Positions 1 to 48,925 of a stretch of 48,925 bases of DNA are shown here, piece after piece (position 1 is the stretch's first letter; the number at the start of each line of letters is the position of its first letter). The stretch covers positions 1 to 48,925 of the forward strand of contig JAHJQL010000033.1 of the NCBI GenBank assembly GCA_018819065.1, read 5' to 3'. Source of the DNA: Nanobdellota archaeon (GTDB taxonomy: Archaea > Nanobdellota > Nanobdellia > Woesearchaeales > GCA-2686295). Both the position numbers and the translations under genes were made by a program. Under the pieces are notes generated by a model. It was not told the DNA's origin and ran no database searches. It saw only the letters and a program-made list of their open reading frames with translations.

Positions 1-123
1 ACAGGAGGATTAGCAAATAGCACAGGATACAACACAGTAGATGTTGTTGACAATTACGTTAGAAATCAACAAGACATACATCAAACTTCCTTAGAAGCTT
101 TCACAGGAAGCTCCACACTTTAG
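1..123 (+). CDS. C-terminal fragment of an unidentified protein (5' end outside window)
   Basis: An open frame runs from the first base to a TAG at 121-123, giving a 40-residue tail that ends in FTGSSTL. It is polar, with Asn, Thr and Gln, and I recognise no domain. The stop codon sits inside a perfect hairpin (111-130), and the same frame stays open for another 165 codons after the TAG, into the truncated gene at 157. This could be the true end of a gene, or a nonsense-interrupted upstream part of the next fragment. Coding status is moderately likely; function is unknown. Confidence 0.4.
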   Translation, partial: TGGLANSTGYNTVDVVDNYVRNQQDIHQTSLEAFTGSSTL

Positions 124-130
124 TGTGGAG
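111..130. repeat. Perfect 9-bp inverted repeat over a stop codon
   Basis: CTCCACACT (111-119) is followed after two bases by its exact reverse complement AGTGTGGAG (122-130). The TAG stop lies in the loop and right arm. No T-run follows, so it is not a typical oligo-T terminator. An AGGAGGT sequence at 131-137 directly follows the right arm. Confidence 0.6.
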
Positions 131-156
131 AGGAGGTCACTACTCTTGAAACAGAG

Positions 157-621
157 GTGCTCTATCCATTTTCTAAGAACTACGGAAAGCTTATTTCTAA
201 AGAAAAATTTGAAGATATGTATACCTCTTCTGTAGATGCTCTCAACAACTCTTCTGACGATAATAAGGCGCGTTACGGAGTGCAAGCCTATACTTTACTC
301 AAACAAGGGTCAGAGTTAGGTGTTGATTCTCTCCATACTCTTCATGAGATGATAGATTTGTACGAGTTTATTCCTCATATAACTAAAAAAGATAACATTC
401 TTGCTTCAGAGCTCTTTTTCAATGTAAAAGATAGGATTAATCATCTCTCTTCATCTCATCCTTCTTATGCACAAACATTGGCTTCTAATCTGGGTATGAA
501 GTGTTCTAAATTAAAACATTATGAACGTGCTCAAGAGCTTTTTGTCATGGCAAAAGATGAGTATTTGTTGCTGATTTTTTTGCCAAGATGTTTTTTTGCG
601 TTGTACTCAATGAATCCATAG
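157..621 (+). pseudogene. Truncated helical, TPR-like protein with a chimeric 3' end
   Basis: From a GTG at 157 the frame encodes about 133 residues of plausible helical protein; residues about 104-134 (YAQTLASNLG through ERAQELF) resemble one TPR-type helical hairpin. After about residue 134 (AKDE, near base 557) the translation becomes the antisense of the exonuclease gene on the other strand and loses protein-like character. The real gene is therefore cut at about 555-560 and the rest is read-through. The AGGAGGT at 131-137 is about 19 nt from the GTG, too far for a convincing ribosome-binding site, and the frame continues upstream to the TAG at 121. Function unknown. Confidence 0.5.
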
Positions 622-926
622 TCAAACGTTGCGTTGTGTGCAATTATAGTTGTGCTTCCAAGAAATTCTAAAAAATCAGGGAGCGCTTCTTTTATCGTTG
701 GAGAATTCTTTACCATTTCATTTGTTATGCCTGTAAGTCTTGTTATGAATCTTGGAATTGGCTCTTTTGGATTTATTAATGTGTGGAACTCATCAACAAT
801 TTTGTCATCTTTTATTTTTACCGCTGCAATCTCTGTGATGTTGTGCATGTATTTTGAGAGTCCTGTTGTTTCAATATCTAAAACTATGTATTCATCTCTA
901 TTCATCTGATAACTGGATTTTTTCAT
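531..926 (-). pseudogene. Truncated DnaQ-like 3'-5' exonuclease (DEDDh family)
   Basis: The N-terminal half of a DnaQ/PolC-epsilon-type exonuclease is clear: motif Exo I as VLDIETTG near residues 15-22, then the RLTGIT segment and Exo II as IIAHNATFDYGFI near residues 93-105. The protein then stops being exonuclease-like after KKISNKY and ends nine residues later. Exo III (the HxxxxxD motif) and the last helices, roughly 60-80 residues in full-length relatives, are missing. The break coincides with the break in the opposite-strand gene at about 557, so one rearrangement removed both 3' ends. Start is ATG at 926 or the ATG 21 nt downstream. Without Exo III it should be inactive. Confidence 0.75.
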
Positions 927-1096
927 CTCTTTAATAAATTTTTTCTTTATGCTGAAAAGACAAGGCTAGGAACAGTACTTTTTAGTGTTGGATACAGCCT
1001 CATCTTTTGGCGTCCTTATGATTGCAGTGGGGAAGTAAATTTGGAGTCCATCAATCAGGGGAGCAATCAAGAAAAACAATATAGATTGTTTGGTGT

Positions 1097-2080
1097 TTAT
1101 TTATTTAATTTCAATAGATTTCTAAATCCTGGAGTCCATTCATCAGTTATCATAAGTACAGAATCAATTGTTCTTATTACATAAGGAAATTCTTTTTTTA
1201 AGTTTTCAATAATCTCATAATATTCTTGATAGCTGCTAACAACAAGTTCTGGTTCAATCTGCCAAATGTTTCTGATAAAATAATGAATGTTTGGGATATT
1301 CGACATGTATTCAAGCAGTCTCTTTTCATCTTCTTTTGTATATTTGTCTAACGTAATTATTGCTTTGTAAAGTTCTAACCCTAGTTTATTTAGATCAATT
1401 CCCACCCTGTATTGTATTATTATTCCTTTTTGCTCCAATTTTTTTAGTTTGCCTCTCACTATTGTTGCGGTTGAATCAACTTTATTTGCTAATTCATTAA
1501 TTGGGATTCTTGCGTTATTTACTACTTCTCCTAAAATTGCATAATCCAATTCATCAAGCTTATTATGTACAATTTCTCCTGCGAATATGGTTGGTGGAAC
1601 TATTTCATCAGTGAAGTACATTTTAGAGTATTGTTTTACATCTACTAGAATTCCTCCTTCCTCTTTTACTATGATTTTGTTAAATTCTGAAATTAATTCA
1701 TTTTTAAGGTCAAAGAATTCGTAATCTGATTTTGCAAAAACTCCAAAAATCAAATCCCATGTACCAGTACATTCCCCCATCCAATATACTATTCCTGAGG
1801 ATTTTAAATAAGTGAATAATCTCTGATTTTCTTCAGGGATGTTTCTAAGCTTTAAATATATTTTATAAATCTTATAGCCCATTTTATGAGGATTAAAAGC
1901 AGCATTAAAGCTTGTAATGATGCCTTTTCTGACTATTTGATTTATCCTATATTCTACTGCTTGTCTGGATTTCATAACTATTTTAGCCAGTTTTGTAGTT
2001 GGAATCCTGCAGTTTTTATCTAATTCTGCTAGTATTTTCCTATCAGTTTTGTCTAGCTTAATTTTGGTTATTTCTACCAC
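1097..2080 (-). CDS. Lrp/AsnC-type transcription regulator with two HTH domains
   Basis: Length 327 aa, starting from GTG at 2080. An N-terminal winged-HTH of Lrp type (LDKTDRKILAELDKNCRIPT, residues about 9-60) is followed by an AsnC/RAM-like alpha-beta domain. A second HTH begins near residue 173 (LDELDYAILGEVVNNARIPI), followed by another alpha-beta region. Such duplicated Lrp-like proteins occur in archaea and act as DNA-binding regulators, often ligand-responsive. It is transcribed divergently from the radical SAM gene with a 119-bp shared promoter region holding a palindrome at 2154-2169, so it may control that neighbour and itself (inference). The ligand cannot be read from the sequence. 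Confidence 0.85.
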   Translation of the reverse strand: MVEITKIKLDKTDRKILAELDKNCRIPTTKLAKIVMKSRQAVEYRINQIVRKGIITSFNAAFNPHKMGYKIYKIYLKLRNIPEENQRLFTYLKSSGIVYWMGECTGTWDLIFGVFAKSDYEFFDLKNELISEFNKIIVKEEGGILVDVKQYSKMYFTDEIVPPTIFAGEIVHNKLDELDYAILGEVVNNARIPINELANKVDSTATIVRGKLKKLEQKGIIIQYRVGIDLNKLGLELYKAIITLDKYTKEDEKRLLEYMSNIPNIHYFIRNIWQIEPELVVSSYQEYYEIIENLKKEFPYVIRTIDSVLMITDEWTPGFRNLLKLNK

Positions 2081-2153
2081 ATATTAGCATATATTATAAT
2101 TACTATATAAATTTTATCATTTTTGCTCAAAAACTGAAAGAAACTTTGTTATA

Positions 2154-2169
2154 TAAGTATATCTACTTA
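2154..2169. promoter_or_regulatory. Palindrome in the divergent Lrp / radical SAM promoter
   Basis: TAAGTA (2154-2159) and TACTTA (2164-2169) form an exact inverted repeat with a 4-bp spacer. It lies about 30 nt upstream of the radical SAM start and close to the TATA-like ATATAAG. It is a candidate binding site for the adjacent Lrp-type regulator; binding is inferred from position only. Confidence 0.45.
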
Positions 2170-2199
2170 ATAGTAACAACAATTAAAGGGTGAGGCTAA

Positions 2200-3489
2200 A
2201 TGTCAAAACAAAACTTAGAAAAAATATTACCATTAAAGTTTCCCGGAAAAGTAGCTAAAGGATGGAAGAATTCAGTTAAAGGGTGGTATGTTGAAAACGC
2301 AACATCAGGATTATACACTTTAGATATTGAGCATATAGCTGATAGTGTAGTTAAACAACACAATGATCCAAATAGTGAAGAGAATGTAGCTTCAAAATAC
2401 AGAAAAGACTTATGTCCACACAAGTGTCCTTTTTGCTTTAATGAGGAGAACGAAGTGTATTCACAAGAAAAAACATATTCTAAAGGAAAAAAGAAGCTAA
2501 ACCAAATGATGACACTTAAAGATACAATGAAAGTAATTGACCAGGCTATTGATATAGCAAGATCTGAAGGTCATGAATTTAATAGTGTCAAGTTCCTTGG
2601 ACCTGGAGAGCTGACAATAAACCCCCAACTCTTTGATGTAATTGAGGAATATCAGAAAAGAAATATACATCTAGGAATATTCACCAAAGGAGCTGTTTTA
2701 GGAAGAGATGAATTTGCGCAGAAATATCATGGGATGACAGCAAAGGAATTGACAGATAAACTAGCTAGTTATGAAAATATATCATTGATATTTTCATTCC
2801 AATCATTTGATGACACAAAACAAGATAGCATGGTAACAACAAAAGAAGGGGATGTTTTGCAAGGAATTCAAAATTACTCAGAAATAAGAGAGAAAGCAAT
2901 TGAAAACCTACTTAATTCAGAATTTTACAAAGATGGAATTACAGATAGGATTTGTATGATAAACGCTCCTATAATGCCTGAAAATATTGATGAATCATTT
3001 GAAATATATAAATTCTTCACAGAAAGAGGAACACAAGTAATAATGACTCCTTCAATGGTAAGCGGAAAAGGATGCGTACAAGTGCAAAAACAAGATGAAG
3101 AATTTAACAACAAACTAGTGGATCTATACGCAAGGATTTATGCGTATAACGTAGAGAAAGGGATACAAACAGAAGAGCAGATTGAGAGAGAAGGAATAGC
3201 ATCTTATGTAGGCGCAGCACCATGCAATCAGGCTTCAATAGGGTTATATGTTAGGGCAAATGGGCTTGTACAGATGTGTCCGGGAAGATTTGATGAAGAG
3301 ACTATATTTGCAAATGTACAAGATAAACCACTAAAGGAGATATGGGATCAATCACCAAATAAGAGAAGAGGTTTTGACGACCCACATAACCTAATCAATA
3401 ACAGATGCCCTGCAAAAGACGGCAGAGCATTTACAGAAGGATTTTATGAAAAAGTGATGCAGAGATATAAAGAACTAACTAAAAAATAA
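2200..3489 (+). CDS. Radical SAM protein with Cys-bearing C-terminal extension
   Basis: Length 429 aa, ATG preceded by GGGTGAGG at about 10 nt. The radical SAM cluster motif CxxxCxxC is CPHKCPFC at residues 72-79, and LGPGELTINP around 133-142 matches the GGE-like SAM-binding strand of the family. The C-terminal part carries further Cys-containing segments (GAAPCNQAS, QMCPGR, NRCPAK) in the manner of SPASM/twitch auxiliary-cluster domains. The first 70 residues before the cluster are an unusual extension. It stands alone as a transcript: a T-rich stretch follows the stop and a divergent Lrp-type regulator precedes it. The substrate is unknown; peptide or RNA modification are both possible for this superfamily. 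Confidence 0.8.
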   Translation: MSKQNLEKILPLKFPGKVAKGWKNSVKGWYVENATSGLYTLDIEHIADSVVKQHNDPNSEENVASKYRKDLCPHKCPFCFNEENEVYSQEKTYSKGKKKLNQMMTLKDTMKVIDQAIDIARSEGHEFNSVKFLGPGELTINPQLFDVIEEYQKRNIHLGIFTKGAVLGRDEFAQKYHGMTAKELTDKLASYENISLIFSFQSFDDTKQDSMVTTKEGDVLQGIQNYSEIREKAIENLLNSEFYKDGITDRICMINAPIMPENIDESFEIYKFFTERGTQVIMTPSMVSGKGCVQVQKQDEEFNNKLVDLYARIYAYNVEKGIQTEEQIEREGIASYVGAAPCNQASIGLYVRANGLVQMCPGRFDEETIFANVQDKPLKEIWDQSPNKRRGFDDPHNLINNRCPAKDGRAFTEGFYEKVMQRYKELTKK

Positions 3490-3553
3490 TTTTTTCTTTT
3501 TTCTTAACTTGCAAAAAATAAGATTGTTTTGTAATCATTTTTTAATAGTAATA

Positions 3554-3636
3554 TTTATATAGTATTTATTTATGCTTTAAATGAAAGGGGATAAAATAAT
3601 TTAAGTATATTATTAACAAAATATTCATTTGTTAAT
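3554..3636 (+). promoter_or_regulatory. Promoter and leader of the purine operon, with a 9-bp hairpin
   Basis: A TATA-like TTTATATA at 3554-3561 predicts a transcript starting near 3585, leaving about 65 nt of leader before the guaA ATG. Within it ATTAACAAA (3612-3620) pairs exactly with TTTGTTAAT (3628-3636) over a 7-nt loop. This could be a DNA operator or an RNA hairpin close to the start codon. A second weak TATA-like AAGTATATT (3604-3612) could instead put the start just before the gene. Confidence 0.4.
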
Positions 3637-3649
3637 TTATGTTGGGATA

Positions 3650-5170
3650 ATGATAAAGATAATAGATTGTGGAAGCCAGTTAACGCAAAACATTGCAAGG
3701 AGGATTAGAGAGCTTGGTGTGTTTAGTGAAATAGTTCCTTACCACACAAAAACAATCGATATTCTATCAAAAAATCTAGAAGGAATAATAATATCAGGAG
3801 GACAATTCAGTGTTTATGATAAGAACGCTCCAATCTATGAAAAGAAAGTCTTGGAAAGCAAAGTTCCAATCCTTGGCATCTGCTACGGCCAACAATCAAT
3901 CGCTTACTTACTGGGTGGAAAAGTAGTTTCTTCAGAGAATAGAGAATATGGCGAGACAATAGTAAAACGAATCAAACCAAGTAAACTCTTCAAGAATCTG
4001 CCAAGCGTTGAATTCAAGGTTTACATGAGCCATGGAGATATAGTAAAAAATCCACCAAAAGGCTTTGAAATCATAGCATTATCACAAAACAACCAAGTAG
4101 CTGCGATGCAGAAAGGAAATATCTACGCAGTACAGTTTCACCCTGAAGTAGATCACACAGAAAATGGCCGAAAGATATTAGAGAACTTTGTAGATATATG
4201 CGGTGCAAAAAAGGATTGGGATCCAACAAAGGATTATGATAGAATAATTGCGGAAGCAAGTAAGAAAATAAAAGGAAAAATTGGTATTGGAGGGATAAGC
4301 GGTGGAGTTGATTCATCAGTAGTTTCTGTCTTAATAAATAAATTGGCTGGAAAGAATTATCATCCGATATTCGTCGATAATGGTTTGCTGAGAAAAGATG
4401 AGGCAAAACAAGTTATGGAATCTCTTAAACCATTTAACCTTGATGTTCACTACATCGATGCAGGCGAGCGGTTCCTCTCAAAACTAAAAGGTGTAGTTGA
4501 TCCTGATGAGAAGAGAAGGATAATAGGTCACGAGTTCATAAATGTCTTTAGCGAGATTGCAAAGAATATAGGTGGAGTGAAATATCTAGTCCAAGGAACG
4601 TTATACCCTGATGTGATTGAAAGTGTTCCAGTATATGGATCTTCATCAAAGATTAAGAGACATCACAACGTTGGAGGATTGCCAGAGAACATGGAATTAG
4701 AACTTGTTGAGCCTTTTAGGAATATGTTCAAGGATGAGGTGAGAAGACTTGCTGAAAGCAAGCTTGGCATGCCAAAAGAAATAGTGTGGAGACACCCATT
4801 TCCAGGACCTGGGCTTGCAGTACGAATAATAGGAGAAGTAACACCTGAAAAACTATCAATTCTTAGAGAAGCAGACGCCATATTCATAGAAGAACTGAAG
4901 AATAGAAATATTTATTATGATGTCAGCCAAGCATTTGCAGTGCTTACAGATTCACAGTCAGTCGGTGTGATGGGTGATGAAGGAACATACGAGGGAATAA
5001 TTGGTCTTCGCGCTGTAACAACAAATGATTTCATGACATCAGACTGGTACAACTTTAAGAAGAAAGATTTGACTGCAATTGCAAACAGGATAATAAACAA
5101 TGTAAAAGGCGTTAATAGGGTGGTTTATGATATCAGCCAAAAACCTCCTGCAACGATAGAATGGGAATAA
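3650..5170 (+). CDS. guaA: GMP synthase (glutamine-hydrolysing)
   Basis: Converts XMP to GMP using glutamine and ATP. Residues 1-190 are a class I glutamine amidotransferase with the nucleophile Cys in GICYGQQ (about residue 78) and the His-Glu pair in QFHPEV. The ATP-pyrophosphatase domain follows, with the PP-loop SGGVDSS at about 217-223, then the C-terminal dimerisation domain ending IEWE. ATG at 3650 is chosen over a TTG seven codons upstream because family members begin at the IIDCGSQ strand. The fused amidotransferase-synthetase arrangement is the bacterial/eukaryotic form; many archaea carry two separate subunits. It is the first gene of the purine operon, 14 nt before guaB. Confidence 0.95.
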   Translation: MIKIIDCGSQLTQNIARRIRELGVFSEIVPYHTKTIDILSKNLEGIIISGGQFSVYDKNAPIYEKKVLESKVPILGICYGQQSIAYLLGGKVVSSENREYGETIVKRIKPSKLFKNLPSVEFKVYMSHGDIVKNPPKGFEIIALSQNNQVAAMQKGNIYAVQFHPEVDHTENGRKILENFVDICGAKKDWDPTKDYDRIIAEASKKIKGKIGIGGISGGVDSSVVSVLINKLAGKNYHPIFVDNGLLRKDEAKQVMESLKPFNLDVHYIDAGERFLSKLKGVVDPDEKRRIIGHEFINVFSEIAKNIGGVKYLVQGTLYPDVIESVPVYGSSSKIKRHHNVGGLPENMELELVEPFRNMFKDEVRRLAESKLGMPKEIVWRHPFPGPGLAVRIIGEVTPEKLSILREADAIFIEELKNRNIYYDVSQAFAVLTDSQSVGVMGDEGTYEGIIGLRAVTTNDFMTSDWYNFKKKDLTAIANRIINNVKGVNRVVYDISQKPPATIEWE

Positions 5171-5184
5171 GGAAAGAATGAAAA

Positions 5185-6714
5185 ATGCATAAAATAGAAT
5201 TACCAAAAGACAAATTCTTTGAAAAAGTATCCGCGCAAGGCTTTGCCTTGACATTTGATGATGTAAGATTAAAGACCGGATATTCATCAGTGATGCCTGA
5301 TGATGTCTCGCTAGAATCAAAGTTTTCAAGAAACATTCCTTTAAAGATACCAATAGTAAGCGCTGCAATGGACACTGTTACTGAGCACAAGCTGGCAATT
5401 GAAATAGCAAAGCTAGGAGGACTTGGAATAATACATAAGAACCTAACGCCTGAAGAACAATCGTTTGAAGTTTCAAAAGTAAAATTCTACCTTAACGGTT
5501 TGATAAACAAGCCAAAGTTTGTTCATGAAGATGACACTGTTGAAAGCATCATTAACAGAATTAAAGACAAAAAGTACAAATTTCGTTCATTTCTTGTGCT
5601 TAATAATGATAAAAAACTAGTTGGTTTGCTTACAGGTAATGACTTTGAATTCTGCGATAACTATAATCTCAAAGCAAGTGAGATAATGACTACAGAACTG
5701 ATAACTGCAAAGGTAGGAACCACACTTGATGAAGCATATGAAATAATGAAGAAAGAGAAGAAGAAAATGTTGCCTTTGGTAAATAATGAAGGTAGGCTTT
5801 GTGGCCTCTACGTATTCTCTGATTTGAAAAGAATAAAGTCAGGAACCTCTCCAATGTACAACGTTGATAAGAATGGGCAACTCAGAGTTGGTGCAGCAGT
5901 AGGAGTTGGTGATGACGCATTTGCAAGGCTTGAAAAACTTGTTAGTCAAGGAGTGGATGTTGTAGTAATAGACACAGCACACGGAGATTCAAAATTAGTT
6001 ATTGAAACATTAAAAGAGATTAAGAAACAATACAGTTCCATTGATGTTGTGGTTGGAAATATATCTGAGTCTGAATCTGCAAAGAGATTAATAGATGCTG
6101 GTGCTGATGGAATAAAAATTGGACAAGGACCAGGCTCAATATGTACAACCAGAATCATTGCAGGCATAGGTTCACCGCAAGTAACAGCTGTTTATAATTG
6201 TTCTAAAATAGCAGATAAAACAGGTGTTCCTGTTTGTGCTGATGGAGGAATAAGATACCCTGGAGATGTACCAATAGCTATAGGTGCAGGTGCACACTCA
6301 GTCATGATGGGTGGAGTAATAGCAGGAACAGACGAGTCGCCAGGAGAAACAATTTTTTTTAAGGGGCGGCAGTGGAAGGAATACAGAGGAATGGGTTCGC
6401 TTGGAGCAATGGAAAAAAACAAAGGATCAAGAGAACGATACAATCAAAAGGAAACTGGCAAAAGCGAATTAATACCTGAAGGAGTTGAAGGACTGGTTCC
6501 TTACAAAGGAAAACTAAGTGATGTGATATTTAACTTTGTAGGTGGGCTAAAGAGAGGAATGGGATACGTTGGAGCAAGAAGCATTGATGAATTAAGAGAA
6601 AAAGCAGACTTTCACATGATAACAGCATCAGGTCAAAAAGAATCACATCCACATGATTTAGAAGTAATAAAAGAAGCGCCAAACTATGCGCCACCAACAA
6701 AGCGAGAGGAATAA
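5185..6714 (+). CDS. guaB: IMP dehydrogenase
   Basis: Oxidises IMP to XMP with NAD+, the step before GMP synthase. At 509 aa it has the usual full length. The N-terminal barrel start [10 protein letters not shown] and [12 protein letters not shown] are present, two CBS domains are inserted at about residues 95-215, and the catalytic loop GPGSICTTR carries the active-site Cys at about 320. The phosphate-binding DGGIRYPGD and the flap with RYNQKE and EGVEG follow. It sits directly between guaA and purA, so both branches leaving IMP are co-expressed. CBS domains usually confer adenine or guanine nucleotide control in this family. Confidence 0.96.
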
Positions 6715-6716
6715 AA

Positions 6717-8144
6717 ATGAGCCTTAAAAAACTAACAAAAGATGTAAAGACAATAGCAATCGTTTGCAACCAATGGGGAGACACCGGCAAAGGAAAATTC
6801 TCAGATTATTTTGCATCAGAATGGGCTGATGTTATCGCCAGAGGAACAGGTGGAAATAATGCAGGACATACAGTAGTTGTCAATGGCAAAGAAAGAATAT
6901 TTCATCTTCTTCCAGCAGGAATAGTATATGATGGAGCAGGAAAAATAAACATTCTTGGAAATGGAATGGTCATAGACCTTGAAGCACTTGTAAAAGAGAT
7001 AGCTCAACTCAAAGGAGATAATATGACTTGCGATAATCTGATGATAAGCGAAGATGCACACGTCATAATGCCCTACCACGTCAAAAGAGACTTAAACGTA
7101 AACGCATCGCTTAAAAGCGGCGGCATAGGATCAACTGGAAGAGGCATAGGTCCAACATATGCAGACAAGATAGCAAGAAGAGGCATAATGATAAAAGACT
7201 TGTTCTCAGAAGATGTACTGTTTAAAAAGATGAAAAAAGCAATAGACTTCTACCAAGACGCGCCTGTATCAATCTCAGATGTGATTGAAGAATTAAAGCC
7301 GTTAGCTAAACAAATAAAGCCTCATGTTAGAGATACAATCAAAGAGATGCACGGATTCTTAAAACAAGGCAAAAAAGTGTTGCTAGAAGGCGCACAAGGA
7401 TTATTGCTGAGCATAGAATATGGAACTTATCCTTATGTCACATCATCAGACTGCTCAATAAACGGGACAGCTGCAGGCGTAGGGATATCAGCAGGCGCAG
7501 TCGACTTAACACTAGGAGTTGTTAAGTTTCCATACATGACAAGAGTTGGCGGAGGACCATTCCCAACAGAACTTGGAGGGCCTGACTCAGAGAGATACTG
7601 TTCAGAAGGACTCGCCCACAACTTAGAATTCGAGCTCAAAGAATATGAGATACCATATGAAGAACACAATGGAAAGCTAGTATATGATCATCATGACAAG
7701 AGAATCTTTGAGCTAATCAACTGCAACCTGTCATTCTATAAAGGAATAGGCGTTCGACTTGCAGGCTATGAATACGGTGCAACAACCGGCAGGCCCAGAC
7801 GAACAGGGTGGACAGACCTAGTAGCATTAAAATACGCGGTGAACATAAACGGACCAAACCTGATACTAACAAAGCCAGACGTCTTTACAGGTGCAAGAGA
7901 GTTCAAGCTAGGAATAGAATATGAAGGTTTAGAAGAATTCACAAGAGACTCTCAAAAACTATACAAGACAAAAGTTAATTACAAAAAATTCGAAGGATTT
8001 GATCAAAACATCGCAGGCATTCAGCAATACTACAAGCTACCAGACAGCCTAAGAGACGCAATTGCGTACATGGAAGAGTTCACAGGTGGAAATGTAAGAC
8101 TAATATCAACCGGACCAGAAGCGAAAAACACAATTGTAAAGTAA
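6717..8144 (+). CDS. purA: Adenylosuccinate synthetase
   Basis: Joins IMP and aspartate using GTP, the first step from IMP to AMP. Recognisable segments are QWGDTGKGK (residues 19-27), GGNNAGHT with the catalytic His, RVGGGPFPTELGG, and TTGRPRRTGW in the C-terminal GTP-binding part. The length of 475 aa is above the common value of about 430. In the first motif the usual GDEGKGK reads GDTGKGK: the catalytic Asp22 is kept but the neighbouring Glu is Thr. The ATG begins 2 nt after the guaB stop. No purB is present in the window. Aspartate could come from the aspartate aminotransferase near 45-46 kb. Confidence 0.93.
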   Translation: MSLKKLTKDVKTIAIVCNQWGDTGKGKFSDYFASEWADVIARGTGGNNAGHTVVVNGKERIFHLLPAGIVYDGAGKINILGNGMVIDLEALVKEIAQLKGDNMTCDNLMISEDAHVIMPYHVKRDLNVNASLKSGGIGSTGRGIGPTYADKIARRGIMIKDLFSEDVLFKKMKKAIDFYQDAPVSISDVIEELKPLAKQIKPHVRDTIKEMHGFLKQGKKVLLEGAQGLLLSIEYGTYPYVTSSDCSINGTAAGVGISAGAVDLTLGVVKFPYMTRVGGGPFPTELGGPDSERYCSEGLAHNLEFELKEYEIPYEEHNGKLVYDHHDKRIFELINCNLSFYKGIGVRLAGYEYGATTGRPRRTGWTDLVALKYAVNINGPNLILTKPDVFTGAREFKLGIEYEGLEEFTRDSQKLYKTKVNYKKFEGFDQNIAGIQQYYKLPDSLRDAIAYMEEFTGGNVRLISTGPEAKNTIVK

Positions 8145-8145
8145 A

Positions 8146-8967
8146 ATGACTCGAGGAATAAACCCAATATACTCTGGCAAGAGAAAAGACTTCAACTGGG
8201 CAGGGTTTGGTTCAGGGAAAGGAACAAACATCCGTGAATGTGCAAAATTGATGAAGCCATCATTAATATTCTCAGACAGACCTGAGGCGGAGTTGTTAAC
8301 TCTAGAAGAATTAGCAGGAGTGCCAAAAATTGTTCTTGACGGGTTTAAAGCATGTGGCAGCTGGAAGAAAGCTGTTGGAAAGCCAGAGGTAGAAAAAGAA
8401 TACAAAAAGAAAAGCTTTGACTACAACTTCCAAATACTACAAGTTTTTAAAGAATTCGAAGACACTGAAGGGATATCAATAGACTTAATAGTTCTTGGCG
8501 GATACATGAGGCTTCTTGGAAGCCCAATACTAAACGCCTACAAAGACAAGATAATAAACGTCCACCCAGCAGACCTGTCAATATTAAGCGAAAAGCACAA
8601 GAGATTATACATCGGTGAGGATGCAGTAAAAGACGCGATTTTAGCAGGTAAAAATAACACGCGGTCATCTGTAATAATCGTTGATGAAAAAACTGACCAC
8701 GGAGAAATACTCGTACAAGGACCAAGCCTTGAAAACTATCGCTTTCTTCATAAACCAATGACTCTTGAACAGTACTCTTTAGAGCATCAACAAGCGCAAA
8801 AAGAAGTTAGTGACTGGCCAGCATTGACAACTGCGTTGGATATGATAGCAGATTCAAGGCTTGCTTTAGGAAAAAACAAATATTTTTTCAATGAGTGGAG
8901 ACGAGTGTATCTGGATGGAAAACCTTTAGGATATCAAGGATACCAATTATTGGAGGATGAAAAATGA
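8146..8967 (+). CDS. purN: PurN-like phosphoribosylglycinamide formyltransferase family protein
   Basis: The formyltransferase fold is indicated by the N-terminal nucleotide-binding loop GFGSGKGTNIRE (residues 20-31), equivalent to the SGNGSNLQ loop of PurN. The Asn-x-His pair is in NVHPADLS (N138, H140) and the catalytic Asp is in TDHGEILVQ (D184). Family members use 10-formyltetrahydrofolate to formylate GAR, the third purine step. At 273 aa it is about 60-80 residues longer than ordinary PurN, with an internal insertion (about 65-105) and a C-terminal tail. It starts 1 nt after purA and overlaps purO by 4 nt. Because no other early purine genes are here, a different formyl acceptor is possible. 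Confidence 0.75.
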   Translation: MTRGINPIYSGKRKDFNWAGFGSGKGTNIRECAKLMKPSLIFSDRPEAELLTLEELAGVPKIVLDGFKACGSWKKAVGKPEVEKEYKKKSFDYNFQILQVFKEFEDTEGISIDLIVLGGYMRLLGSPILNAYKDKIINVHPADLSILSEKHKRLYIGEDAVKDAILAGKNNTRSSVIIVDEKTDHGEILVQGPSLENYRFLHKPMTLEQYSLEHQQAQKEVSDWPALTTALDMIADSRLALGKNKYFFNEWRRVYLDGKPLGYQGYQLLEDEK

Positions 8968-9734
8968 GCGGATTAGAAGCGTTAGCAGAAATGGAGTACC
9001 CTGGAAGGGTTATAATAATAGGAAAAAGCACTGAAAACCACGACGTAGTATTATACGCGGTTACTGGCAGAAGCACATCAAGTCAGGAAAGAACGATTAA
9101 AATGGATGAAGGTATGGAAAGATTTGAAGTACAACCTTTTAAGGAAGCTAAGATAACAGATGAACAACGAGCACTCTTAGAATACCCTGCAATCATGGTT
9201 AAGAATTTTCGTTCAGGAATAGTTGTTAGCAACGGAAAACAAACAACAGACTTTGTGAAGAGAAAACACAATAAGAAGTTTTTATTCTTTGGGCAGAATA
9301 ATGCAGTCCAAGTGTTAGAACGTGCTCTTAAGAACTGGAGCTATGAACCTGATGAGCCAAACTACACTCCAAGAATAAGCGGTTGCATACTGCCAGGAAG
9401 TGCTGCACTATCAATAATAAAACGTTCATGGGATATGAAGCCAGAAAAACACTATTTTGAAGTTCCGCTTGTAAATGGTAAGGGAAAAATGATTGCAACC
9501 TATACAGGTGTAAATGTTAATCCTCTACCTTCATTTCAAGGAGAGCCAATAAATGTTAACATCCAATGGTTTACAGCCCGTGACGCTGTTGAAGCAATGT
9601 ATGAAGCACTAGCTCCAAAAGAAGGAAAACCAGACTTTAGAGTTGCAGTTGCAGGAATATATATAAATAGGAACCAGAAATTCTACGATGTGAATGCTCA
9701 TGTCAAAAACAGACATGAAGTTAGGAGGAAGTAA
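8964..9734 (+). CDS. purO: IMP cyclohydrolase, archaeal PurO type
   Basis: Closes the inosine ring from FAICAR, the last step to IMP. The N-terminal YPGRVIIIGKS and the following TGRSTSSQER match the start of archaeal PurO proteins, and the segment SGIVVSNGKQTTDF matches their conserved VVSNGTHTD region; YTPRISGCI corresponds to the next conserved strand. At 256 aa it is longer than the roughly 200-aa methanogen enzymes. The ATG overlaps the upstream stop by 4 nt and an AGGAGG near its end serves the next gene. Its pairing with a bacterial-type AICAR formyltransferase, in place of the archaeal formate-dependent PurP, is unusual. Confidence 0.8.
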   Translation: MSGLEALAEMEYPGRVIIIGKSTENHDVVLYAVTGRSTSSQERTIKMDEGMERFEVQPFKEAKITDEQRALLEYPAIMVKNFRSGIVVSNGKQTTDFVKRKHNKKFLFFGQNNAVQVLERALKNWSYEPDEPNYTPRISGCILPGSAALSIIKRSWDMKPEKHYFEVPLVNGKGKMIATYTGVNVNPLPSFQGEPINVNIQWFTARDAVEAMYEALAPKEGKPDFRVAVAGIYINRNQKFYDVNAHVKNRHEVRRK

Positions 9735-9736
9735 AA

Positions 9737-10954
9737 TTGGAACGAGGAACTGATATCACAAATTTTAAACGAGTTTATCGCGAAAGAAACGTTGGAGATT
9801 TTCCATTAAATCTAACTTTAAGATTAAGAAAACAAGATGACAAAAAATATGGTGAAAATCCATCGCAACACTGCGCAGTCTACAAGATTGATGAAATAAA
9901 CAATGAGTATGCTGGTGTTTTGCCACGTATGTTAAACATTAATTATGCTCGAACAGATGATGAAGGCAAAGGCGGATTATCACTGACAAACGAGATGGAC
10001 ATAGCAAGAGCAATGGATGTCTTAAAATTCTTTGATGAACCAGCAGTTGTAATAATGAAACATAACATTGTTTCTGGCTTTGCAAAACAAGTAGATTCAA
10101 ATCAAACATTAGCAGACCTTTTTAGACTGGCAAGAGATGCTGATTTAAGAAGCAATTTTGGCGGAACAGCAGTATTTAACAGACACCTAGATATGAAAAC
10201 TGCAGAGGCGTTATATGAACTAAAAGGTAAAAACCCTTTCTTTGTTGATGTATTAGCAGCAATTAATTATAATGAATTAGTTTTAGATTATGTGCAGTCT
10301 CAATCAAAGAGTGTTCGAATAGCACAGATATCATCACCATATGCAATTCCAAAATTTACTGGAGACAGCACTTATAACTTGTTGTCATTTAAAGAGATGC
10401 CAACAGGAAGAGTTGGTGTTCAAGACTTGTACCTAACTTCGATTAAGAGCAGTGAGGATCTTATCATGCGTCCAATGGTTGTGGATAAGAAAGGAGAGCA
10501 TTACATCAGAAGAGGAGCTGATAAAAGAGAGCTTGATGATCTCTTGACTTCATGGTACATAAACGTTGCAGGCGCAAGGAGCAACGGAGTTGTCTTTGTA
10601 AAAAATGGGGTGTCTGTTGCAATCGGCTCAGGACAAGTTGAGAGAGTTGGGGCAATTGAGCAAGCAATAGTCAAGGGAGTGCAAAAATACATGGATAAGA
10701 AAGGTTTTAAATATGATTCATTGAAAGGAATTGGTGATAACGATCTATTTATGCGTGAAGCGTTCGAAGGAGCTGTCTGCTCATCAGATGCATTTTTTCC
10801 ATTTGCCGACTCCATAGAACTGCTTGCAAGAGCTGGTGTTACTGCAGTTGTACAACCATATGGCTCGGTAAACGACGGAGCTGTAATTGATGCAGCAAAT
10901 AATTACCTGATAGCAATGCCTGCAACGCTTGAGCGAGCTTTTGGACACTTCTAG
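9737..10954 (+). CDS. purH: AICAR formyltransferase, stand-alone PurH C-terminal domain
   Basis: Transfers a formyl group from 10-formyltetrahydrofolate to AICAR, feeding PurO. The 405-aa protein matches only the transformylase half of bifunctional PurH: KYGENPSQ (38-45), the catalytic Lys-His in IMKHNIVSGFA (K108, H109), GSGQVERVGAIEQA, and SDAFFPFADSIE with AVVQPYGSVND near the end. The N-terminal IMP cyclohydrolase domain is absent, consistent with the separate purO upstream. The TTG start at 9737 is supported by AGGAGG at 9723-9728. Its last about 20 codons recur, diverged, at 15050-15118. Confidence 0.9.
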   Translation: MERGTDITNFKRVYRERNVGDFPLNLTLRLRKQDDKKYGENPSQHCAVYKIDEINNEYAGVLPRMLNINYARTDDEGKGGLSLTNEMDIARAMDVLKFFDEPAVVIMKHNIVSGFAKQVDSNQTLADLFRLARDADLRSNFGGTAVFNRHLDMKTAEALYELKGKNPFFVDVLAAINYNELVLDYVQSQSKSVRIAQISSPYAIPKFTGDSTYNLLSFKEMPTGRVGVQDLYLTSIKSSEDLIMRPMVVDKKGEHYIRRGADKRELDDLLTSWYINVAGARSNGVVFVKNGVSVAIGSGQVERVGAIEQAIVKGVQKYMDKKGFKYDSLKGIGDNDLFMREAFEGAVCSSDAFFPFADSIELLARAGVTAVVQPYGSVNDGAVIDAANNYLIAMPATLERAFGHF

Positions 10955-11139
10955 AATATTTTTTTCTTTTTAGAAACTTTTTTATAGTAGTTTTGATATG
11001 GTATTTAGTGAGGAGAGTGTTTTTTTTTATGAAAAAGTTTTTGTTTGAGTTGTTAGTCATCTTTGTTTTGTTGTTATCTTTAGGTCTGGAGTTGCCTTCT
11101 CAAAGTGTTGATAATTCTTCTTTGGTTGGTTCTGCTTCT
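10894..11139 (+). repeat. 5' arm, copy A, of the duplicated protease locus
   Basis: This stretch contains the last codons of purH, the intergenic promoter and the first 37 codons of the S8 protease. It recurs at 15059-15303. From the ATG to the end of the arm both copies are 111 nt long and differ at very few positions; the promoter part differs by small changes in T-run length and single substitutions. Confidence 0.9.
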
Positions 11140-14100
11140 CATTTCGAGCCAATGAATGATTCTTTTGACGCCGTTCAAAGCAGAGCAACGAGCACAGATG
11201 ATTTGAGTCGTTTAAAAGAAGATTATGTAAACTATTTCTCAATTACAGAACGTGTAGATCTTCCTGATAAGTTTAAGATGGTTTATCCTTTTGCAAATGT
11301 GTCAGACGTAGAACGACTAAAATATGAGGGTTACATTGTGAAGTTTAAGAAAGACCCTGTTATTGAATACAAAACTAATCTTGAAAACCTGTTGGTACAG
11401 CAAAAATATGTGGGCAAGGCTGTTTCTGTATTTAGTGTGCAAGAAATAAATCAGATAGATTCACAAGTAAGGTCTTACAGGGCAGCAATAGATGCAGAGC
11501 ATGAAGCTGCAAAAACGGACATTAAAAATAGATTAAATGCCCCTTTCATAACTGACAAAATCAAGGGGGAATACAAAAATACTTTCAACGGCATTGCTCT
11601 TGACATTTCTGATCAGGAAGCTGAAAAACTTAAAACATCGCCATACGTGCAGGAAGTCTATCCTAATTATGAGGTGAAAGCACTGCTTATGGATTCTGTG
11701 CCGCTGATAGGCGCGACAGACGTGTGGAAGTTGAACGCGAGCGGCCAGCCATGTATAACATATGGCGGCTCTGGCGAGTGCCTTACAGGAAAAAATGTTA
11801 CAATAGCAATAATTGACACGGGAGTTGACTACACACATACTGATCTGGGTGGATGTTTTGGTACAGGCTGCAAAGTAGCAGGCGGCTACGACTTTGTCAA
11901 CAATGACAATGATCCAATGGACGACCATGGACATGGAACACATGTCGCAGCAACAGCAGCAGGCAATGGAACATTAAAAGGCGTCGCACCAGATGCAACA
12001 ATCTACGCATACAAAGTTCTTAGTGCAAGTGGAAGTGGTGATTCCAGCGGTATTATTGCCGCTATAGAGCGTTCTGTTGACCCTAACAATGATAGTGATT
12101 TCTCAGATCACCTTGATATAATTTCCATGAGCTTAGGAGGGCCTGGAACGCCTGATGATCCTATGAGTACTGCAGTTGATAATGCAGTCAATAATGGCGT
12201 TGTTGCTGTTATTGCAGCTGGAAATTCTGGTCCTTCTCAACAAACAATTGGGAGTCCTGGAACAGCGAGAAAAGCAATAACTGTTGGTGCAACGGATAAG
12301 TATGATAATATAATATATTTTAGTTCGCGTGGACCGGTTGTTTGGAACAATAGTTTTTTGATAAAGCCAGATGTTGTGGCTCCCGGCGTAGGTATTTGTG
12401 CAGCAGAATATGATAACTGGTTAAGTGAGCGTAGGTGCTTAGATGATAATCATATTGCAATCTCTGGAACTTCTATGGCAACTCCGCATGTTGCCGGTGT
12501 TGCCGCTTTGATAAGACAGGCTCATCCGGACTGGGTTCCTGATGAGATAAAAGCAATTTTAAAAAATTCTGCAAAAGACCTGAGTTATGAAATTTTTGCA
12601 CAGGGTTATGGAAGAGTAAACGCAACTAAGATTGTGACTGCTCAAAATGCACCACCTATAGCAGAAGTCAAAACTTCCGGTTTGTTTAACAAGTCAATCG
12701 ACATAATTGGAACTGCGAATGGAAGAGCATTTGAGTATTTTGAGGTTTATTATGGTGTTGCTACTTCAAACAATTGGAATATGATTTGCAATGGAATCAT
12801 TCAGGTAAATGATGGGGTATTATGTTCACAGTTTGATGTAAATAGGGTGGTTGATGGTGAATATCAGTTTAGGTTGGTTGTCTATGGGACAGATGGGCAG
12901 AAAACTGAGGATAGAAACATATTCAAAATAGAATTTAACAAAATAAGAAAACCACAAGACAAAGATGTATATCGACTAGGTGATATTATTGCGTTCAACG
13001 GAACAATTTCAGGAAACAACTTAATTAATTACTCTGTTGAGTTCAAACCAAGAGATGGAAACCAATGGATGAGCAATGGTATTGTGTTGGTTAACGGGGG
13101 CACCAATTATATCTTTGACAACATCTTCGCTTTTTGGAATACAAACGGTCTTGATGAAGGAATATATGATCTGAGAATAAAAATTAATTATGCGCATGGA
13201 GTTGCTGAAAAATATATTAATAATGTTTATTTAGACTCAACGATAAAAATTGGGTGGCCTGTAACTTTATCACCTTACTATAATAGCCATTTTTCTTTAT
13301 ATGCAACTGTTTCAGACTTGAATGGTGATGGAACAAAGGAGGTCGTTGCGATAGCAGCGACAGACAGAATTGATAATAGCTGTACGGATCGGTGTAACCC
13401 CCATTTAATTACATCCGTCTATGTGTTTGACTCTAACGGAAATTTGCTTTCCGGATGGCCAAAAAATCTTCCTTATCATGGCTATTCCATATCAGAACCA
13501 GCAATTGCTGATTTGGATAATGACGGAAAAAACGAGATAATAATTGTAGGAAATCCAAATTTTGATGATCCGAACTGGCCTGATTCATTTGTTCAGATAT
13601 TTCGTAGTGACGGAACCCAATTCAGTGGCTGGCCACGTTATATAAAATCTACAAGCCATTCGTACGGTATAACACTATCTGTTGGTGATGTAGATAACAA
13701 TGGTAATCTAGAAATTGTTGTTGGCTCTGGCGGGACGTTTGGTAGCTCACAACATTGTAGTTCAAATGCAGAATGTGGCTATAATGGCCAATGTATGAAT
13801 ACGCGTTGCGTCTATCTTTATTCTGACATAAATGTATTTAACAGCGATGGGTCTTATTTAAATGGATGGCCTGTTTTCCTACCAGACTTTTTTAAACCGT
13901 ACAGTACCCCCGTCATAGTTAACTTAGATAATAATCCTGACAAGGAAATTGTTGTATGTTCTATTCATGCTTTTCAACCCAATACTTATGGTAGTCGTGT
14001 CTATGCCTTCAAACATAATGGCACTCTTATTTCTGGATTTCCGTATTCTAATACGTTTAGATGGTGCTTTACAAACGCTGCCGGTGACATAAATAATGAT

Positions 14101-14985
14101 GGCCTTGCTGAGATAATCACACAATTTGGAATAATAAATAGCACTGGAGACCTGTTGCAATGGAACAATCCTAGTGTTAATATGTACTCTGTTGCTGTTG
14201 GAAACGTTAATAATGACCCATACTTAGAAATAGCCTACGGCGATGTTTCCGGAGAAGCGTTTTTAGTGGACTACAATGGAAATAACTTAATTGGATGGCC
14301 TCTGAAAAAGACGTACTTATTTGCAGACGGAACGCCTCTGATTGCTGACATTATTGATGATGAAAAAAAAGAGATTATAGTTCCGTGGTGGTCTTACAAT
14401 GCAAATATCGAGACAGGCTTGCATGTGTATAATTTGAACGGTACTTATGCTAGAGGATTTCCTAAGCTTGTTGGAATAACTTCTATAACTTCCTCTATTG
14501 TTGACGATATTGATAATGACGGGTACCTGGAACTTATTGGTTCCTCACGCCAGGATACAATTGCAAAAGAACAAAAAATATTTGTTTGGGACTTAGACAA
14601 ACAAAATAACAACAGAATTGATTGGCCTATGTTCCAGCATGACACGCAACATACAGGTTTCTATACAAACAATATTATTGACATCATAAACCCTGTGGTT
14701 GCATCCTCTTCATCAGTTTCTGGTAGTATTGTGACGTTGACAGCTACTGCTACTGACAATGTTGGGGTGAGTGAAGTGAAGATTTACACTGCGAGGGGCT
14801 ATCCTCAGGGTCATGATCCTTACGTGCTTGTTAAGACTTGCACATCATCACCTTGCTTGTATACTTCGGGCTATAATAATGGTAATTATGTTTATTACTC
14901 AGCAGCCAGGGATGCTGCTGGTAATTCTGCTAATTCAGTGGAGATGGTCTTTAGAGTCAATTCAAAGTTGCCATCACTGGTGTAA
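11029..14985 (+). CDS. Secreted subtilisin-like (S8) protease with FG-GAP repeats and Ig-like C-terminus
   Basis: ATG 11029 is preferred over an in-frame TTG 12 codons upstream: GAGGAGAG lies just before it and the signal peptide (MKKFLFELL then a Leu/Val-rich core) starts there. An inhibitor-I9-like propeptide precedes the catalytic domain, which has Asp in IIDTGVDY (about residue 263), His in HGHGTHV (about 301), the oxyanion Asn in AAGNSG and Ser in GTSMATPH (about 481). Then about eight FG-GAP/VCBS-type repeats follow (DLNGDGTKE, DLDNDGKNE, DVDNNGNLE, DIDNDGYLE), one interrupted by a Cys-rich insert. The C-terminal about 90 residues form an Ig-like domain almost identical to that of the next gene. 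It is probably an extracellular or surface-bound protease; no sorting signal or terminal TM is seen. Confidence 0.92.
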   Translation: MKKFLFELLVIFVLLLSLGLELPSQSVDNSSLVGSASHFEPMNDSFDAVQSRATSTDDLSRLKEDYVNYFSITERVDLPDKFKMVYPFANVSDVERLKYEGYIVKFKKDPVIEYKTNLENLLVQQKYVGKAVSVFSVQEINQIDSQVRSYRAAIDAEHEAAKTDIKNRLNAPFITDKIKGEYKNTFNGIALDISDQEAEKLKTSPYVQEVYPNYEVKALLMDSVPLIGATDVWKLNASGQPCITYGGSGECLTGKNVTIAIIDTGVDYTHTDLGGCFGTGCKVAGGYDFVNNDNDPMDDHGHGTHVAATAAGNGTLKGVAPDATIYAYKVLSASGSGDSSGIIAAIERSVDPNNDSDFSDHLDIISMSLGGPGTPDDPMSTAVDNAVNNGVVAVIAAGNSGPSQQTIGSPGTARKAITVGATDKYDNIIYFSSRGPVVWNNSFLIKPDVVAPGVGICAAEYDNWLSERRCLDDNHIAISGTSMATPHVAGVAALIRQAHPDWVPDEIKAILKNSAKDLSYEIFAQGYGRVNATKIVTAQNAPPIAEVKTSGLFNKSIDIIGTANGRAFEYFEVYYGVATSNNWNMICNGIIQVNDGVLCSQFDVNRVVDGEYQFRLVVYGTDGQKTEDRNIFKIEFNKIRKPQDKDVYRLGDIIAFNGTISGNNLINYSVEFKPRDGNQWMSNGIVLVNGGTNYIFDNIFAFWNTNGLDEGIYDLRIKINYAHGVAEKYINNVYLDSTIKIGWPVTLSPYYNSHFSLYATVSDLNGDGTKEVVAIAATDRIDNSCTDRCNPHLITSVYVFDSNGNLLSGWPKNLPYHGYSISEPAIADLDNDGKNEIIIVGNPNFDDPNWPDSFVQIFRSDGTQFSGWPRYIKSTSHSYGITLSVGDVDNNGNLEIVVGSGGTFGSSQHCSSNAECGYNGQCMNTRCVYLYSDINVFNSDGSYLNGWPVFLPDFFKPYSTPVIVNLDNNPDKEIVVCSIHAFQPNTYGSRVYAFKHNGTLISGFPYSNTFRWCFTNAAGDINNDGLAEIITQFGIINSTGDLLQWNNPSVNMYSVAVGNVNNDPYLEIAYGDVSGEAFLVDYNGNNLIGWPLKKTYLFADGTPLIADIIDDEKKEIIVPWWSYNANIETGLHVYNLNGTYARGFPKLVGITSITSSIVDDIDNDGYLELIGSSRQDTIAKEQKIFVWDLDKQNNNRIDWPMFQHDTQHTGFYTNNIIDIINPVVASSSSVSGSIVTLTATATDNVGVSEVKIYTARGYPQGHDPYVLVKTCTSSPCLYTSGYNNGNYVYYSAARDAAGNSANSVEMVFRVNSKLPSLV

Positions 14986-15027
14986 GTCTTTTGAGTTTTG
15001 CAAGTGTTGAATTTGAGCATTGTTGCT
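14719..15027 (+). repeat. 3' arm, copy A: shared Ig-like C-terminus and downstream flank
   Basis: The last about 265 nt of the S8 protease plus about 40 nt of 3' flank recur at 17665-17982 with only scattered substitutions. Identity spans the stop codons and includes the flank CAAGTGTTGAATTTGAGCAT, so it is a DNA duplication, not only protein-level similarity. Confidence 0.9.
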
Positions 15028-15049
15028 CTAAAGACTTGTTGCTTTGTCA

Positions 15050-15118
15050 ATGACATTTGCAAATAATCATGGCATTGCTATGCCTGCTACTAAGGAGAGG
15101 GCTTTTGGACACTTCTAG
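15050..15118 (+). pseudogene. Remnant of a purH 3' end between the two protease genes
   Basis: Reading from the ATG at 15050 to TAG at 15116-15118 gives a 22-codon frame whose last 18 residues (ANNHGIAMPATKERAFGHF region) match the purH C-terminus (IAMPAT-ERAFGHF). Many differences from the purH gene above are synonymous (GCT for GCA, ACT for ACG), and the stop plus the following TTCTAGAATATTTTT are shared. It therefore marks the left edge of a second copy of the purH-protease junction, from a diverged allele or after long separation. It is not expected to be functional. Confidence 0.75.
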
Positions 15119-15303
15119 AATATTTTTTTTTTTTTAGAAACTTTTTTATAATAGTCTTGATATGGTATTTAGTGAGGAGAGTGTTTTTTTTTATGAAAAA
15201 GTTTTTGTTTGAGTTGTTAGTCATCTTTGTTTTGTTGTTATCTTTAGGTCTGGAGATGCCTTCTCAAAGTGTTGATAATTCTTCTTTGGTTGGTTCTGCT
15301 TCT
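15059..15303 (+). repeat. 5' arm, copy B, of the duplicated protease locus
   Basis: Counterpart of 10894-11139: purH tail remnant, TATA region TTTTTTATAATAG, GAGGAGAG ribosome-binding site and the first 37 codons of the papain-like protease. The two proteins diverge immediately after the shared sequence ending LVGSAS. Confidence 0.9.
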
Positions 15304-17940
15304 AAATCTGGGCCAATAGATGATTCTGGGTTTGGTTTTGTTGAGAATGTTGTCGCGTCAAAGACTTTTAATGGTCAAAAAGTTTCTTTAGAGTCGTTCA
15401 CTATTCCTTCTGATGATGGATTAGTGGTTTACACTGTTAATAGAGAGTTTACTTCTACACAAGAGTTTAATCTTGAAATTTCTGTGCCTGTTAATGCTTT
15501 GAGTGTTAGTGGTGGTTTAGAGTTTTTGTCAGAGCCAGCGCTTGTAAGGATTATATTAACGGATGTGGATGGTGGAGAGTATCTTGTTTATGAGTCTTAC
15601 ACTCCTTTAGACTCGGCTGCTGATCAGCGAGTAGTGTTTAATAATATTTGTGAGGAGAGTTGTGTTTTAAAGGGTGTTACTCCAAAATCTTTGCGAATTC
15701 AAGTAGAGAATGCACGATTAAATCTTGGATCATTGAATTATTTAAATTCAGGCAAATCATTTAACAAAGATAATGTTCTAGGATTTAAACAGCAAATGCT
15801 AAAGGGGCAAGAAACAGCTAAAATCAATTCTTTTAACACGAATCAGCAGTCATGGACTGCAGGAGAAACATCATATTCAGAATTAAGTTATGAGGAGAAG
15901 AAGAATCTTTTTAAGGATCCTCAAGGAGATCTTCCTAATCTGCAAGGATTTGAATACTACAAGGGTGGTGTGTTTGAGATAAAGTCGAATTATAATACAG
16001 AATCTACTCAAAACGAATTCGATAATCAGAATGAGATTCTGTTGCCAGAACATCACTCACGATCCGGCGATCCGCTCGCTGAGGACGACACTCCACCTAT
16101 TATGTCTTTTTCTATTAACCCTGAAAAACCCAACATAAATGAACAAATCAACGTATGCGTACAAGCCACTGATAGAAGCGGAATAAGACACATGAGTTTC
16201 TCTATACACGGTATTCTTCGTAATTGTGACTTTCAGAGTTATTGTGAACTTTATCGTTTTGAACTTGATCGAGTCGGTACTTATCCATATTCTGTAGTAG
16301 CGGTTGATAATTCTTCATCATTAAATAAGATACAAAAGAACGGTACTATTTATGCTTATGGAGAATTGAATCTTCATGTAGTGATCCACAAGGATAGAGT
16401 AGATGGACCTGTTATTCTAGATACGCAAACAAATAGCGAAACCATAACTTTGCCTGCAGGTACTACTATTTTTGTGAGTCCTTTGTTTTTACCTTATGAA
16501 CCCTATATTTGGAAAGGAAATGTTACTTATCAGAACCATACAAAAGACATATTTGATCTAGATATGTCTCAATATGATAATGAACTTAATGAATCAGCAA
16601 CTTTCGTAGTTTCTGGAGACTCTCGTTTAGTAGTAAGTATCGAGCATCCGAATATCAGCAAAAGCATATATATAAAAATGGGAAAATATGATGGTCCTCT
16701 TTTATTATCATTTCCTGATAATTTTGACTGGAGAAATGTACATAATGAGAATTGGCTAACACCTGTTACGTGTCAATACCCATGCTTTATTAATGGACAA
16801 AAACGATGTGACATCGACAAACAGAGTTGTATAAATATGGGTGGTGTATGGGGAAATTGTGGTAGTTGCTGGGCGTTCGCTAGTACAGCTGCTGTAGAAT
16901 CCAACATGAACCTTTATTACAATAAGCATCTTGATTATGACTTATCGGAACAAGAATTAGTGTCATGCGCTGCCTTTAATGGTTGTGGAGGCGGTGGTAT
17001 AGATTTAGCGTTAAATTACTACAGAACAAAGGGTGTCTTGAATGAATCTTACTTTCCTTATCTTGCGTCAAATCTACCATGTAGTCTTAGAACATCTATA
17101 AACAAACCTGTGGTAAAAATAAACAACGTTCAGAAACTGATAGAAGACAAATGCAGAAAAGACCCACAGTGTGGTACAAAGATATTAATAATGAAGTATG
17201 GTGTTTTGAGTAGTCAAATAGGAACATGGAGTCATTCTATGGCACTTCTTGGATGGAAGATGGACAAAGATTTTGATAGTATCTGGATTTTCAAAAACAG
17301 CGGTGGACCCAATTGGGGAGAAAACGGTTACGGATTAATTAAATTTTCGCCTGGAAAATTCGGCTTGGAAACTGGTTATGTGTATAATCAAACACTAATA
17401 GTCAATTACCCTATATATAGTGTTGATGAAGCTGGTTCAATAATACATAATAGCATTTCTTGTGTCGACAAGGACCATGACAGCTACTGCAACTGGGGTA
17501 TCTCTGAGCAGAAGCCGTCTACATGTTCTGCGTCGTGCAAGCCTGAGAAGGACTGCAATGACGCTGACCCTGGTCTGGGACCTTTTATTTCAGAGACAGA
17601 CCTGAATTGCAAAATAATCTCTATCGACAAGGAACCTCCTACAGTTACAACAACAACCAACGTATCTGGTAGTATTGTGACGTTGACAGCTACTGCTACT
17701 GATAATGTTGGGGTGAGTGAAGTGAAGATTTACACTGCGAGGGGCTATCCTCAGGGTCATGATCCTTACGTGCTTGTTAAGACTTGCACATCATCACCTT
17801 GCTTGTATACTTCGGGTTATAACAATGGTAATTATGTTTATTACTCAGCAGCCAGGGATGTGGCTGGTAATTCTGCTAATTCAGTGGAGATGGTCTTTAG
17901 AGTCAATTCAAAGTTGCCCTCAGTGGCAGTGGAGGAGTAG
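15193..17940 (+). CDS. Secreted papain-like (C1) cysteine protease with MopE-type motif and Ig-like C-terminus
   Basis: The ATG at 15193 and signal peptide are the same as in the S8 gene; the mature core is unrelated. A long N-terminal region of beta-rich character precedes the C1 domain. The mature-type start FDWRN is followed by the active Cys in GNCGSCWAF (about C559), EQELVSC and GGGGIDLAL, His in SHSMALLGW (about H681) and Asn in FKNSGGPNWGENGYG (about N702). All papain catalytic residues are present. After it lies a Cys- and Asp-rich calcium-type motif (DKDHDSYCNW, DCNDADPG) like those of MopE/thrombospondin-type repeats, then the Ig-like domain shared with the upstream protease. Probably extracellular. 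The 927-codon frame upstream to 15157 is judged too long by 12 codons. Confidence 0.9.
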   Translation: MKKFLFELLVIFVLLLSLGLEMPSQSVDNSSLVGSASKSGPIDDSGFGFVENVVASKTFNGQKVSLESFTIPSDDGLVVYTVNREFTSTQEFNLEISVPVNALSVSGGLEFLSEPALVRIILTDVDGGEYLVYESYTPLDSAADQRVVFNNICEESCVLKGVTPKSLRIQVENARLNLGSLNYLNSGKSFNKDNVLGFKQQMLKGQETAKINSFNTNQQSWTAGETSYSELSYEEKKNLFKDPQGDLPNLQGFEYYKGGVFEIKSNYNTESTQNEFDNQNEILLPEHHSRSGDPLAEDDTPPIMSFSINPEKPNINEQINVCVQATDRSGIRHMSFSIHGILRNCDFQSYCELYRFELDRVGTYPYSVVAVDNSSSLNKIQKNGTIYAYGELNLHVVIHKDRVDGPVILDTQTNSETITLPAGTTIFVSPLFLPYEPYIWKGNVTYQNHTKDIFDLDMSQYDNELNESATFVVSGDSRLVVSIEHPNISKSIYIKMGKYDGPLLLSFPDNFDWRNVHNENWLTPVTCQYPCFINGQKRCDIDKQSCINMGGVWGNCGSCWAFASTAAVESNMNLYYNKHLDYDLSEQELVSCAAFNGCGGGGIDLALNYYRTKGVLNESYFPYLASNLPCSLRTSINKPVVKINNVQKLIEDKCRKDPQCGTKILIMKYGVLSSQIGTWSHSMALLGWKMDKDFDSIWIFKNSGGPNWGENGYGLIKFSPGKFGLETGYVYNQTLIVNYPIYSVDEAGSIIHNSISCVDKDHDSYCNWGISEQKPSTCSASCKPEKDCNDADPGLGPFISETDLNCKIISIDKEPPTVTTTTNVSGSIVTLTATATDNVGVSEVKIYTARGYPQGHDPYVLVKTCTSSPCLYTSGYNNGNYVYYSAARDVAGNSANSVEMVFRVNSKLPSVAVEE

Positions 17941-17982
17941 GTTTTTTAAGTCTTGCAAGTGTTGAATTTGAGCATTGCTGCT
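17665..17982 (+). repeat. 3' arm, copy B: shared Ig-like C-terminus and downstream flank
   Basis: Counterpart of 14719-15027. The coding part differs by a handful of substitutions. Copy B ends VAVEE where copy A ends SLV, and similarity resumes after the stop codon for about 40 nt. Confidence 0.9.
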
Positions 17983-18049
17983 ATATTATTAGATTTCTGG
18001 CAATTATTCTTTTTTCTATTCTCAACACTTTCTTAACTAGCGTTAACTT

Positions 18050-18093
18050 TTTATATTATACTTGTTTTTGTAATTAACAAAATAAATAGGTGA
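18050..18093 (+). promoter_or_regulatory. Promoter and ribosome-binding site of the microprotein gene
   Basis: A TATA-like TTTATATTATA around 18049-18059 is placed to start transcription near 18080, and AGGTGA at 18088-18093 lies 7 nt before the ATG at 18101. Together they support translation of the short frame that follows. Confidence 0.5.
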
Positions 18094-18100
18094 AAAAAAG

Positions 18101-18166
18101 ATGAAGACTGCAAAGAAAAAAGATACAACTAAGAAAAAGAGTGGAAGCGGCTGTGGATGCTGCTAA
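18101..18166 (+). CDS. 21-residue Lys-rich microprotein ending GCGCC
   Basis: An isolated transcription unit: TATA-like box, AGGTGA ribosome-binding site, a 21-codon frame from ATG to TAA, and a T-rich stretch (TTTTTTAATTTTTTTT) right after the stop. The first about 13 residues are dominated by Lys and Thr; the tail is SGSGCGCC with three Cys in the last four residues. No longer frame overlaps it. The Cys tail could bind metal or receive a lipid, and the polybasic stretch could bind membrane or nucleic acid; none of this is shown. It lies about 100 nt upstream of the pyruvate oxidoreductase, in the same direction, but separated by the T-run. Confidence 0.6.
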   Translation: MKTAKKKDTTKKKSGSGCGCC

Positions 18167-18265
18167 TTTTTTAATTTTTTTTATCCGAAACACATAAAAA
18201 CAAGTTCGTTCCTTTATTGTAAATTATTAAATGTTAAAAAGAGGTTTTTTTTTAGAGGCGTAATT

Positions 18266-21200
18266 ATGAAGACGACTATTGATGGTAACACTGCAGCGGC
18301 CCACGTAGCTTATGCTTTTAGTGAGGTTGCAGCTATTTATCCAATAACTCCTGCATCTCCAATTGGTGAGACTGTTGATGAGTGGGCTGCTAAGGGAAAA
18401 GAGAATATCTTTGGGCAGAAAGTCAAGGTTATAGAGATGCAGTCAGAAGCAGGCGCTGCAGGTGTTGTTCATGGCTCTTTATCAGCAGGTGCCCTCACCA
18501 CTACATTTACTGCATCACAAGGGCTTTTGTTAATGCTTCCAAACATGTTCAAAATAGCTGGTGAGATGCAGCCAACGGTTTTTCACATAGCCGCAAGGTC
18601 GCTTGCTTATCAGTCACTCTCAATCTTTGGAGACCACTCTGATGTCATGGCTGCAAGGGGTACAGGCTTTGTAATGCTAGCATCATCATCTGTTCAGGAA
18701 GTGATGGACAACGCTATTGTCTCACACCTATCAACTCTTGAAGCGAGGATTCCATTCCTACACTTCTTTGACGGCTTTAGAACTTCTCATGAAATACAAA
18801 AAATAGAGCTAGTGGATTATGAAGTCATCAAATCAATGATTGAGATGAAGTACATCACAAGTTTTAGAAAGAGAGCGCTAAGCCCAGACCGCCCAGTTGC
18901 TAAGGTAGGAGCGCAAAACCCTGACGTTTACTTCCAAGGACGAGAAGTGTCAAACAAGTTTTACGATGACATACCAAGAATAGTCAAGAAATACTACGAG
19001 TTGCTTGGAAAAAAGACGGGTCGGAAGTACAAATTATACGAGTACGTGGGTGCAAAGGATGCAAAGAAGATAATAATATCAATGGGTTCATCATGCGAAA
19101 CAATTGAAGAGACGGTAAGGTACCTAAACAAGAAAGGAGAAAAAGTTGGAGCATTAAAGGTCAGGCTTTATCGGCCTTTTGCAATCAAAGACTTTACATC
19201 AATCATACCAAAAACAGTGAAAAAAATTGCAGTTCTTGACAGGACAAAAGAATCAGGCTCAATTGGAGAGCCACTATACCAAGATGTGGTCTCAGCGCTA
19301 AAAGACTCAAAAAATATTACAATAATCGGAGGAAGATATGGTCTCTCGTCAAAAGAATTCACGCCATCAATGGTAAAGGCAGTCTTTGACCACCTAGACT
19401 CTAAGTGCTTCACAGGATTCACTGTTGGAATAAATGATGACGTGACACACAAATCAATACCTATAAATGGAGAGCTAGAAATCACTCCTAAAAGTCTTAT
19501 GGGCTGCAAGTTTTGGGGGTTTGGATCAGATGGAACAGTTGGGGCTAATAAAAACAGCATAAAAATACTTGGTGAAGAGACAGATATGTACGTCCAAGCC
19601 TACTTTTCATACGACTCAAAAAAGTCTGGTGGAACAACAATATCACATTTAAGGTTTGGAAAGCACGAGATAAAAGCGCCATACTTGTTGACAACAGTTG
19701 ATTTTGTCGCTCTTCACAACCATTCATTCATAGGCAAGTATGACATTCTTGAAGGAATAAAAGAAGGTGGAACATTCTTGTTAAACTCTCCGTGGGAGCC
19801 TGACGAAGTATTTGGTCGGTTAACAAAAGAAATGCAGGAGACGATAATTCAAAAGAAGATAAAATTCTACAACATAGACGCTTATAGCATTGCAAGGGAA
19901 GTGGGTCTAGGTCGAAGGATAAACACAGTTATGCAGGCAGCGTTCTTCAAGATATCAAAAGTGTTGCCTGAAAAAAAGTCAATGGAACTGATGAAGAAAT
20001 TTGTAAAGAAAACTTTTGAGAAGAAAGGAATGGATATCGTCAAGATGAACTGGACGGCCATTGATAAAGCTGGGGATGCTCTTGTAAGAATAAAAATTCC
20101 AGAAAAAACCACAACTTACAAAGAACACAGGATAATAAGTGACCACTCAATATTTGCTGATAGGATAATACAGCCAATCATGGACTTTAAAGGAGACAAC
20201 ATACCAGTATCACATATGACTCTTGATGGTTCAATACCAACAGGAACCGCCAAGCTTGAGAAGAGGGGAATAGCAATAGACGTTCCAAAATGGCTGCCAG
20301 AACACTGCATACAATGCGGATTTTGCTCGTTTGTATGCCCGCACAGCGCTATAAGGATGAAACAAATAAAACCAGAAAAGTTGGTTGGTGCTTCAAAATC
20401 ATTCAAAACAATAAAATCAAACACGAAGAATGATAAAGAACTACAGTTCAAAGTTCAAGTGTTTCCAGAAGACTGCACCGGATGCACACTATGCATTGAT
20501 ATCTGCCCAACAAAAGAGAAATCACTAGTAATGACAGATATTGATGAAGAGAGACGACTTGGTGAAAACGAGAACGTTACACTCTTTGAATCACTGCCAG
20601 ATAACATTGTAGATGGAGTGCCTGAAAACACTCTTAAATGGACTCAACTAAGAGAGCCACTCTTTGAATTCTCAGGGGCTTGCAGCGGATGTGGAGAAAC
20701 ACCATACATCAAGTTATTAACACAGCTATTTGGCGAGCGGATGATAATTGCAAATGCAACTGGTTGCTCATCAATATTTGGAGGAACATTCCCAACCATA
20801 CCATATACAAAAAACAAAGAAGGAAAAGGGCCTGCGTGGGCGAACTCTTTATTTGAAGACAACGCAGAGTACGGATTTGGAATGAGAATAGCAGTTGATG
20901 CAAACCGGGAGCAACTATTATCAAACATTAAAAAAATACTCGTTGTTGGAACAACACCAAAACTAGTAGGCCTATTAAACCATATAGTCTACAAGTGGAA
21001 CGATGTATCTGATGCTGCGCAAATACTTGCAAAAGAGATACGAGCAGAGCTTTTAAATGCGTTAAAGCAAAGCACTGGAAAACAAAAGGAGATAATAGAA
21101 AAGATAATAGAACTAGAAGACTACTTTGTGGACAGGACAGTTTGGGCGATAGGTGGAGATGGCTGGGCTTATGATATTGGCTTTGGAGGACTAGACCACG

Positions 21201-21772
21201 TCCTTGCACAAGGAAAGAAAATCAATGTTCTGGTACTGGACACTGAAGTTTATTCAAACACAGGCGGACAAGCATCAAAGTCAACACCTATAGGTGCAGT
21301 TGCAAAGTTTGCCGCCGCTGGAAAAGAAATAGCCAAGAAGAACTTAGGGCTTATGATGATGAGCTATAAATATATCTATATAGCATCTGTTAATCTTGGC
21401 GCAAACAGAAACCAACTCATAAAAGCGATGGTTGAAGCAGAAAAGTATGATGGGCCATCAATAATAATCGCGTACTCCCCATGCATAAATCATGGAATAG
21501 ACCTAAGCAAGAGCGGACAGATAGAGAGAAACGCAGTCAACTCAGGATACTGGCCGCTTTACAGGTACAACCCAGACTTAATAAGAGAAGGCAAGAACCC
21601 ATTTGTCTGGGACTCACCAGAAGTAACTATTCCACTAAGTGAATACATGAAAGATGAGAAGAGATATACAATTCTTAAAAACGAGTTTCCAGAGAGGGCT
21701 GAACGGCTGTACAAGCTAGCAGAAGAAGAAGCAACCAAGAGATTTGCAGAATTCAAGAAGATGTCAGAGTGA
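18266..21772 (+). CDS. nifJ: Pyruvate:ferredoxin oxidoreductase, single-chain
   Basis: Oxidatively decarboxylates pyruvate to acetyl-CoA, reducing ferredoxin, or runs in reverse. The 1168-aa chain contains all domains in the usual order: the alpha-type pyruvate domain (YPITPASPIGE near residue 30), domain II, the gamma-type domain (GSDGTVGANKNSIKI, about 417), a double 4Fe-4S ferredoxin domain (CIQCGFCSFVCP at about 681 and CTGCTLCIDICP at about 737), and the thiamine diphosphate domain (CSGCGETP about 806; GDGWAYDIGFGG about 965; SNTGGQASKSTP). Length matches the bacterial and protist NifJ form; most archaea use four separate subunits. It ends 5 nt before the convergent toxin gene. Confidence 0.96.
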   Translation: MKTTIDGNTAAAHVAYAFSEVAAIYPITPASPIGETVDEWAAKGKENIFGQKVKVIEMQSEAGAAGVVHGSLSAGALTTTFTASQGLLLMLPNMFKIAGEMQPTVFHIAARSLAYQSLSIFGDHSDVMAARGTGFVMLASSSVQEVMDNAIVSHLSTLEARIPFLHFFDGFRTSHEIQKIELVDYEVIKSMIEMKYITSFRKRALSPDRPVAKVGAQNPDVYFQGREVSNKFYDDIPRIVKKYYELLGKKTGRKYKLYEYVGAKDAKKIIISMGSSCETIEETVRYLNKKGEKVGALKVRLYRPFAIKDFTSIIPKTVKKIAVLDRTKESGSIGEPLYQDVVSALKDSKNITIIGGRYGLSSKEFTPSMVKAVFDHLDSKCFTGFTVGINDDVTHKSIPINGELEITPKSLMGCKFWGFGSDGTVGANKNSIKILGEETDMYVQAYFSYDSKKSGGTTISHLRFGKHEIKAPYLLTTVDFVALHNHSFIGKYDILEGIKEGGTFLLNSPWEPDEVFGRLTKEMQETIIQKKIKFYNIDAYSIAREVGLGRRINTVMQAAFFKISKVLPEKKSMELMKKFVKKTFEKKGMDIVKMNWTAIDKAGDALVRIKIPEKTTTYKEHRIISDHSIFADRIIQPIMDFKGDNIPVSHMTLDGSIPTGTAKLEKRGIAIDVPKWLPEHCIQCGFCSFVCPHSAIRMKQIKPEKLVGASKSFKTIKSNTKNDKELQFKVQVFPEDCTGCTLCIDICPTKEKSLVMTDIDEERRLGENENVTLFESLPDNIVDGVPENTLKWTQLREPLFEFSGACSGCGETPYIKLLTQLFGERMIIANATGCSSIFGGTFPTIPYTKNKEGKGPAWANSLFEDNAEYGFGMRIAVDANREQLLSNIKKILVVGTTPKLVGLLNHIVYKWNDVSDAAQILAKEIRAELLNALKQSTGKQKEIIEKIIELEDYFVDRTVWAIGGDGWAYDIGFGGLDHVLAQGKKINVLVLDTEVYSNTGGQASKSTPIGAVAKFAAAGKEIAKKNLGLMMMSYKYIYIASVNLGANRNQLIKAMVEAEKYDGPSIIIAYSPCINHGIDLSKSGQIERNAVNSGYWPLYRYNPDLIREGKNPFVWDSPEVTIPLSEYMKDEKRYTILKNEFPERAERLYKLAEEEATKRFAEFKKMSE

Positions 21773-21776
21773 ACTT

Positions 21777-22112
21777 TTAATATTTAAACTTCTTTTCATA
21801 TTCTTTGTGAGGAAGCCATTCTAAAATGATGCTGAGAACGATTATCTCTTTATCTATTATTGTGTAAATAAGTCTCCAACCTCCAGGCAGGTTATATTTC
21901 CATAAATTACTAACATCATATTCTTGAATGTATTTTTTTGGAGTTAGTTTTTTAGGAATTTGTGTTCCCATAAATGCATTTTCTTCTAACCTTTTGAAAG
22001 CTTTACAGATTAGTCTAAAAAGTTTCTGTTCTGAATATGTACCTTTTTCTAACTTATAAAATGATTCTTGGAGTTTTGTATTTATAAATCCTATTCTTGA
22101 TGGAAGTTCCAT
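21777..22112 (-). CDS. RelE/ParE-superfamily toxin
   Basis: A 111-aa basic protein. The C-terminal half (NLWKYNLPGGWRLIYTI and the following IILEWLPHKEYEKKF) is the pattern of archaeal RelE-like proteins, with a beta-sheet Arg-Leu-Ile-Tyr strand and terminal His-Lys-Glu-Tyr. Such proteins typically cut mRNA at the ribosome. It is second in a two-gene unit with the gene at 22137-22448, 24 nt apart. The partner and the operator at 22448-22471 support a toxin-antitoxin module. Specific activity cannot be assigned. Confidence 0.7.
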   Translation of the reverse strand: MELPSRIGFINTKLQESFYKLEKGTYSEQKLFRLICKAFKRLEENAFMGTQIPKKLTPKKYIQEYDVSNLWKYNLPGGWRLIYTIIDKEIIVLSIILEWLPHKEYEKKFKY

Positions 22113-22136
22113 TAAAACTTTATGTCAGATTGAGGT

Positions 22137-22448
22137 TTATATGTTCTTTTTAGAATTTTTCGAAGATTTTTCGGTTGTTTGTCTCCAGAATAAATCAGGT
22201 CTTTTAAGATATCTTTTGACTAGTTCTGGATAGTATATCCATCCTATTTTTCCTTCTGCATCAACTGATATCTTTCTTGAATGAAGTAGGTATTCAAAGG
22301 TTATGCAAAATGTTTGATACATCATCTTTTTTGGCAGTGACTCCCAGAGTTTTCTCTTCTTGAATTCACCATCATGTTCTTTTATGAATTCTTCAACCAT
22401 CATTATTGTGTCTAGCTGTGGATAGTGTAAGATTTGCTTTTGTTTCAT
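22137..22448 (-). CDS. Putative antitoxin, winged-helix-like, partner of the RelE-like toxin
   Basis: A 103-aa protein immediately upstream of the toxin and in the same direction. The central part (LWESLPKKMMYQTFCITFEY then LLHSRKISVDAEGKIGWIYYPEL) looks like a winged helix: helices followed by a two-stranded wing. The tail is basic. A palindrome overlaps its start codon, as expected for autoregulation. The role as antitoxin is inferred from order, spacing and operator. Confidence 0.55.
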   Translation of the reverse strand: MKQKQILHYPQLDTIMMVEEFIKEHDGEFKKRKLWESLPKKMMYQTFCITFEYLLHSRKISVDAEGKIGWIYYPELVKRYLKRPDLFWRQTTEKSSKNSKKNI

Positions 22449-22471
22449 TGTTATATAAGTTTGTATAACAA
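22448..22471 (-). promoter_or_regulatory. Palindromic operator of the toxin-antitoxin pair
   Basis: TTGTTATA (22448-22455) and TATAACAA (22464-22471) form an exact 8-bp inverted repeat with an 8-bp spacer. It overlaps the antitoxin start codon. Confidence 0.55.
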
Positions 22472-22493
22472 GATATTTAAATTTTTTGGTTGT

Positions 22494-22517
22494 TTTTCGA
22501 AGGTTTTCCGGAAAAGT
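22494..22517. repeat. One copy of a recurring TTCGAA-N-TTTTCCG motif
   Basis: TTTTTCGAAGGTTTTCCGGA lies in the intergenic region before the Nudix gene. Close variants occur at 22156-22174, 26383-26401 and, inverted, 33409-33426. Consensus is TTCGAARRTTTTYCG. Confidence 0.45.
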
Positions 22518-22567
22518 TTTTTTTTTATCAAAACATTTAAAACAAAAAGCTTTTTTTTTGAATTCTT

Positions 22568-23029
22568 ATGAAACGAAAGACTCTTACACTTTGCTTTGTG
22601 CATGAAGATGACCGGATACTCCTTGCTATGAAGAAGCGCGGTTTTGGAGCTGGCAGGTGGAATGGTTACGGTGGAAAAGTTGAAGAAGGTGAAGGGATTG
22701 AAGAGTCTGCCAAAAGAGAGGTCTTTGAAGAGTCAAGCATGAATGTAAGGGAACTTGAACGAATGGCAGTAATAGACTTTGAGTTTGATGACTCTGTTTT
22801 GACTGTGCACGTGTTTGAAGCGCTTTCTTACGAAGGAGAAGCTGTCGAGACTGATGAGATGAAACCAAAATGGTTTTCAAAAGATGAGATACCATATGAT
22901 TCTATGTGGGATGATGATAAGCTATGGCTGCCATTATTTATTGAAAAAAAGAAGTTCTTAGGATACTTTAGGTTCGATGAAAAAGACAAAGTCGTTAATC
23001 ATAGAATAAAGCTTGTTGAGTCCTTTTAA
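22568..23029 (+). CDS. Nudix hydrolase resembling MTH1 (oxidised purine nucleoside triphosphatase)
   Basis: 153 aa. The Nudix box is at about residues 36-58 (GKVEEGEGIEES, then REVFEES), with the catalytic REVFEE intact and the Gly after EES replaced by Ser. The KKRGFGAGRWNGYGGKV segment, DEMKPKWFSKDEIPYDSMW and the FIEKKKFLGYFRF tail closely follow human MTH1, in which these residues form the 8-oxo-dGTP or 2-OH-dATP pocket (family knowledge). A role in cleaning oxidised purine nucleotides is therefore likely. It is followed by the HD-like gene 43 nt downstream in the same direction. Confidence 0.85.
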   Translation: MKRKTLTLCFVHEDDRILLAMKKRGFGAGRWNGYGGKVEEGEGIEESAKREVFEESSMNVRELERMAVIDFEFDDSVLTVHVFEALSYEGEAVETDEMKPKWFSKDEIPYDSMWDDDKLWLPLFIEKKKFLGYFRFDEKDKVVNHRIKLVESF

Positions 23030-23072
23030 GCAAAGTTTTTATATCTTGGTTGTTTATTGATGATATTTTAAG

Positions 23073-23654
23073 ATGACTAATTTTGAACTAATAATAAGTA
23101 AGGCCAAGAAGTGGGAGTATGAGGAGATAAAGAAGAACAAGACAGAGCTTTTTGAACTTTTTAGTATGACAAACGAGGTCGGACAACTTCTTGCAGAGAA
23201 ACTAAAAGCTGATAAGGATATTGTGATGCTTGGAACCCTTCTAATGGATATAAAGCTTAGCGAGTGCATAAGGCTAAACAAAGTCGGAAAACACATAGAA
23301 ATGAGCTATGAGGCTTCGGAGAAATTCTTAGATAAGCAAAAGATTTCTGGAGATGCAAAGGAGAAGATACTAAACTGTGTTGAGGCGCATCACAGGACAA
23401 AAGAGTTTACTTGTATTGAAGCAGAGGTATGTGCAAATGCTGATTGTTACAAGTTCATACACCCAAGAGGCGTGTTTTCATATTTTAAACTGCTTGGAAA
23501 AAGGCTTGATAAATTCGATGAAGTCTTAAAACAGGTAGAACAGAAGATGGATGAAAAACACAAGATACTATCACTTGATGTCTGCAAAGAAGAACTCGAA
23601 GGCTACTACGCGACCTTTAAGGAATTGTTCAAAAGAGCGAGATATCTAGATTGA
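23073..23654 (+). CDS. HD-superfamily-like protein with a degenerate HD motif
   Basis: A 193-aa alpha-helical protein. The segment from EVGQLLAEKL through LLMDIKLSE, then EKILNCVEAHH, then EVCANADCYKF follows the layout of small HD-domain phosphohydrolases: H..HD..H..D. The central HD doublet appears as MD, so the metal site may be incomplete, while the EAHH and NAD segments are retained. Substrate unknown. It overlaps the 3' end of the convergent HIT gene by 9 nt. Confidence 0.5.
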   Translation: MTNFELIISKAKKWEYEEIKKNKTELFELFSMTNEVGQLLAEKLKADKDIVMLGTLLMDIKLSECIRLNKVGKHIEMSYEASEKFLDKQKISGDAKEKILNCVEAHHRTKEFTCIEAEVCANADCYKFIHPRGVFSYFKLLGKRLDKFDEVLKQVEQKMDEKHKILSLDVCKEELEGYYATFKELFKRARYLD

Positions 23655-24095
23655 AAGTTGTCTGGTTATATTCTTTTTAAGCAGCTTAATAATTATTGGG
23701 TTTTCAATGTCTGTTGTCTCCTTAACGGAGTCTCCATATGCTTGATCTGTAAATCTTTTTTTTGCAAAAATTCTTTCTTCTTTATATCTTGGAATCAAAT
23801 GAATATGCAGATGATTAGTAGCATTTCCACATTGCAAGTAATTGTACAAGTTTGGTTTAAAAAGATTATCCAATACATTCTCCATTTCTTTTTGTATTTT
23901 GTTAAGTTCCAACAATTCAGACTCATCTATGCTTGAAAATCTTATAAGATGCCTCTTTAACAAGATAATCAGTGTTGATAACGTGTGTTGCTCTCTGCTG
24001 ATAATAACTCTCCAGTATTTATAGTTTTTAATGTTACCATAATAATCAATTCTATTTGAAACAAGCTTACAAAAAACGCAATCATCTTTCTCCAT
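23646..24095 (-). CDS. HIT-family nucleotide hydrolase or transferase
   Basis: The histidine triad HLHIHLIPRY is near residues 94-103 and an N-terminal CVFC pair, as in Hint/FHIT-like proteins with a zinc site, is at residues 6-9. HIT proteins hydrolyse or transfer nucleoside phosphoramidates and mixed anhydrides. ATG at 24095 is preferred over 24104 because AAAGGAG ends about 10 nt before it. It overlaps the end of the upstream nucleotidyltransferase by 14 nt, making it the last gene of a three-gene unit; it may act on a nucleotidylated product of that pathway (inference). Confidence 0.85.
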   Translation of the reverse strand: MEKDDCVFCKLVSNRIDYYGNIKNYKYWRVIISREQHTLSTLIILLKRHLIRFSSIDESELLELNKIQKEMENVLDNLFKPNLYNYLQCGNATNHLHIHLIPRYKEERIFAKKRFTDQAYGDSVKETTDIENPIIIKLLKKNITRQLSI

Positions 24096-24807
24096 TATAA
24101 ACAACTCCTTTATATTCTTCCTTTAATAACCCTTTCTTTAAAAAAATATTGAATTTTTCATTAATTTTATTGGTTAAATAATTTCTTACTGGCTCTTTGT
24201 TCATATAACCCAAATAATCTCTACCAGTTCTTTCTCCGTTAGATATCATTAGTTCTAGAAATGAATCTTGTTTTAAAGGCTGATTATTATTCATATAAAA
24301 TATTACTTCAACAATCTTTTCCCATCCTTTTTGTTCATAGAAACTATAATCTTCATATGAACCAGATAGTAAGTAAGATTTGTTTGTGATTGTGCTAAGC
24401 AATATTCTTTTCATTAACTCGTCAGATTGTAAATATTCTTGTGTTAGTATTAGTTCTGGAACTAAGGGCATTCCGGCATCATCGTAATGAAAACCTTCAC
24501 CTAAAACTGCACCTAACATCATGTTGTATGAACAGACAAGTTTTTTTTCAAAAGGCACTTCTTCATCAATCTTTAAATTATTCTTATTATGAAAATCAAT
24601 AATATAATTTTTTATTTCTTCAATATCTTTTTTTGAATAGTCATCACCTATCGTTACTATATCTAAATCAGAAAACTCGCTAGCATAACCTGTGATGTGT
24701 GATCCATATGCATAGGTGAAGTGTCTTCTGCCGTCAGAATAAGTACTATAAAACGATTCTAAATCTTTTAGAAGCGATTTAAGTCTTAAATCTTTTTTTA
24801 TACTCAT
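24082..24807 (-). CDS. Nucleotidyltransferase-fold protein with helical C-terminal region
   Basis: About 241 aa. The pol-beta-type nucleotidyltransferase signature is clear: AYGSHITGYASEFSDLDIV, with GS and the D-x-D metal ligands, and a third acidic position likely in KIDEEVPF. The helical C-terminal region resembles the layout of small-molecule nucleotidyltransferases of the aminoglycoside adenylyltransferase kind, but I cannot place it in a family. ATG at 24807 is chosen; an in-frame TTG lies nine bases upstream. The gene overlaps the 3' end of the decarboxylase gene by about 29 nt and the HIT gene by 14 nt, so translation is probably coupled. Confidence 0.7.
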   Translation of the reverse strand: MSIKKDLRLKSLLKDLESFYSTYSDGRRHFTYAYGSHITGYASEFSDLDIVTIGDDYSKKDIEEIKNYIIDFHNKNNLKIDEEVPFEKKLVCSYNMMLGAVLGEGFHYDDAGMPLVPELILTQEYLQSDELMKRILLSTITNKSYLLSGSYEDYSFYEQKGWEKIVEVIFYMNNNQPLKQDSFLELMISNGERTGRDYLGYMNKEPVRNYLTNKINEKFNIFLKKGLLKEEYKGVVYNGER

Positions 24808-26338
24808 TTTCTGCAACTTCTTTTATGGTTTCGAGAACCTTATTCTCTGTTATTTCATTAAATAATGGATTACTAATAATTATTCGAAGCATCTGGAGTT
24901 CTGTTTTAATATCGACACCACTGACTCTCTTATAGTCTTTTAGAGGGAATGTGTGAACAAAAATAGATTTATCCTTAAATAATATTTCTCTTATACTCTT
25001 ATTAAGTGTGTTTAACTCTTGAATGGCGAATGTATCGTTGTTTTTTATTTTTTTAAAAAATGGTTTTGGGATATACATGAATATTATACTATTCATTGTT
25101 ACATCATTGAAAACATAGAAATCTTTCATATTACTAATCTTGTTTGACAACTCTTTTGCTTTATCAGTTCTATAATCAATAAACTTCTGAATGTTTTTCA
25201 TGCCCATATTTTTAAACAAGAACCACAATTTCAAACTATGAAATCCCCAACTTCCAATAAATGGAGAGATCTGACCCATGGACAAAGGCTCATTTGTAAT
25301 AAGATCGCTAGAGCCAGATATTAACTTAAAATTCTCAGGATTTTTTATTAAGATGTAAGACAAATTATATGGCATCCAAAAAATTTTGTGAGGATCTAAA
25401 GTAACTGAGTCCGCTAAATTAATGCCATTAATTAAATGTTTATATTTTTTTGAGAATATCAAAGCAGAACCATGGCATGCGTCGATATGGAACCATGCAT
25501 CATATTTTTTAGATAATTTATATATCATTTCAAAATTATCTATTGACATGGTTCTTGAATCTCCTGCATAAGCGATAATCGCTAATGGAATCTCATTATT
25601 TTGAACTGTTTTTTCAAGTTCATACTCCAAGACATCTAGATCATAACAAAAATTGTTATTTGTTTTGACTAACTTTATGCAATCAAGTCCGAGACCCAAC
25701 CAACCTGCAGCACATTTGGATGAATAATGACCAATACTCTCTGGTAAGAAAACTTTTACTTTAGAAACATCAAAAGTAATGCCTTTTTTCATAGTTTCTT
25801 TGAATTTTCTTTCTCTTGCAAGAAGTAAACCAATTGTATTTGATAATACTCCTCCTGATGCATAAACACCACCTATGTCAAAAACAGTTTCAATATTTTT
25901 TTTAACTTCAAAACCTAATAATTCTCTTAACCATTTTATTATTTGTATTTCTACAATAGTTGCAGTCGGACTGGTATGTAGTGAATTACATAAATTTTGA
26001 CTAGTCATGCCTTGTAAAATATGTCCAATGGTTGTGGCCATTGAATTGTTTGAATCTGGAAAAGCTAAAAATGAAGGAGAACTCCAATTAACAGATCCAT
26101 CTAATATTTTGTTTTTATATTCATTTAACACTGTTTTTAAATCTGATGGGTCCCTTGGAAAATCTTCAAATATTTGGTTTTTTATAAATTCTTGTTCTTT
26201 ATAATTTACAAGTGGTTTTTTCATTAAATCTAATTTAAAATTATTTGCTAGTTTTATTGCATCCATGCAAATATTTTCAAATTCTTCTCTGTTCTCTTCT
26301 AAAATAAAAAAGTCTTTATAAATTGTTTTTTTACTCAT
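24779..26338 (-). CDS. Group II PLP-dependent amino acid decarboxylase
   Basis: 519 aa. The fold type I decarboxylase features are present: TSPTATIVEIQIIKWLREL near 120-140, the cofactor-binding HIDACHGSALIF, and the Schiff-base Lys in TLDPHKIFWMPY. This group includes glutamate, tyrosine/DOPA, histidine and diaminobutyrate decarboxylases; the substrate cannot be read off. The gene is more A+T-rich than its neighbours and heads a unit with the nucleotidyltransferase and HIT genes. A TATTTATAAATA stretch upstream (about 26360) is a likely promoter. Possible horizontal origin, from composition only. Confidence 0.85.
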   Translation of the reverse strand: MSKKTIYKDFFILEENREEFENICMDAIKLANNFKLDLMKKPLVNYKEQEFIKNQIFEDFPRDPSDLKTVLNEYKNKILDGSVNWSSPSFLAFPDSNNSMATTIGHILQGMTSQNLCNSLHTSPTATIVEIQIIKWLRELLGFEVKKNIETVFDIGGVYASGGVLSNTIGLLLARERKFKETMKKGITFDVSKVKVFLPESIGHYSSKCAAGWLGLGLDCIKLVKTNNNFCYDLDVLEYELEKTVQNNEIPLAIIAYAGDSRTMSIDNFEMIYKLSKKYDAWFHIDACHGSALIFSKKYKHLINGINLADSVTLDPHKIFWMPYNLSYILIKNPENFKLISGSSDLITNEPLSMGQISPFIGSWGFHSLKLWFLFKNMGMKNIQKFIDYRTDKAKELSNKISNMKDFYVFNDVTMNSIIFMYIPKPFFKKIKNNDTFAIQELNTLNKSIREILFKDKSIFVHTFPLKDYKRVSGVDIKTELQMLRIIISNPLFNEITENKVLETIKEVAENEYKKRFKT

Positions 26339-26382
26339 ATTATTAAAATTAATTAAAATGTATTTATAAATATTTATTTATA

Positions 26383-26401
26383 TTTTCGAAAGTTTTCCGA
26401 G
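26383..26401. repeat. Copy of the TTCGAA-N-TTTTCCG motif before galE
   Basis: TTTTCGAAAGTTTTCCGAG lies between the divergent decarboxylase and epimerase promoters. It is a close variant of the copy at 22494-22517. Confidence 0.4.
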
Positions 26402-26454
26402 AACCATATTTCATATCTATATTATATTTTGATTAGTTTTCTTTCACAAAAAGA

Positions 26455-26462
26455 TTTATATA
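26455..26462 (+). promoter_or_regulatory. TATA box of the epimerase gene
   Basis: TTTATATA centred about 30 nt before the ATG at 26490. An archaeal transcript would begin within a few bases of the start codon, so the mRNA is probably leaderless. This supports the short start MAKTIL. Confidence 0.55.
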
Positions 26463-26489
26463 GGTTTGATTTTTATGCCTTTGATACTT

Positions 26490-27443
26490 ATGGCTAAAAC
26501 AATTCTTGTGACTGGGGGTGCTGGTTACATCGGCAGCGTCGCTGTTAAAGTGCTTGTAGAGAAGGGTTATAACGTTGTTGTGATTGACAACCTTTCAAAA
26601 GGTTCAAAAGAATTAGTCCATAAAAAGGCGAAGTTCTACGAAGCAGACTTGGTTGATGATGTTTCTCTTGGAAAGGTTTTTGTTGAGAATGATATTAATG
26701 CAGTGATACACTTTGCATCTTACAAAGCAGTTGAAGAATCAATGAAAGACGCTGTTAAGTATTCTGACAACATCAAAGGAACAATAAACCTGCTAAACCA
26801 GATGATAAAAAACGATGTTAAAAAAATAATATTTTCATCATCAGCAGCAGTTTATGGCGAGCCAAAGAAAGGAATTGTTGATGAGAAAAGTCCAACAAAA
26901 CCAATAAACTTCTATGGATTTACAAAATTAGACTGTGAGAATATAATTGAGTGGTATCATGAGATTTACAACTTAGGGTATGTTTCTTTAAGATACTTCA
27001 ACGTTGCAGGGGATGCTGGGCTAAACTATGTTGATCCGGATGCAAAGAATGTGCTGCCAATAATTATGGAAGTGTTGTTTGAAAAGAGAGATAAATTAAT
27101 GGTCTTTGGAGATGATTATCCTACAAGAGATGGCACATGCATAAGAGACTATATAGATGTTAATGACTTGGTTGACGCCCACATATTAGCTCTTGAAACA
27201 GATTATAATGGAGTTATAAATCTTGGGACTTCCAATGGTGTAAGTGTAAAAGAACTAATCACGCTGACAGAAGAAGTTGTCGGTAAAAAAATACCTTTTA
27301 TTATTGGCAAGAAAAGACCTGGTGATCCACCGATGCTTATTGCTTCAAACAAGCTGGCCAAAAAAGTGCTTGGCTGGGAGCCAAAGAGAACTGTCAAAGA
27401 AATGATTAAGACAACTTACGAGGCTTACAAGAATAAAAAATGA
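26490..27443 (+). CDS. galE: UDP-glucose 4-epimerase family protein
   Basis: Extended short-chain dehydrogenase: NAD-binding TGGAGYIGS at the N-terminus, SSSAAVYG with the catalytic Ser, and the YxxxK pair (Y142, K146 counting from ATG 26490) in FYGFTKLDC. RYFNVAGD and CIRDYIDVNDLVDAH are hallmark GalE segments. It interconverts UDP-glucose and UDP-galactose or related sugars. Upstream in-frame starts at 26466 and 26475 exist, but the TATA box spacing favours 26490. The stop overlaps the next gene by 4 nt, so it forms a sugar-nucleotide unit with that transferase. Confidence 0.88.
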   Translation: MAKTILVTGGAGYIGSVAVKVLVEKGYNVVVIDNLSKGSKELVHKKAKFYEADLVDDVSLGKVFVENDINAVIHFASYKAVEESMKDAVKYSDNIKGTINLLNQMIKNDVKKIIFSSSAAVYGEPKKGIVDEKSPTKPINFYGFTKLDCENIIEWYHEIYNLGYVSLRYFNVAGDAGLNYVDPDAKNVLPIIMEVLFEKRDKLMVFGDDYPTRDGTCIRDYIDVNDLVDAHILALETDYNGVINLGTSNGVSVKELITLTEEVVGKKIPFIIGKKRPGDPPMLIASNKLAKKVLGWEPKRTVKEMIKTTYEAYKNKK

Positions 27444-28150
27444 AGACTGCAATTGTACTAGCAGGAGGGTTTGGAACTAGACTTCGACCACTAACTTATG
27501 AGGTTCCAAAACCATTGATACCAGTGCAGGGAGTGACCCTGACTGAAAAAGTCATAAGCAAGTTAAAAGAAGCAGGTGTTTCTAAAGTCTACTTAAGCAT
27601 TGGCTACATGGCTGATAAGATAATAGATTATTTTAAGGGCAGGGATGTCGGCGTAAAAATTGAATTCTTAGTTGAAAAAGAGCCTCTTGGAACTGGCGGT
27701 TGTTTTCATCTGCTTTCAAAAAAACAGATTAAAGAAGATTTTTCTAAGGATTTCATCGTTGTAAATGGTGATAACCTCTTTGACCTTGACTGGGAGAAGA
27801 TGCTGCTGCTTCATAAGAAGAATGATGCGTTGATAACAATTGCTTTAACAGAGGTTGAAGATGTCACTTCAAGAGGGGTTGTTAAGCTTTCAGGTGATAG
27901 AATAGTTAAGTTTGTCGAGAAGCCTAAGAAGGAAGATGCTCCTTCAAATTATATAAGCTCAGGATACTACATTTTTTCTAGCAAAGTTTTTTTGGAGTTA
28001 CCTGCAGAAAAAAAGTTTATGTTAGAGAGAGAATTATTTCCAAAAGTTGCTTCTAATAAAAAACTCTTTGGATACTATGACTCTGGTCAGTGGTTTGACA
28101 CAGGAACTTTTGAACGTTGGGAAGAAGTAATTGCTAAGTGGAAGAAGTAA
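27440..28150 (+). CDS. Sugar-phosphate nucleotidyltransferase
   Basis: 236 aa. The N-terminal AIVLAGGFGTRLRPLT with Lys in PKPLIPV is the nucleotide-binding signature of RmlA/GlmU/mannose-1-phosphate guanylyltransferase enzymes. GTGGC, NGDNLFDLD (metal-binding Asp), FVEKPKK and YISSGYYIF follow in order. There is no C-terminal left-handed helix, so it is a minimal catalytic domain. It makes an NDP-sugar from a sugar-1-phosphate; which nucleotide and sugar is not decidable. Cotranscribed with galE (ATGA overlap), suggesting UDP- or GDP-sugar supply for glycans. Confidence 0.85.
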   Translation: MKTAIVLAGGFGTRLRPLTYEVPKPLIPVQGVTLTEKVISKLKEAGVSKVYLSIGYMADKIIDYFKGRDVGVKIEFLVEKEPLGTGGCFHLLSKKQIKEDFSKDFIVVNGDNLFDLDWEKMLLLHKKNDALITIALTEVEDVTSRGVVKLSGDRIVKFVEKPKKEDAPSNYISSGYYIFSSKVFLELPAEKKFMLERELFPKVASNKKLFGYYDSGQWFDTGTFERWEEVIAKWKK

Positions 28151-28151
28151 A

Positions 28152-28613
28152 CTATTTTGTTAAGTCTTTCTTAAACAAGTACCAGTTGTCTTTTCTTTCA
28201 ACCTCCCAATCCATTGACTTGCTTAATCTGACTACTGCCTCGTTATCAGCTGCAGTGTAGCTCCTAAGCTCTGTGTATCCTTTATCTTTTGCATATTCTA
28301 CGAGATAGTTCCTTAGTTTTCTTGCAAGTCCTTGTTTTCTATAATTTTTTCTTACGTAATGCATTTCTATATGAAAAATCTTTGAATTTAAATCATCTTT
28401 TTTCCCAATTATGTAGCCTAAGACTTCATTATCATCTTTTGTGGCGATGAATGGCGTATATTTCTTTTTAGAAAGATATTCATGAATATAATAATCTTTA
28501 TCACTCCATTGTCCTTCAAACAATTTTTTTTCTTTATCCTCCTCTATTAATAACTCTAACGTGCTAATAGTTGCATTGAAATATTTTGGTTTATATTGCT
28601 TTATCTCAATCAT
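28152..28613 (-). CDS. GNAT-family N-acetyltransferase
   Basis: 153 aa. The acetyl-CoA-binding motif A is RKNYRKQGLARKLRNYLVEYA (a Q/R-x-x-G-x-A pattern) near residues 97-117, followed by LRSYTAADNEAVVRLSKSMDW typical of the family's C-terminal strands. Substrate unknown. AAAGGAG about 13 nt before the ATG is the ribosome-binding site and lies in the loop of an imperfect hairpin (about 28612-28647). It ends one base after the convergent sugar nucleotidyltransferase. Confidence 0.8.
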   Translation of the reverse strand: MIEIKQYKPKYFNATISTLELLIEEDKEKKLFEGQWSDKDYYIHEYLSKKKYTPFIATKDDNEVLGYIIGKKDDLNSKIFHIEMHYVRKNYRKQGLARKLRNYLVEYAKDKGYTELRSYTAADNEAVVRLSKSMDWEVERKDNWYLFKKDLTK

Positions 28614-28661
28614 TACTCAATACTCCTTTCGAGTGAGAAATGATTAGTTGTTTTTTAACTT

Positions 28662-30194
28662 TTACTTTAACAAGCCATAATTTCCAACAATTGGTGTGTT
28701 CGTTGCAAATCTCTTATTTTTTATCTTTGCTTTTAGCTTCTTGAATACTTTTTTCTGCTCTATAAAATTGTTGTCTCCTACAATGTCATAGATGACTCCT
28801 TCTTTAGGCCTTAGAGTTATGAAACTTTTAAACAAGGTGGGTTGTTTTTTTAGGTTTACAGACACTATCTTTTCTTCCTGTATTCTTGGAACAAATATTG
28901 CAGCTGTCACTAGCCTTAGCAGTCCTGATATGAAGAACACTAATAAGAATGATGATTTGAAAAGAACTGGTTCAAAGCTTATAATCCAACCTCCAATAAT
29001 TGTTCCTAAAAATATTCCAATTCCAGCTGTTAAGTGATTGTAAGAGAAGAATTTTATCCTGAGCTTTGGAGTTATTGCTTCGTGGATGAATATAGATGTT
29101 GAAAGGTTAAATCCAGCCCAAACAATGCCTGATAACACTTCGATTGCTGCTAATAATTTCCAGTTAGTGGTTGTGAGCCATAATAATGGAACTGGAACTA
29201 TTAAAAATGATGTTATGGAAAAAACAATTCTTGAACCGTACTTATCTATTATTCTCCCCCACAATCTCATGCTCGTAAAAGAGGCGATGACTGCAGAGGC
29301 AGTTATTATCATGAATGTCAAGTAGTCAAAGTTTAATATTTTTAGCATGTATACTGCAAAGAATGGAGATGCTATGTAAACTGCAAACTTGTAAGTTGCA
29401 ATAAAAGAGGTGAATATTCCAAAGTTGTTCTTCTTTATAGTTTTAAAGAACTGTATCAGGCTGTAATCCTCTGACTTGTAGTTTAAAGGTTTTGGGTCGT
29501 AGAGCTTTCTTCTAAACCTTGTCGCGCCTGCTGAGCAGATGATTGCAATTGAAAATATTATTACAAAGCCGATGAGTGGATTTGTTTTGCTGGCTAAGCT
29601 TAAGATGTAACCTGCAAAGACCATGCTTACAAAGCTTGCAAGCCCAGTGAGCCTGTTTCTCACGCTCATATTCTTTCCTCTTTTACCATCTGGAATGGTG
29701 TCTGCGAGTATTGCGTTGTATATTGGTGATTGGATGTTCATGAATACTGCGTCAAGAGTTACTAATGCTATTATCAGAACAGGGTTTTTTATGGCTGCTA
29801 TGGTAAGAATTGTTAGTATGAACCAGTTAAAAGTTTCTAGACGGGACGCAATTATTAGCAGTTTAAACCTGCTTTTAAATAAGTCTGCCAGTCTCCCGAC
29901 GAATAACTGTGATGCTGATCCGATTAATAATGGTATTGATGTTAGAAGGGCAATTGTTGCAGGGGTAAATCCCATTAATAGTCCAAATGCAATGACGTAA
30001 CTGCTTAGTATTCCTGTCTTTGCAGCGTTAAAAGCACCATCTATCCTTGTGTTTATTATTGTCCTGTTTAGTTTTACTGTTAGTGATTCCTTGTCTTGTG
30101 TGGGTGTAGCTGTTTTTTTAGGCTCATTCTTTGACAGGTCTTTTAATGGAACTAGTATTCTTTTTCCGTTGCCTTTTATGTTTATAGTTGTCAT
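28662..30194 (-). CDS. Major facilitator superfamily transporter
   Basis: 510 aa with about ten to twelve hydrophobic segments between residues about 60 and 430. The loop after the second segment (LFVGRLADLFKSRFK) matches the MFS G-x-x-x-D-x-x-x-R-x motif, and the second half has LWGRIIDKYGSR in the equivalent place. Residues 1-50 and the last about 90 are polar and probably cytoplasmic extensions. Substrate unknown. It is in the same direction as the acetyltransferase downstream. Confidence 0.8.
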   Translation of the reverse strand: MTTINIKGNGKRILVPLKDLSKNEPKKTATPTQDKESLTVKLNRTIINTRIDGAFNAAKTGILSSYVIAFGLLMGFTPATIALLTSIPLLIGSASQLFVGRLADLFKSRFKLLIIASRLETFNWFILTILTIAAIKNPVLIIALVTLDAVFMNIQSPIYNAILADTIPDGKRGKNMSVRNRLTGLASFVSMVFAGYILSLASKTNPLIGFVIIFSIAIICSAGATRFRRKLYDPKPLNYKSEDYSLIQFFKTIKKNNFGIFTSFIATYKFAVYIASPFFAVYMLKILNFDYLTFMIITASAVIASFTSMRLWGRIIDKYGSRIVFSITSFLIVPVPLLWLTTTNWKLLAAIEVLSGIVWAGFNLSTSIFIHEAITPKLRIKFFSYNHLTAGIGIFLGTIIGGWIISFEPVLFKSSFLLVFFISGLLRLVTAAIFVPRIQEEKIVSVNLKKQPTLFKSFITLRPKEGVIYDIVGDNNFIEQKKVFKKLKAKIKNKRFATNTPIVGNYGLLK

Positions 30195-30384
30195 GTTCTT
30201 TTTCCTTTTCTCTGTTTTTCTTTGGCGGCTTTGAATGTGTATTCTTATTTATAAATTTTTTCATATTTTATATCTGAGTATATTATTATCTATATAAGTA
30301 TATTATTTAGTTGCATATTTGAAAAAAGATAGATTTAAATAAGAAAAGAATAATAACTTTTAGCTAACGAGGTGGGATGTTAAG

Positions 30385-30699
30385 TTGGTTAAGGAGAAAA
30401 GAGCTTTTGGGAAAGTCAAGAAAACAAGTAAAAAGAAGTTAAAAAGGGTTGGTTCTGAAGTAAGTTTTTATTTCTGCGACGGAAAAGTTACAAGTAATTT
30501 GTCGGAATTTGCAAATGCGCTTGAACAGATAAATGAAGATGTGTTCAATTATCATGTTAACTCGGAGAAAAACGACTTTGTAAGATGGATTGAAGACGTC
30601 TTTGGGGAGAAAGCGCTTGCAAAGAGACTCAGAAGCAGGAATAGTAAGAATGAGTATGTTGTAGAAATCCTAAAATTCACTGCTAACAGGCGAGGATGA
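30385..30699 (+). CDS. DUF5752-like small protein
   Basis: 104 aa. After a Lys-rich N-terminus of about 22 residues, the pattern FYFCDGKVTSNLSEFANALEQ, then FNYHVN, then NDFVRWIEDVFGE matches my recollection of the archaeal/bacterial DUF5752 family, in which His-Val-Asn and Asn-Asp-Phe are conserved. No function is established. The TTG start at 30385 follows GAGGTGGG at 30369-30376. Confidence 0.6.
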   Translation: MVKEKRAFGKVKKTSKKKLKRVGSEVSFYFCDGKVTSNLSEFANALEQINEDVFNYHVNSEKNDFVRWIEDVFGEKALAKRLRSRNSKNEYVVEILKFTANRRG

Positions 30700-30705
30700 G
30701 TGCTC

Positions 30706-31065
30706 TTAGTTATATGCTAATTCATTGCTGAATTTATTCTCCTTAATGTTAATAGTTATTTTATAATCTTTTATCCTGCTTAAGGTTTCTTCTAGGCTCT
30801 TGTTTGCTGAGTATAGACTCTTTTGTTTTTTCTTCATTGACTGATGAGGTAGTATTCCTCCATGAATTTTTTCATAATTCACGCTGAAATCCTTAAAGTT
30901 GAAAGTGTAGCTCGCAATCAAGTGCTCGACAATGTACATCTCGTCGCAATGGGTATTTACTTTCAATTCTACATCAACGTTGGCTATGTTTTTTGTCTTA
31001 TGAAGATCTAGACAATCATCTATATTATGTGGTTTATTAAATAACATGTATCTTAAGCTTTGCAT
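30706..31065 (-). CDS. Unknown 119-aa protein paired with an RHH regulator
   Basis: I do not recognise this protein. It is polar with two Cys and a Lys-rich middle, alternating predicted strands in the first half and helix in the second. AGGGGAT precedes the ATG closely. It starts 19 nt after the stop of the ribbon-helix-helix gene upstream and in the same direction, so they form a two-gene unit. By analogy with the neighbouring pairs it could be a toxin, but nothing in its sequence shows a RelE, PIN or other known toxin fold. Confidence 0.6.
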   Translation of the reverse strand: MQSLRYMLFNKPHNIDDCLDLHKTKNIANVDVELKVNTHCDEMYIVEHLIASYTFNFKDFSVNYEKIHGGILPHQSMKKKQKSLYSANKSLEETLSRIKDYKITINIKENKFSNELAYN

Positions 31066-31084
31066 TATCTTATCCCCTAATATT

Positions 31085-31402
31085 TTATAAGTATCCTAAT
31101 TTCTTAAGCTTCTCTCTTATCTTAGTTTCATCTTTTATCTTTGTATCCTCGGAGAGCACCATTCTTAAGACAAATGTTATGTATTCTGAGACTGAGGCCA
31201 TGTCTGTTTTCTTTATTTGTTCTTTTAGGTTTTTTGTCAGTTTAATTGGTATAGATATTATTGTCTTTTCCTTGTCTAGCTCTTTGAAGACTTCAATCAT
31301 GTCCTTTAGAAGCTCTTGGTATGAAATGTCTCTTTTTGCTGCCAGAATTCTTAACTCTTTTCTTAAGTCTTCAGAGACTTGTATTGTCGTTCTGTTCTTC
31401 AT
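31085..31402 (-). CDS. Ribbon-helix-helix transcription regulator, probably with two RHH units
   Basis: 105 aa. The N-terminal RTTIQVSEDLRKELRILAAK is a classic CopG/MetJ-type ribbon-helix-helix, and a second similar unit appears from about residue 49 (ISIPIKLTKNLKEQIKKTD). A perfect palindrome (31403-31422) lies directly in front of the start codon, and a TATA-like AT run lies beyond it, so autorepression is likely. Possible antitoxin for the downstream gene. Confidence 0.75.
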   Translation of the reverse strand: MKNRTTIQVSEDLRKELRILAAKRDISYQELLKDMIEVFKELDKEKTIISIPIKLTKNLKEQIKKTDMASVSEYITFVLRMVLSEDTKIKDETKIREKLKKLGYL

Positions 31403-31422
31403 GCATACATAGAACTATGTAT
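31403..31422 (-). promoter_or_regulatory. 20-bp perfect palindrome, RHH operator
   Basis: CATACATAG (31403-31411), AA, CTATGTATG (31414-31422). It sits between the TATA-like region and the start codon of the RHH gene, the standard place for autorepression. Confidence 0.65.
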
Positions 31423-31444
31423 GTTATTTATATTTTTTTTGTTT

Positions 31445-31699
31445 TTAGTACGCTTTGTCGTGATGTTTTACATAGTGGAAAATGACTATGTTTTCTTTGA
31501 TTTCAAAAATTATTACAAAAGGGTTGATATGAGCTCTTCTTTTTCCTTTTAAGATGTTCTTTAATGGTTTGTAATGATTGGGATTTTGTCTAATCTCCTT
31601 TAGTTTTTTGATTAATCTTTCAAAAAGCATCTTATCTTTATTTTTCAATATTCTTAGTTGTTTTTCAAAAAAAGGAGTGAGAAGAACATCATGACCCAT
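31445..31699 (-). CDS. RelE/YafQ-superfamily toxin (tandem copy 1)
   Basis: 84 aa. The RelE-like pattern is LIKKLKEIRQNPNHYKPLKN, then KRRAHINPFVIIFEI, ending HHDKAY; the terminal His and Tyr and the central Arg are typical of ribosome-dependent mRNases of this group. It is closely related to the protein at 32139-32393. The start codon directly follows the antitoxin stop, so translation is coupled. Confidence 0.8.
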   Translation of the reverse strand: MGHDVLLTPFFEKQLRILKNKDKMLFERLIKKLKEIRQNPNHYKPLKNILKGKRRAHINPFVIIFEIKENIVIFHYVKHHDKAY

Positions 31700-31987
31700 T
31701 TATAACGCCTCAAAATATTCATCCATTTCCTTGTCAGATTTTAGGATCTTGCCTTTTTTATTCTCGGCTTCTTTCATGCTTTCTTTTACGCCTAAGACTA
31801 GTTCTTTGTCGTTGTATATGTTGTTTTCATCAAAATCCCTAATTAAGGGGTTTATTTCTTTGAACTCAGTTCTAATTCCACTTCTCACTAAATCGCTGAA
31901 GTTGGAGAAAAAACCTTTGTTAACGAGATTTATTCCTTGATCATACAGGTTCTTTGGCAGAGATATTGTTACTTTCTTAAATTCCAT
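31700..31987 (-). CDS. RHH antitoxin (tandem copy 1)
   Basis: From ATG 31987 the protein begins EFKKVTISLPKNLYDQG, a ParD/CopG-like ribbon-helix-helix, with an acidic helical tail expected to wrap the toxin. A longer frame to 32041 exists, but that region holds the promoter and operator, so the short start is chosen. Confidence 0.75.
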   Translation of the reverse strand: MEFKKVTISLPKNLYDQGINLVNKGFFSNFSDLVRSGIRTEFKEINPLIRDFDENNIYNDKELVLGVKESMKEAENKKGKILKSDKEMDEYFEAL

Positions 31988-31990
31988 ATA

Positions 31991-32018
31991 TACCACCTCA
32001 ACACTTCCTGAAGTGGTA
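31991..32018 (-). promoter_or_regulatory. Nested palindromes, operator of tandem module 1
   Basis: TACCAC (31991-31996) pairs with GTGGTA (32013-32018), and inside it CACTTC (32002-32007) pairs with GAAGTG (32010-32015). A TATTTATATTTAAAT stretch next to it (32017-32032) is the likely TATA region for the minus-strand antitoxin. Confidence 0.55.
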
Positions 32019-32066
32019 TTTATATTTAAATCTTTTGTCATTGGTAGATTTTTGTAGGGTTGCTGC

Positions 32067-32104
32067 TTAATAAGCCTTTGTCATTTTTTACCGGAGATAT
32101 TCTG
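32067..32104. repeat. Direct repeat flanking toxin-antitoxin module 2, copy 1
   Basis: The sequence TTAATAAGCCTTTG followed by TTTTTACCGGAGATATT recurs at 32701-32738 with few differences. The two copies bracket the second toxin-antitoxin module at a spacing of about 634 bp, so they look like the boundaries of a tandem duplication. Confidence 0.7.
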
Positions 32105-32138
32105 AGAACTTCCTAACATCCTTCCTTAATACATGTTG

Positions 32139-32393
32139 CTAGTAAGCTTTGTCGTGATGGTCTAAAGATATGATTCTTATCGTTTTTTCTTCTATCTTGT
32201 ATATCAAAACGAAGGATCCGAGATGTATTCTCCTATAACCTGCAAGAACATTCTTTAAAGGTTTGTAATGGCTTGGATTGCTGATTATATCTATTAGTTT
32301 GTTTTGTACTTGCTGAAATAATATTTTGTCTTTCTTCTTTAACTTCTTAATTGATTTTGTGAAATGACTGCTAAACTCTACTGTGTAATCCAT
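32139..32393 (-). CDS. RelE/YafQ-superfamily toxin (tandem copy 2)
   Basis: 84 aa, the same length as copy 1 and sharing NPSHYKPLKNVL, YRRIHLGSFVLIY and the HHDKAY end. Likely a ribosome-associated mRNase by family. It starts 2 nt after its antitoxin. The parallel order, spacing and flanking repeats indicate that modules 1 and 2 derive from one ancestor. Confidence 0.8.
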   Translation of the reverse strand: MDYTVEFSSHFTKSIKKLKKKDKILFQQVQNKLIDIISNPSHYKPLKNVLAGYRRIHLGSFVLIYKIEEKTIRIISLDHHDKAY

Positions 32394-32395
32394 TT

Positions 32396-32623
32396 TTAGA
32401 TATTCTTTATATAGTTAACAGCCTCTTTTTGACTTAACTTCTTAGCGTCTTTCATGTCTCTTTCTATTTGTTTGTATCTCTCTATTTTTTCAGCTAACAC
32501 TTTATTTCTTAGAAGTTCTAGTATTAGCTCCTGAATGTTTCTGTAACCAAGCTCTTCAGAGTAGCTCTTTGACGCTTTTAGAAGGCTGTTTGGTATTGTC
32601 AGGCTGATTTGTTTTAATTCCAT
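32396..32623 (-). CDS. Antitoxin (tandem copy 2)
   Basis: From ATG 32623 the protein begins ELKQISLTIPNSLLKASK, an RHH-like strand-helix start parallel to that of copy 1, then a charged helical tail ending INYIKNI-like. The ATG is preceded by a palindromic operator; a longer frame to 32680 would run through that operator and is rejected. Confidence 0.7.
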   Translation of the reverse strand: MELKQISLTIPNSLLKASKSYSEELGYRNIQELILELLRNKVLAEKIERYKQIERDMKDAKKLSQKEAVNYIKNI

Positions 32624-32638
32624 GATACCACCTTTACG

Positions 32639-32660
32639 TACGAATAAATACTTATTCGTA
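32639..32660 (-). promoter_or_regulatory. 22-bp palindrome, operator of tandem module 2
   Basis: TACGAATAA (32639-32647), ATAC, TTATTCGTA (32652-32660): an exact 9-bp inverted repeat with a 4-bp spacer, 15 nt before the antitoxin start. Confidence 0.65.
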
Positions 32661-32700
32661 TTTAAATCTTCTGGTATCATAGACTTTTTTTGTTGTTTTT

Positions 32701-32738
32701 CTTTAATAAGCCTTTGCTATCTTTTACCGGAGATATTT
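32701..32738. repeat. Direct repeat flanking toxin-antitoxin module 2, copy 2
   Basis: Counterpart of 32067-32104: TTTAATAAGCCTTTG, then CTTTTACCGGAGATATT. Confidence 0.7.
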
Positions 32739-32770
32739 CGGAGTTGATTTAGAATTAGATTAAATTTTTT

Positions 32771-32795
32771 CTTAATCGAAAATATCACGATTAAG
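32771..32795 (+). promoter_or_regulatory. Inverted repeat upstream of the coiled-coil gene
   Basis: CTTAATCG (32771-32778) and CGATTAAG (32788-32795) are exact inverse complements with a 9-bp spacer. A TATA-like TTTATAATAAA follows at about 32810, so a bound protein could block promoter access. Confidence 0.45.
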
Positions 32796-32872
32796 TTTCT
32801 TTAACTACTTTATAATAAAAACATTTAAATAATTGTTTGGTTTCTATATTTGTTAGTCGGGGGTATTTTAAT

Positions 32873-33379
32873 ATGTCTGAGAAGATAAAAGAAGCCTTTC
32901 AAAGAGTAAAACATGACATTGTTTCTGTTAATAAGAAAGTAGAAGAATCAGAGAAGAAGAAAATAGAGATACAAAGGGAGCTTTTATTAATAAAGCAGAA
33001 AATTGTTGTAGAAGAAGAACTTAGAGGAGAACTTGGAAGATTCTTTAAGGAGATGAAGACTAGTGTTGGTGAGATAGAGCCAATAAGAGAAGAAATTGAA
33101 GAGAAGATAAAAAATGCAGAAGGACTGATAAACTCGACAAAGATGGAGTTAAAGCTTGAGACCCAGAAGATAAACGATCGCCTTGATGAGATGGAAAAAC
33201 AGATAGAAGAAGGCGTTATGATGCTTGGAGAGCCTTTGAAGAATTTGTTAAAAGAAGTTGAGAAGAAAACCTTGGTTAATGAAAAAGAGAAGTTGAAATT
33301 ATTGAAAAAAGAGATGAAGCGTGAGAATAAGAAAAAAGGGATATTCTCAAAGATAGTTGAGAAGCTCTCAGACGAGTAA
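32873..33379 (+). CDS. Coiled-coil protein
   Basis: About 168 aa from ATG 32873, preceded by CGGGGG. Almost the whole chain is charged heptad-like helix (EKKKIEIQRELLLIKQK, REEIEEKIKNAEG, DRLDEMEKQIEEG). The N-terminal EKIKEAFQRVKHDI resembles the opening of a family of archaeal coiled-coil proteins I have seen in this lineage; no function is established. There is no signal peptide or membrane segment. It overlaps the next frame by 23 nt and is probably cotranscribed with it. Confidence 0.65.
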   Translation: MSEKIKEAFQRVKHDIVSVNKKVEESEKKKIEIQRELLLIKQKIVVEEELRGELGRFFKEMKTSVGEIEPIREEIEEKIKNAEGLINSTKMELKLETQKINDRLDEMEKQIEEGVMMLGEPLKNLLKEVEKKTLVNEKEKLKLLKKEMKRENKKKGIFSKIVEKLSDE

Positions 33380-33812
33380 TTCTGTTTTTGCAATTGATTC
33401 TTTAAAGAATCCGAAAAACCTTCGAATAATTCTTGGTAAACAATATATAACTTCAGAATCTATATATAGAGGTATGAGTATTTCGAAAAATTTAAATAAT
33501 CTGACATATTCTAACAACATATGTTATGAGGATATGTTTAACCTGAAATTTGAAGGTTTAGTTATCATACCTTCAAAAACAGCGATGAGAGAGATGACTT
33601 GGCTTGGGCTTGATTTGTGCGACTGTATATTAATACTGGAAGAAGGTTACAGCACAAGGAAACGCAAGAAAGGAACTGTGGAAAAGAGTTTTAATGTTGG
33701 AAATAAAACCCTGAAAGTGGTTGTTGTTAAATCGTATAACTACACTCAAAAGAAGGATGTTTATCTCATAACACACGTAGGAGAAACTACTAAAAAAAGG
33801 AGAAGAAAATGA
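33357..33812 (+). CDS. Putative DUF4258-like toxin partner of a zinc-ribbon/AbrB protein
   Basis: The frame opens at TTG 33357, inside the preceding gene; the next candidate, an ATG at 33474, would remove the first 39 residues, so the start is uncertain. The C-terminal 70 residues (LCDCILILEEGYSTRKRKKG, then TLKVVVVKSYNY, then VYLITHVGE) follow the strand pattern of DUF4258/RelE-like small proteins often found beside YgiT-type antitoxins. The stop overlaps the next gene by 4 nt. Toxin status is inferred from this pairing; the N-terminal half is not recognised. A copy of the TTCGAA motif lies inside the frame at 33409-33426. Confidence 0.5.
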   Translation: MRSSQTSNSVFAIDSLKNPKNLRIILGKQYITSESIYRGMSISKNLNNLTYSNNICYEDMFNLKFEGLVIIPSKTAMREMTWLGLDLCDCILILEEGYSTRKRKKGTVEKSFNVGNKTLKVVVVKSYNYTQKKDVYLITHVGETTKKRRRK

Positions 33813-34117
33813 CATTAAAATGTGCGTTTTGTGGATCGAGAACAATTCCGAAGAATGGAATGAAATTTAATAGCTATGATATAGACGGCTGGAAGTGTAC
33901 GAAATGCAAAGAAGAGTATTATGACCCTATTCAGGCGCAAAGAATACTTCTGATAAACAAATTAAGAGATAAGAGCTACAAGTTAAGTGTTAATAAAGTA
34001 AAGAGCAACTTGGTTTTAAGGATACCAAAAGATGTAAGCGACGCAATGGGACTTAACGACAAAAGCACAGTTGACTTTAAGTTAAAAAATAATAAAGAGA
34101 TAATAATAACGATTTAA
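33809..34117 (+). CDS. YgiT-type zinc ribbon fused to an AbrB-like DNA-binding domain
   Basis: 102 aa. Two Cys pairs, CAFCGS (residues 5-8) and CTKCKE (about 30-33), make a zinc ribbon as in YgiT/MqsA proteins. The rest (SYKLSVNKVKSNLVLRIPKD, MGLNDKSTVDFKL) is a SpoVT-AbrB swapped-hairpin domain. MqsA-like proteins are antitoxins and repressors that follow their toxin gene, as here. Overlap with the preceding frame supports coupled translation. Confidence 0.7.
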   Translation: MTLKCAFCGSRTIPKNGMKFNSYDIDGWKCTKCKEEYYDPIQAQRILLINKLRDKSYKLSVNKVKSNLVLRIPKDVSDAMGLNDKSTVDFKLKNNKEIIITI

Positions 34118-34240
34118 ATCAGCTCTTTACAATACCCTTATCTGCAACGCCGCCAAGCATCCAGTCTATTATGAATATTAGTGTGAATGATATCCATATC
34201 CAAATAACTTATAAATCCATTATTTTTTAAAGTGTTTATT

Positions 34241-34675
34241 ATGAACATTTTATCTCACACAATAATATCAGCAGTCATTGCAATGATTCTTTGGCCTTTC
34301 TTTGGTTTTTGGTCTCTTCTCGTGCTTGTCGGCGGCGTGCTTGTTGATTCTGATCATTTATTCTGGTATGTTGTAACACATCGTAAATTTAGCATAAGAA
34401 AAGCTTATGTTTACTGTATGAATATAGAATTGGAAAAAAACATTCCTGAATATTTAAGTGTGGTAGTTATATTTCATTCTTATGAGACAGTCATTGCTTT
34501 AGTGCTGCTTGCAACCATTATTCCACAAACAATTCCTTTAGCGCTTGGGTTAGTCGTTCACCTACTGCTTGACTTTGTTCATATTTATTCCCTGTATAAA
34601 AAATCTTATTTTTTAACCCTTTTTAAGAAGTCAGCAGTTATTTTTCTCTATAAAACCTTCTTTGCACGAAAATAG
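34241..34675 (+). CDS. Membrane-bound metal-dependent hydrolase, YdjM-like
   Basis: About 144 aa, chiefly membrane segments. NILSHTIIS at the start, GGVLVDSDHLFWY, VVIFHSYE and LGLVVHLLLDFVH carry the His and Asp residues of the YdjM/DUF457 membrane hydrolase family, which are thought to bind metal. Function unknown. A TATA-like CTTATAAAT about 30 nt before the ATG points to a leaderless transcript, so the ATG at 34241 is preferred over the GTG at 34232. Confidence 0.65.
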   Translation: MNILSHTIISAVIAMILWPFFGFWSLLVLVGGVLVDSDHLFWYVVTHRKFSIRKAYVYCMNIELEKNIPEYLSVVVIFHSYETVIALVLLATIIPQTIPLALGLVVHLLLDFVHIYSLYKKSYFLTLFKKSAVIFLYKTFFARK

Positions 34676-34682
34676 TCAAAAA

Positions 34683-34693
34683 TTTTATAAATA
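34683..34693 (+). promoter_or_regulatory. TATA box of the serS transcript
   Basis: TTTTATAAATA centred about 30 nt upstream of the ATG at 34718. Transcription should begin within a few bases of that ATG, which belongs to a short leader frame, not to serS. Confidence 0.5.
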
Positions 34694-34717
34694 CCTTCTA
34701 GGTTATTCAGTCTTACA

Positions 34718-34777
34718 ATGATAGATACCAAAAATAAGCTATTTTTGGATCTTCAAAATTCGGGTGATAAATTTTGA
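34718..34777 (+). CDS. 19-codon leader ORF upstream of serS
   Basis: ATG 34718 to TGA 34775-34777 encodes 19 residues (starting MIDTKNKLF, ending GDKF). The predicted transcription start coincides with its ATG, so it would be the first, leaderless frame on the mRNA. Its TGA overlaps the TTG start of serS as TTGA, and a perfect hairpin (34727-34747) lies inside it. It has only one Ser codon (TCG). Translation of this peptide is unproven. Confidence 0.4.
   Translation: MIDTKNKLFLDLQNSGDKF
34727..34747 (+). promoter_or_regulatory. 9-bp hairpin in the serS leader
   Basis: CCAAAAATA (34727-34735), AGC, TATTTTTGG (34739-34747): an exact inverted repeat in the transcribed leader, 27 nt before the serS start. 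It could form an RNA hairpin or act as an operator. Confidence 0.5.
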
Positions 34778-36051
34778 TAGACCTAAAATTAGTTCGGGAA
34801 AATCCTGAACTTGTTAAGAAGAATATTAAGAACAAGTTTCAGGGTGCAAAGCTTCCACTAGTTGACAAGTTAGTGGAGATGGATAAGGAAGAAAGAAGGC
34901 TCAAAGTAGAGGCTGAGCAGTTAAGGCACAAGAGAAACTCACTATCATTGTCTATATCAGAGGTTAAGAAGAAGAAAGGTGATGCTTCAAAACTTTTATC
35001 AGAAGCAAAGAATATTCCCCAGAAAATAGCGAAGATTGAGGAAAAACAAAAAGCATTACAGGACGATATCAGAACTATAATGCTAACAATTCCAAACATC
35101 ATCCATGAATCAGTCAAGATTGGAAAGGATCACACCCAAAACGTGGAGATAAAAAAGATTGGTACTCCAAAAAAGTTTGACTTTGAGGTAAAAAGCCATG
35201 TTGAAATTGCTGAAAAGCTTGGCCTTGGTGACTTTGAGACTTCGGCAGAGACTTCAGGCAACGGCTTTTACTTTTTAAAAGGTGACTTGGCACTTCTTAA
35301 TGTAGCGCTGATAAACTTTGCAAGGGATTACATGGTAAAACAAGGATACCTATACATTGAAACGCCGTTGATGATAAGAGAAAAAGTGTTAAACGGAGTG
35401 TTTTCAAACGAAGAGATAGAAGTCATGACTTATAGGATAAGGGATGAAGACTTAAACCTGATTGCAACAAGTGAGCATTCATTGATAGGCAGCTTTATCA
35501 ACAAGACAATCGAAGAAAAAGATATTCCTATAAAACTGACCAGTTACAGCATGTGTTTTAGGAGGGAGATTGGAAGCCACGGAATTGATGAAAAAGGTCT
35601 TTTTAGAACTCATCAGTTCAACAAGCAGGAAATGGTTGTGATATCAAAACCTAAAGACTCTTACAAGTTTTATGACGAGATGCTAAACCACTCAGTCGAG
35701 GTTTTCAAACAGCTTGGAATACCAACGAGAATCTTGGAGTGCTGCTCAGGAGACCTTGCAGATTTAAAGACAAAATCTGCAGACTTAGAAGCATGGTCAC
35801 CAAGAAAGAAGGAATACTTTGAGATATGCTCAGTTAGCAACTTATCAGATGCACAGTCAAGAAGACTAAACATCAGAGTCAAGGGAAAAGAAGGTAACTA
35901 CTTTCCACACACACTAAATAACACTGTTATTGCAACTTCTAGAGCAATGGTTGCAATCCTTGAGAATTATCAGAACAAAGACGGAAGTGTAGACATCCCA
36001 AAAGCCTTGCAGCCATACATGAGTGGGAAGAAGAAGCTGACGAAGATATAA
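34774..36051 (+). CDS. serS: Seryl-tRNA synthetase
   Basis: 425 aa, the usual length of the standard (not methanogen-type) enzyme. The N-terminal antiparallel coiled-coil arm spans about 25-105. Class II motifs follow: motif 2 with SMCFRREIGSHG and GLFRTHQFNKQEM, TSEHSLIG for serine binding, AWSPRKKEYFEICSVSNLSD, and motif 3 as ATSRAMVAILENYQ. The TTG start at 34774 (GGGTGA 7 nt upstream) gives the family N-terminus MIDLKLVRENPE. It charges tRNA-Ser. A short leader frame ends across its start codon, suggesting translational coupling. Confidence 0.95.
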   Translation: MIDLKLVRENPELVKKNIKNKFQGAKLPLVDKLVEMDKEERRLKVEAEQLRHKRNSLSLSISEVKKKKGDASKLLSEAKNIPQKIAKIEEKQKALQDDIRTIMLTIPNIIHESVKIGKDHTQNVEIKKIGTPKKFDFEVKSHVEIAEKLGLGDFETSAETSGNGFYFLKGDLALLNVALINFARDYMVKQGYLYIETPLMIREKVLNGVFSNEEIEVMTYRIRDEDLNLIATSEHSLIGSFINKTIEEKDIPIKLTSYSMCFRREIGSHGIDEKGLFRTHQFNKQEMVVISKPKDSYKFYDEMLNHSVEVFKQLGIPTRILECCSGDLADLKTKSADLEAWSPRKKEYFEICSVSNLSDAQSRRLNIRVKGKEGNYFPHTLNNTVIATSRAMVAILENYQNKDGSVDIPKALQPYMSGKKKLTKI

Positions 36052-36162
36052 TTTTTTTATTCTTTTTTAATTAAATTTTAGTATTAAGTATAATACAATT
36101 ACATTTAATCGATGTTAGTTACAATTTTCAAAAATAATAAAGTATAAAAAGCGATTTTGGGT

Positions 36163-36429
36163 TTATTTTTTATATATGATATCATGATGATCATAATCTT
36201 CAAAAGAAACAGTCTTATTCTGATGATCAATACTGAAAACTAAAACAAAATGACCTAAATGAACTCTATTAAGACCTTTCATGTCATGACTCAAGAATTT
36301 GTAACGGTGACTTGAATTTGCTAAAATTAAATCCATCTTATTTCGAACTTGAGAATACTCAACAGGATTTTTTTTCTTAAGTTTAAATAGCTTCTTAGCA
36401 ATCTCCTCGCTGTAGAGGTCTTTATACAT
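36163..36429 (-). CDS. RelE-superfamily toxin
   Basis: 88 aa with the pattern AKKLFKLKKKNPVEYSQVRNK, then GLNRVHLGHFVLVFSI, ending DYDHHDIIYK, matching the RelE-like proteins at 31445 and 32139 but more diverged. The ATG overlaps the stop of the antitoxin by 1 nt. It is convergent with serS across about 110 nt of T- and A-rich DNA. Confidence 0.75.
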   Translation of the reverse strand: MYKDLYSEEIAKKLFKLKKKNPVEYSQVRNKMDLILANSSHRYKFLSHDMKGLNRVHLGHFVLVFSIDHQNKTVSFEDYDHHDIIYKK

Positions 36430-36656
36430 TAAGCTACCTCTTTTTCAAATTCCTCACGAGAAAGATGTTTTCCGTTTATAATTTTGCCTAGCTTAACTTT
36501 ATATTCGGGTCTTAATTCTGGTTCTAATGCAGACTGCTCATATTCATTTACAACCAGATTTATTGCTTGAGATTTATCTCTTAAACCAAACTTAGCTTTT
36601 ACAATATTCAAAACCCTATTGGTGTTTTCATCAATATTTATTACAGCTTGTACCAC
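36429..36656 (-). CDS. Antitoxin of the RelE-like pair
   Basis: 75 aa from GTG 36656. The N-terminus AVINIDENTNRVLNIVKAKF then LRDKSQAINLVVNEYEQ is a ribbon-helix-helix layout, with a charged tail (LSREEFEKEV) typical of toxin-wrapping segments. An AT-rich promoter (TATTTATATATGGG read on the minus strand) lies upstream. Confidence 0.7.
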   Translation of the reverse strand: MVQAVINIDENTNRVLNIVKAKFGLRDKSQAINLVVNEYEQSALEPELRPEYKVKLGKIINGKHLSREEFEKEVA

Positions 36657-36802
36657 GTTACATCACATATATAAGTATATACATCCCATATATAAATATT
36701 TCTATTTTGAGTTCCAGGTGAATAAGTCCGAAATTAGTTAAATTTGTATTGGGAGTAAATCATTTTGTTCTTTTTTATGTTTTTTTAACATTTTATCGAT
36801 AA

Positions 36803-36812
36803 TTATATAAAA
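36803..36812 (+). promoter_or_regulatory. TATA box in front of the GC-rich element
   Basis: TTATATAAAA lies about 30 nt before the first GC-rich base. A transcript from it would begin near 36834, at the edge of the composition change. Confidence 0.45.
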
Positions 36813-36834
36813 TAATCTTTTTTGCTAATATTGT

Positions 36835-37151
36835 ATTCATGCCATCGTCGCACAACGGGTTACGCTCCGTTGATGCGCAAAGTGCGGCATAAAGCCACAC
36901 AATAAAAAACTTGCCATCGTCGCATATCAAAAACGAAAAAGGTTTTTGGAATGCTTTGAAGGCATTCATATATATTCATGCCATCGTCGCATAACTCGGT
37001 ATTGCGCTGGCCTTGAGCGAATTTTTCAAGGATAGCCAGTTCCTCCGGGAACTCCCGGTTCAAAACGACGATTTCGCTCGTCGATGACGAGGGGCGGCGT
37101 AAAGCCACCCAAAAAGAATCGAACTGAAAGTCCGGGCGATGGCGTTTTTTT
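36835..37151 (+). ncRNA. Candidate structured non-coding RNA, GC-rich repeat-bearing element
   Basis: About 310 nt at roughly half G+C, in surroundings near one third, preceded by a TATA box and ending in GCGATGGCGTTTTTTT, where GCGATGGC can pair with GCCATCG near the start. GCCATCGTCGCA occurs three times (36841, 36913, 36980) and GCGGC-TAAAGCCAC twice (36884-36898, 37094-37108). Local hairpins are strong: CAACGG/CCGTTG, CTGGC-CTTGA/TCAAG-GCCAG, GTTCC-TCCG-GGAAC, CGACGA/TCGTCG. I do not recognise it as RNase P, SRP, tRNA or rRNA. Alternative: a foreign palindromic repeat element, or the minus-strand frame at 36860-37108 read as a protein. Confidence 0.45.
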
Positions 37152-37842
37152 AATATTTATACTCTAGAATTAGCCTGTCAAATCTTCTTACGATCTTTTT
37201 CTGTGCGATATCTGAAAATACTAATTGTGGTTGAAAAGGATATGTTCTTGGTCCTATTCGTTTATAATCGGTGATTACAGGAATGAACGTTTCAGAATCT
37301 AGCTCTTTAATTAGGATGTTGTCTGGTTTCACATTGAAATTGTATATTTTTTCATCCAGAAAAAATTCTTTTAACTGGTTTATTCTATTCCAAAAATAGG
37401 AGTTGTCTATTCTTTTTTTTTGTGTTAGTGGCTTGGAAATATTCTCAGATAAGTCTTTTACAAGCTTTTGAAACAATATGTCTTCTACAACTCCTTCTAT
37501 GTTTGCAAATGAGTTTGCTAACTCGTTAGGGATTGCGTCTTTAATCTTGAGGTACTCTTGATATTCATACTCATTGAAGTTTTTTATTCCAAACTTTATC
37601 AAGGTGTATGTGTTTGTCGGGTAGGATATTGAGAATATTTTGTAACTTTTCTTATGTGTTGATTTGATTTTTTTAGCGCACAAATCTGGTGATACTTGAT
37701 ATATATCTCTATAGGTTCCTTCTCCTATCTTGTTTTCTTCTCTTATATTCTGAATAAGCTGTAACGCATTAATCACACTACTGGAAAGTAGTTTATATAT
37801 AAAAATGTGTTTTTCCAAACTTCTTGGCTTCATCACAAACAT
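37150..37842 (-). CDS. YrbL-like protein-kinase-fold protein
   Basis: 230 aa. IGEGTYRDIYQVSPDLCAKKIK at residues about 39-60 matches a kinase glycine-rich loop and the following Lys strand. IYNFNVKPDNILIKEL near 166-181 is the catalytic-loop equivalent and VITDYKRIG the metal-loop equivalent. The layout matches YrbL proteins (PhoP-regulated in enterobacteria). The catalytic-loop Asp of HRD-type kinases appears as Asn, so activity is uncertain. It is downstream of nothing on its strand and is followed directly by the GC-rich element; its AT-rich composition is like the host's, unlike that element. Confidence 0.6.
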   Translation of the reverse strand: MFVMKPRSLEKHIFIYKLLSSSVINALQLIQNIREENKIGEGTYRDIYQVSPDLCAKKIKSTHKKSYKIFSISYPTNTYTLIKFGIKNFNEYEYQEYLKIKDAIPNELANSFANIEGVVEDILFQKLVKDLSENISKPLTQKKRIDNSYFWNRINQLKEFFLDEKIYNFNVKPDNILIKELDSETFIPVITDYKRIGPRTYPFQPQLVFSDIAQKKIVRRFDRLILEYKY

Positions 37843-37886
37843 TCTCTTTTCACTAATTTTTTAAACTCTGACTTTTTTTTAAGGAT

Positions 37887-39038
37887 GTGATTCACAAACC
37901 AGACTACAAAGGTGGCGGTATAACAAACTTGATGAGTTCTGTTGGTGCTTCTTTTGGTTGGAAATCACAGTATGTTCCTTTGAAGGGCTTTGATGCTGGA
38001 CAGCTGTCAAAGTCTAAGAATGTTGTTTTGCTGGTCATTGATGGCCTTGGATATGAATATTTAACAACGAAGGGAAAAAACAGCTTTCTAAATAAGCACC
38101 TGACTGGGCGTATGACTTCTGTTTTTCCATCAACAACTGCTTCTGCGATTACTACTTTTGATACTGGTCTTCCTCCAATGCAGACTGCAATTGTTGGTTG
38201 GTTTACTTATCTTAAAGAACTGGGAGTTGTTGCAACCATTCTTCCATTTAATCCCCGCTATGGCGGCTCTCCTTTTTATGATGTTGGTGTTTCCCGAGAA
38301 GATATATTTGACACTCCTTTATTCTCAGACAGAATCAAGGCTTCATGCTATTACGTTATTCCAAAAGAGATTGTTGATGGTCATCCAAAAAAGTGGGGTA
38401 AGAAGGCTTTTTCTTTTACCACTCTAAACAAGTTTTTTGTTGGAATAAAAAAAGCAGTCAACACTCATAATAGGCGAAAGTTCATCTATGCTTACTGGCC
38501 AAAATATGATGGTCTTTCTCATGAATTTGGTCACCAAAGCCAAAATGCACTTGCACATTTCAAAGAGATAGACTTTGGGATAAAATCTTTTGTTGAAAAA
38601 ATTAAAGATACAAACACCACTCTTATAATTACTTCTGACCATGGATTTATCGATACAACGCCGTCAAAGACTATAAACTTAGCAAATCATCCAAAGTTCT
38701 TAGACACTTTAGTCATGCCGCTTTCAGGTGATGCCAGGGTTAAGTATTGTTATGTTCGTCTTTCAAAGGAGAAAGAATTCAAGAATTATGTCAATAAGTA
38801 TTTTAAGAATTACTGCTATCTTTTCAAGAGTGAAGAGTTGGTTAAGAAGAACTTCTTTGGACTATTTGAGCCTCATAAGAGGTTGCATGAGCGTATTGGT
38901 GATTATACTCTCATCATGAAGGAGAACTATATTCTTAAAGACCCAATTCTTGGACGGAAGTCAAAACAACTTATAGGTAATCATAGTGGTGTTAGTTCAA
39001 AGGAGATATTTGTACCTTTAGTGGTTATGAAATTGTGA
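37887..39038 (+). CDS. Type I phosphodiesterase / nucleotide pyrophosphatase family protein
   Basis: 383 aa in the alkaline phosphatase superfamily. Metal ligands are visible in order: Asp52 in LVIDGLGYE, the nucleophile Thr in FPSTTASA, Asp and His in YDGLSHEFGH, Asp-His in TSDHGF, and a late His in GNHSGV. There is no signal peptide or TM, so it acts in the cytoplasm. Substrate could be a nucleotide, a dinucleotide or a phospho-sugar. GTG at 37887 follows AAGGAT closely; the overlapping ATG at 37885 is immediately stopped. A single gene between the divergent kinase-like gene and convergent lonB. Confidence 0.8.
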   Translation: MIHKPDYKGGGITNLMSSVGASFGWKSQYVPLKGFDAGQLSKSKNVVLLVIDGLGYEYLTTKGKNSFLNKHLTGRMTSVFPSTTASAITTFDTGLPPMQTAIVGWFTYLKELGVVATILPFNPRYGGSPFYDVGVSREDIFDTPLFSDRIKASCYYVIPKEIVDGHPKKWGKKAFSFTTLNKFFVGIKKAVNTHNRRKFIYAYWPKYDGLSHEFGHQSQNALAHFKEIDFGIKSFVEKIKDTNTTLIITSDHGFIDTTPSKTINLANHPKFLDTLVMPLSGDARVKYCYVRLSKEKEFKNYVNKYFKNYCYLFKSEELVKKNFFGLFEPHKRLHERIGDYTLIMKENYILKDPILGRKSKQLIGNHSGVSSKEIFVPLVVMKL

Positions 39039-39052
39039 GAATAACTGATTTC

Positions 39053-40939
39053 TTAATGTTGTTTCTTGTACACGGTGTCGAGTTTTTTTAATATGTGTTC
39101 GTTTCCTTTCCAAACAAGTGCATTTTTTAAGACGTCGTATATGTTGTCTACTGGTATTATCTCTATCTTTTTTATTCTGTCAGCGTCTATTACTATGTCT
39201 TGAAGGTTTGATCTTGGTACTAGGACTTTTTGTATTCCTGCGTCAATTGCTGCTTCTATCTTTGATGACACTCCGCCAACTGGTAGTACTTCTCCTCTGA
39301 CTGATAAGGATCCTGTCATCGCGTAGTTTTGTTTTATTGGTATGTTTTTTAACGCTGATATTATGGTTGTTGCAACTGCAACTGATGCTGAGTCTCCTTC
39401 TACTCCTTCATAAGTTTGTAGGAATTGGACGTATATATCATATTTTTCTTTGATGTCTTCTCCAAAGAACTTCTTTATGATTGCAGATACATTTTTTATT
39501 GCTTCTTTGGCTATCTCACCAAGCTTTCCAGTCGCTGTTATCTCTGATTGTTTTCCGCCTGGTGTTATCTCTGACTCTATTGGTAGTATTATTCCTGAGT
39601 AGCTGCCTGAGCCTCCAAGTACTGCAAGGCCGTTGACTCTTCCAATTCTCTTGCCTTTGACAACTATCACTTCATATTCTTTTCTTCTCTCAATCATCTG
39701 GTCAGCCATTTGGTGTTCTAGGCTCCTTGCGACTTTTCTCGCGTTTATTATGTGTTTCTTCTCGACTAATTCAGCTTTTTCTTCTTTTGCAATGTCCCCT
39801 GCAGCTCTTATCAAGCCTCCAAGGTCTCGAAGTCTTAATGTTAAATGACCTTTTCTATTCGCTTTTCGTCTTGCTTCTTCAACTATGTACAAGGTTGCGT
39901 CTCTTGAGAAGTGTGGTATCTTGCCGTCTTTGACTACTTCCTGGGCTACGAATTGGGCTATCTTCTTTCGGTTTTCGGGATTGTCTGGAACGGTTTCCTT
40001 CATGAATACTTCATATCCGTAGCCTCTTATTCTTGACCTTAGCGCTGGGTGCATGTTATTCACCGTTTCTACGTTTCCAGCAGCGACTAGTACGAATTTA
40101 CAAGGCACTGGCTCAGTTCTCACCATTGCGCCAGCAGACCTCTCTGATTGTCCTGTTATTGCTAATTTTCCCTCTTGGACTGCTGTTAGCAGTTCTTGTT
40201 GTGTTGCTGGGTGAAGTGTTGCTATCTCGTCTATGAATAATACTCCCATGTTGGCTTTATGTATCATTCCAGCAACTACTCTTTCATGCGCAGGCGTTCC
40301 TAGTCCTCCTGATTGGAATGGGTCGTGAAGAACGTCTCCAAGCAGCGCTCCTGCGTGTGCACCTGTTGCGTCTAGGAATGGGACTTGCTTGTTGTCAAAG
40401 TTGTCAACTACCATCTTTGGCGACCCGTTCTGGTTGGAACTCATCTTTCGGTTTAGATTCATAACCATGACTATTCCAAATATCATTATTATGCCTGAGA
40501 TTATGAGTGCAGCGTATATTACATCAGAAATTATCTTTGCCTTCCACCACCAATAGGGAAGCATCCCAATTATTAGTGCGAATATGAGCATTATTATGTT
40601 TGTGTTCTTAAAGCCTCCAAAGTTCTGCATCCGAGACTTTGCTATTAGGTCTCGTCCTTTTCCTGCAGGGACAGTTCTTATGAATGGCTGGTTTTGGTCG
40701 TTTGGGTTTGGAAATGCTAATATGTCGACGAGTTTTTCTTTTGGTAAGAGTTCTGCTAGTGCTAGTCCAAGCATGCTTTTGCCTGTTCCAGGCTCACCTA
40801 TTAGGAGTACGTGTCTTCTTTGAGCAGCTGCCTTCTTTATTATATTGACACCCTCTTCTTGTCCGACAACCTGATCAACTATTCTCTTTGATACTTTGAT
40901 GTCTTTTGTGCTTTTGAATTTGAACTCCTCTTTTTTCAT
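39053..40939 (-). CDS. lonB: Archaeal membrane-anchored ATP-dependent Lon protease
   Basis: 628 aa. The AAA+ domain has Walker A GEPGTGKS (48-55) and Walker [11 protein letters not shown]. Two TM helices (about 113-133 and 137-160) are inserted between Walker A and B, the mark of archaeal LonB. The C-terminal protease has the Ser-Lys dyad: Ser517 in EGDSASVAV and Lys560 in [10 protein letters not shown]. It degrades membrane and misfolded proteins in archaea, which lack FtsH. TTTATAAAT about 25 nt before the ATG indicates a near-leaderless transcript. Confidence 0.96.
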
Positions 40940-41064
40940 GCTGTTGATAAACCGGTGGTGATTTATAAATTTGACGAAAAGATTTGAGTCTTTTGGCAGT
41001 GATATGTGCTTCCTGGTTTTTTCAAAGAAAAAAGTTTTAAAACTTGATTGTCATCTGTTTTTTG

Positions 41065-41901
41065 ATGAAAGAAGTATCTAAGGGCAGTATTAGGTCTGAA
41101 TCTAGGTTTATCTGGAGGTTCATCCTTGACTTTTTATTGACGCCTATTGTTTTGTTTCAAGTCCTTATTGGTAAGAAGAGGTTTTCTGAGTTGTTTTCTC
41201 CTTTTACAAATCTCTTTAAGTTCATCTTCGAGGCGAAGTTTACCATATCAATAATTCTAATCAACATTGCAGTCTTCATAATGAGCATATTCTTTTTTTC
41301 TGAACAGCTTTTTAGCAGCCTTGCAAACACTCCTTCTGACATCTTGAGTTTTAAGGTTTATACTTTGTTAACGTCTGGTTTTCTTCATGCAAGCATTTCT
41401 CACTTGCTTTTTAATTGTCTTGCACTGTTCATATTTGGGCGTGTTGTTGAGCGAAAAGTTGGTTTTTCAAAGACAGCTCTTGTTTACTTTGGAGCGCTTA
41501 TAATCTCTAATTTGTTCTCATCACTAATCAACCTATTTGTCGTTGGAGAAAACACTCCTGGGATTGGTGCTTCTGGAGCGATTATGGGTCTTGTCGCAGC
41601 TGCAATGCTGCTAAACCCTTTCTATTTGACTTATGAATTTATAATTCCCCTTCCAATAATGCTTGTTGGATGGATAACCTTGCTGGCAGATATTGCTGGT
41701 ATTTTAAGGCCTGCTAATGATAATATAGGCCACCTAGCTCATATTGGTGGATTTATATCAATAACGCTGCTTGCATTCCTCCTAAACATTGATGATAGAA
41801 AGAGTCTTAGGACTGGTTTATTTGTGAACATAGCCTCTTTTTTGGCCTTCTTGATTATTAGCTTTGTATTTGGCGTGGATATTCTTAGCTTGTTCCTATA
41901 A
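41065..41901 (+). CDS. Rhomboid-family intramembrane serine protease
   Basis: About 278 aa from ATG 41065 with six or seven TM segments. HASISHLLFNCLAL contains the His-x-x-x-x-His-x-x-x-Asn motif of the second helix, GIGASGAIMG the nucleophile Ser (170), and HLAHIGG the catalytic His (226). It should cleave TM substrates within the membrane. A TTG at 41044 is in frame but less likely. It is divergent from lonB, so two membrane proteases share an upstream region. Confidence 0.88.
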   Translation: MKEVSKGSIRSESRFIWRFILDFLLTPIVLFQVLIGKKRFSELFSPFTNLFKFIFEAKFTISIILINIAVFIMSIFFFSEQLFSSLANTPSDILSFKVYTLLTSGFLHASISHLLFNCLALFIFGRVVERKVGFSKTALVYFGALIISNLFSSLINLFVVGENTPGIGASGAIMGLVAAAMLLNPFYLTYEFIIPLPIMLVGWITLLADIAGILRPANDNIGHLAHIGGFISITLLAFLLNIDDRKSLRTGLFVNIASFLAFLIISFVFGVDILSLFL

Positions 41902-41902
41902 A

Positions 41903-42823
41903 CTAAAAGACGTTGAAAAGTCTGATTATAAATAAGGCATACATTGCGAGCATGATTATTCCTTGCCATGACTCTAACCTTTGGGTCTTTATTACGTAAA
42001 CAAGAATTATCGTTGCCATAATCATTACTGGTATGGTAAAAGACAGCATGACTCCTGTAACTGTCAGGGTTGATATTAATCCTGGTATTCCCAAAACGAC
42101 TAGTGTGTTAAACACGTTTGACCCTAAAATGTTTCCTATTGAGAGCTCTATATTTCCTTTTCTAGCGGCTATGAACGAGACTGATAGCTCGGGTAGTGAT
42201 GTTCCAAAAGCAACAGCGCTAGCAGCTATCACTTCTTTTCCAATACCAATAGTCTCAGAGATTATTATTACTGACTTGATGATGTATTCAGCAGATATGT
42301 AGATTACTCCACAACTCACCACAAGTATGAGAGGATGTTTCCAGCTCCATTTGATGTCTGGTCTTTTGTTGTCTTTGTTGTTGATAAAAATTATTATTAT
42401 GTAGAAAATGTATATTGATAAGAATGCTACTGATTCATAAGGAGTTATTGCTCCATCTAGGGAGAATAACACTAAAAGCAGCGTTGCAAAGATAAGCAAA
42501 ATAAGGTCAATCTTTGAAGATTTTTCAAAAGTCACTTTCTTGTTAATCACAGCTACAATTCCTAATATTAATAGTATGTTTGCAATGTTTGAGCCGACGA
42601 CGTTTCCAAGAACTATTTCAGATGAATTCTTTAAAACAGCTATAATTGAGGTTGCAAGCTCTGGAACAGATGTGCCAACAGCAACTATCGTCACTCCAAC
42701 GAGAAATGCAGGCATTCCAAAGTATAAACCTATCTTCTCAGCTGAATCGGTAAAGTAATCTGCAGACTTTATCAGCAAGAATAATCCAGCTATCAGAATA
42801 ATTATCCAAATCAGTAACATCAT
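41903..42823 (-). CDS. Calcium/sodium:cation antiporter (CaCA family, YrbG-like)
   Basis: 306 aa, about ten TM segments in two inverted halves. The alpha repeats AVGTSVPELATSIIA (about 47-61) and AFGTSLPELSVSFIA (about 206-220) carry the GTS-PE signature that forms the ion-binding site, each followed by GN-GSN (VGSNIANIL and LGSNVFNTL). Convergent with the rhomboid gene, one base apart. Confidence 0.92.
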   Translation of the reverse strand: MMLLIWIIILIAGLFLLIKSADYFTDSAEKIGLYFGMPAFLVGVTIVAVGTSVPELATSIIAVLKNSSEIVLGNVVGSNIANILLILGIVAVINKKVTFEKSSKIDLILLIFATLLLVLFSLDGAITPYESVAFLSIYIFYIIIIFINNKDNKRPDIKWSWKHPLILVVSCGVIYISAEYIIKSVIIISETIGIGKEVIAASAVAFGTSLPELSVSFIAARKGNIELSIGNILGSNVFNTLVVLGIPGLISTLTVTGVMLSFTIPVMIMATIILVYVIKTQRLESWQGIIMLAMYALFIIRLFNVF

Positions 42824-42923
42824 CAGAATGTTTCTGAGAGTTGTTTATTTAAATTTTTTTCTAAATTGCATTTTCTAATAACATAATCTTTTTAAAAACA
42901 ACGATTTTACTATCATATACGAA

Positions 42924-42958
42924 GGGGTGAAGTAGTCACTCCAAGCTGATTCTTGGAG
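42924..42958 (+). promoter_or_regulatory. Leader with two mutually exclusive hairpins and a masked ribosome-binding site
   Basis: GGGGTG (42924-42929) can pair with CACTCC (42937-42942), one G-U pair included. CTCCAA (42939-42944) can pair exactly with TTGGAG (42953-42958). The two share CTCC, so only one can form. The second hairpin buries GGAG, which lies 9 nt before the ATG at 42968 and is the best ribosome-binding site. The promoter is probably TTTTTAAAAAC near 42890. This is the architecture of translational switches; no ligand class is recognised. Confidence 0.45.
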
Positions 42959-42967
42959 ATTTAGATA

Positions 42968-43819
42968 ATGGCCGAAACAAATTCAACAGAAAATAAAGAT
43001 ACAGTTTATTTGGTTGGTTCTTTTTTTAATTTTAGAAGTGAAATGATTCAAGCGCTTCCAAATGTAAATTTTATAGATGCTAGAAAAAACAGGCAGTCAA
43101 GAATGTCAGCAACTAATGAGGATGATCTTTATTCAGCAATACATTCTCCTTTGACATTAGCCGTTTTTCCAAAAGGTAAGACTCCTGGTGTGATGACTTT
43201 TGTAGAAATTGGTGCATCATATTTCTCTGGGAATGATTTAATAGTTGTTGATGAATGCGGCCTTAATATGCCTTTTTTAAAAGAAATCAGCAAGGAATAT
43301 CTTTCAAGCATCGACGACGCAATTGATTATATGAAAAGTTATAATGTTCCTGATAAAAAGCCAGAATTGTTCAAAGAGAATCTTAATCGGATTGGAACTA
43401 TTTATTTTTGTGGAAATACTGATTATGGCTTGCAAGTAGTTCATGAACTCGCTTCAAAACTCCGACCTGATAAAGAATATATAATGAAATCAGAAAATAT
43501 AATGGATGACGTTAAGAAGATTGATAAATTTGATTTAATGGCGGTGCATTTCCCAAAAAATATACCTATTGACAGGGAGAGCTGCTTTATGATGGGAGGA
43601 GCTGTAGCAAGGTATATTCCAATAATTGAAAAAGCAGAAGATGTCTTTCCATATTCTCCGCTTGTTGGTGGTCTTCAAAGAAGGTTAGTCAATGACTTGC
43701 TTGGAATGCTCTACTACATAGTCAACGTTGACAATGCAAGTCTCTTTGCACAAGAAGGATTTCCATCAGAACCAGAGATGATGTATGGTTTTTTTAAGAA
43801 GTTTGGAGATAAAGGGTAA
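42968..43819 (+). CDS. Nucleoside 2-deoxyribosyltransferase-like protein
   Basis: 283 aa. The N-terminal half (TVYLVGSFFNF, DDLYSAIHSP, LTLAVFPKGKTPGVMTFVEIGAS) resembles nucleoside 2-deoxyribosyltransferase-fold proteins, in which the Glu of a -EIG- motif is catalytic; here it is FVEIGAS. The C-terminal half looks like a second, diverged Rossmann-like unit (TIYFCGNTDYGLQVV, LMAVHFPKNIP). It is the first gene of a three-gene unit, 11 nt before the HAD gene, under the double-hairpin leader. Nucleotide or sugar-phosphate binding is plausible; exact activity is not. Confidence 0.55.
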   Translation: MAETNSTENKDTVYLVGSFFNFRSEMIQALPNVNFIDARKNRQSRMSATNEDDLYSAIHSPLTLAVFPKGKTPGVMTFVEIGASYFSGNDLIVVDECGLNMPFLKEISKEYLSSIDDAIDYMKSYNVPDKKPELFKENLNRIGTIYFCGNTDYGLQVVHELASKLRPDKEYIMKSENIMDDVKKIDKFDLMAVHFPKNIPIDRESCFMMGGAVARYIPIIEKAEDVFPYSPLVGGLQRRLVNDLLGMLYYIVNVDNASLFAQEGFPSEPEMMYGFFKKFGDKG

Positions 43820-43830
43820 AAGGATAAATT

Positions 43831-44478
43831 ATGGCTCAAAGTTTTAATGCTCAAGGAGTATTGTATTATCCAATTGTAAGATATTTTAGAAAAGAATTAG
43901 CAGTACCACATTTTATGGTTGAAAACTTATCAAAGATAGACCCTGAAAAGCTTAAGTTCTATGGTTTTAAAGGATTAGTGTTTGATAAAGACAACACATT
44001 AACAGCTCCTTACGTAAATCAAATACACTCATCAATAGAAAAAGAGTTTGAGGATTATAAAAGAATATTTGGCGATAAAATTGCGATAATTTCTAATTCT
44101 GCTGGGACAAAGGATGACAAGAATTATAAGGATGCAATTCAGATAAAAAATGATTTAGGCATTAATGTGCTTAGACACAATCAAAAAAAACCTGGTGGAA
44201 TAGGTTCAGTTATTGATTATTTTGGTGTTGAGCCAAACGAGTTAGTTATGTTTGGAGATAGAGTTTTTACTGATATAGTATTTGGAAACAGATACGGGAT
44301 GCTCACAGTCCACGTTGCGTTATTGTCAAAAGAAAATGATAATAAGGCTGCAGCAAAGATAAGAGATTATGAAATTCGTTTAGTAAAAAAGCTAGTTGCA
44401 CAAGGAATAAATGCGCCAAAGCATAACATGTTTCATTCAGATATTTGCATTGAAAATTTATTGGACAGAGGATTTTAA
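43831..44478 (+). CDS. HAD-superfamily phosphatase resembling GEP4/YqeG
   Basis: 215 aa. HAD motif I is GLVFDKDNTLTAP (Asp52, Asp54), motif II ISNSAGT, motif III KKPGG and motif IV FGDRVFTDIVFGN. This order and the SNSAGT and GDRVFTDI wording match the GEP4 phosphatidylglycerophosphate phosphatase/YqeG family. By family, an analogous archaetidylglycerol-phosphate phosphatase role is possible, but it is not shown. A hydrophobic N-terminal portion could associate with membrane. It begins 11 nt after the deoxyribosyltransferase-like gene and ends 2 nt before the next. Confidence 0.7.
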   Translation: MAQSFNAQGVLYYPIVRYFRKELAVPHFMVENLSKIDPEKLKFYGFKGLVFDKDNTLTAPYVNQIHSSIEKEFEDYKRIFGDKIAIISNSAGTKDDKNYKDAIQIKNDLGINVLRHNQKKPGGIGSVIDYFGVEPNELVMFGDRVFTDIVFGNRYGMLTVHVALLSKENDNKAAAKIRDYEIRLVKKLVAQGINAPKHNMFHSDICIENLLDRGF

Positions 44479-44480
44479 CT

Positions 44481-45008
44481 ATGGCTGACATCGTTAATTA
44501 TTTCAGCTACCAGATTCCGCATAACATGGTTATGTTTATAGGAACAGAGAAAGACCAGATAATAAACACAATATCTTACTATAAGAATGAACGTGGTCAG
44601 GATGAGGTGCAGCTTCCTTCGCTTGATGAGATAATAAAGCTCAACGAGATAAATATAGATGTTGCTTTTCCCATGTTAAAGATTGATCATTGCATCTCTG
44701 CAGAGGTAAGAGATAACGTGTTTTTTCATGTGAACGTCAATGCCTTTGTTTACATTCAGCATATAAGTCGCCAGTATGAGTGTTTTAAAAGAGGAGATTT
44801 GTACAAGTTTAAGGCAGGTGCGCCAGTATTTGGACTTTGGTTCTTGCCAGAATATATAATGAAAGGAATTAAGGAGTATGATTGGCTCCAGCACAAACAA
44901 CAAATGGGTGAATGGATGGAAAACAGAGAGAAAGTCATGAACGATTTAGAAAAAAAAGGCGTGATAGCAAGACCAAAACTTTTTGGCCCTCCAATAATAA
45001 TGAATTAA
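44481..45008 (+). CDS. Unknown 175-aa protein, third gene of the HAD unit
   Basis: I do not recognise this protein. It has mixed alpha/beta character without a signal peptide or TM segment. It has two Cys and several aromatic clusters (FGLWFLPEYIM, EYDWLQHKQQ), and ends with a helix followed by RPKLFGPP. ATG lies 2 nt after the HAD stop, so it is expressed with the two genes upstream. A TATA-like region and T-run follow before the aminotransferase. Confidence 0.55.
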   Translation: MADIVNYFSYQIPHNMVMFIGTEKDQIINTISYYKNERGQDEVQLPSLDEIIKLNEINIDVAFPMLKIDHCISAEVRDNVFFHVNVNAFVYIQHISRQYECFKRGDLYKFKAGAPVFGLWFLPEYIMKGIKEYDWLQHKQQMGEWMENREKVMNDLEKKGVIARPKLFGPPIIMN

Positions 45009-45065
45009 TTCTAAATCGAAAAATTTATATGCATTCTTTTTTCTTGTTATTTACAGGTTAGCTAT

Positions 45066-46223
45066 ATGAATAGGTTTTCAAAAAACGTTGATTCCATAAC
45101 TCAAAGTGCTACTCTAGCGATAAACTCACAAGCGAAAAATATTCAAAATAAAGGTTCTCGTGTTTTAAGTTTTGCAGCCGGTGAACCAAAGTTTTCTCTT
45201 TTTGATAATGTCAAGGCAGCTGGAATTCAAGCCATTAAAGATAACTTTGCGCAGTACACTCCTGTGTCTGGAATACCAGAACTAAAAAAAGCTATATGCA
45301 ATAAGTTTAAAACGGAAAACAAAATATTGTATTCAGAAGATGAAATAATGGTTTCTAATGGTGGAAAACAAGTGTTGTTTAACATTTTATTCTCATTGCT
45401 AAACAAGAATGAAACAGTGATTATTCCTAAACCGTATTGGGTTAGTTATATCGAACAAGTAAAACTTTCAGGAGGAACGAGTGTTCTTGCTGAGACAGAT
45501 AATTTTCAGATAAAAGCTGATTTGATTGAAGATAAGATTAATTCAAAAACAAAAGTAATCATTCTTAATTCTCCATCAAATCCTACCGGATCTGTAATTA
45601 AAAAAAAAGAGTTGAACAAAATTGCAGATGTCGTTGTTGAAAATGACCTATTTATTATCTCTGATGAGGTTTATGAACATTTTGTTTATGATAATTGCAA
45701 GCATTACAGCATTGCTTCACTTAATAGCGAGATTAAAGAAAAAACAATTACTGTTAATGCAGCATCAAAAACGTATGCTATGACTGGTTTACGAGTGGGA
45801 TACTCTGCAGCTCCAATAGAGATTACAAATCTTATGAATAATCTTCAAAGTCATACAACATCAGGTGTTTGTTCAATTGCACAAAAAATGGCTTTGTCTG
45901 CACTCACAGAATCTCAAGATTTGGTAAGACTGAATAGAGATATTTTTCAAAAGCAAAGAAATTATATGGTAAAAACATTGAATAAGATTGGCCTACCTTG
46001 TGTTAAACCAGAAGGGGCGTTCTATGCTTTTCCATCAATACAAAAGTCTAAACTTAAATCACTGGAGTTTTGTAAGAAATTGCTTGAAGAACAACGTGTT
46101 GCAGTGGTGCCAGGAGTTGCGTTTGGATCGGACAATCATATTCGCTTGAGTTTTGGTGAAAAAACTGAGGATATGAAAGAAGGTCTTGATAGAATGGAGA
46201 AATTTATGAGGTGTTTAACTTGA
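45066..46223 (+). CDS. aspC: Aspartate aminotransferase-type PLP enzyme
   Basis: 385 aa, class I aminotransferase. FAAGEPKFS near the N-terminus, NSPSNPTG, SDEVYEHFVYD and the PLP-binding Lys in AASKTYAMTGLRVGY (about 234) are present, and an Arg in NHIRLSFG binds the substrate carboxylate. The usual reaction is oxaloacetate plus glutamate to aspartate plus 2-oxoglutarate; its coupling to PEP carboxylase directly downstream strongly suggests aspartate formation. Its TGA overlaps the TTG start of ppcA. Confidence 0.88.
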   Translation: MNRFSKNVDSITQSATLAINSQAKNIQNKGSRVLSFAAGEPKFSLFDNVKAAGIQAIKDNFAQYTPVSGIPELKKAICNKFKTENKILYSEDEIMVSNGGKQVLFNILFSLLNKNETVIIPKPYWVSYIEQVKLSGGTSVLAETDNFQIKADLIEDKINSKTKVIILNSPSNPTGSVIKKKELNKIADVVVENDLFIISDEVYEHFVYDNCKHYSIASLNSEIKEKTITVNAASKTYAMTGLRVGYSAAPIEITNLMNNLQSHTTSGVCSIAQKMALSALTESQDLVRLNRDIFQKQRNYMVKTLNKIGLPCVKPEGAFYAFPSIQKSKLKSLEFCKKLLEEQRVAVVPGVAFGSDNHIRLSFGEKTEDMKEGLDRMEKFMRCLT

Positions 46224-47689
46224 ATGTGTCAAGATTAATGTCAACGCAGCATCCAGACAACGTCACATCACCTTTCTTTGCAAAAGAGGTGGTTATGAGC
46301 GGAGATGATGAGATAGAAGAAGCATTTTACACTTATTCTCATCTTAATGTTGACGAGCAACTTTGGGATTCGGAAGGAAAGGAGGTTGATAACTTTGTTG
46401 TTAAAAAATTATTTTCAAGATATCCTTCCTATTTTCAAAAGCAGGTTTTAGGAAAAGATAAATTCCTGACAATGAGAGTTCCAAATCCAGATGTAGAAAA
46501 ATCAGAGGGCAAAATACTCTTAGAGGCATTAAACTCAATTCCGCGTAATTTTGATATAGGAAAAATATTCTACGGAAAAGATGTTCCGCCAATATTTGAA
46601 GTTGTTATTCCCATGTGCTTCTCAGAGAAAAATCTTATTCGCGTTCATGAATATTATAAAAAATATATAATTAACACTCAGCATACTTCAATAATAAAGG
46701 ATGATATCAAGATATCTGACTGGTTGGGTAAATTTAGCCCTGAGAACATCAGAGTCACTCCTTTATTTGAAACAAAAGATGCAATAATAAACGCTGATAA
46801 GTATGTGGAGAAATATATTGAATTTGAAAAAATTGAGAATCTGCAACGAGTCTGGTTTGCAAGAAGTGACCCTGCATTAAATTATGGCTCAACAGCTACT
46901 GTACTTATCGAAAAAATTGGGTTGTTGAAATTGCATGATCTTCAAGAAAAACTATCAATAGAGATGCTTCCCATAATCGGCTGTGGATCAGCTCCATTTC
47001 GAGGTAATTTTAAGCCAACAAACGTGATGGATATGGTTAGTGAGTATCCGAGTATTCAGACGTTTACTTTACAGTCTGCATTTAAATATGATTTTCCATT
47101 AAAAGATGTGTTAAATGGAATAGAGAAGATTAAAGAGACTAAGAGAAAGAACCCTCTTTATGTCGATGTAAACCAGTCAATTAATTATATCAACAAGATG
47201 GAAAAAGAATACATAAGCTCAATCAAATTATTAGCTCCGATGATTAATATGATGAGCGAATATGTTCCACAGAGAAGAAAACGTAAGCTTCATATTGATC
47301 TTTTTGGATATTCAAGAAGCGCAGAAGGCATTCATTTGCCAAGAGCAATTAGTTTTTGTGCTTCTCTTTATTCACTAGGTCTTCCTCCAGAGATCCTAGG
47401 CTTATCTGTATTAGATGAGAAAGAAATAGAACAGATTAGACAATCTTATCAGGGAATTGATCAAGATCTTGCAGATGCATTTCAATATGTCAACAAAGAG
47501 AATTTGTCCTATTTTCCAATAGAGATAAAAAAGAAAGTCCTTAAAGTATTAAACATGTTTGAATATGAAGTGGATGCACGTCATAAGGAGATAACAAGCG
47601 ATATAATGAAAGCCTTCAAGAAGCGAGATGTGATGGCAATACAGAATGGAATTGTAAAAGCTGGAAGTCTAAGACAATTCTTGGGTTGA
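46220..47689 (+). CDS. ppcA: Phosphoenolpyruvate carboxylase, archaeal type
   Basis: About 489 aa, matching the short archaeal PEP carboxylases rather than the roughly 900-aa bacterial enzyme. The N-terminal LMSTQHPDNVTSPFF is diagnostic, and GCGSAPFRGNF and LFGYSRSAEG follow as in the family. It makes oxaloacetate from PEP and bicarbonate. TTG at 46220 is chosen: GAGGTG at 46208-46213 lies 6 nt upstream, and the start overlaps the aspC stop as TTGA. The alternative GTG at 46211 would sit inside that ribosome-binding site. The pair aspC-ppcA makes aspartate for purine and other synthesis. Confidence 0.92.
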   Translation: MNVSRLMSTQHPDNVTSPFFAKEVVMSGDDEIEEAFYTYSHLNVDEQLWDSEGKEVDNFVVKKLFSRYPSYFQKQVLGKDKFLTMRVPNPDVEKSEGKILLEALNSIPRNFDIGKIFYGKDVPPIFEVVIPMCFSEKNLIRVHEYYKKYIINTQHTSIIKDDIKISDWLGKFSPENIRVTPLFETKDAIINADKYVEKYIEFEKIENLQRVWFARSDPALNYGSTATVLIEKIGLLKLHDLQEKLSIEMLPIIGCGSAPFRGNFKPTNVMDMVSEYPSIQTFTLQSAFKYDFPLKDVLNGIEKIKETKRKNPLYVDVNQSINYINKMEKEYISSIKLLAPMINMMSEYVPQRRKRKLHIDLFGYSRSAEGIHLPRAISFCASLYSLGLPPEILGLSVLDEKEIEQIRQSYQGIDQDLADAFQYVNKENLSYFPIEIKKKVLKVLNMFEYEVDARHKEITSDIMKAFKKRDVMAIQNGIVKAGSLRQFLG

Positions 47690-47741
47690 TAAATAATGAA
47701 TTGATTAACTTTTTAAAACAATCCTTCTTTTTTTTCTTTTC

Positions 47742-48719
47742 ATGATAACTATTGGCATTGAAAGCACCGCTCACACATTCGGAGTTGCAATTCTACGAGA
47801 CGACAAAGTTTTAAGCAATGTGAAGGATTCTTACACGACAAAGTCTGGTGGTATGATTCCTGGAAGGAGTGCAGATCATCACGTAGATGTCTGCGATGTT
47901 GTTTTAAAAAATTCTCTTGAAAAATCAGGCGTTAAATTAAGCGAAGTTGATATAATTGCTTTTTCTCAAGGGCCTGGAATTGGTCATTGCTTAAGAATTG
48001 GTGCTGTTTTTGCAAGAAGTCTCTCAATACTACTAAAAAAACCACTTGTTGGTGTCAATCACTGCATTGCTCACTTGGAAATTGGCAGGCTTTCTGGAGC
48101 AACTGACCCTATTCTTCTTTATGCAAGTGGCGCAAACACGCAGATAATCGCTTATGATGGTGGCAAGTACAGGATTTTTGGAGAGACCCTTGATATAGGA
48201 ATTGGAAATCTTCTTGACACTGTTGGAAGAGCGCTTGGGCTTGGTTTTCCAGCGGGGCCTACTATTGAAAAGTTTGCTAAAGGTGGAAAAAAATATGTAC
48301 CGCTTCCTTACGCTGTCAAAGGCATGGATGTCTCTTTTGGAGGCCTTCACACAAACTTAAAGCACAAGATACAATCTGGAAAGTTTTCAAAAGAGGACTT
48401 ATGTTATTCGTTGCAGGAGACTGTCTTTGCAATGCTTGTTGAGGTTTCTGAAAGAGCAATGGCTCACTGTGAGAAAAAAGAATTAGTCCTTGGCGGTGGT
48501 GTTGCCTGTAACTCTCGACTTAAAGAAATGGCTAACATCATGTGCAGCGAAAGAGGTGCAAAGTGTTTTATCCCACAAAACCAGTTTCTCGTTGACAACG
48601 CCGCGATGATTGGTTTGACTGGCTACTTGATGTTTAAAGCTGGCAACAAGATAACTGTTGAGGATAGCGCTATTCGTCCTTACGAGCGAACTGACGATGT
48701 TGAGGTCAATTGGCGTTGA
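47742..48719 (+). CDS. kae1: tRNA N6-threonylcarbamoyladenosine biosynthesis protein Kae1
   Basis: 325 aa, ASKHA-fold catalytic subunit of the archaeal KEOPS complex, which makes t6A at tRNA position 37. Metal-binding His pair in GVNHCIAHLE, nucleotide-binding ASGANTQI, GIGNLLDTVGR, FGGLHTNLK, GGGVACNSRL and the late Asp in LVDNAAMIG are all in place. It lacks the Bud32 kinase domain fused in some archaea; the partner must be elsewhere. It is preceded by T-runs after ppcA and starts with a short leader. Confidence 0.95.
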   Translation: MITIGIESTAHTFGVAILRDDKVLSNVKDSYTTKSGGMIPGRSADHHVDVCDVVLKNSLEKSGVKLSEVDIIAFSQGPGIGHCLRIGAVFARSLSILLKKPLVGVNHCIAHLEIGRLSGATDPILLYASGANTQIIAYDGGKYRIFGETLDIGIGNLLDTVGRALGLGFPAGPTIEKFAKGGKKYVPLPYAVKGMDVSFGGLHTNLKHKIQSGKFSKEDLCYSLQETVFAMLVEVSERAMAHCEKKELVLGGGVACNSRLKEMANIMCSERGAKCFIPQNQFLVDNAAMIGLTGYLMFKAGNKITVEDSAIRPYERTDDVEVNWR

Positions 48720-48769
48720 CCGATGCTCATAAATTGCAAAAATTTATGTTGTTGAGGTCAATTGGCGTT
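48699..48769 (+). repeat. Short duplication of the kae1 3' end with a hairpin between the copies
   Basis: TGTTGAGGTCAATTGGCGTT at 48699-48718 (the end of kae1) recurs at 48749-48768, just after its stop codon. Between them CATAAATT (48728-48735) pairs with AATTTATG (48741-48748) over a 5-nt loop. Confidence 0.7.
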
Positions 48770-48833
48770 AAACTAATTTAATTTTTAGGCTTCATCCAAT
48801 AAATACTTTAAGTCGTTATTCTTATAGAATTTT

Positions 48834-48925
48834 ATGGGAGAGCCAAATATTCGGCTCAACCCACAAATAGACTCTATCCGAAATAGAGTCTTGTTGGAAA
48901 GGGCTGTTAAGCTTTTACTCTCGAT
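48834..48925 (+). CDS. Start of an unidentified gene running off the window
   Basis: From ATG 48834 the frame is open to the end of the window (30 codons, starting MGEPNIRLNPQIDS then RVLLERAVKLLLS). It looks like protein, with an amphipathic helix, but the fragment is too short to assign. Two inverted repeats overlap it: GAGCC/GGCTC (48839-48855 region) and AGACTCTAT/ATAGAGTCT (48871-48893), so a structured RNA is an alternative. Confidence 0.4.
   Translation, partial: MGEPNIRLNPQIDSIRNRVLLERAVKLLLS

Follow-up and report, generated by a model that had tools for sequence, protein, structure and literature searches.

The window analysed here, a stretch of 48,925 nucleotides, is contig C17 of a draft MAG (1.52 Mb, 93 contigs) of a Nanobdellota archaeon of the order Woesearchaeales. 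It carries, between a purH-type gene and a gene for a single-chain pyruvate:ferredoxin oxidoreductase-like protein (POR; 18266–21772, 1168 aa), two consecutive genes for an S8 subtilase and a C1 papain-type protease, together with two pairs of repeats at their ends and a second, broken copy of the purH 3' end (Table 1). A putative peptide of 21 residues (MKTAKKKDTTKKKSGSGCGCC, 18101–18166), its reading frame preceded by an AT-rich promoter-like stretch, lies between the C1 protease and POR genes.

Table 1. Features of the purH–protease–POR region of the window.
Feature	Position	Strand	Basis and remarks
purH-type gene (AICAR transformylase domain)	9737..10954	+	NCBIfam PRK00881/purH C-terminal part; 3' end forms the left boundary of the repeat
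5' arm, copy 1, high-identity tract: last 18 nt of purH, intergenic region, codons 1–37	10937..11139	+	best low-divergence tract
S8 subtilase: signal peptide, I9 propeptide, S8 catalytic domain, FG-GAP repeats, C-terminal Big_7 Ig-like domain	11029..14985	+	Pfam; PDB matches
3' arm, copy 1: coding end of Ig-like domain, stop, ~40 nt of 3' flank	14719..15027	+	self-BLAST, base-level alignment
Second purH 3'-end remnant, truncated and frameshifted (ANNHGIAMPATKERAFGHF, then stop), between the protease genes	15042..15118	+	left edge uncertain, 15042–15055
5' arm, copy 2, contents as copy 1	15101..15303	+	base-level alignment
C1 papain-type protease: signal peptide, N-terminal domain, papain domain, D/C-rich MopE-like motif, C-terminal Big_7	15193..17940	+	Pfam; PDB matches
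3' arm, copy 2	17665..17982	+	self-BLAST, base-level alignment

The product of the first gene matches Peptidase_S8 (9e-64; PF00082, 216 bits against a cut-off of 21.8), Inhibitor_I9, FG-GAP and Big_7 in Pfam, displays the D, H and S motifs of the family (AIIDTGVDYTH, HGHGTHVAA and SGTSMATPHVAG) and has PDB matches that include 3afg_A and 8jmw_A. The second product matches Peptidase_C1 (3e-26; PF00112, 93.4 bits against a cut-off of 20.7) and Big_7, contains the Cys, His and Asn motifs (GNCGSCWAFAS, WSHSMALLGW and FKNSGGPNWGENGYG) and finds Der p 1 and plant papains in the PDB. The preliminary description of this DNA had recognized a subtilisin with FG-GAP repeats and a papain with a MopE-type motif in the middles of the two genes; Pfam identifies both enzymes and the FG-GAP repeats, whereas the MopE-type motif (DKDHDSYCNWG) is discernible by eye only and has no Pfam match. 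In a pairwise protein comparison, notable similarity is limited to residues 1–45 and the last ~100 residues, and the two catalytic cores are unrelated. Both proteins present export leaders, as judged by eye, and these leaders and the catalytic motifs indicate that both are probably active secreted endopeptidases. Since both genes carry the same promoter and leader, one copy each, the two are probably expressed under the same conditions and exported in the same way. The Big_7 domain encoded by the 3' arm scores above the Pfam cut-off of 24.1 in both genes (24.6 and 30.7 bits); contact with a surface or a substrate is the customary guess for such Ig-like ends, and is its putative role here. With secretion and function predicted in this manner, a nutritional role for the two proteases is probable. 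Labelling experiments in the Black Sea reportedly showed protein use by Woesearchaeota, and the MAGs recovered there encode few extracellular peptidases (PMC8359207).

Near-identical ends within older homology

The two protease genes had been reported to share promoter, ribosome-binding site, first 37 codons, last ~90 codons and ~40 nt of 3' flank at the DNA level, and both self-BLAST of the window and base-level alignment bear this out. The 5' repeat pairs 10895–11163 with 15059–15327 (90.7% identity, E 1e-103) and the 3' repeat pairs 14716–15030 with 17662–17985 (92.6%, E 4e-136). These are the only strong direct repeats in the window, the sole further one in the self-comparison being a weak 85-nt repeat (32017–32101 and 32653–32737, 77%). 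The shared 5' segment includes an archaeal-type BRE/TATA at ~10973–10986 and a GA-rich RBS-like site, both read from the sequence, and its 37 codons encode the signal peptide and a SLVGSAS motif. The preliminary description had placed the start of this repeat at the promoter; base-level alignment instead locates it inside the 3' end of purH and uncovers the broken purH tail of the second copy, which had gone unreported. A [TVLI]GxA motif soon after a hydrophobic N-terminal stretch, of which SLVGSAS is the version in the 5' arm (11029–11139 and 15193–15303), is enriched among putative secreted proteins of the order (10/80 versus 2.6% of control stretches, P 4e-5), with instances at L127, L140, L143, L187, L199 and other loci.

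Alignment of the arms and computation of identity along the locus, which had been proposed beforehand, reveal high-identity tracts inside diverged homologous DNA. A change-point scan places the low-divergence tract of the 5' arm at 10937–11139, a result reached by 0/300 permutations, and 199 of its 203 nt are identical. Of these four differences, three fall in the 74 nt of the promoter part and one in the 111 nt of codons 1–37, which contain no synonymous change. Immediately to the right, codons 38–44 present seven differences in 21 nt, and 17 of the 24 nt beyond the tract match, far above random in-frame pairs (empirical P 5e-6); the right edge therefore also lies inside older homology. The 5' arm hence combines raised identity and sharp edges with diverged homologous flanks on both sides, as a gene-conversion tract does. 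In the 3' coding arm there are nine differences in 266 aligned positions, and weak residual homology can be followed to the left of the tract (17/39 nt and 4/13 residues identical by hand count). Exact runs shared by the arms span 99 and 113 nt. Selection alone was rejected as the cause of the identity of the arms, because synonymous and intergenic positions are conserved to the same degree. From these alignments, the near-identical arms appear to be sharp tracts embedded in older, diverged homology, the pattern expected from gene conversion or recombination in the arms. Gene conversion and concerted evolution between prokaryotic paralogues have been described (PMC6053082), as has intermolecular conversion in Haloferax volcanii (PMC11276520). 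The locus resembles these cases in its high-identity tract, sharp edges and diverged homologous surroundings, but differs from paralogue conversion in that only the ends are homologous, with cores from unrelated families.

The purH remnant and its divergence

The purH tail of the second copy matches the resident purH at 28 of 43 nt (10893–10935; 65%, 15 differences), and a 14-nt alignment gap breaks its reading frame. The remnant reads ANNHGIAMPATKERAFGHF and the resident gene ends in ANNYLIAMPATLERAFGHF; both tails occur as ordinary variants among the purH ends of relatives (..NEHGIAMPATLER.FGHF). The 18 codons on which the comparison rests hold five synonymous and three non-synonymous codon differences, while simulated drift after a duplication is expected to produce ~8 amino-acid changes and gives no more than three in less than 0.1% of the runs. 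Divergence of this synonymous-rich kind indicates that the remnant diverged mostly while it was a coding gene, that is, in another lineage or as a long-kept second purH. The tail also departs sharply from the arm that it adjoins, both in total differences (15/43 versus about 5/204 in the arms; Fisher P 3e-9) and in synonymous changes (five in 18 codons versus none in the 37 codons of the 5' arm). The second protease unit therefore probably came from a relative by recombination, the arms being homogenised later or exchanged separately. No donor haplotype for the second unit was found.

Arms, cores and C-terminal modules in the order

The preliminary description named different enzyme domains between the same arms in related genomes as a sign of a payload-swap system, but the arms are absent from the 353 genomes of the order (one per species, 0.5–2.3 Mb). 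In that set, the 3' arm returns one weak Ig match and the DNA of the 5' arm, apart from its two copies in the window, nothing but short matches that fall mostly in the AT-rich promoter stretch. Likewise, no arms occur in the genome itself beyond the two window sites, the 3' arm finds only weak Ig matches in 60 relatives and only distant bacterial Ig domains (mostly 31–45% identity) in GTDB genome contigs, and viral contigs provide no match to the C1 core or to the arms, the 3' arm having been sought by exact DNA pattern as well. No third payload between arms emerged from these searches. The locus is absent from all five other species of the genus examined. This purH is missing from five congeners and two other family members, with a distant one in G004, and a full-length POR is present among these genomes in G007 only, with no adjoining protease. 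A purH homologue exists in 45/353 genomes of the order, and where the surroundings of purH or POR were inspected in relatives, no protease adjoins them. Among 12 relatives examined for POR, G007 carries the one full-length homologue (68%), the others giving split or distant matches.

The cores are more widely distributed. S8 homologues were identified in 49/60 relatives searched and the C1 core in 21/353 genomes of the order at 1e-10, accompanied by the N-terminal domain in G098, G333, G256, G243 and G255. In a congener, the C1 protease and its N-terminal domain are encoded by separate, directly adjoining frames, which represent either a frameshifted or a split version of the single gene in the window (L132, 1494–4195, on contig C21 of G001). 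The S8 and C1 relatives inspected at their ends have different termini. An S8 paralogue on contig C47 of the same genome is collinear with the body of the window protein (residues 98–1214 versus 76–1143, 35%), but the similarity stops just before the 3' arm, and the paralogue continues into a Cys-rich module at its C-terminus (C..SDGG..). This module also terminates a C1 protease of G256 and lies inside a 2532-residue protein of G048; it is present in 176/353 genomes of the order and has no Pfam match in the two copies scanned. This module of ~65 residues (C..SDGG...G....DYC....L.EY.C......C..GC..G.C) stands at the end or in the interior of many proteins of the order, as at L127 (2771–6445, minus strand; C-terminus), L140 and L137.

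That a C1 relative ends in the same module as the C47 subtilase indicates that C-terminal modules are generally exchangeable in the order. The sharing of a C-terminal module by S8 and C1 proteases is thus known elsewhere in the order at the protein level, and the window contributes near-identity of DNA between neighbours. Viewed against S8 subtilases with an I9 propeptide and C-terminal accessory domains, the first protease has the expected core and propeptide and differs in a Big_7 end held in common with a C1 protease; the second shares the N-terminal and papain domains of secreted C1 proteases in several relatives, whose C-termini are other. The C-terminal domains of PorSS/T9SS and the dockerins are modular sorting or attachment domains borne by varied secreted enzymes. 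As in those systems, one C-terminal module here sits on different catalytic cores, but the sharing is at the nucleotide level between two neighbours, and a sorting role would be hypothetical.

Origin of the tandem proteases

We favour, with a probability of about 0.6, a history in which domain shuffling, one unequal recombination and homogenisation of the ends account for the tandem protease pair. Domain shuffling would have set the S8/FG-GAP core and the C1 core into the same leader and C-terminal Ig-like frame, a step that, with unrelated cores lying within homologous ends, must have included the replacement of at least one core. Unequal recombination between two diverged haplotypes would then have landed the second unit, with the purH 3' end of the other haplotype, downstream of the first, and the ends would have become near-identical through gene conversion or by crossing-over within the arms. 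Under this history, the contrast between homogenised arms and an unhomogenised purH tail has no explanation beyond the chance position of the tract end. While the homologous ends, the purH remnant and the sharp tract are features of the locus, the order and direction of events are what we infer from them and from the distinct cores. A weak hint as to direction comes from codon usage in the 100 codons after the 5' arm, which resembles the arm in C1 and not in S8 (mean log ratio 0.23 +/- 0.08 versus -0.03 +/- 0.08), in agreement with purine-ending two-fold codons (G-ending 18/26 versus 11/31, P 0.017). The arms may originally have been those of C1 and later have been written onto the S8 gene; an S8 body grafted into a copy of the C1 frame would fit the same hint equally well.

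A simpler course, in which one protease gene was duplicated in tandem and one core was then replaced by an unrelated protease domain, would account for the homologous ends and for a duplicated unit that includes the purH tail. The likeness of the ends would then be due to the recency of the duplication, and a recent event predicts that the two purH tails match as closely as the arms do, contrary to the contrast described above; neutral drift also fails to yield the synonymous-rich pattern of the remnant. We consider this course quite unlikely. There is, moreover, only a slim chance that two strains or species were joined at shared ends during assembly or binning. The assembly is a draft MAG of 93 contigs, and exact runs of the length seen in the arms could mislead the assembly of short reads, so that the cores might, in principle, have been placed in the wrong order. 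However, the junction between the S8 and C1 genes (about 15028–15118) holds a truncated and frameshifted purH piece, which a join at the repeat does not produce and which therefore argues against an artefact, and the copies differ at fixed positions.

The most far-reaching alternative is that advanced in the preliminary description, in which conserved arms deliver different payloads. The arms would be a recombination frame at a purH–POR site shared among lineages, through which strains exchange secreted enzymes, and unequal crossing-over would have caught two payloads here. Homologous arms holding unrelated cores agree with such a frame, as do a remnant that would derive from the purH of another lineage and arms that match far better than the purH tail beside them, which is expected if arms travel between lineages. 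Against it, a cassette predicts that several genomes or loci hold conserved arms with differing payloads, and the arms occur at this locus only, with two payloads at one site in a single MAG; furthermore, neither a recombinase nor a site-specific signal was apparent at the edges of the arms. Recombination in the arms is consequently retained from that proposal, on the strength of the sharp high-identity tract and the foreign purH remnant, but the cassette is unlikely, and the repeated exchange implied by an unusual diversification system is not supported. It is distinctly doubtful that the purH–POR interval is a natural exchange site at which promoter-leader and Ig-domain arms move secreted hydrolases between strains, as a surface-enzyme diversification system of a reduced-genome archaeon.

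In the favoured history, the processes at work (domain shuffling, unequal recombination and homogenised ends) are ordinary ones, of which the locus would be an unusually clear example. The purH scrap would be a marker left by recombination between lineages, and the locus represents at present one event. If it is true that strains hold other payloads between the same arms, the locus would be part of a diversification system for secreted enzymes. In its present form, the pair illustrates a way for an enzyme of a new class to acquire the promoter, secretion leader and C-terminal domain already present in a small archaeal genome.
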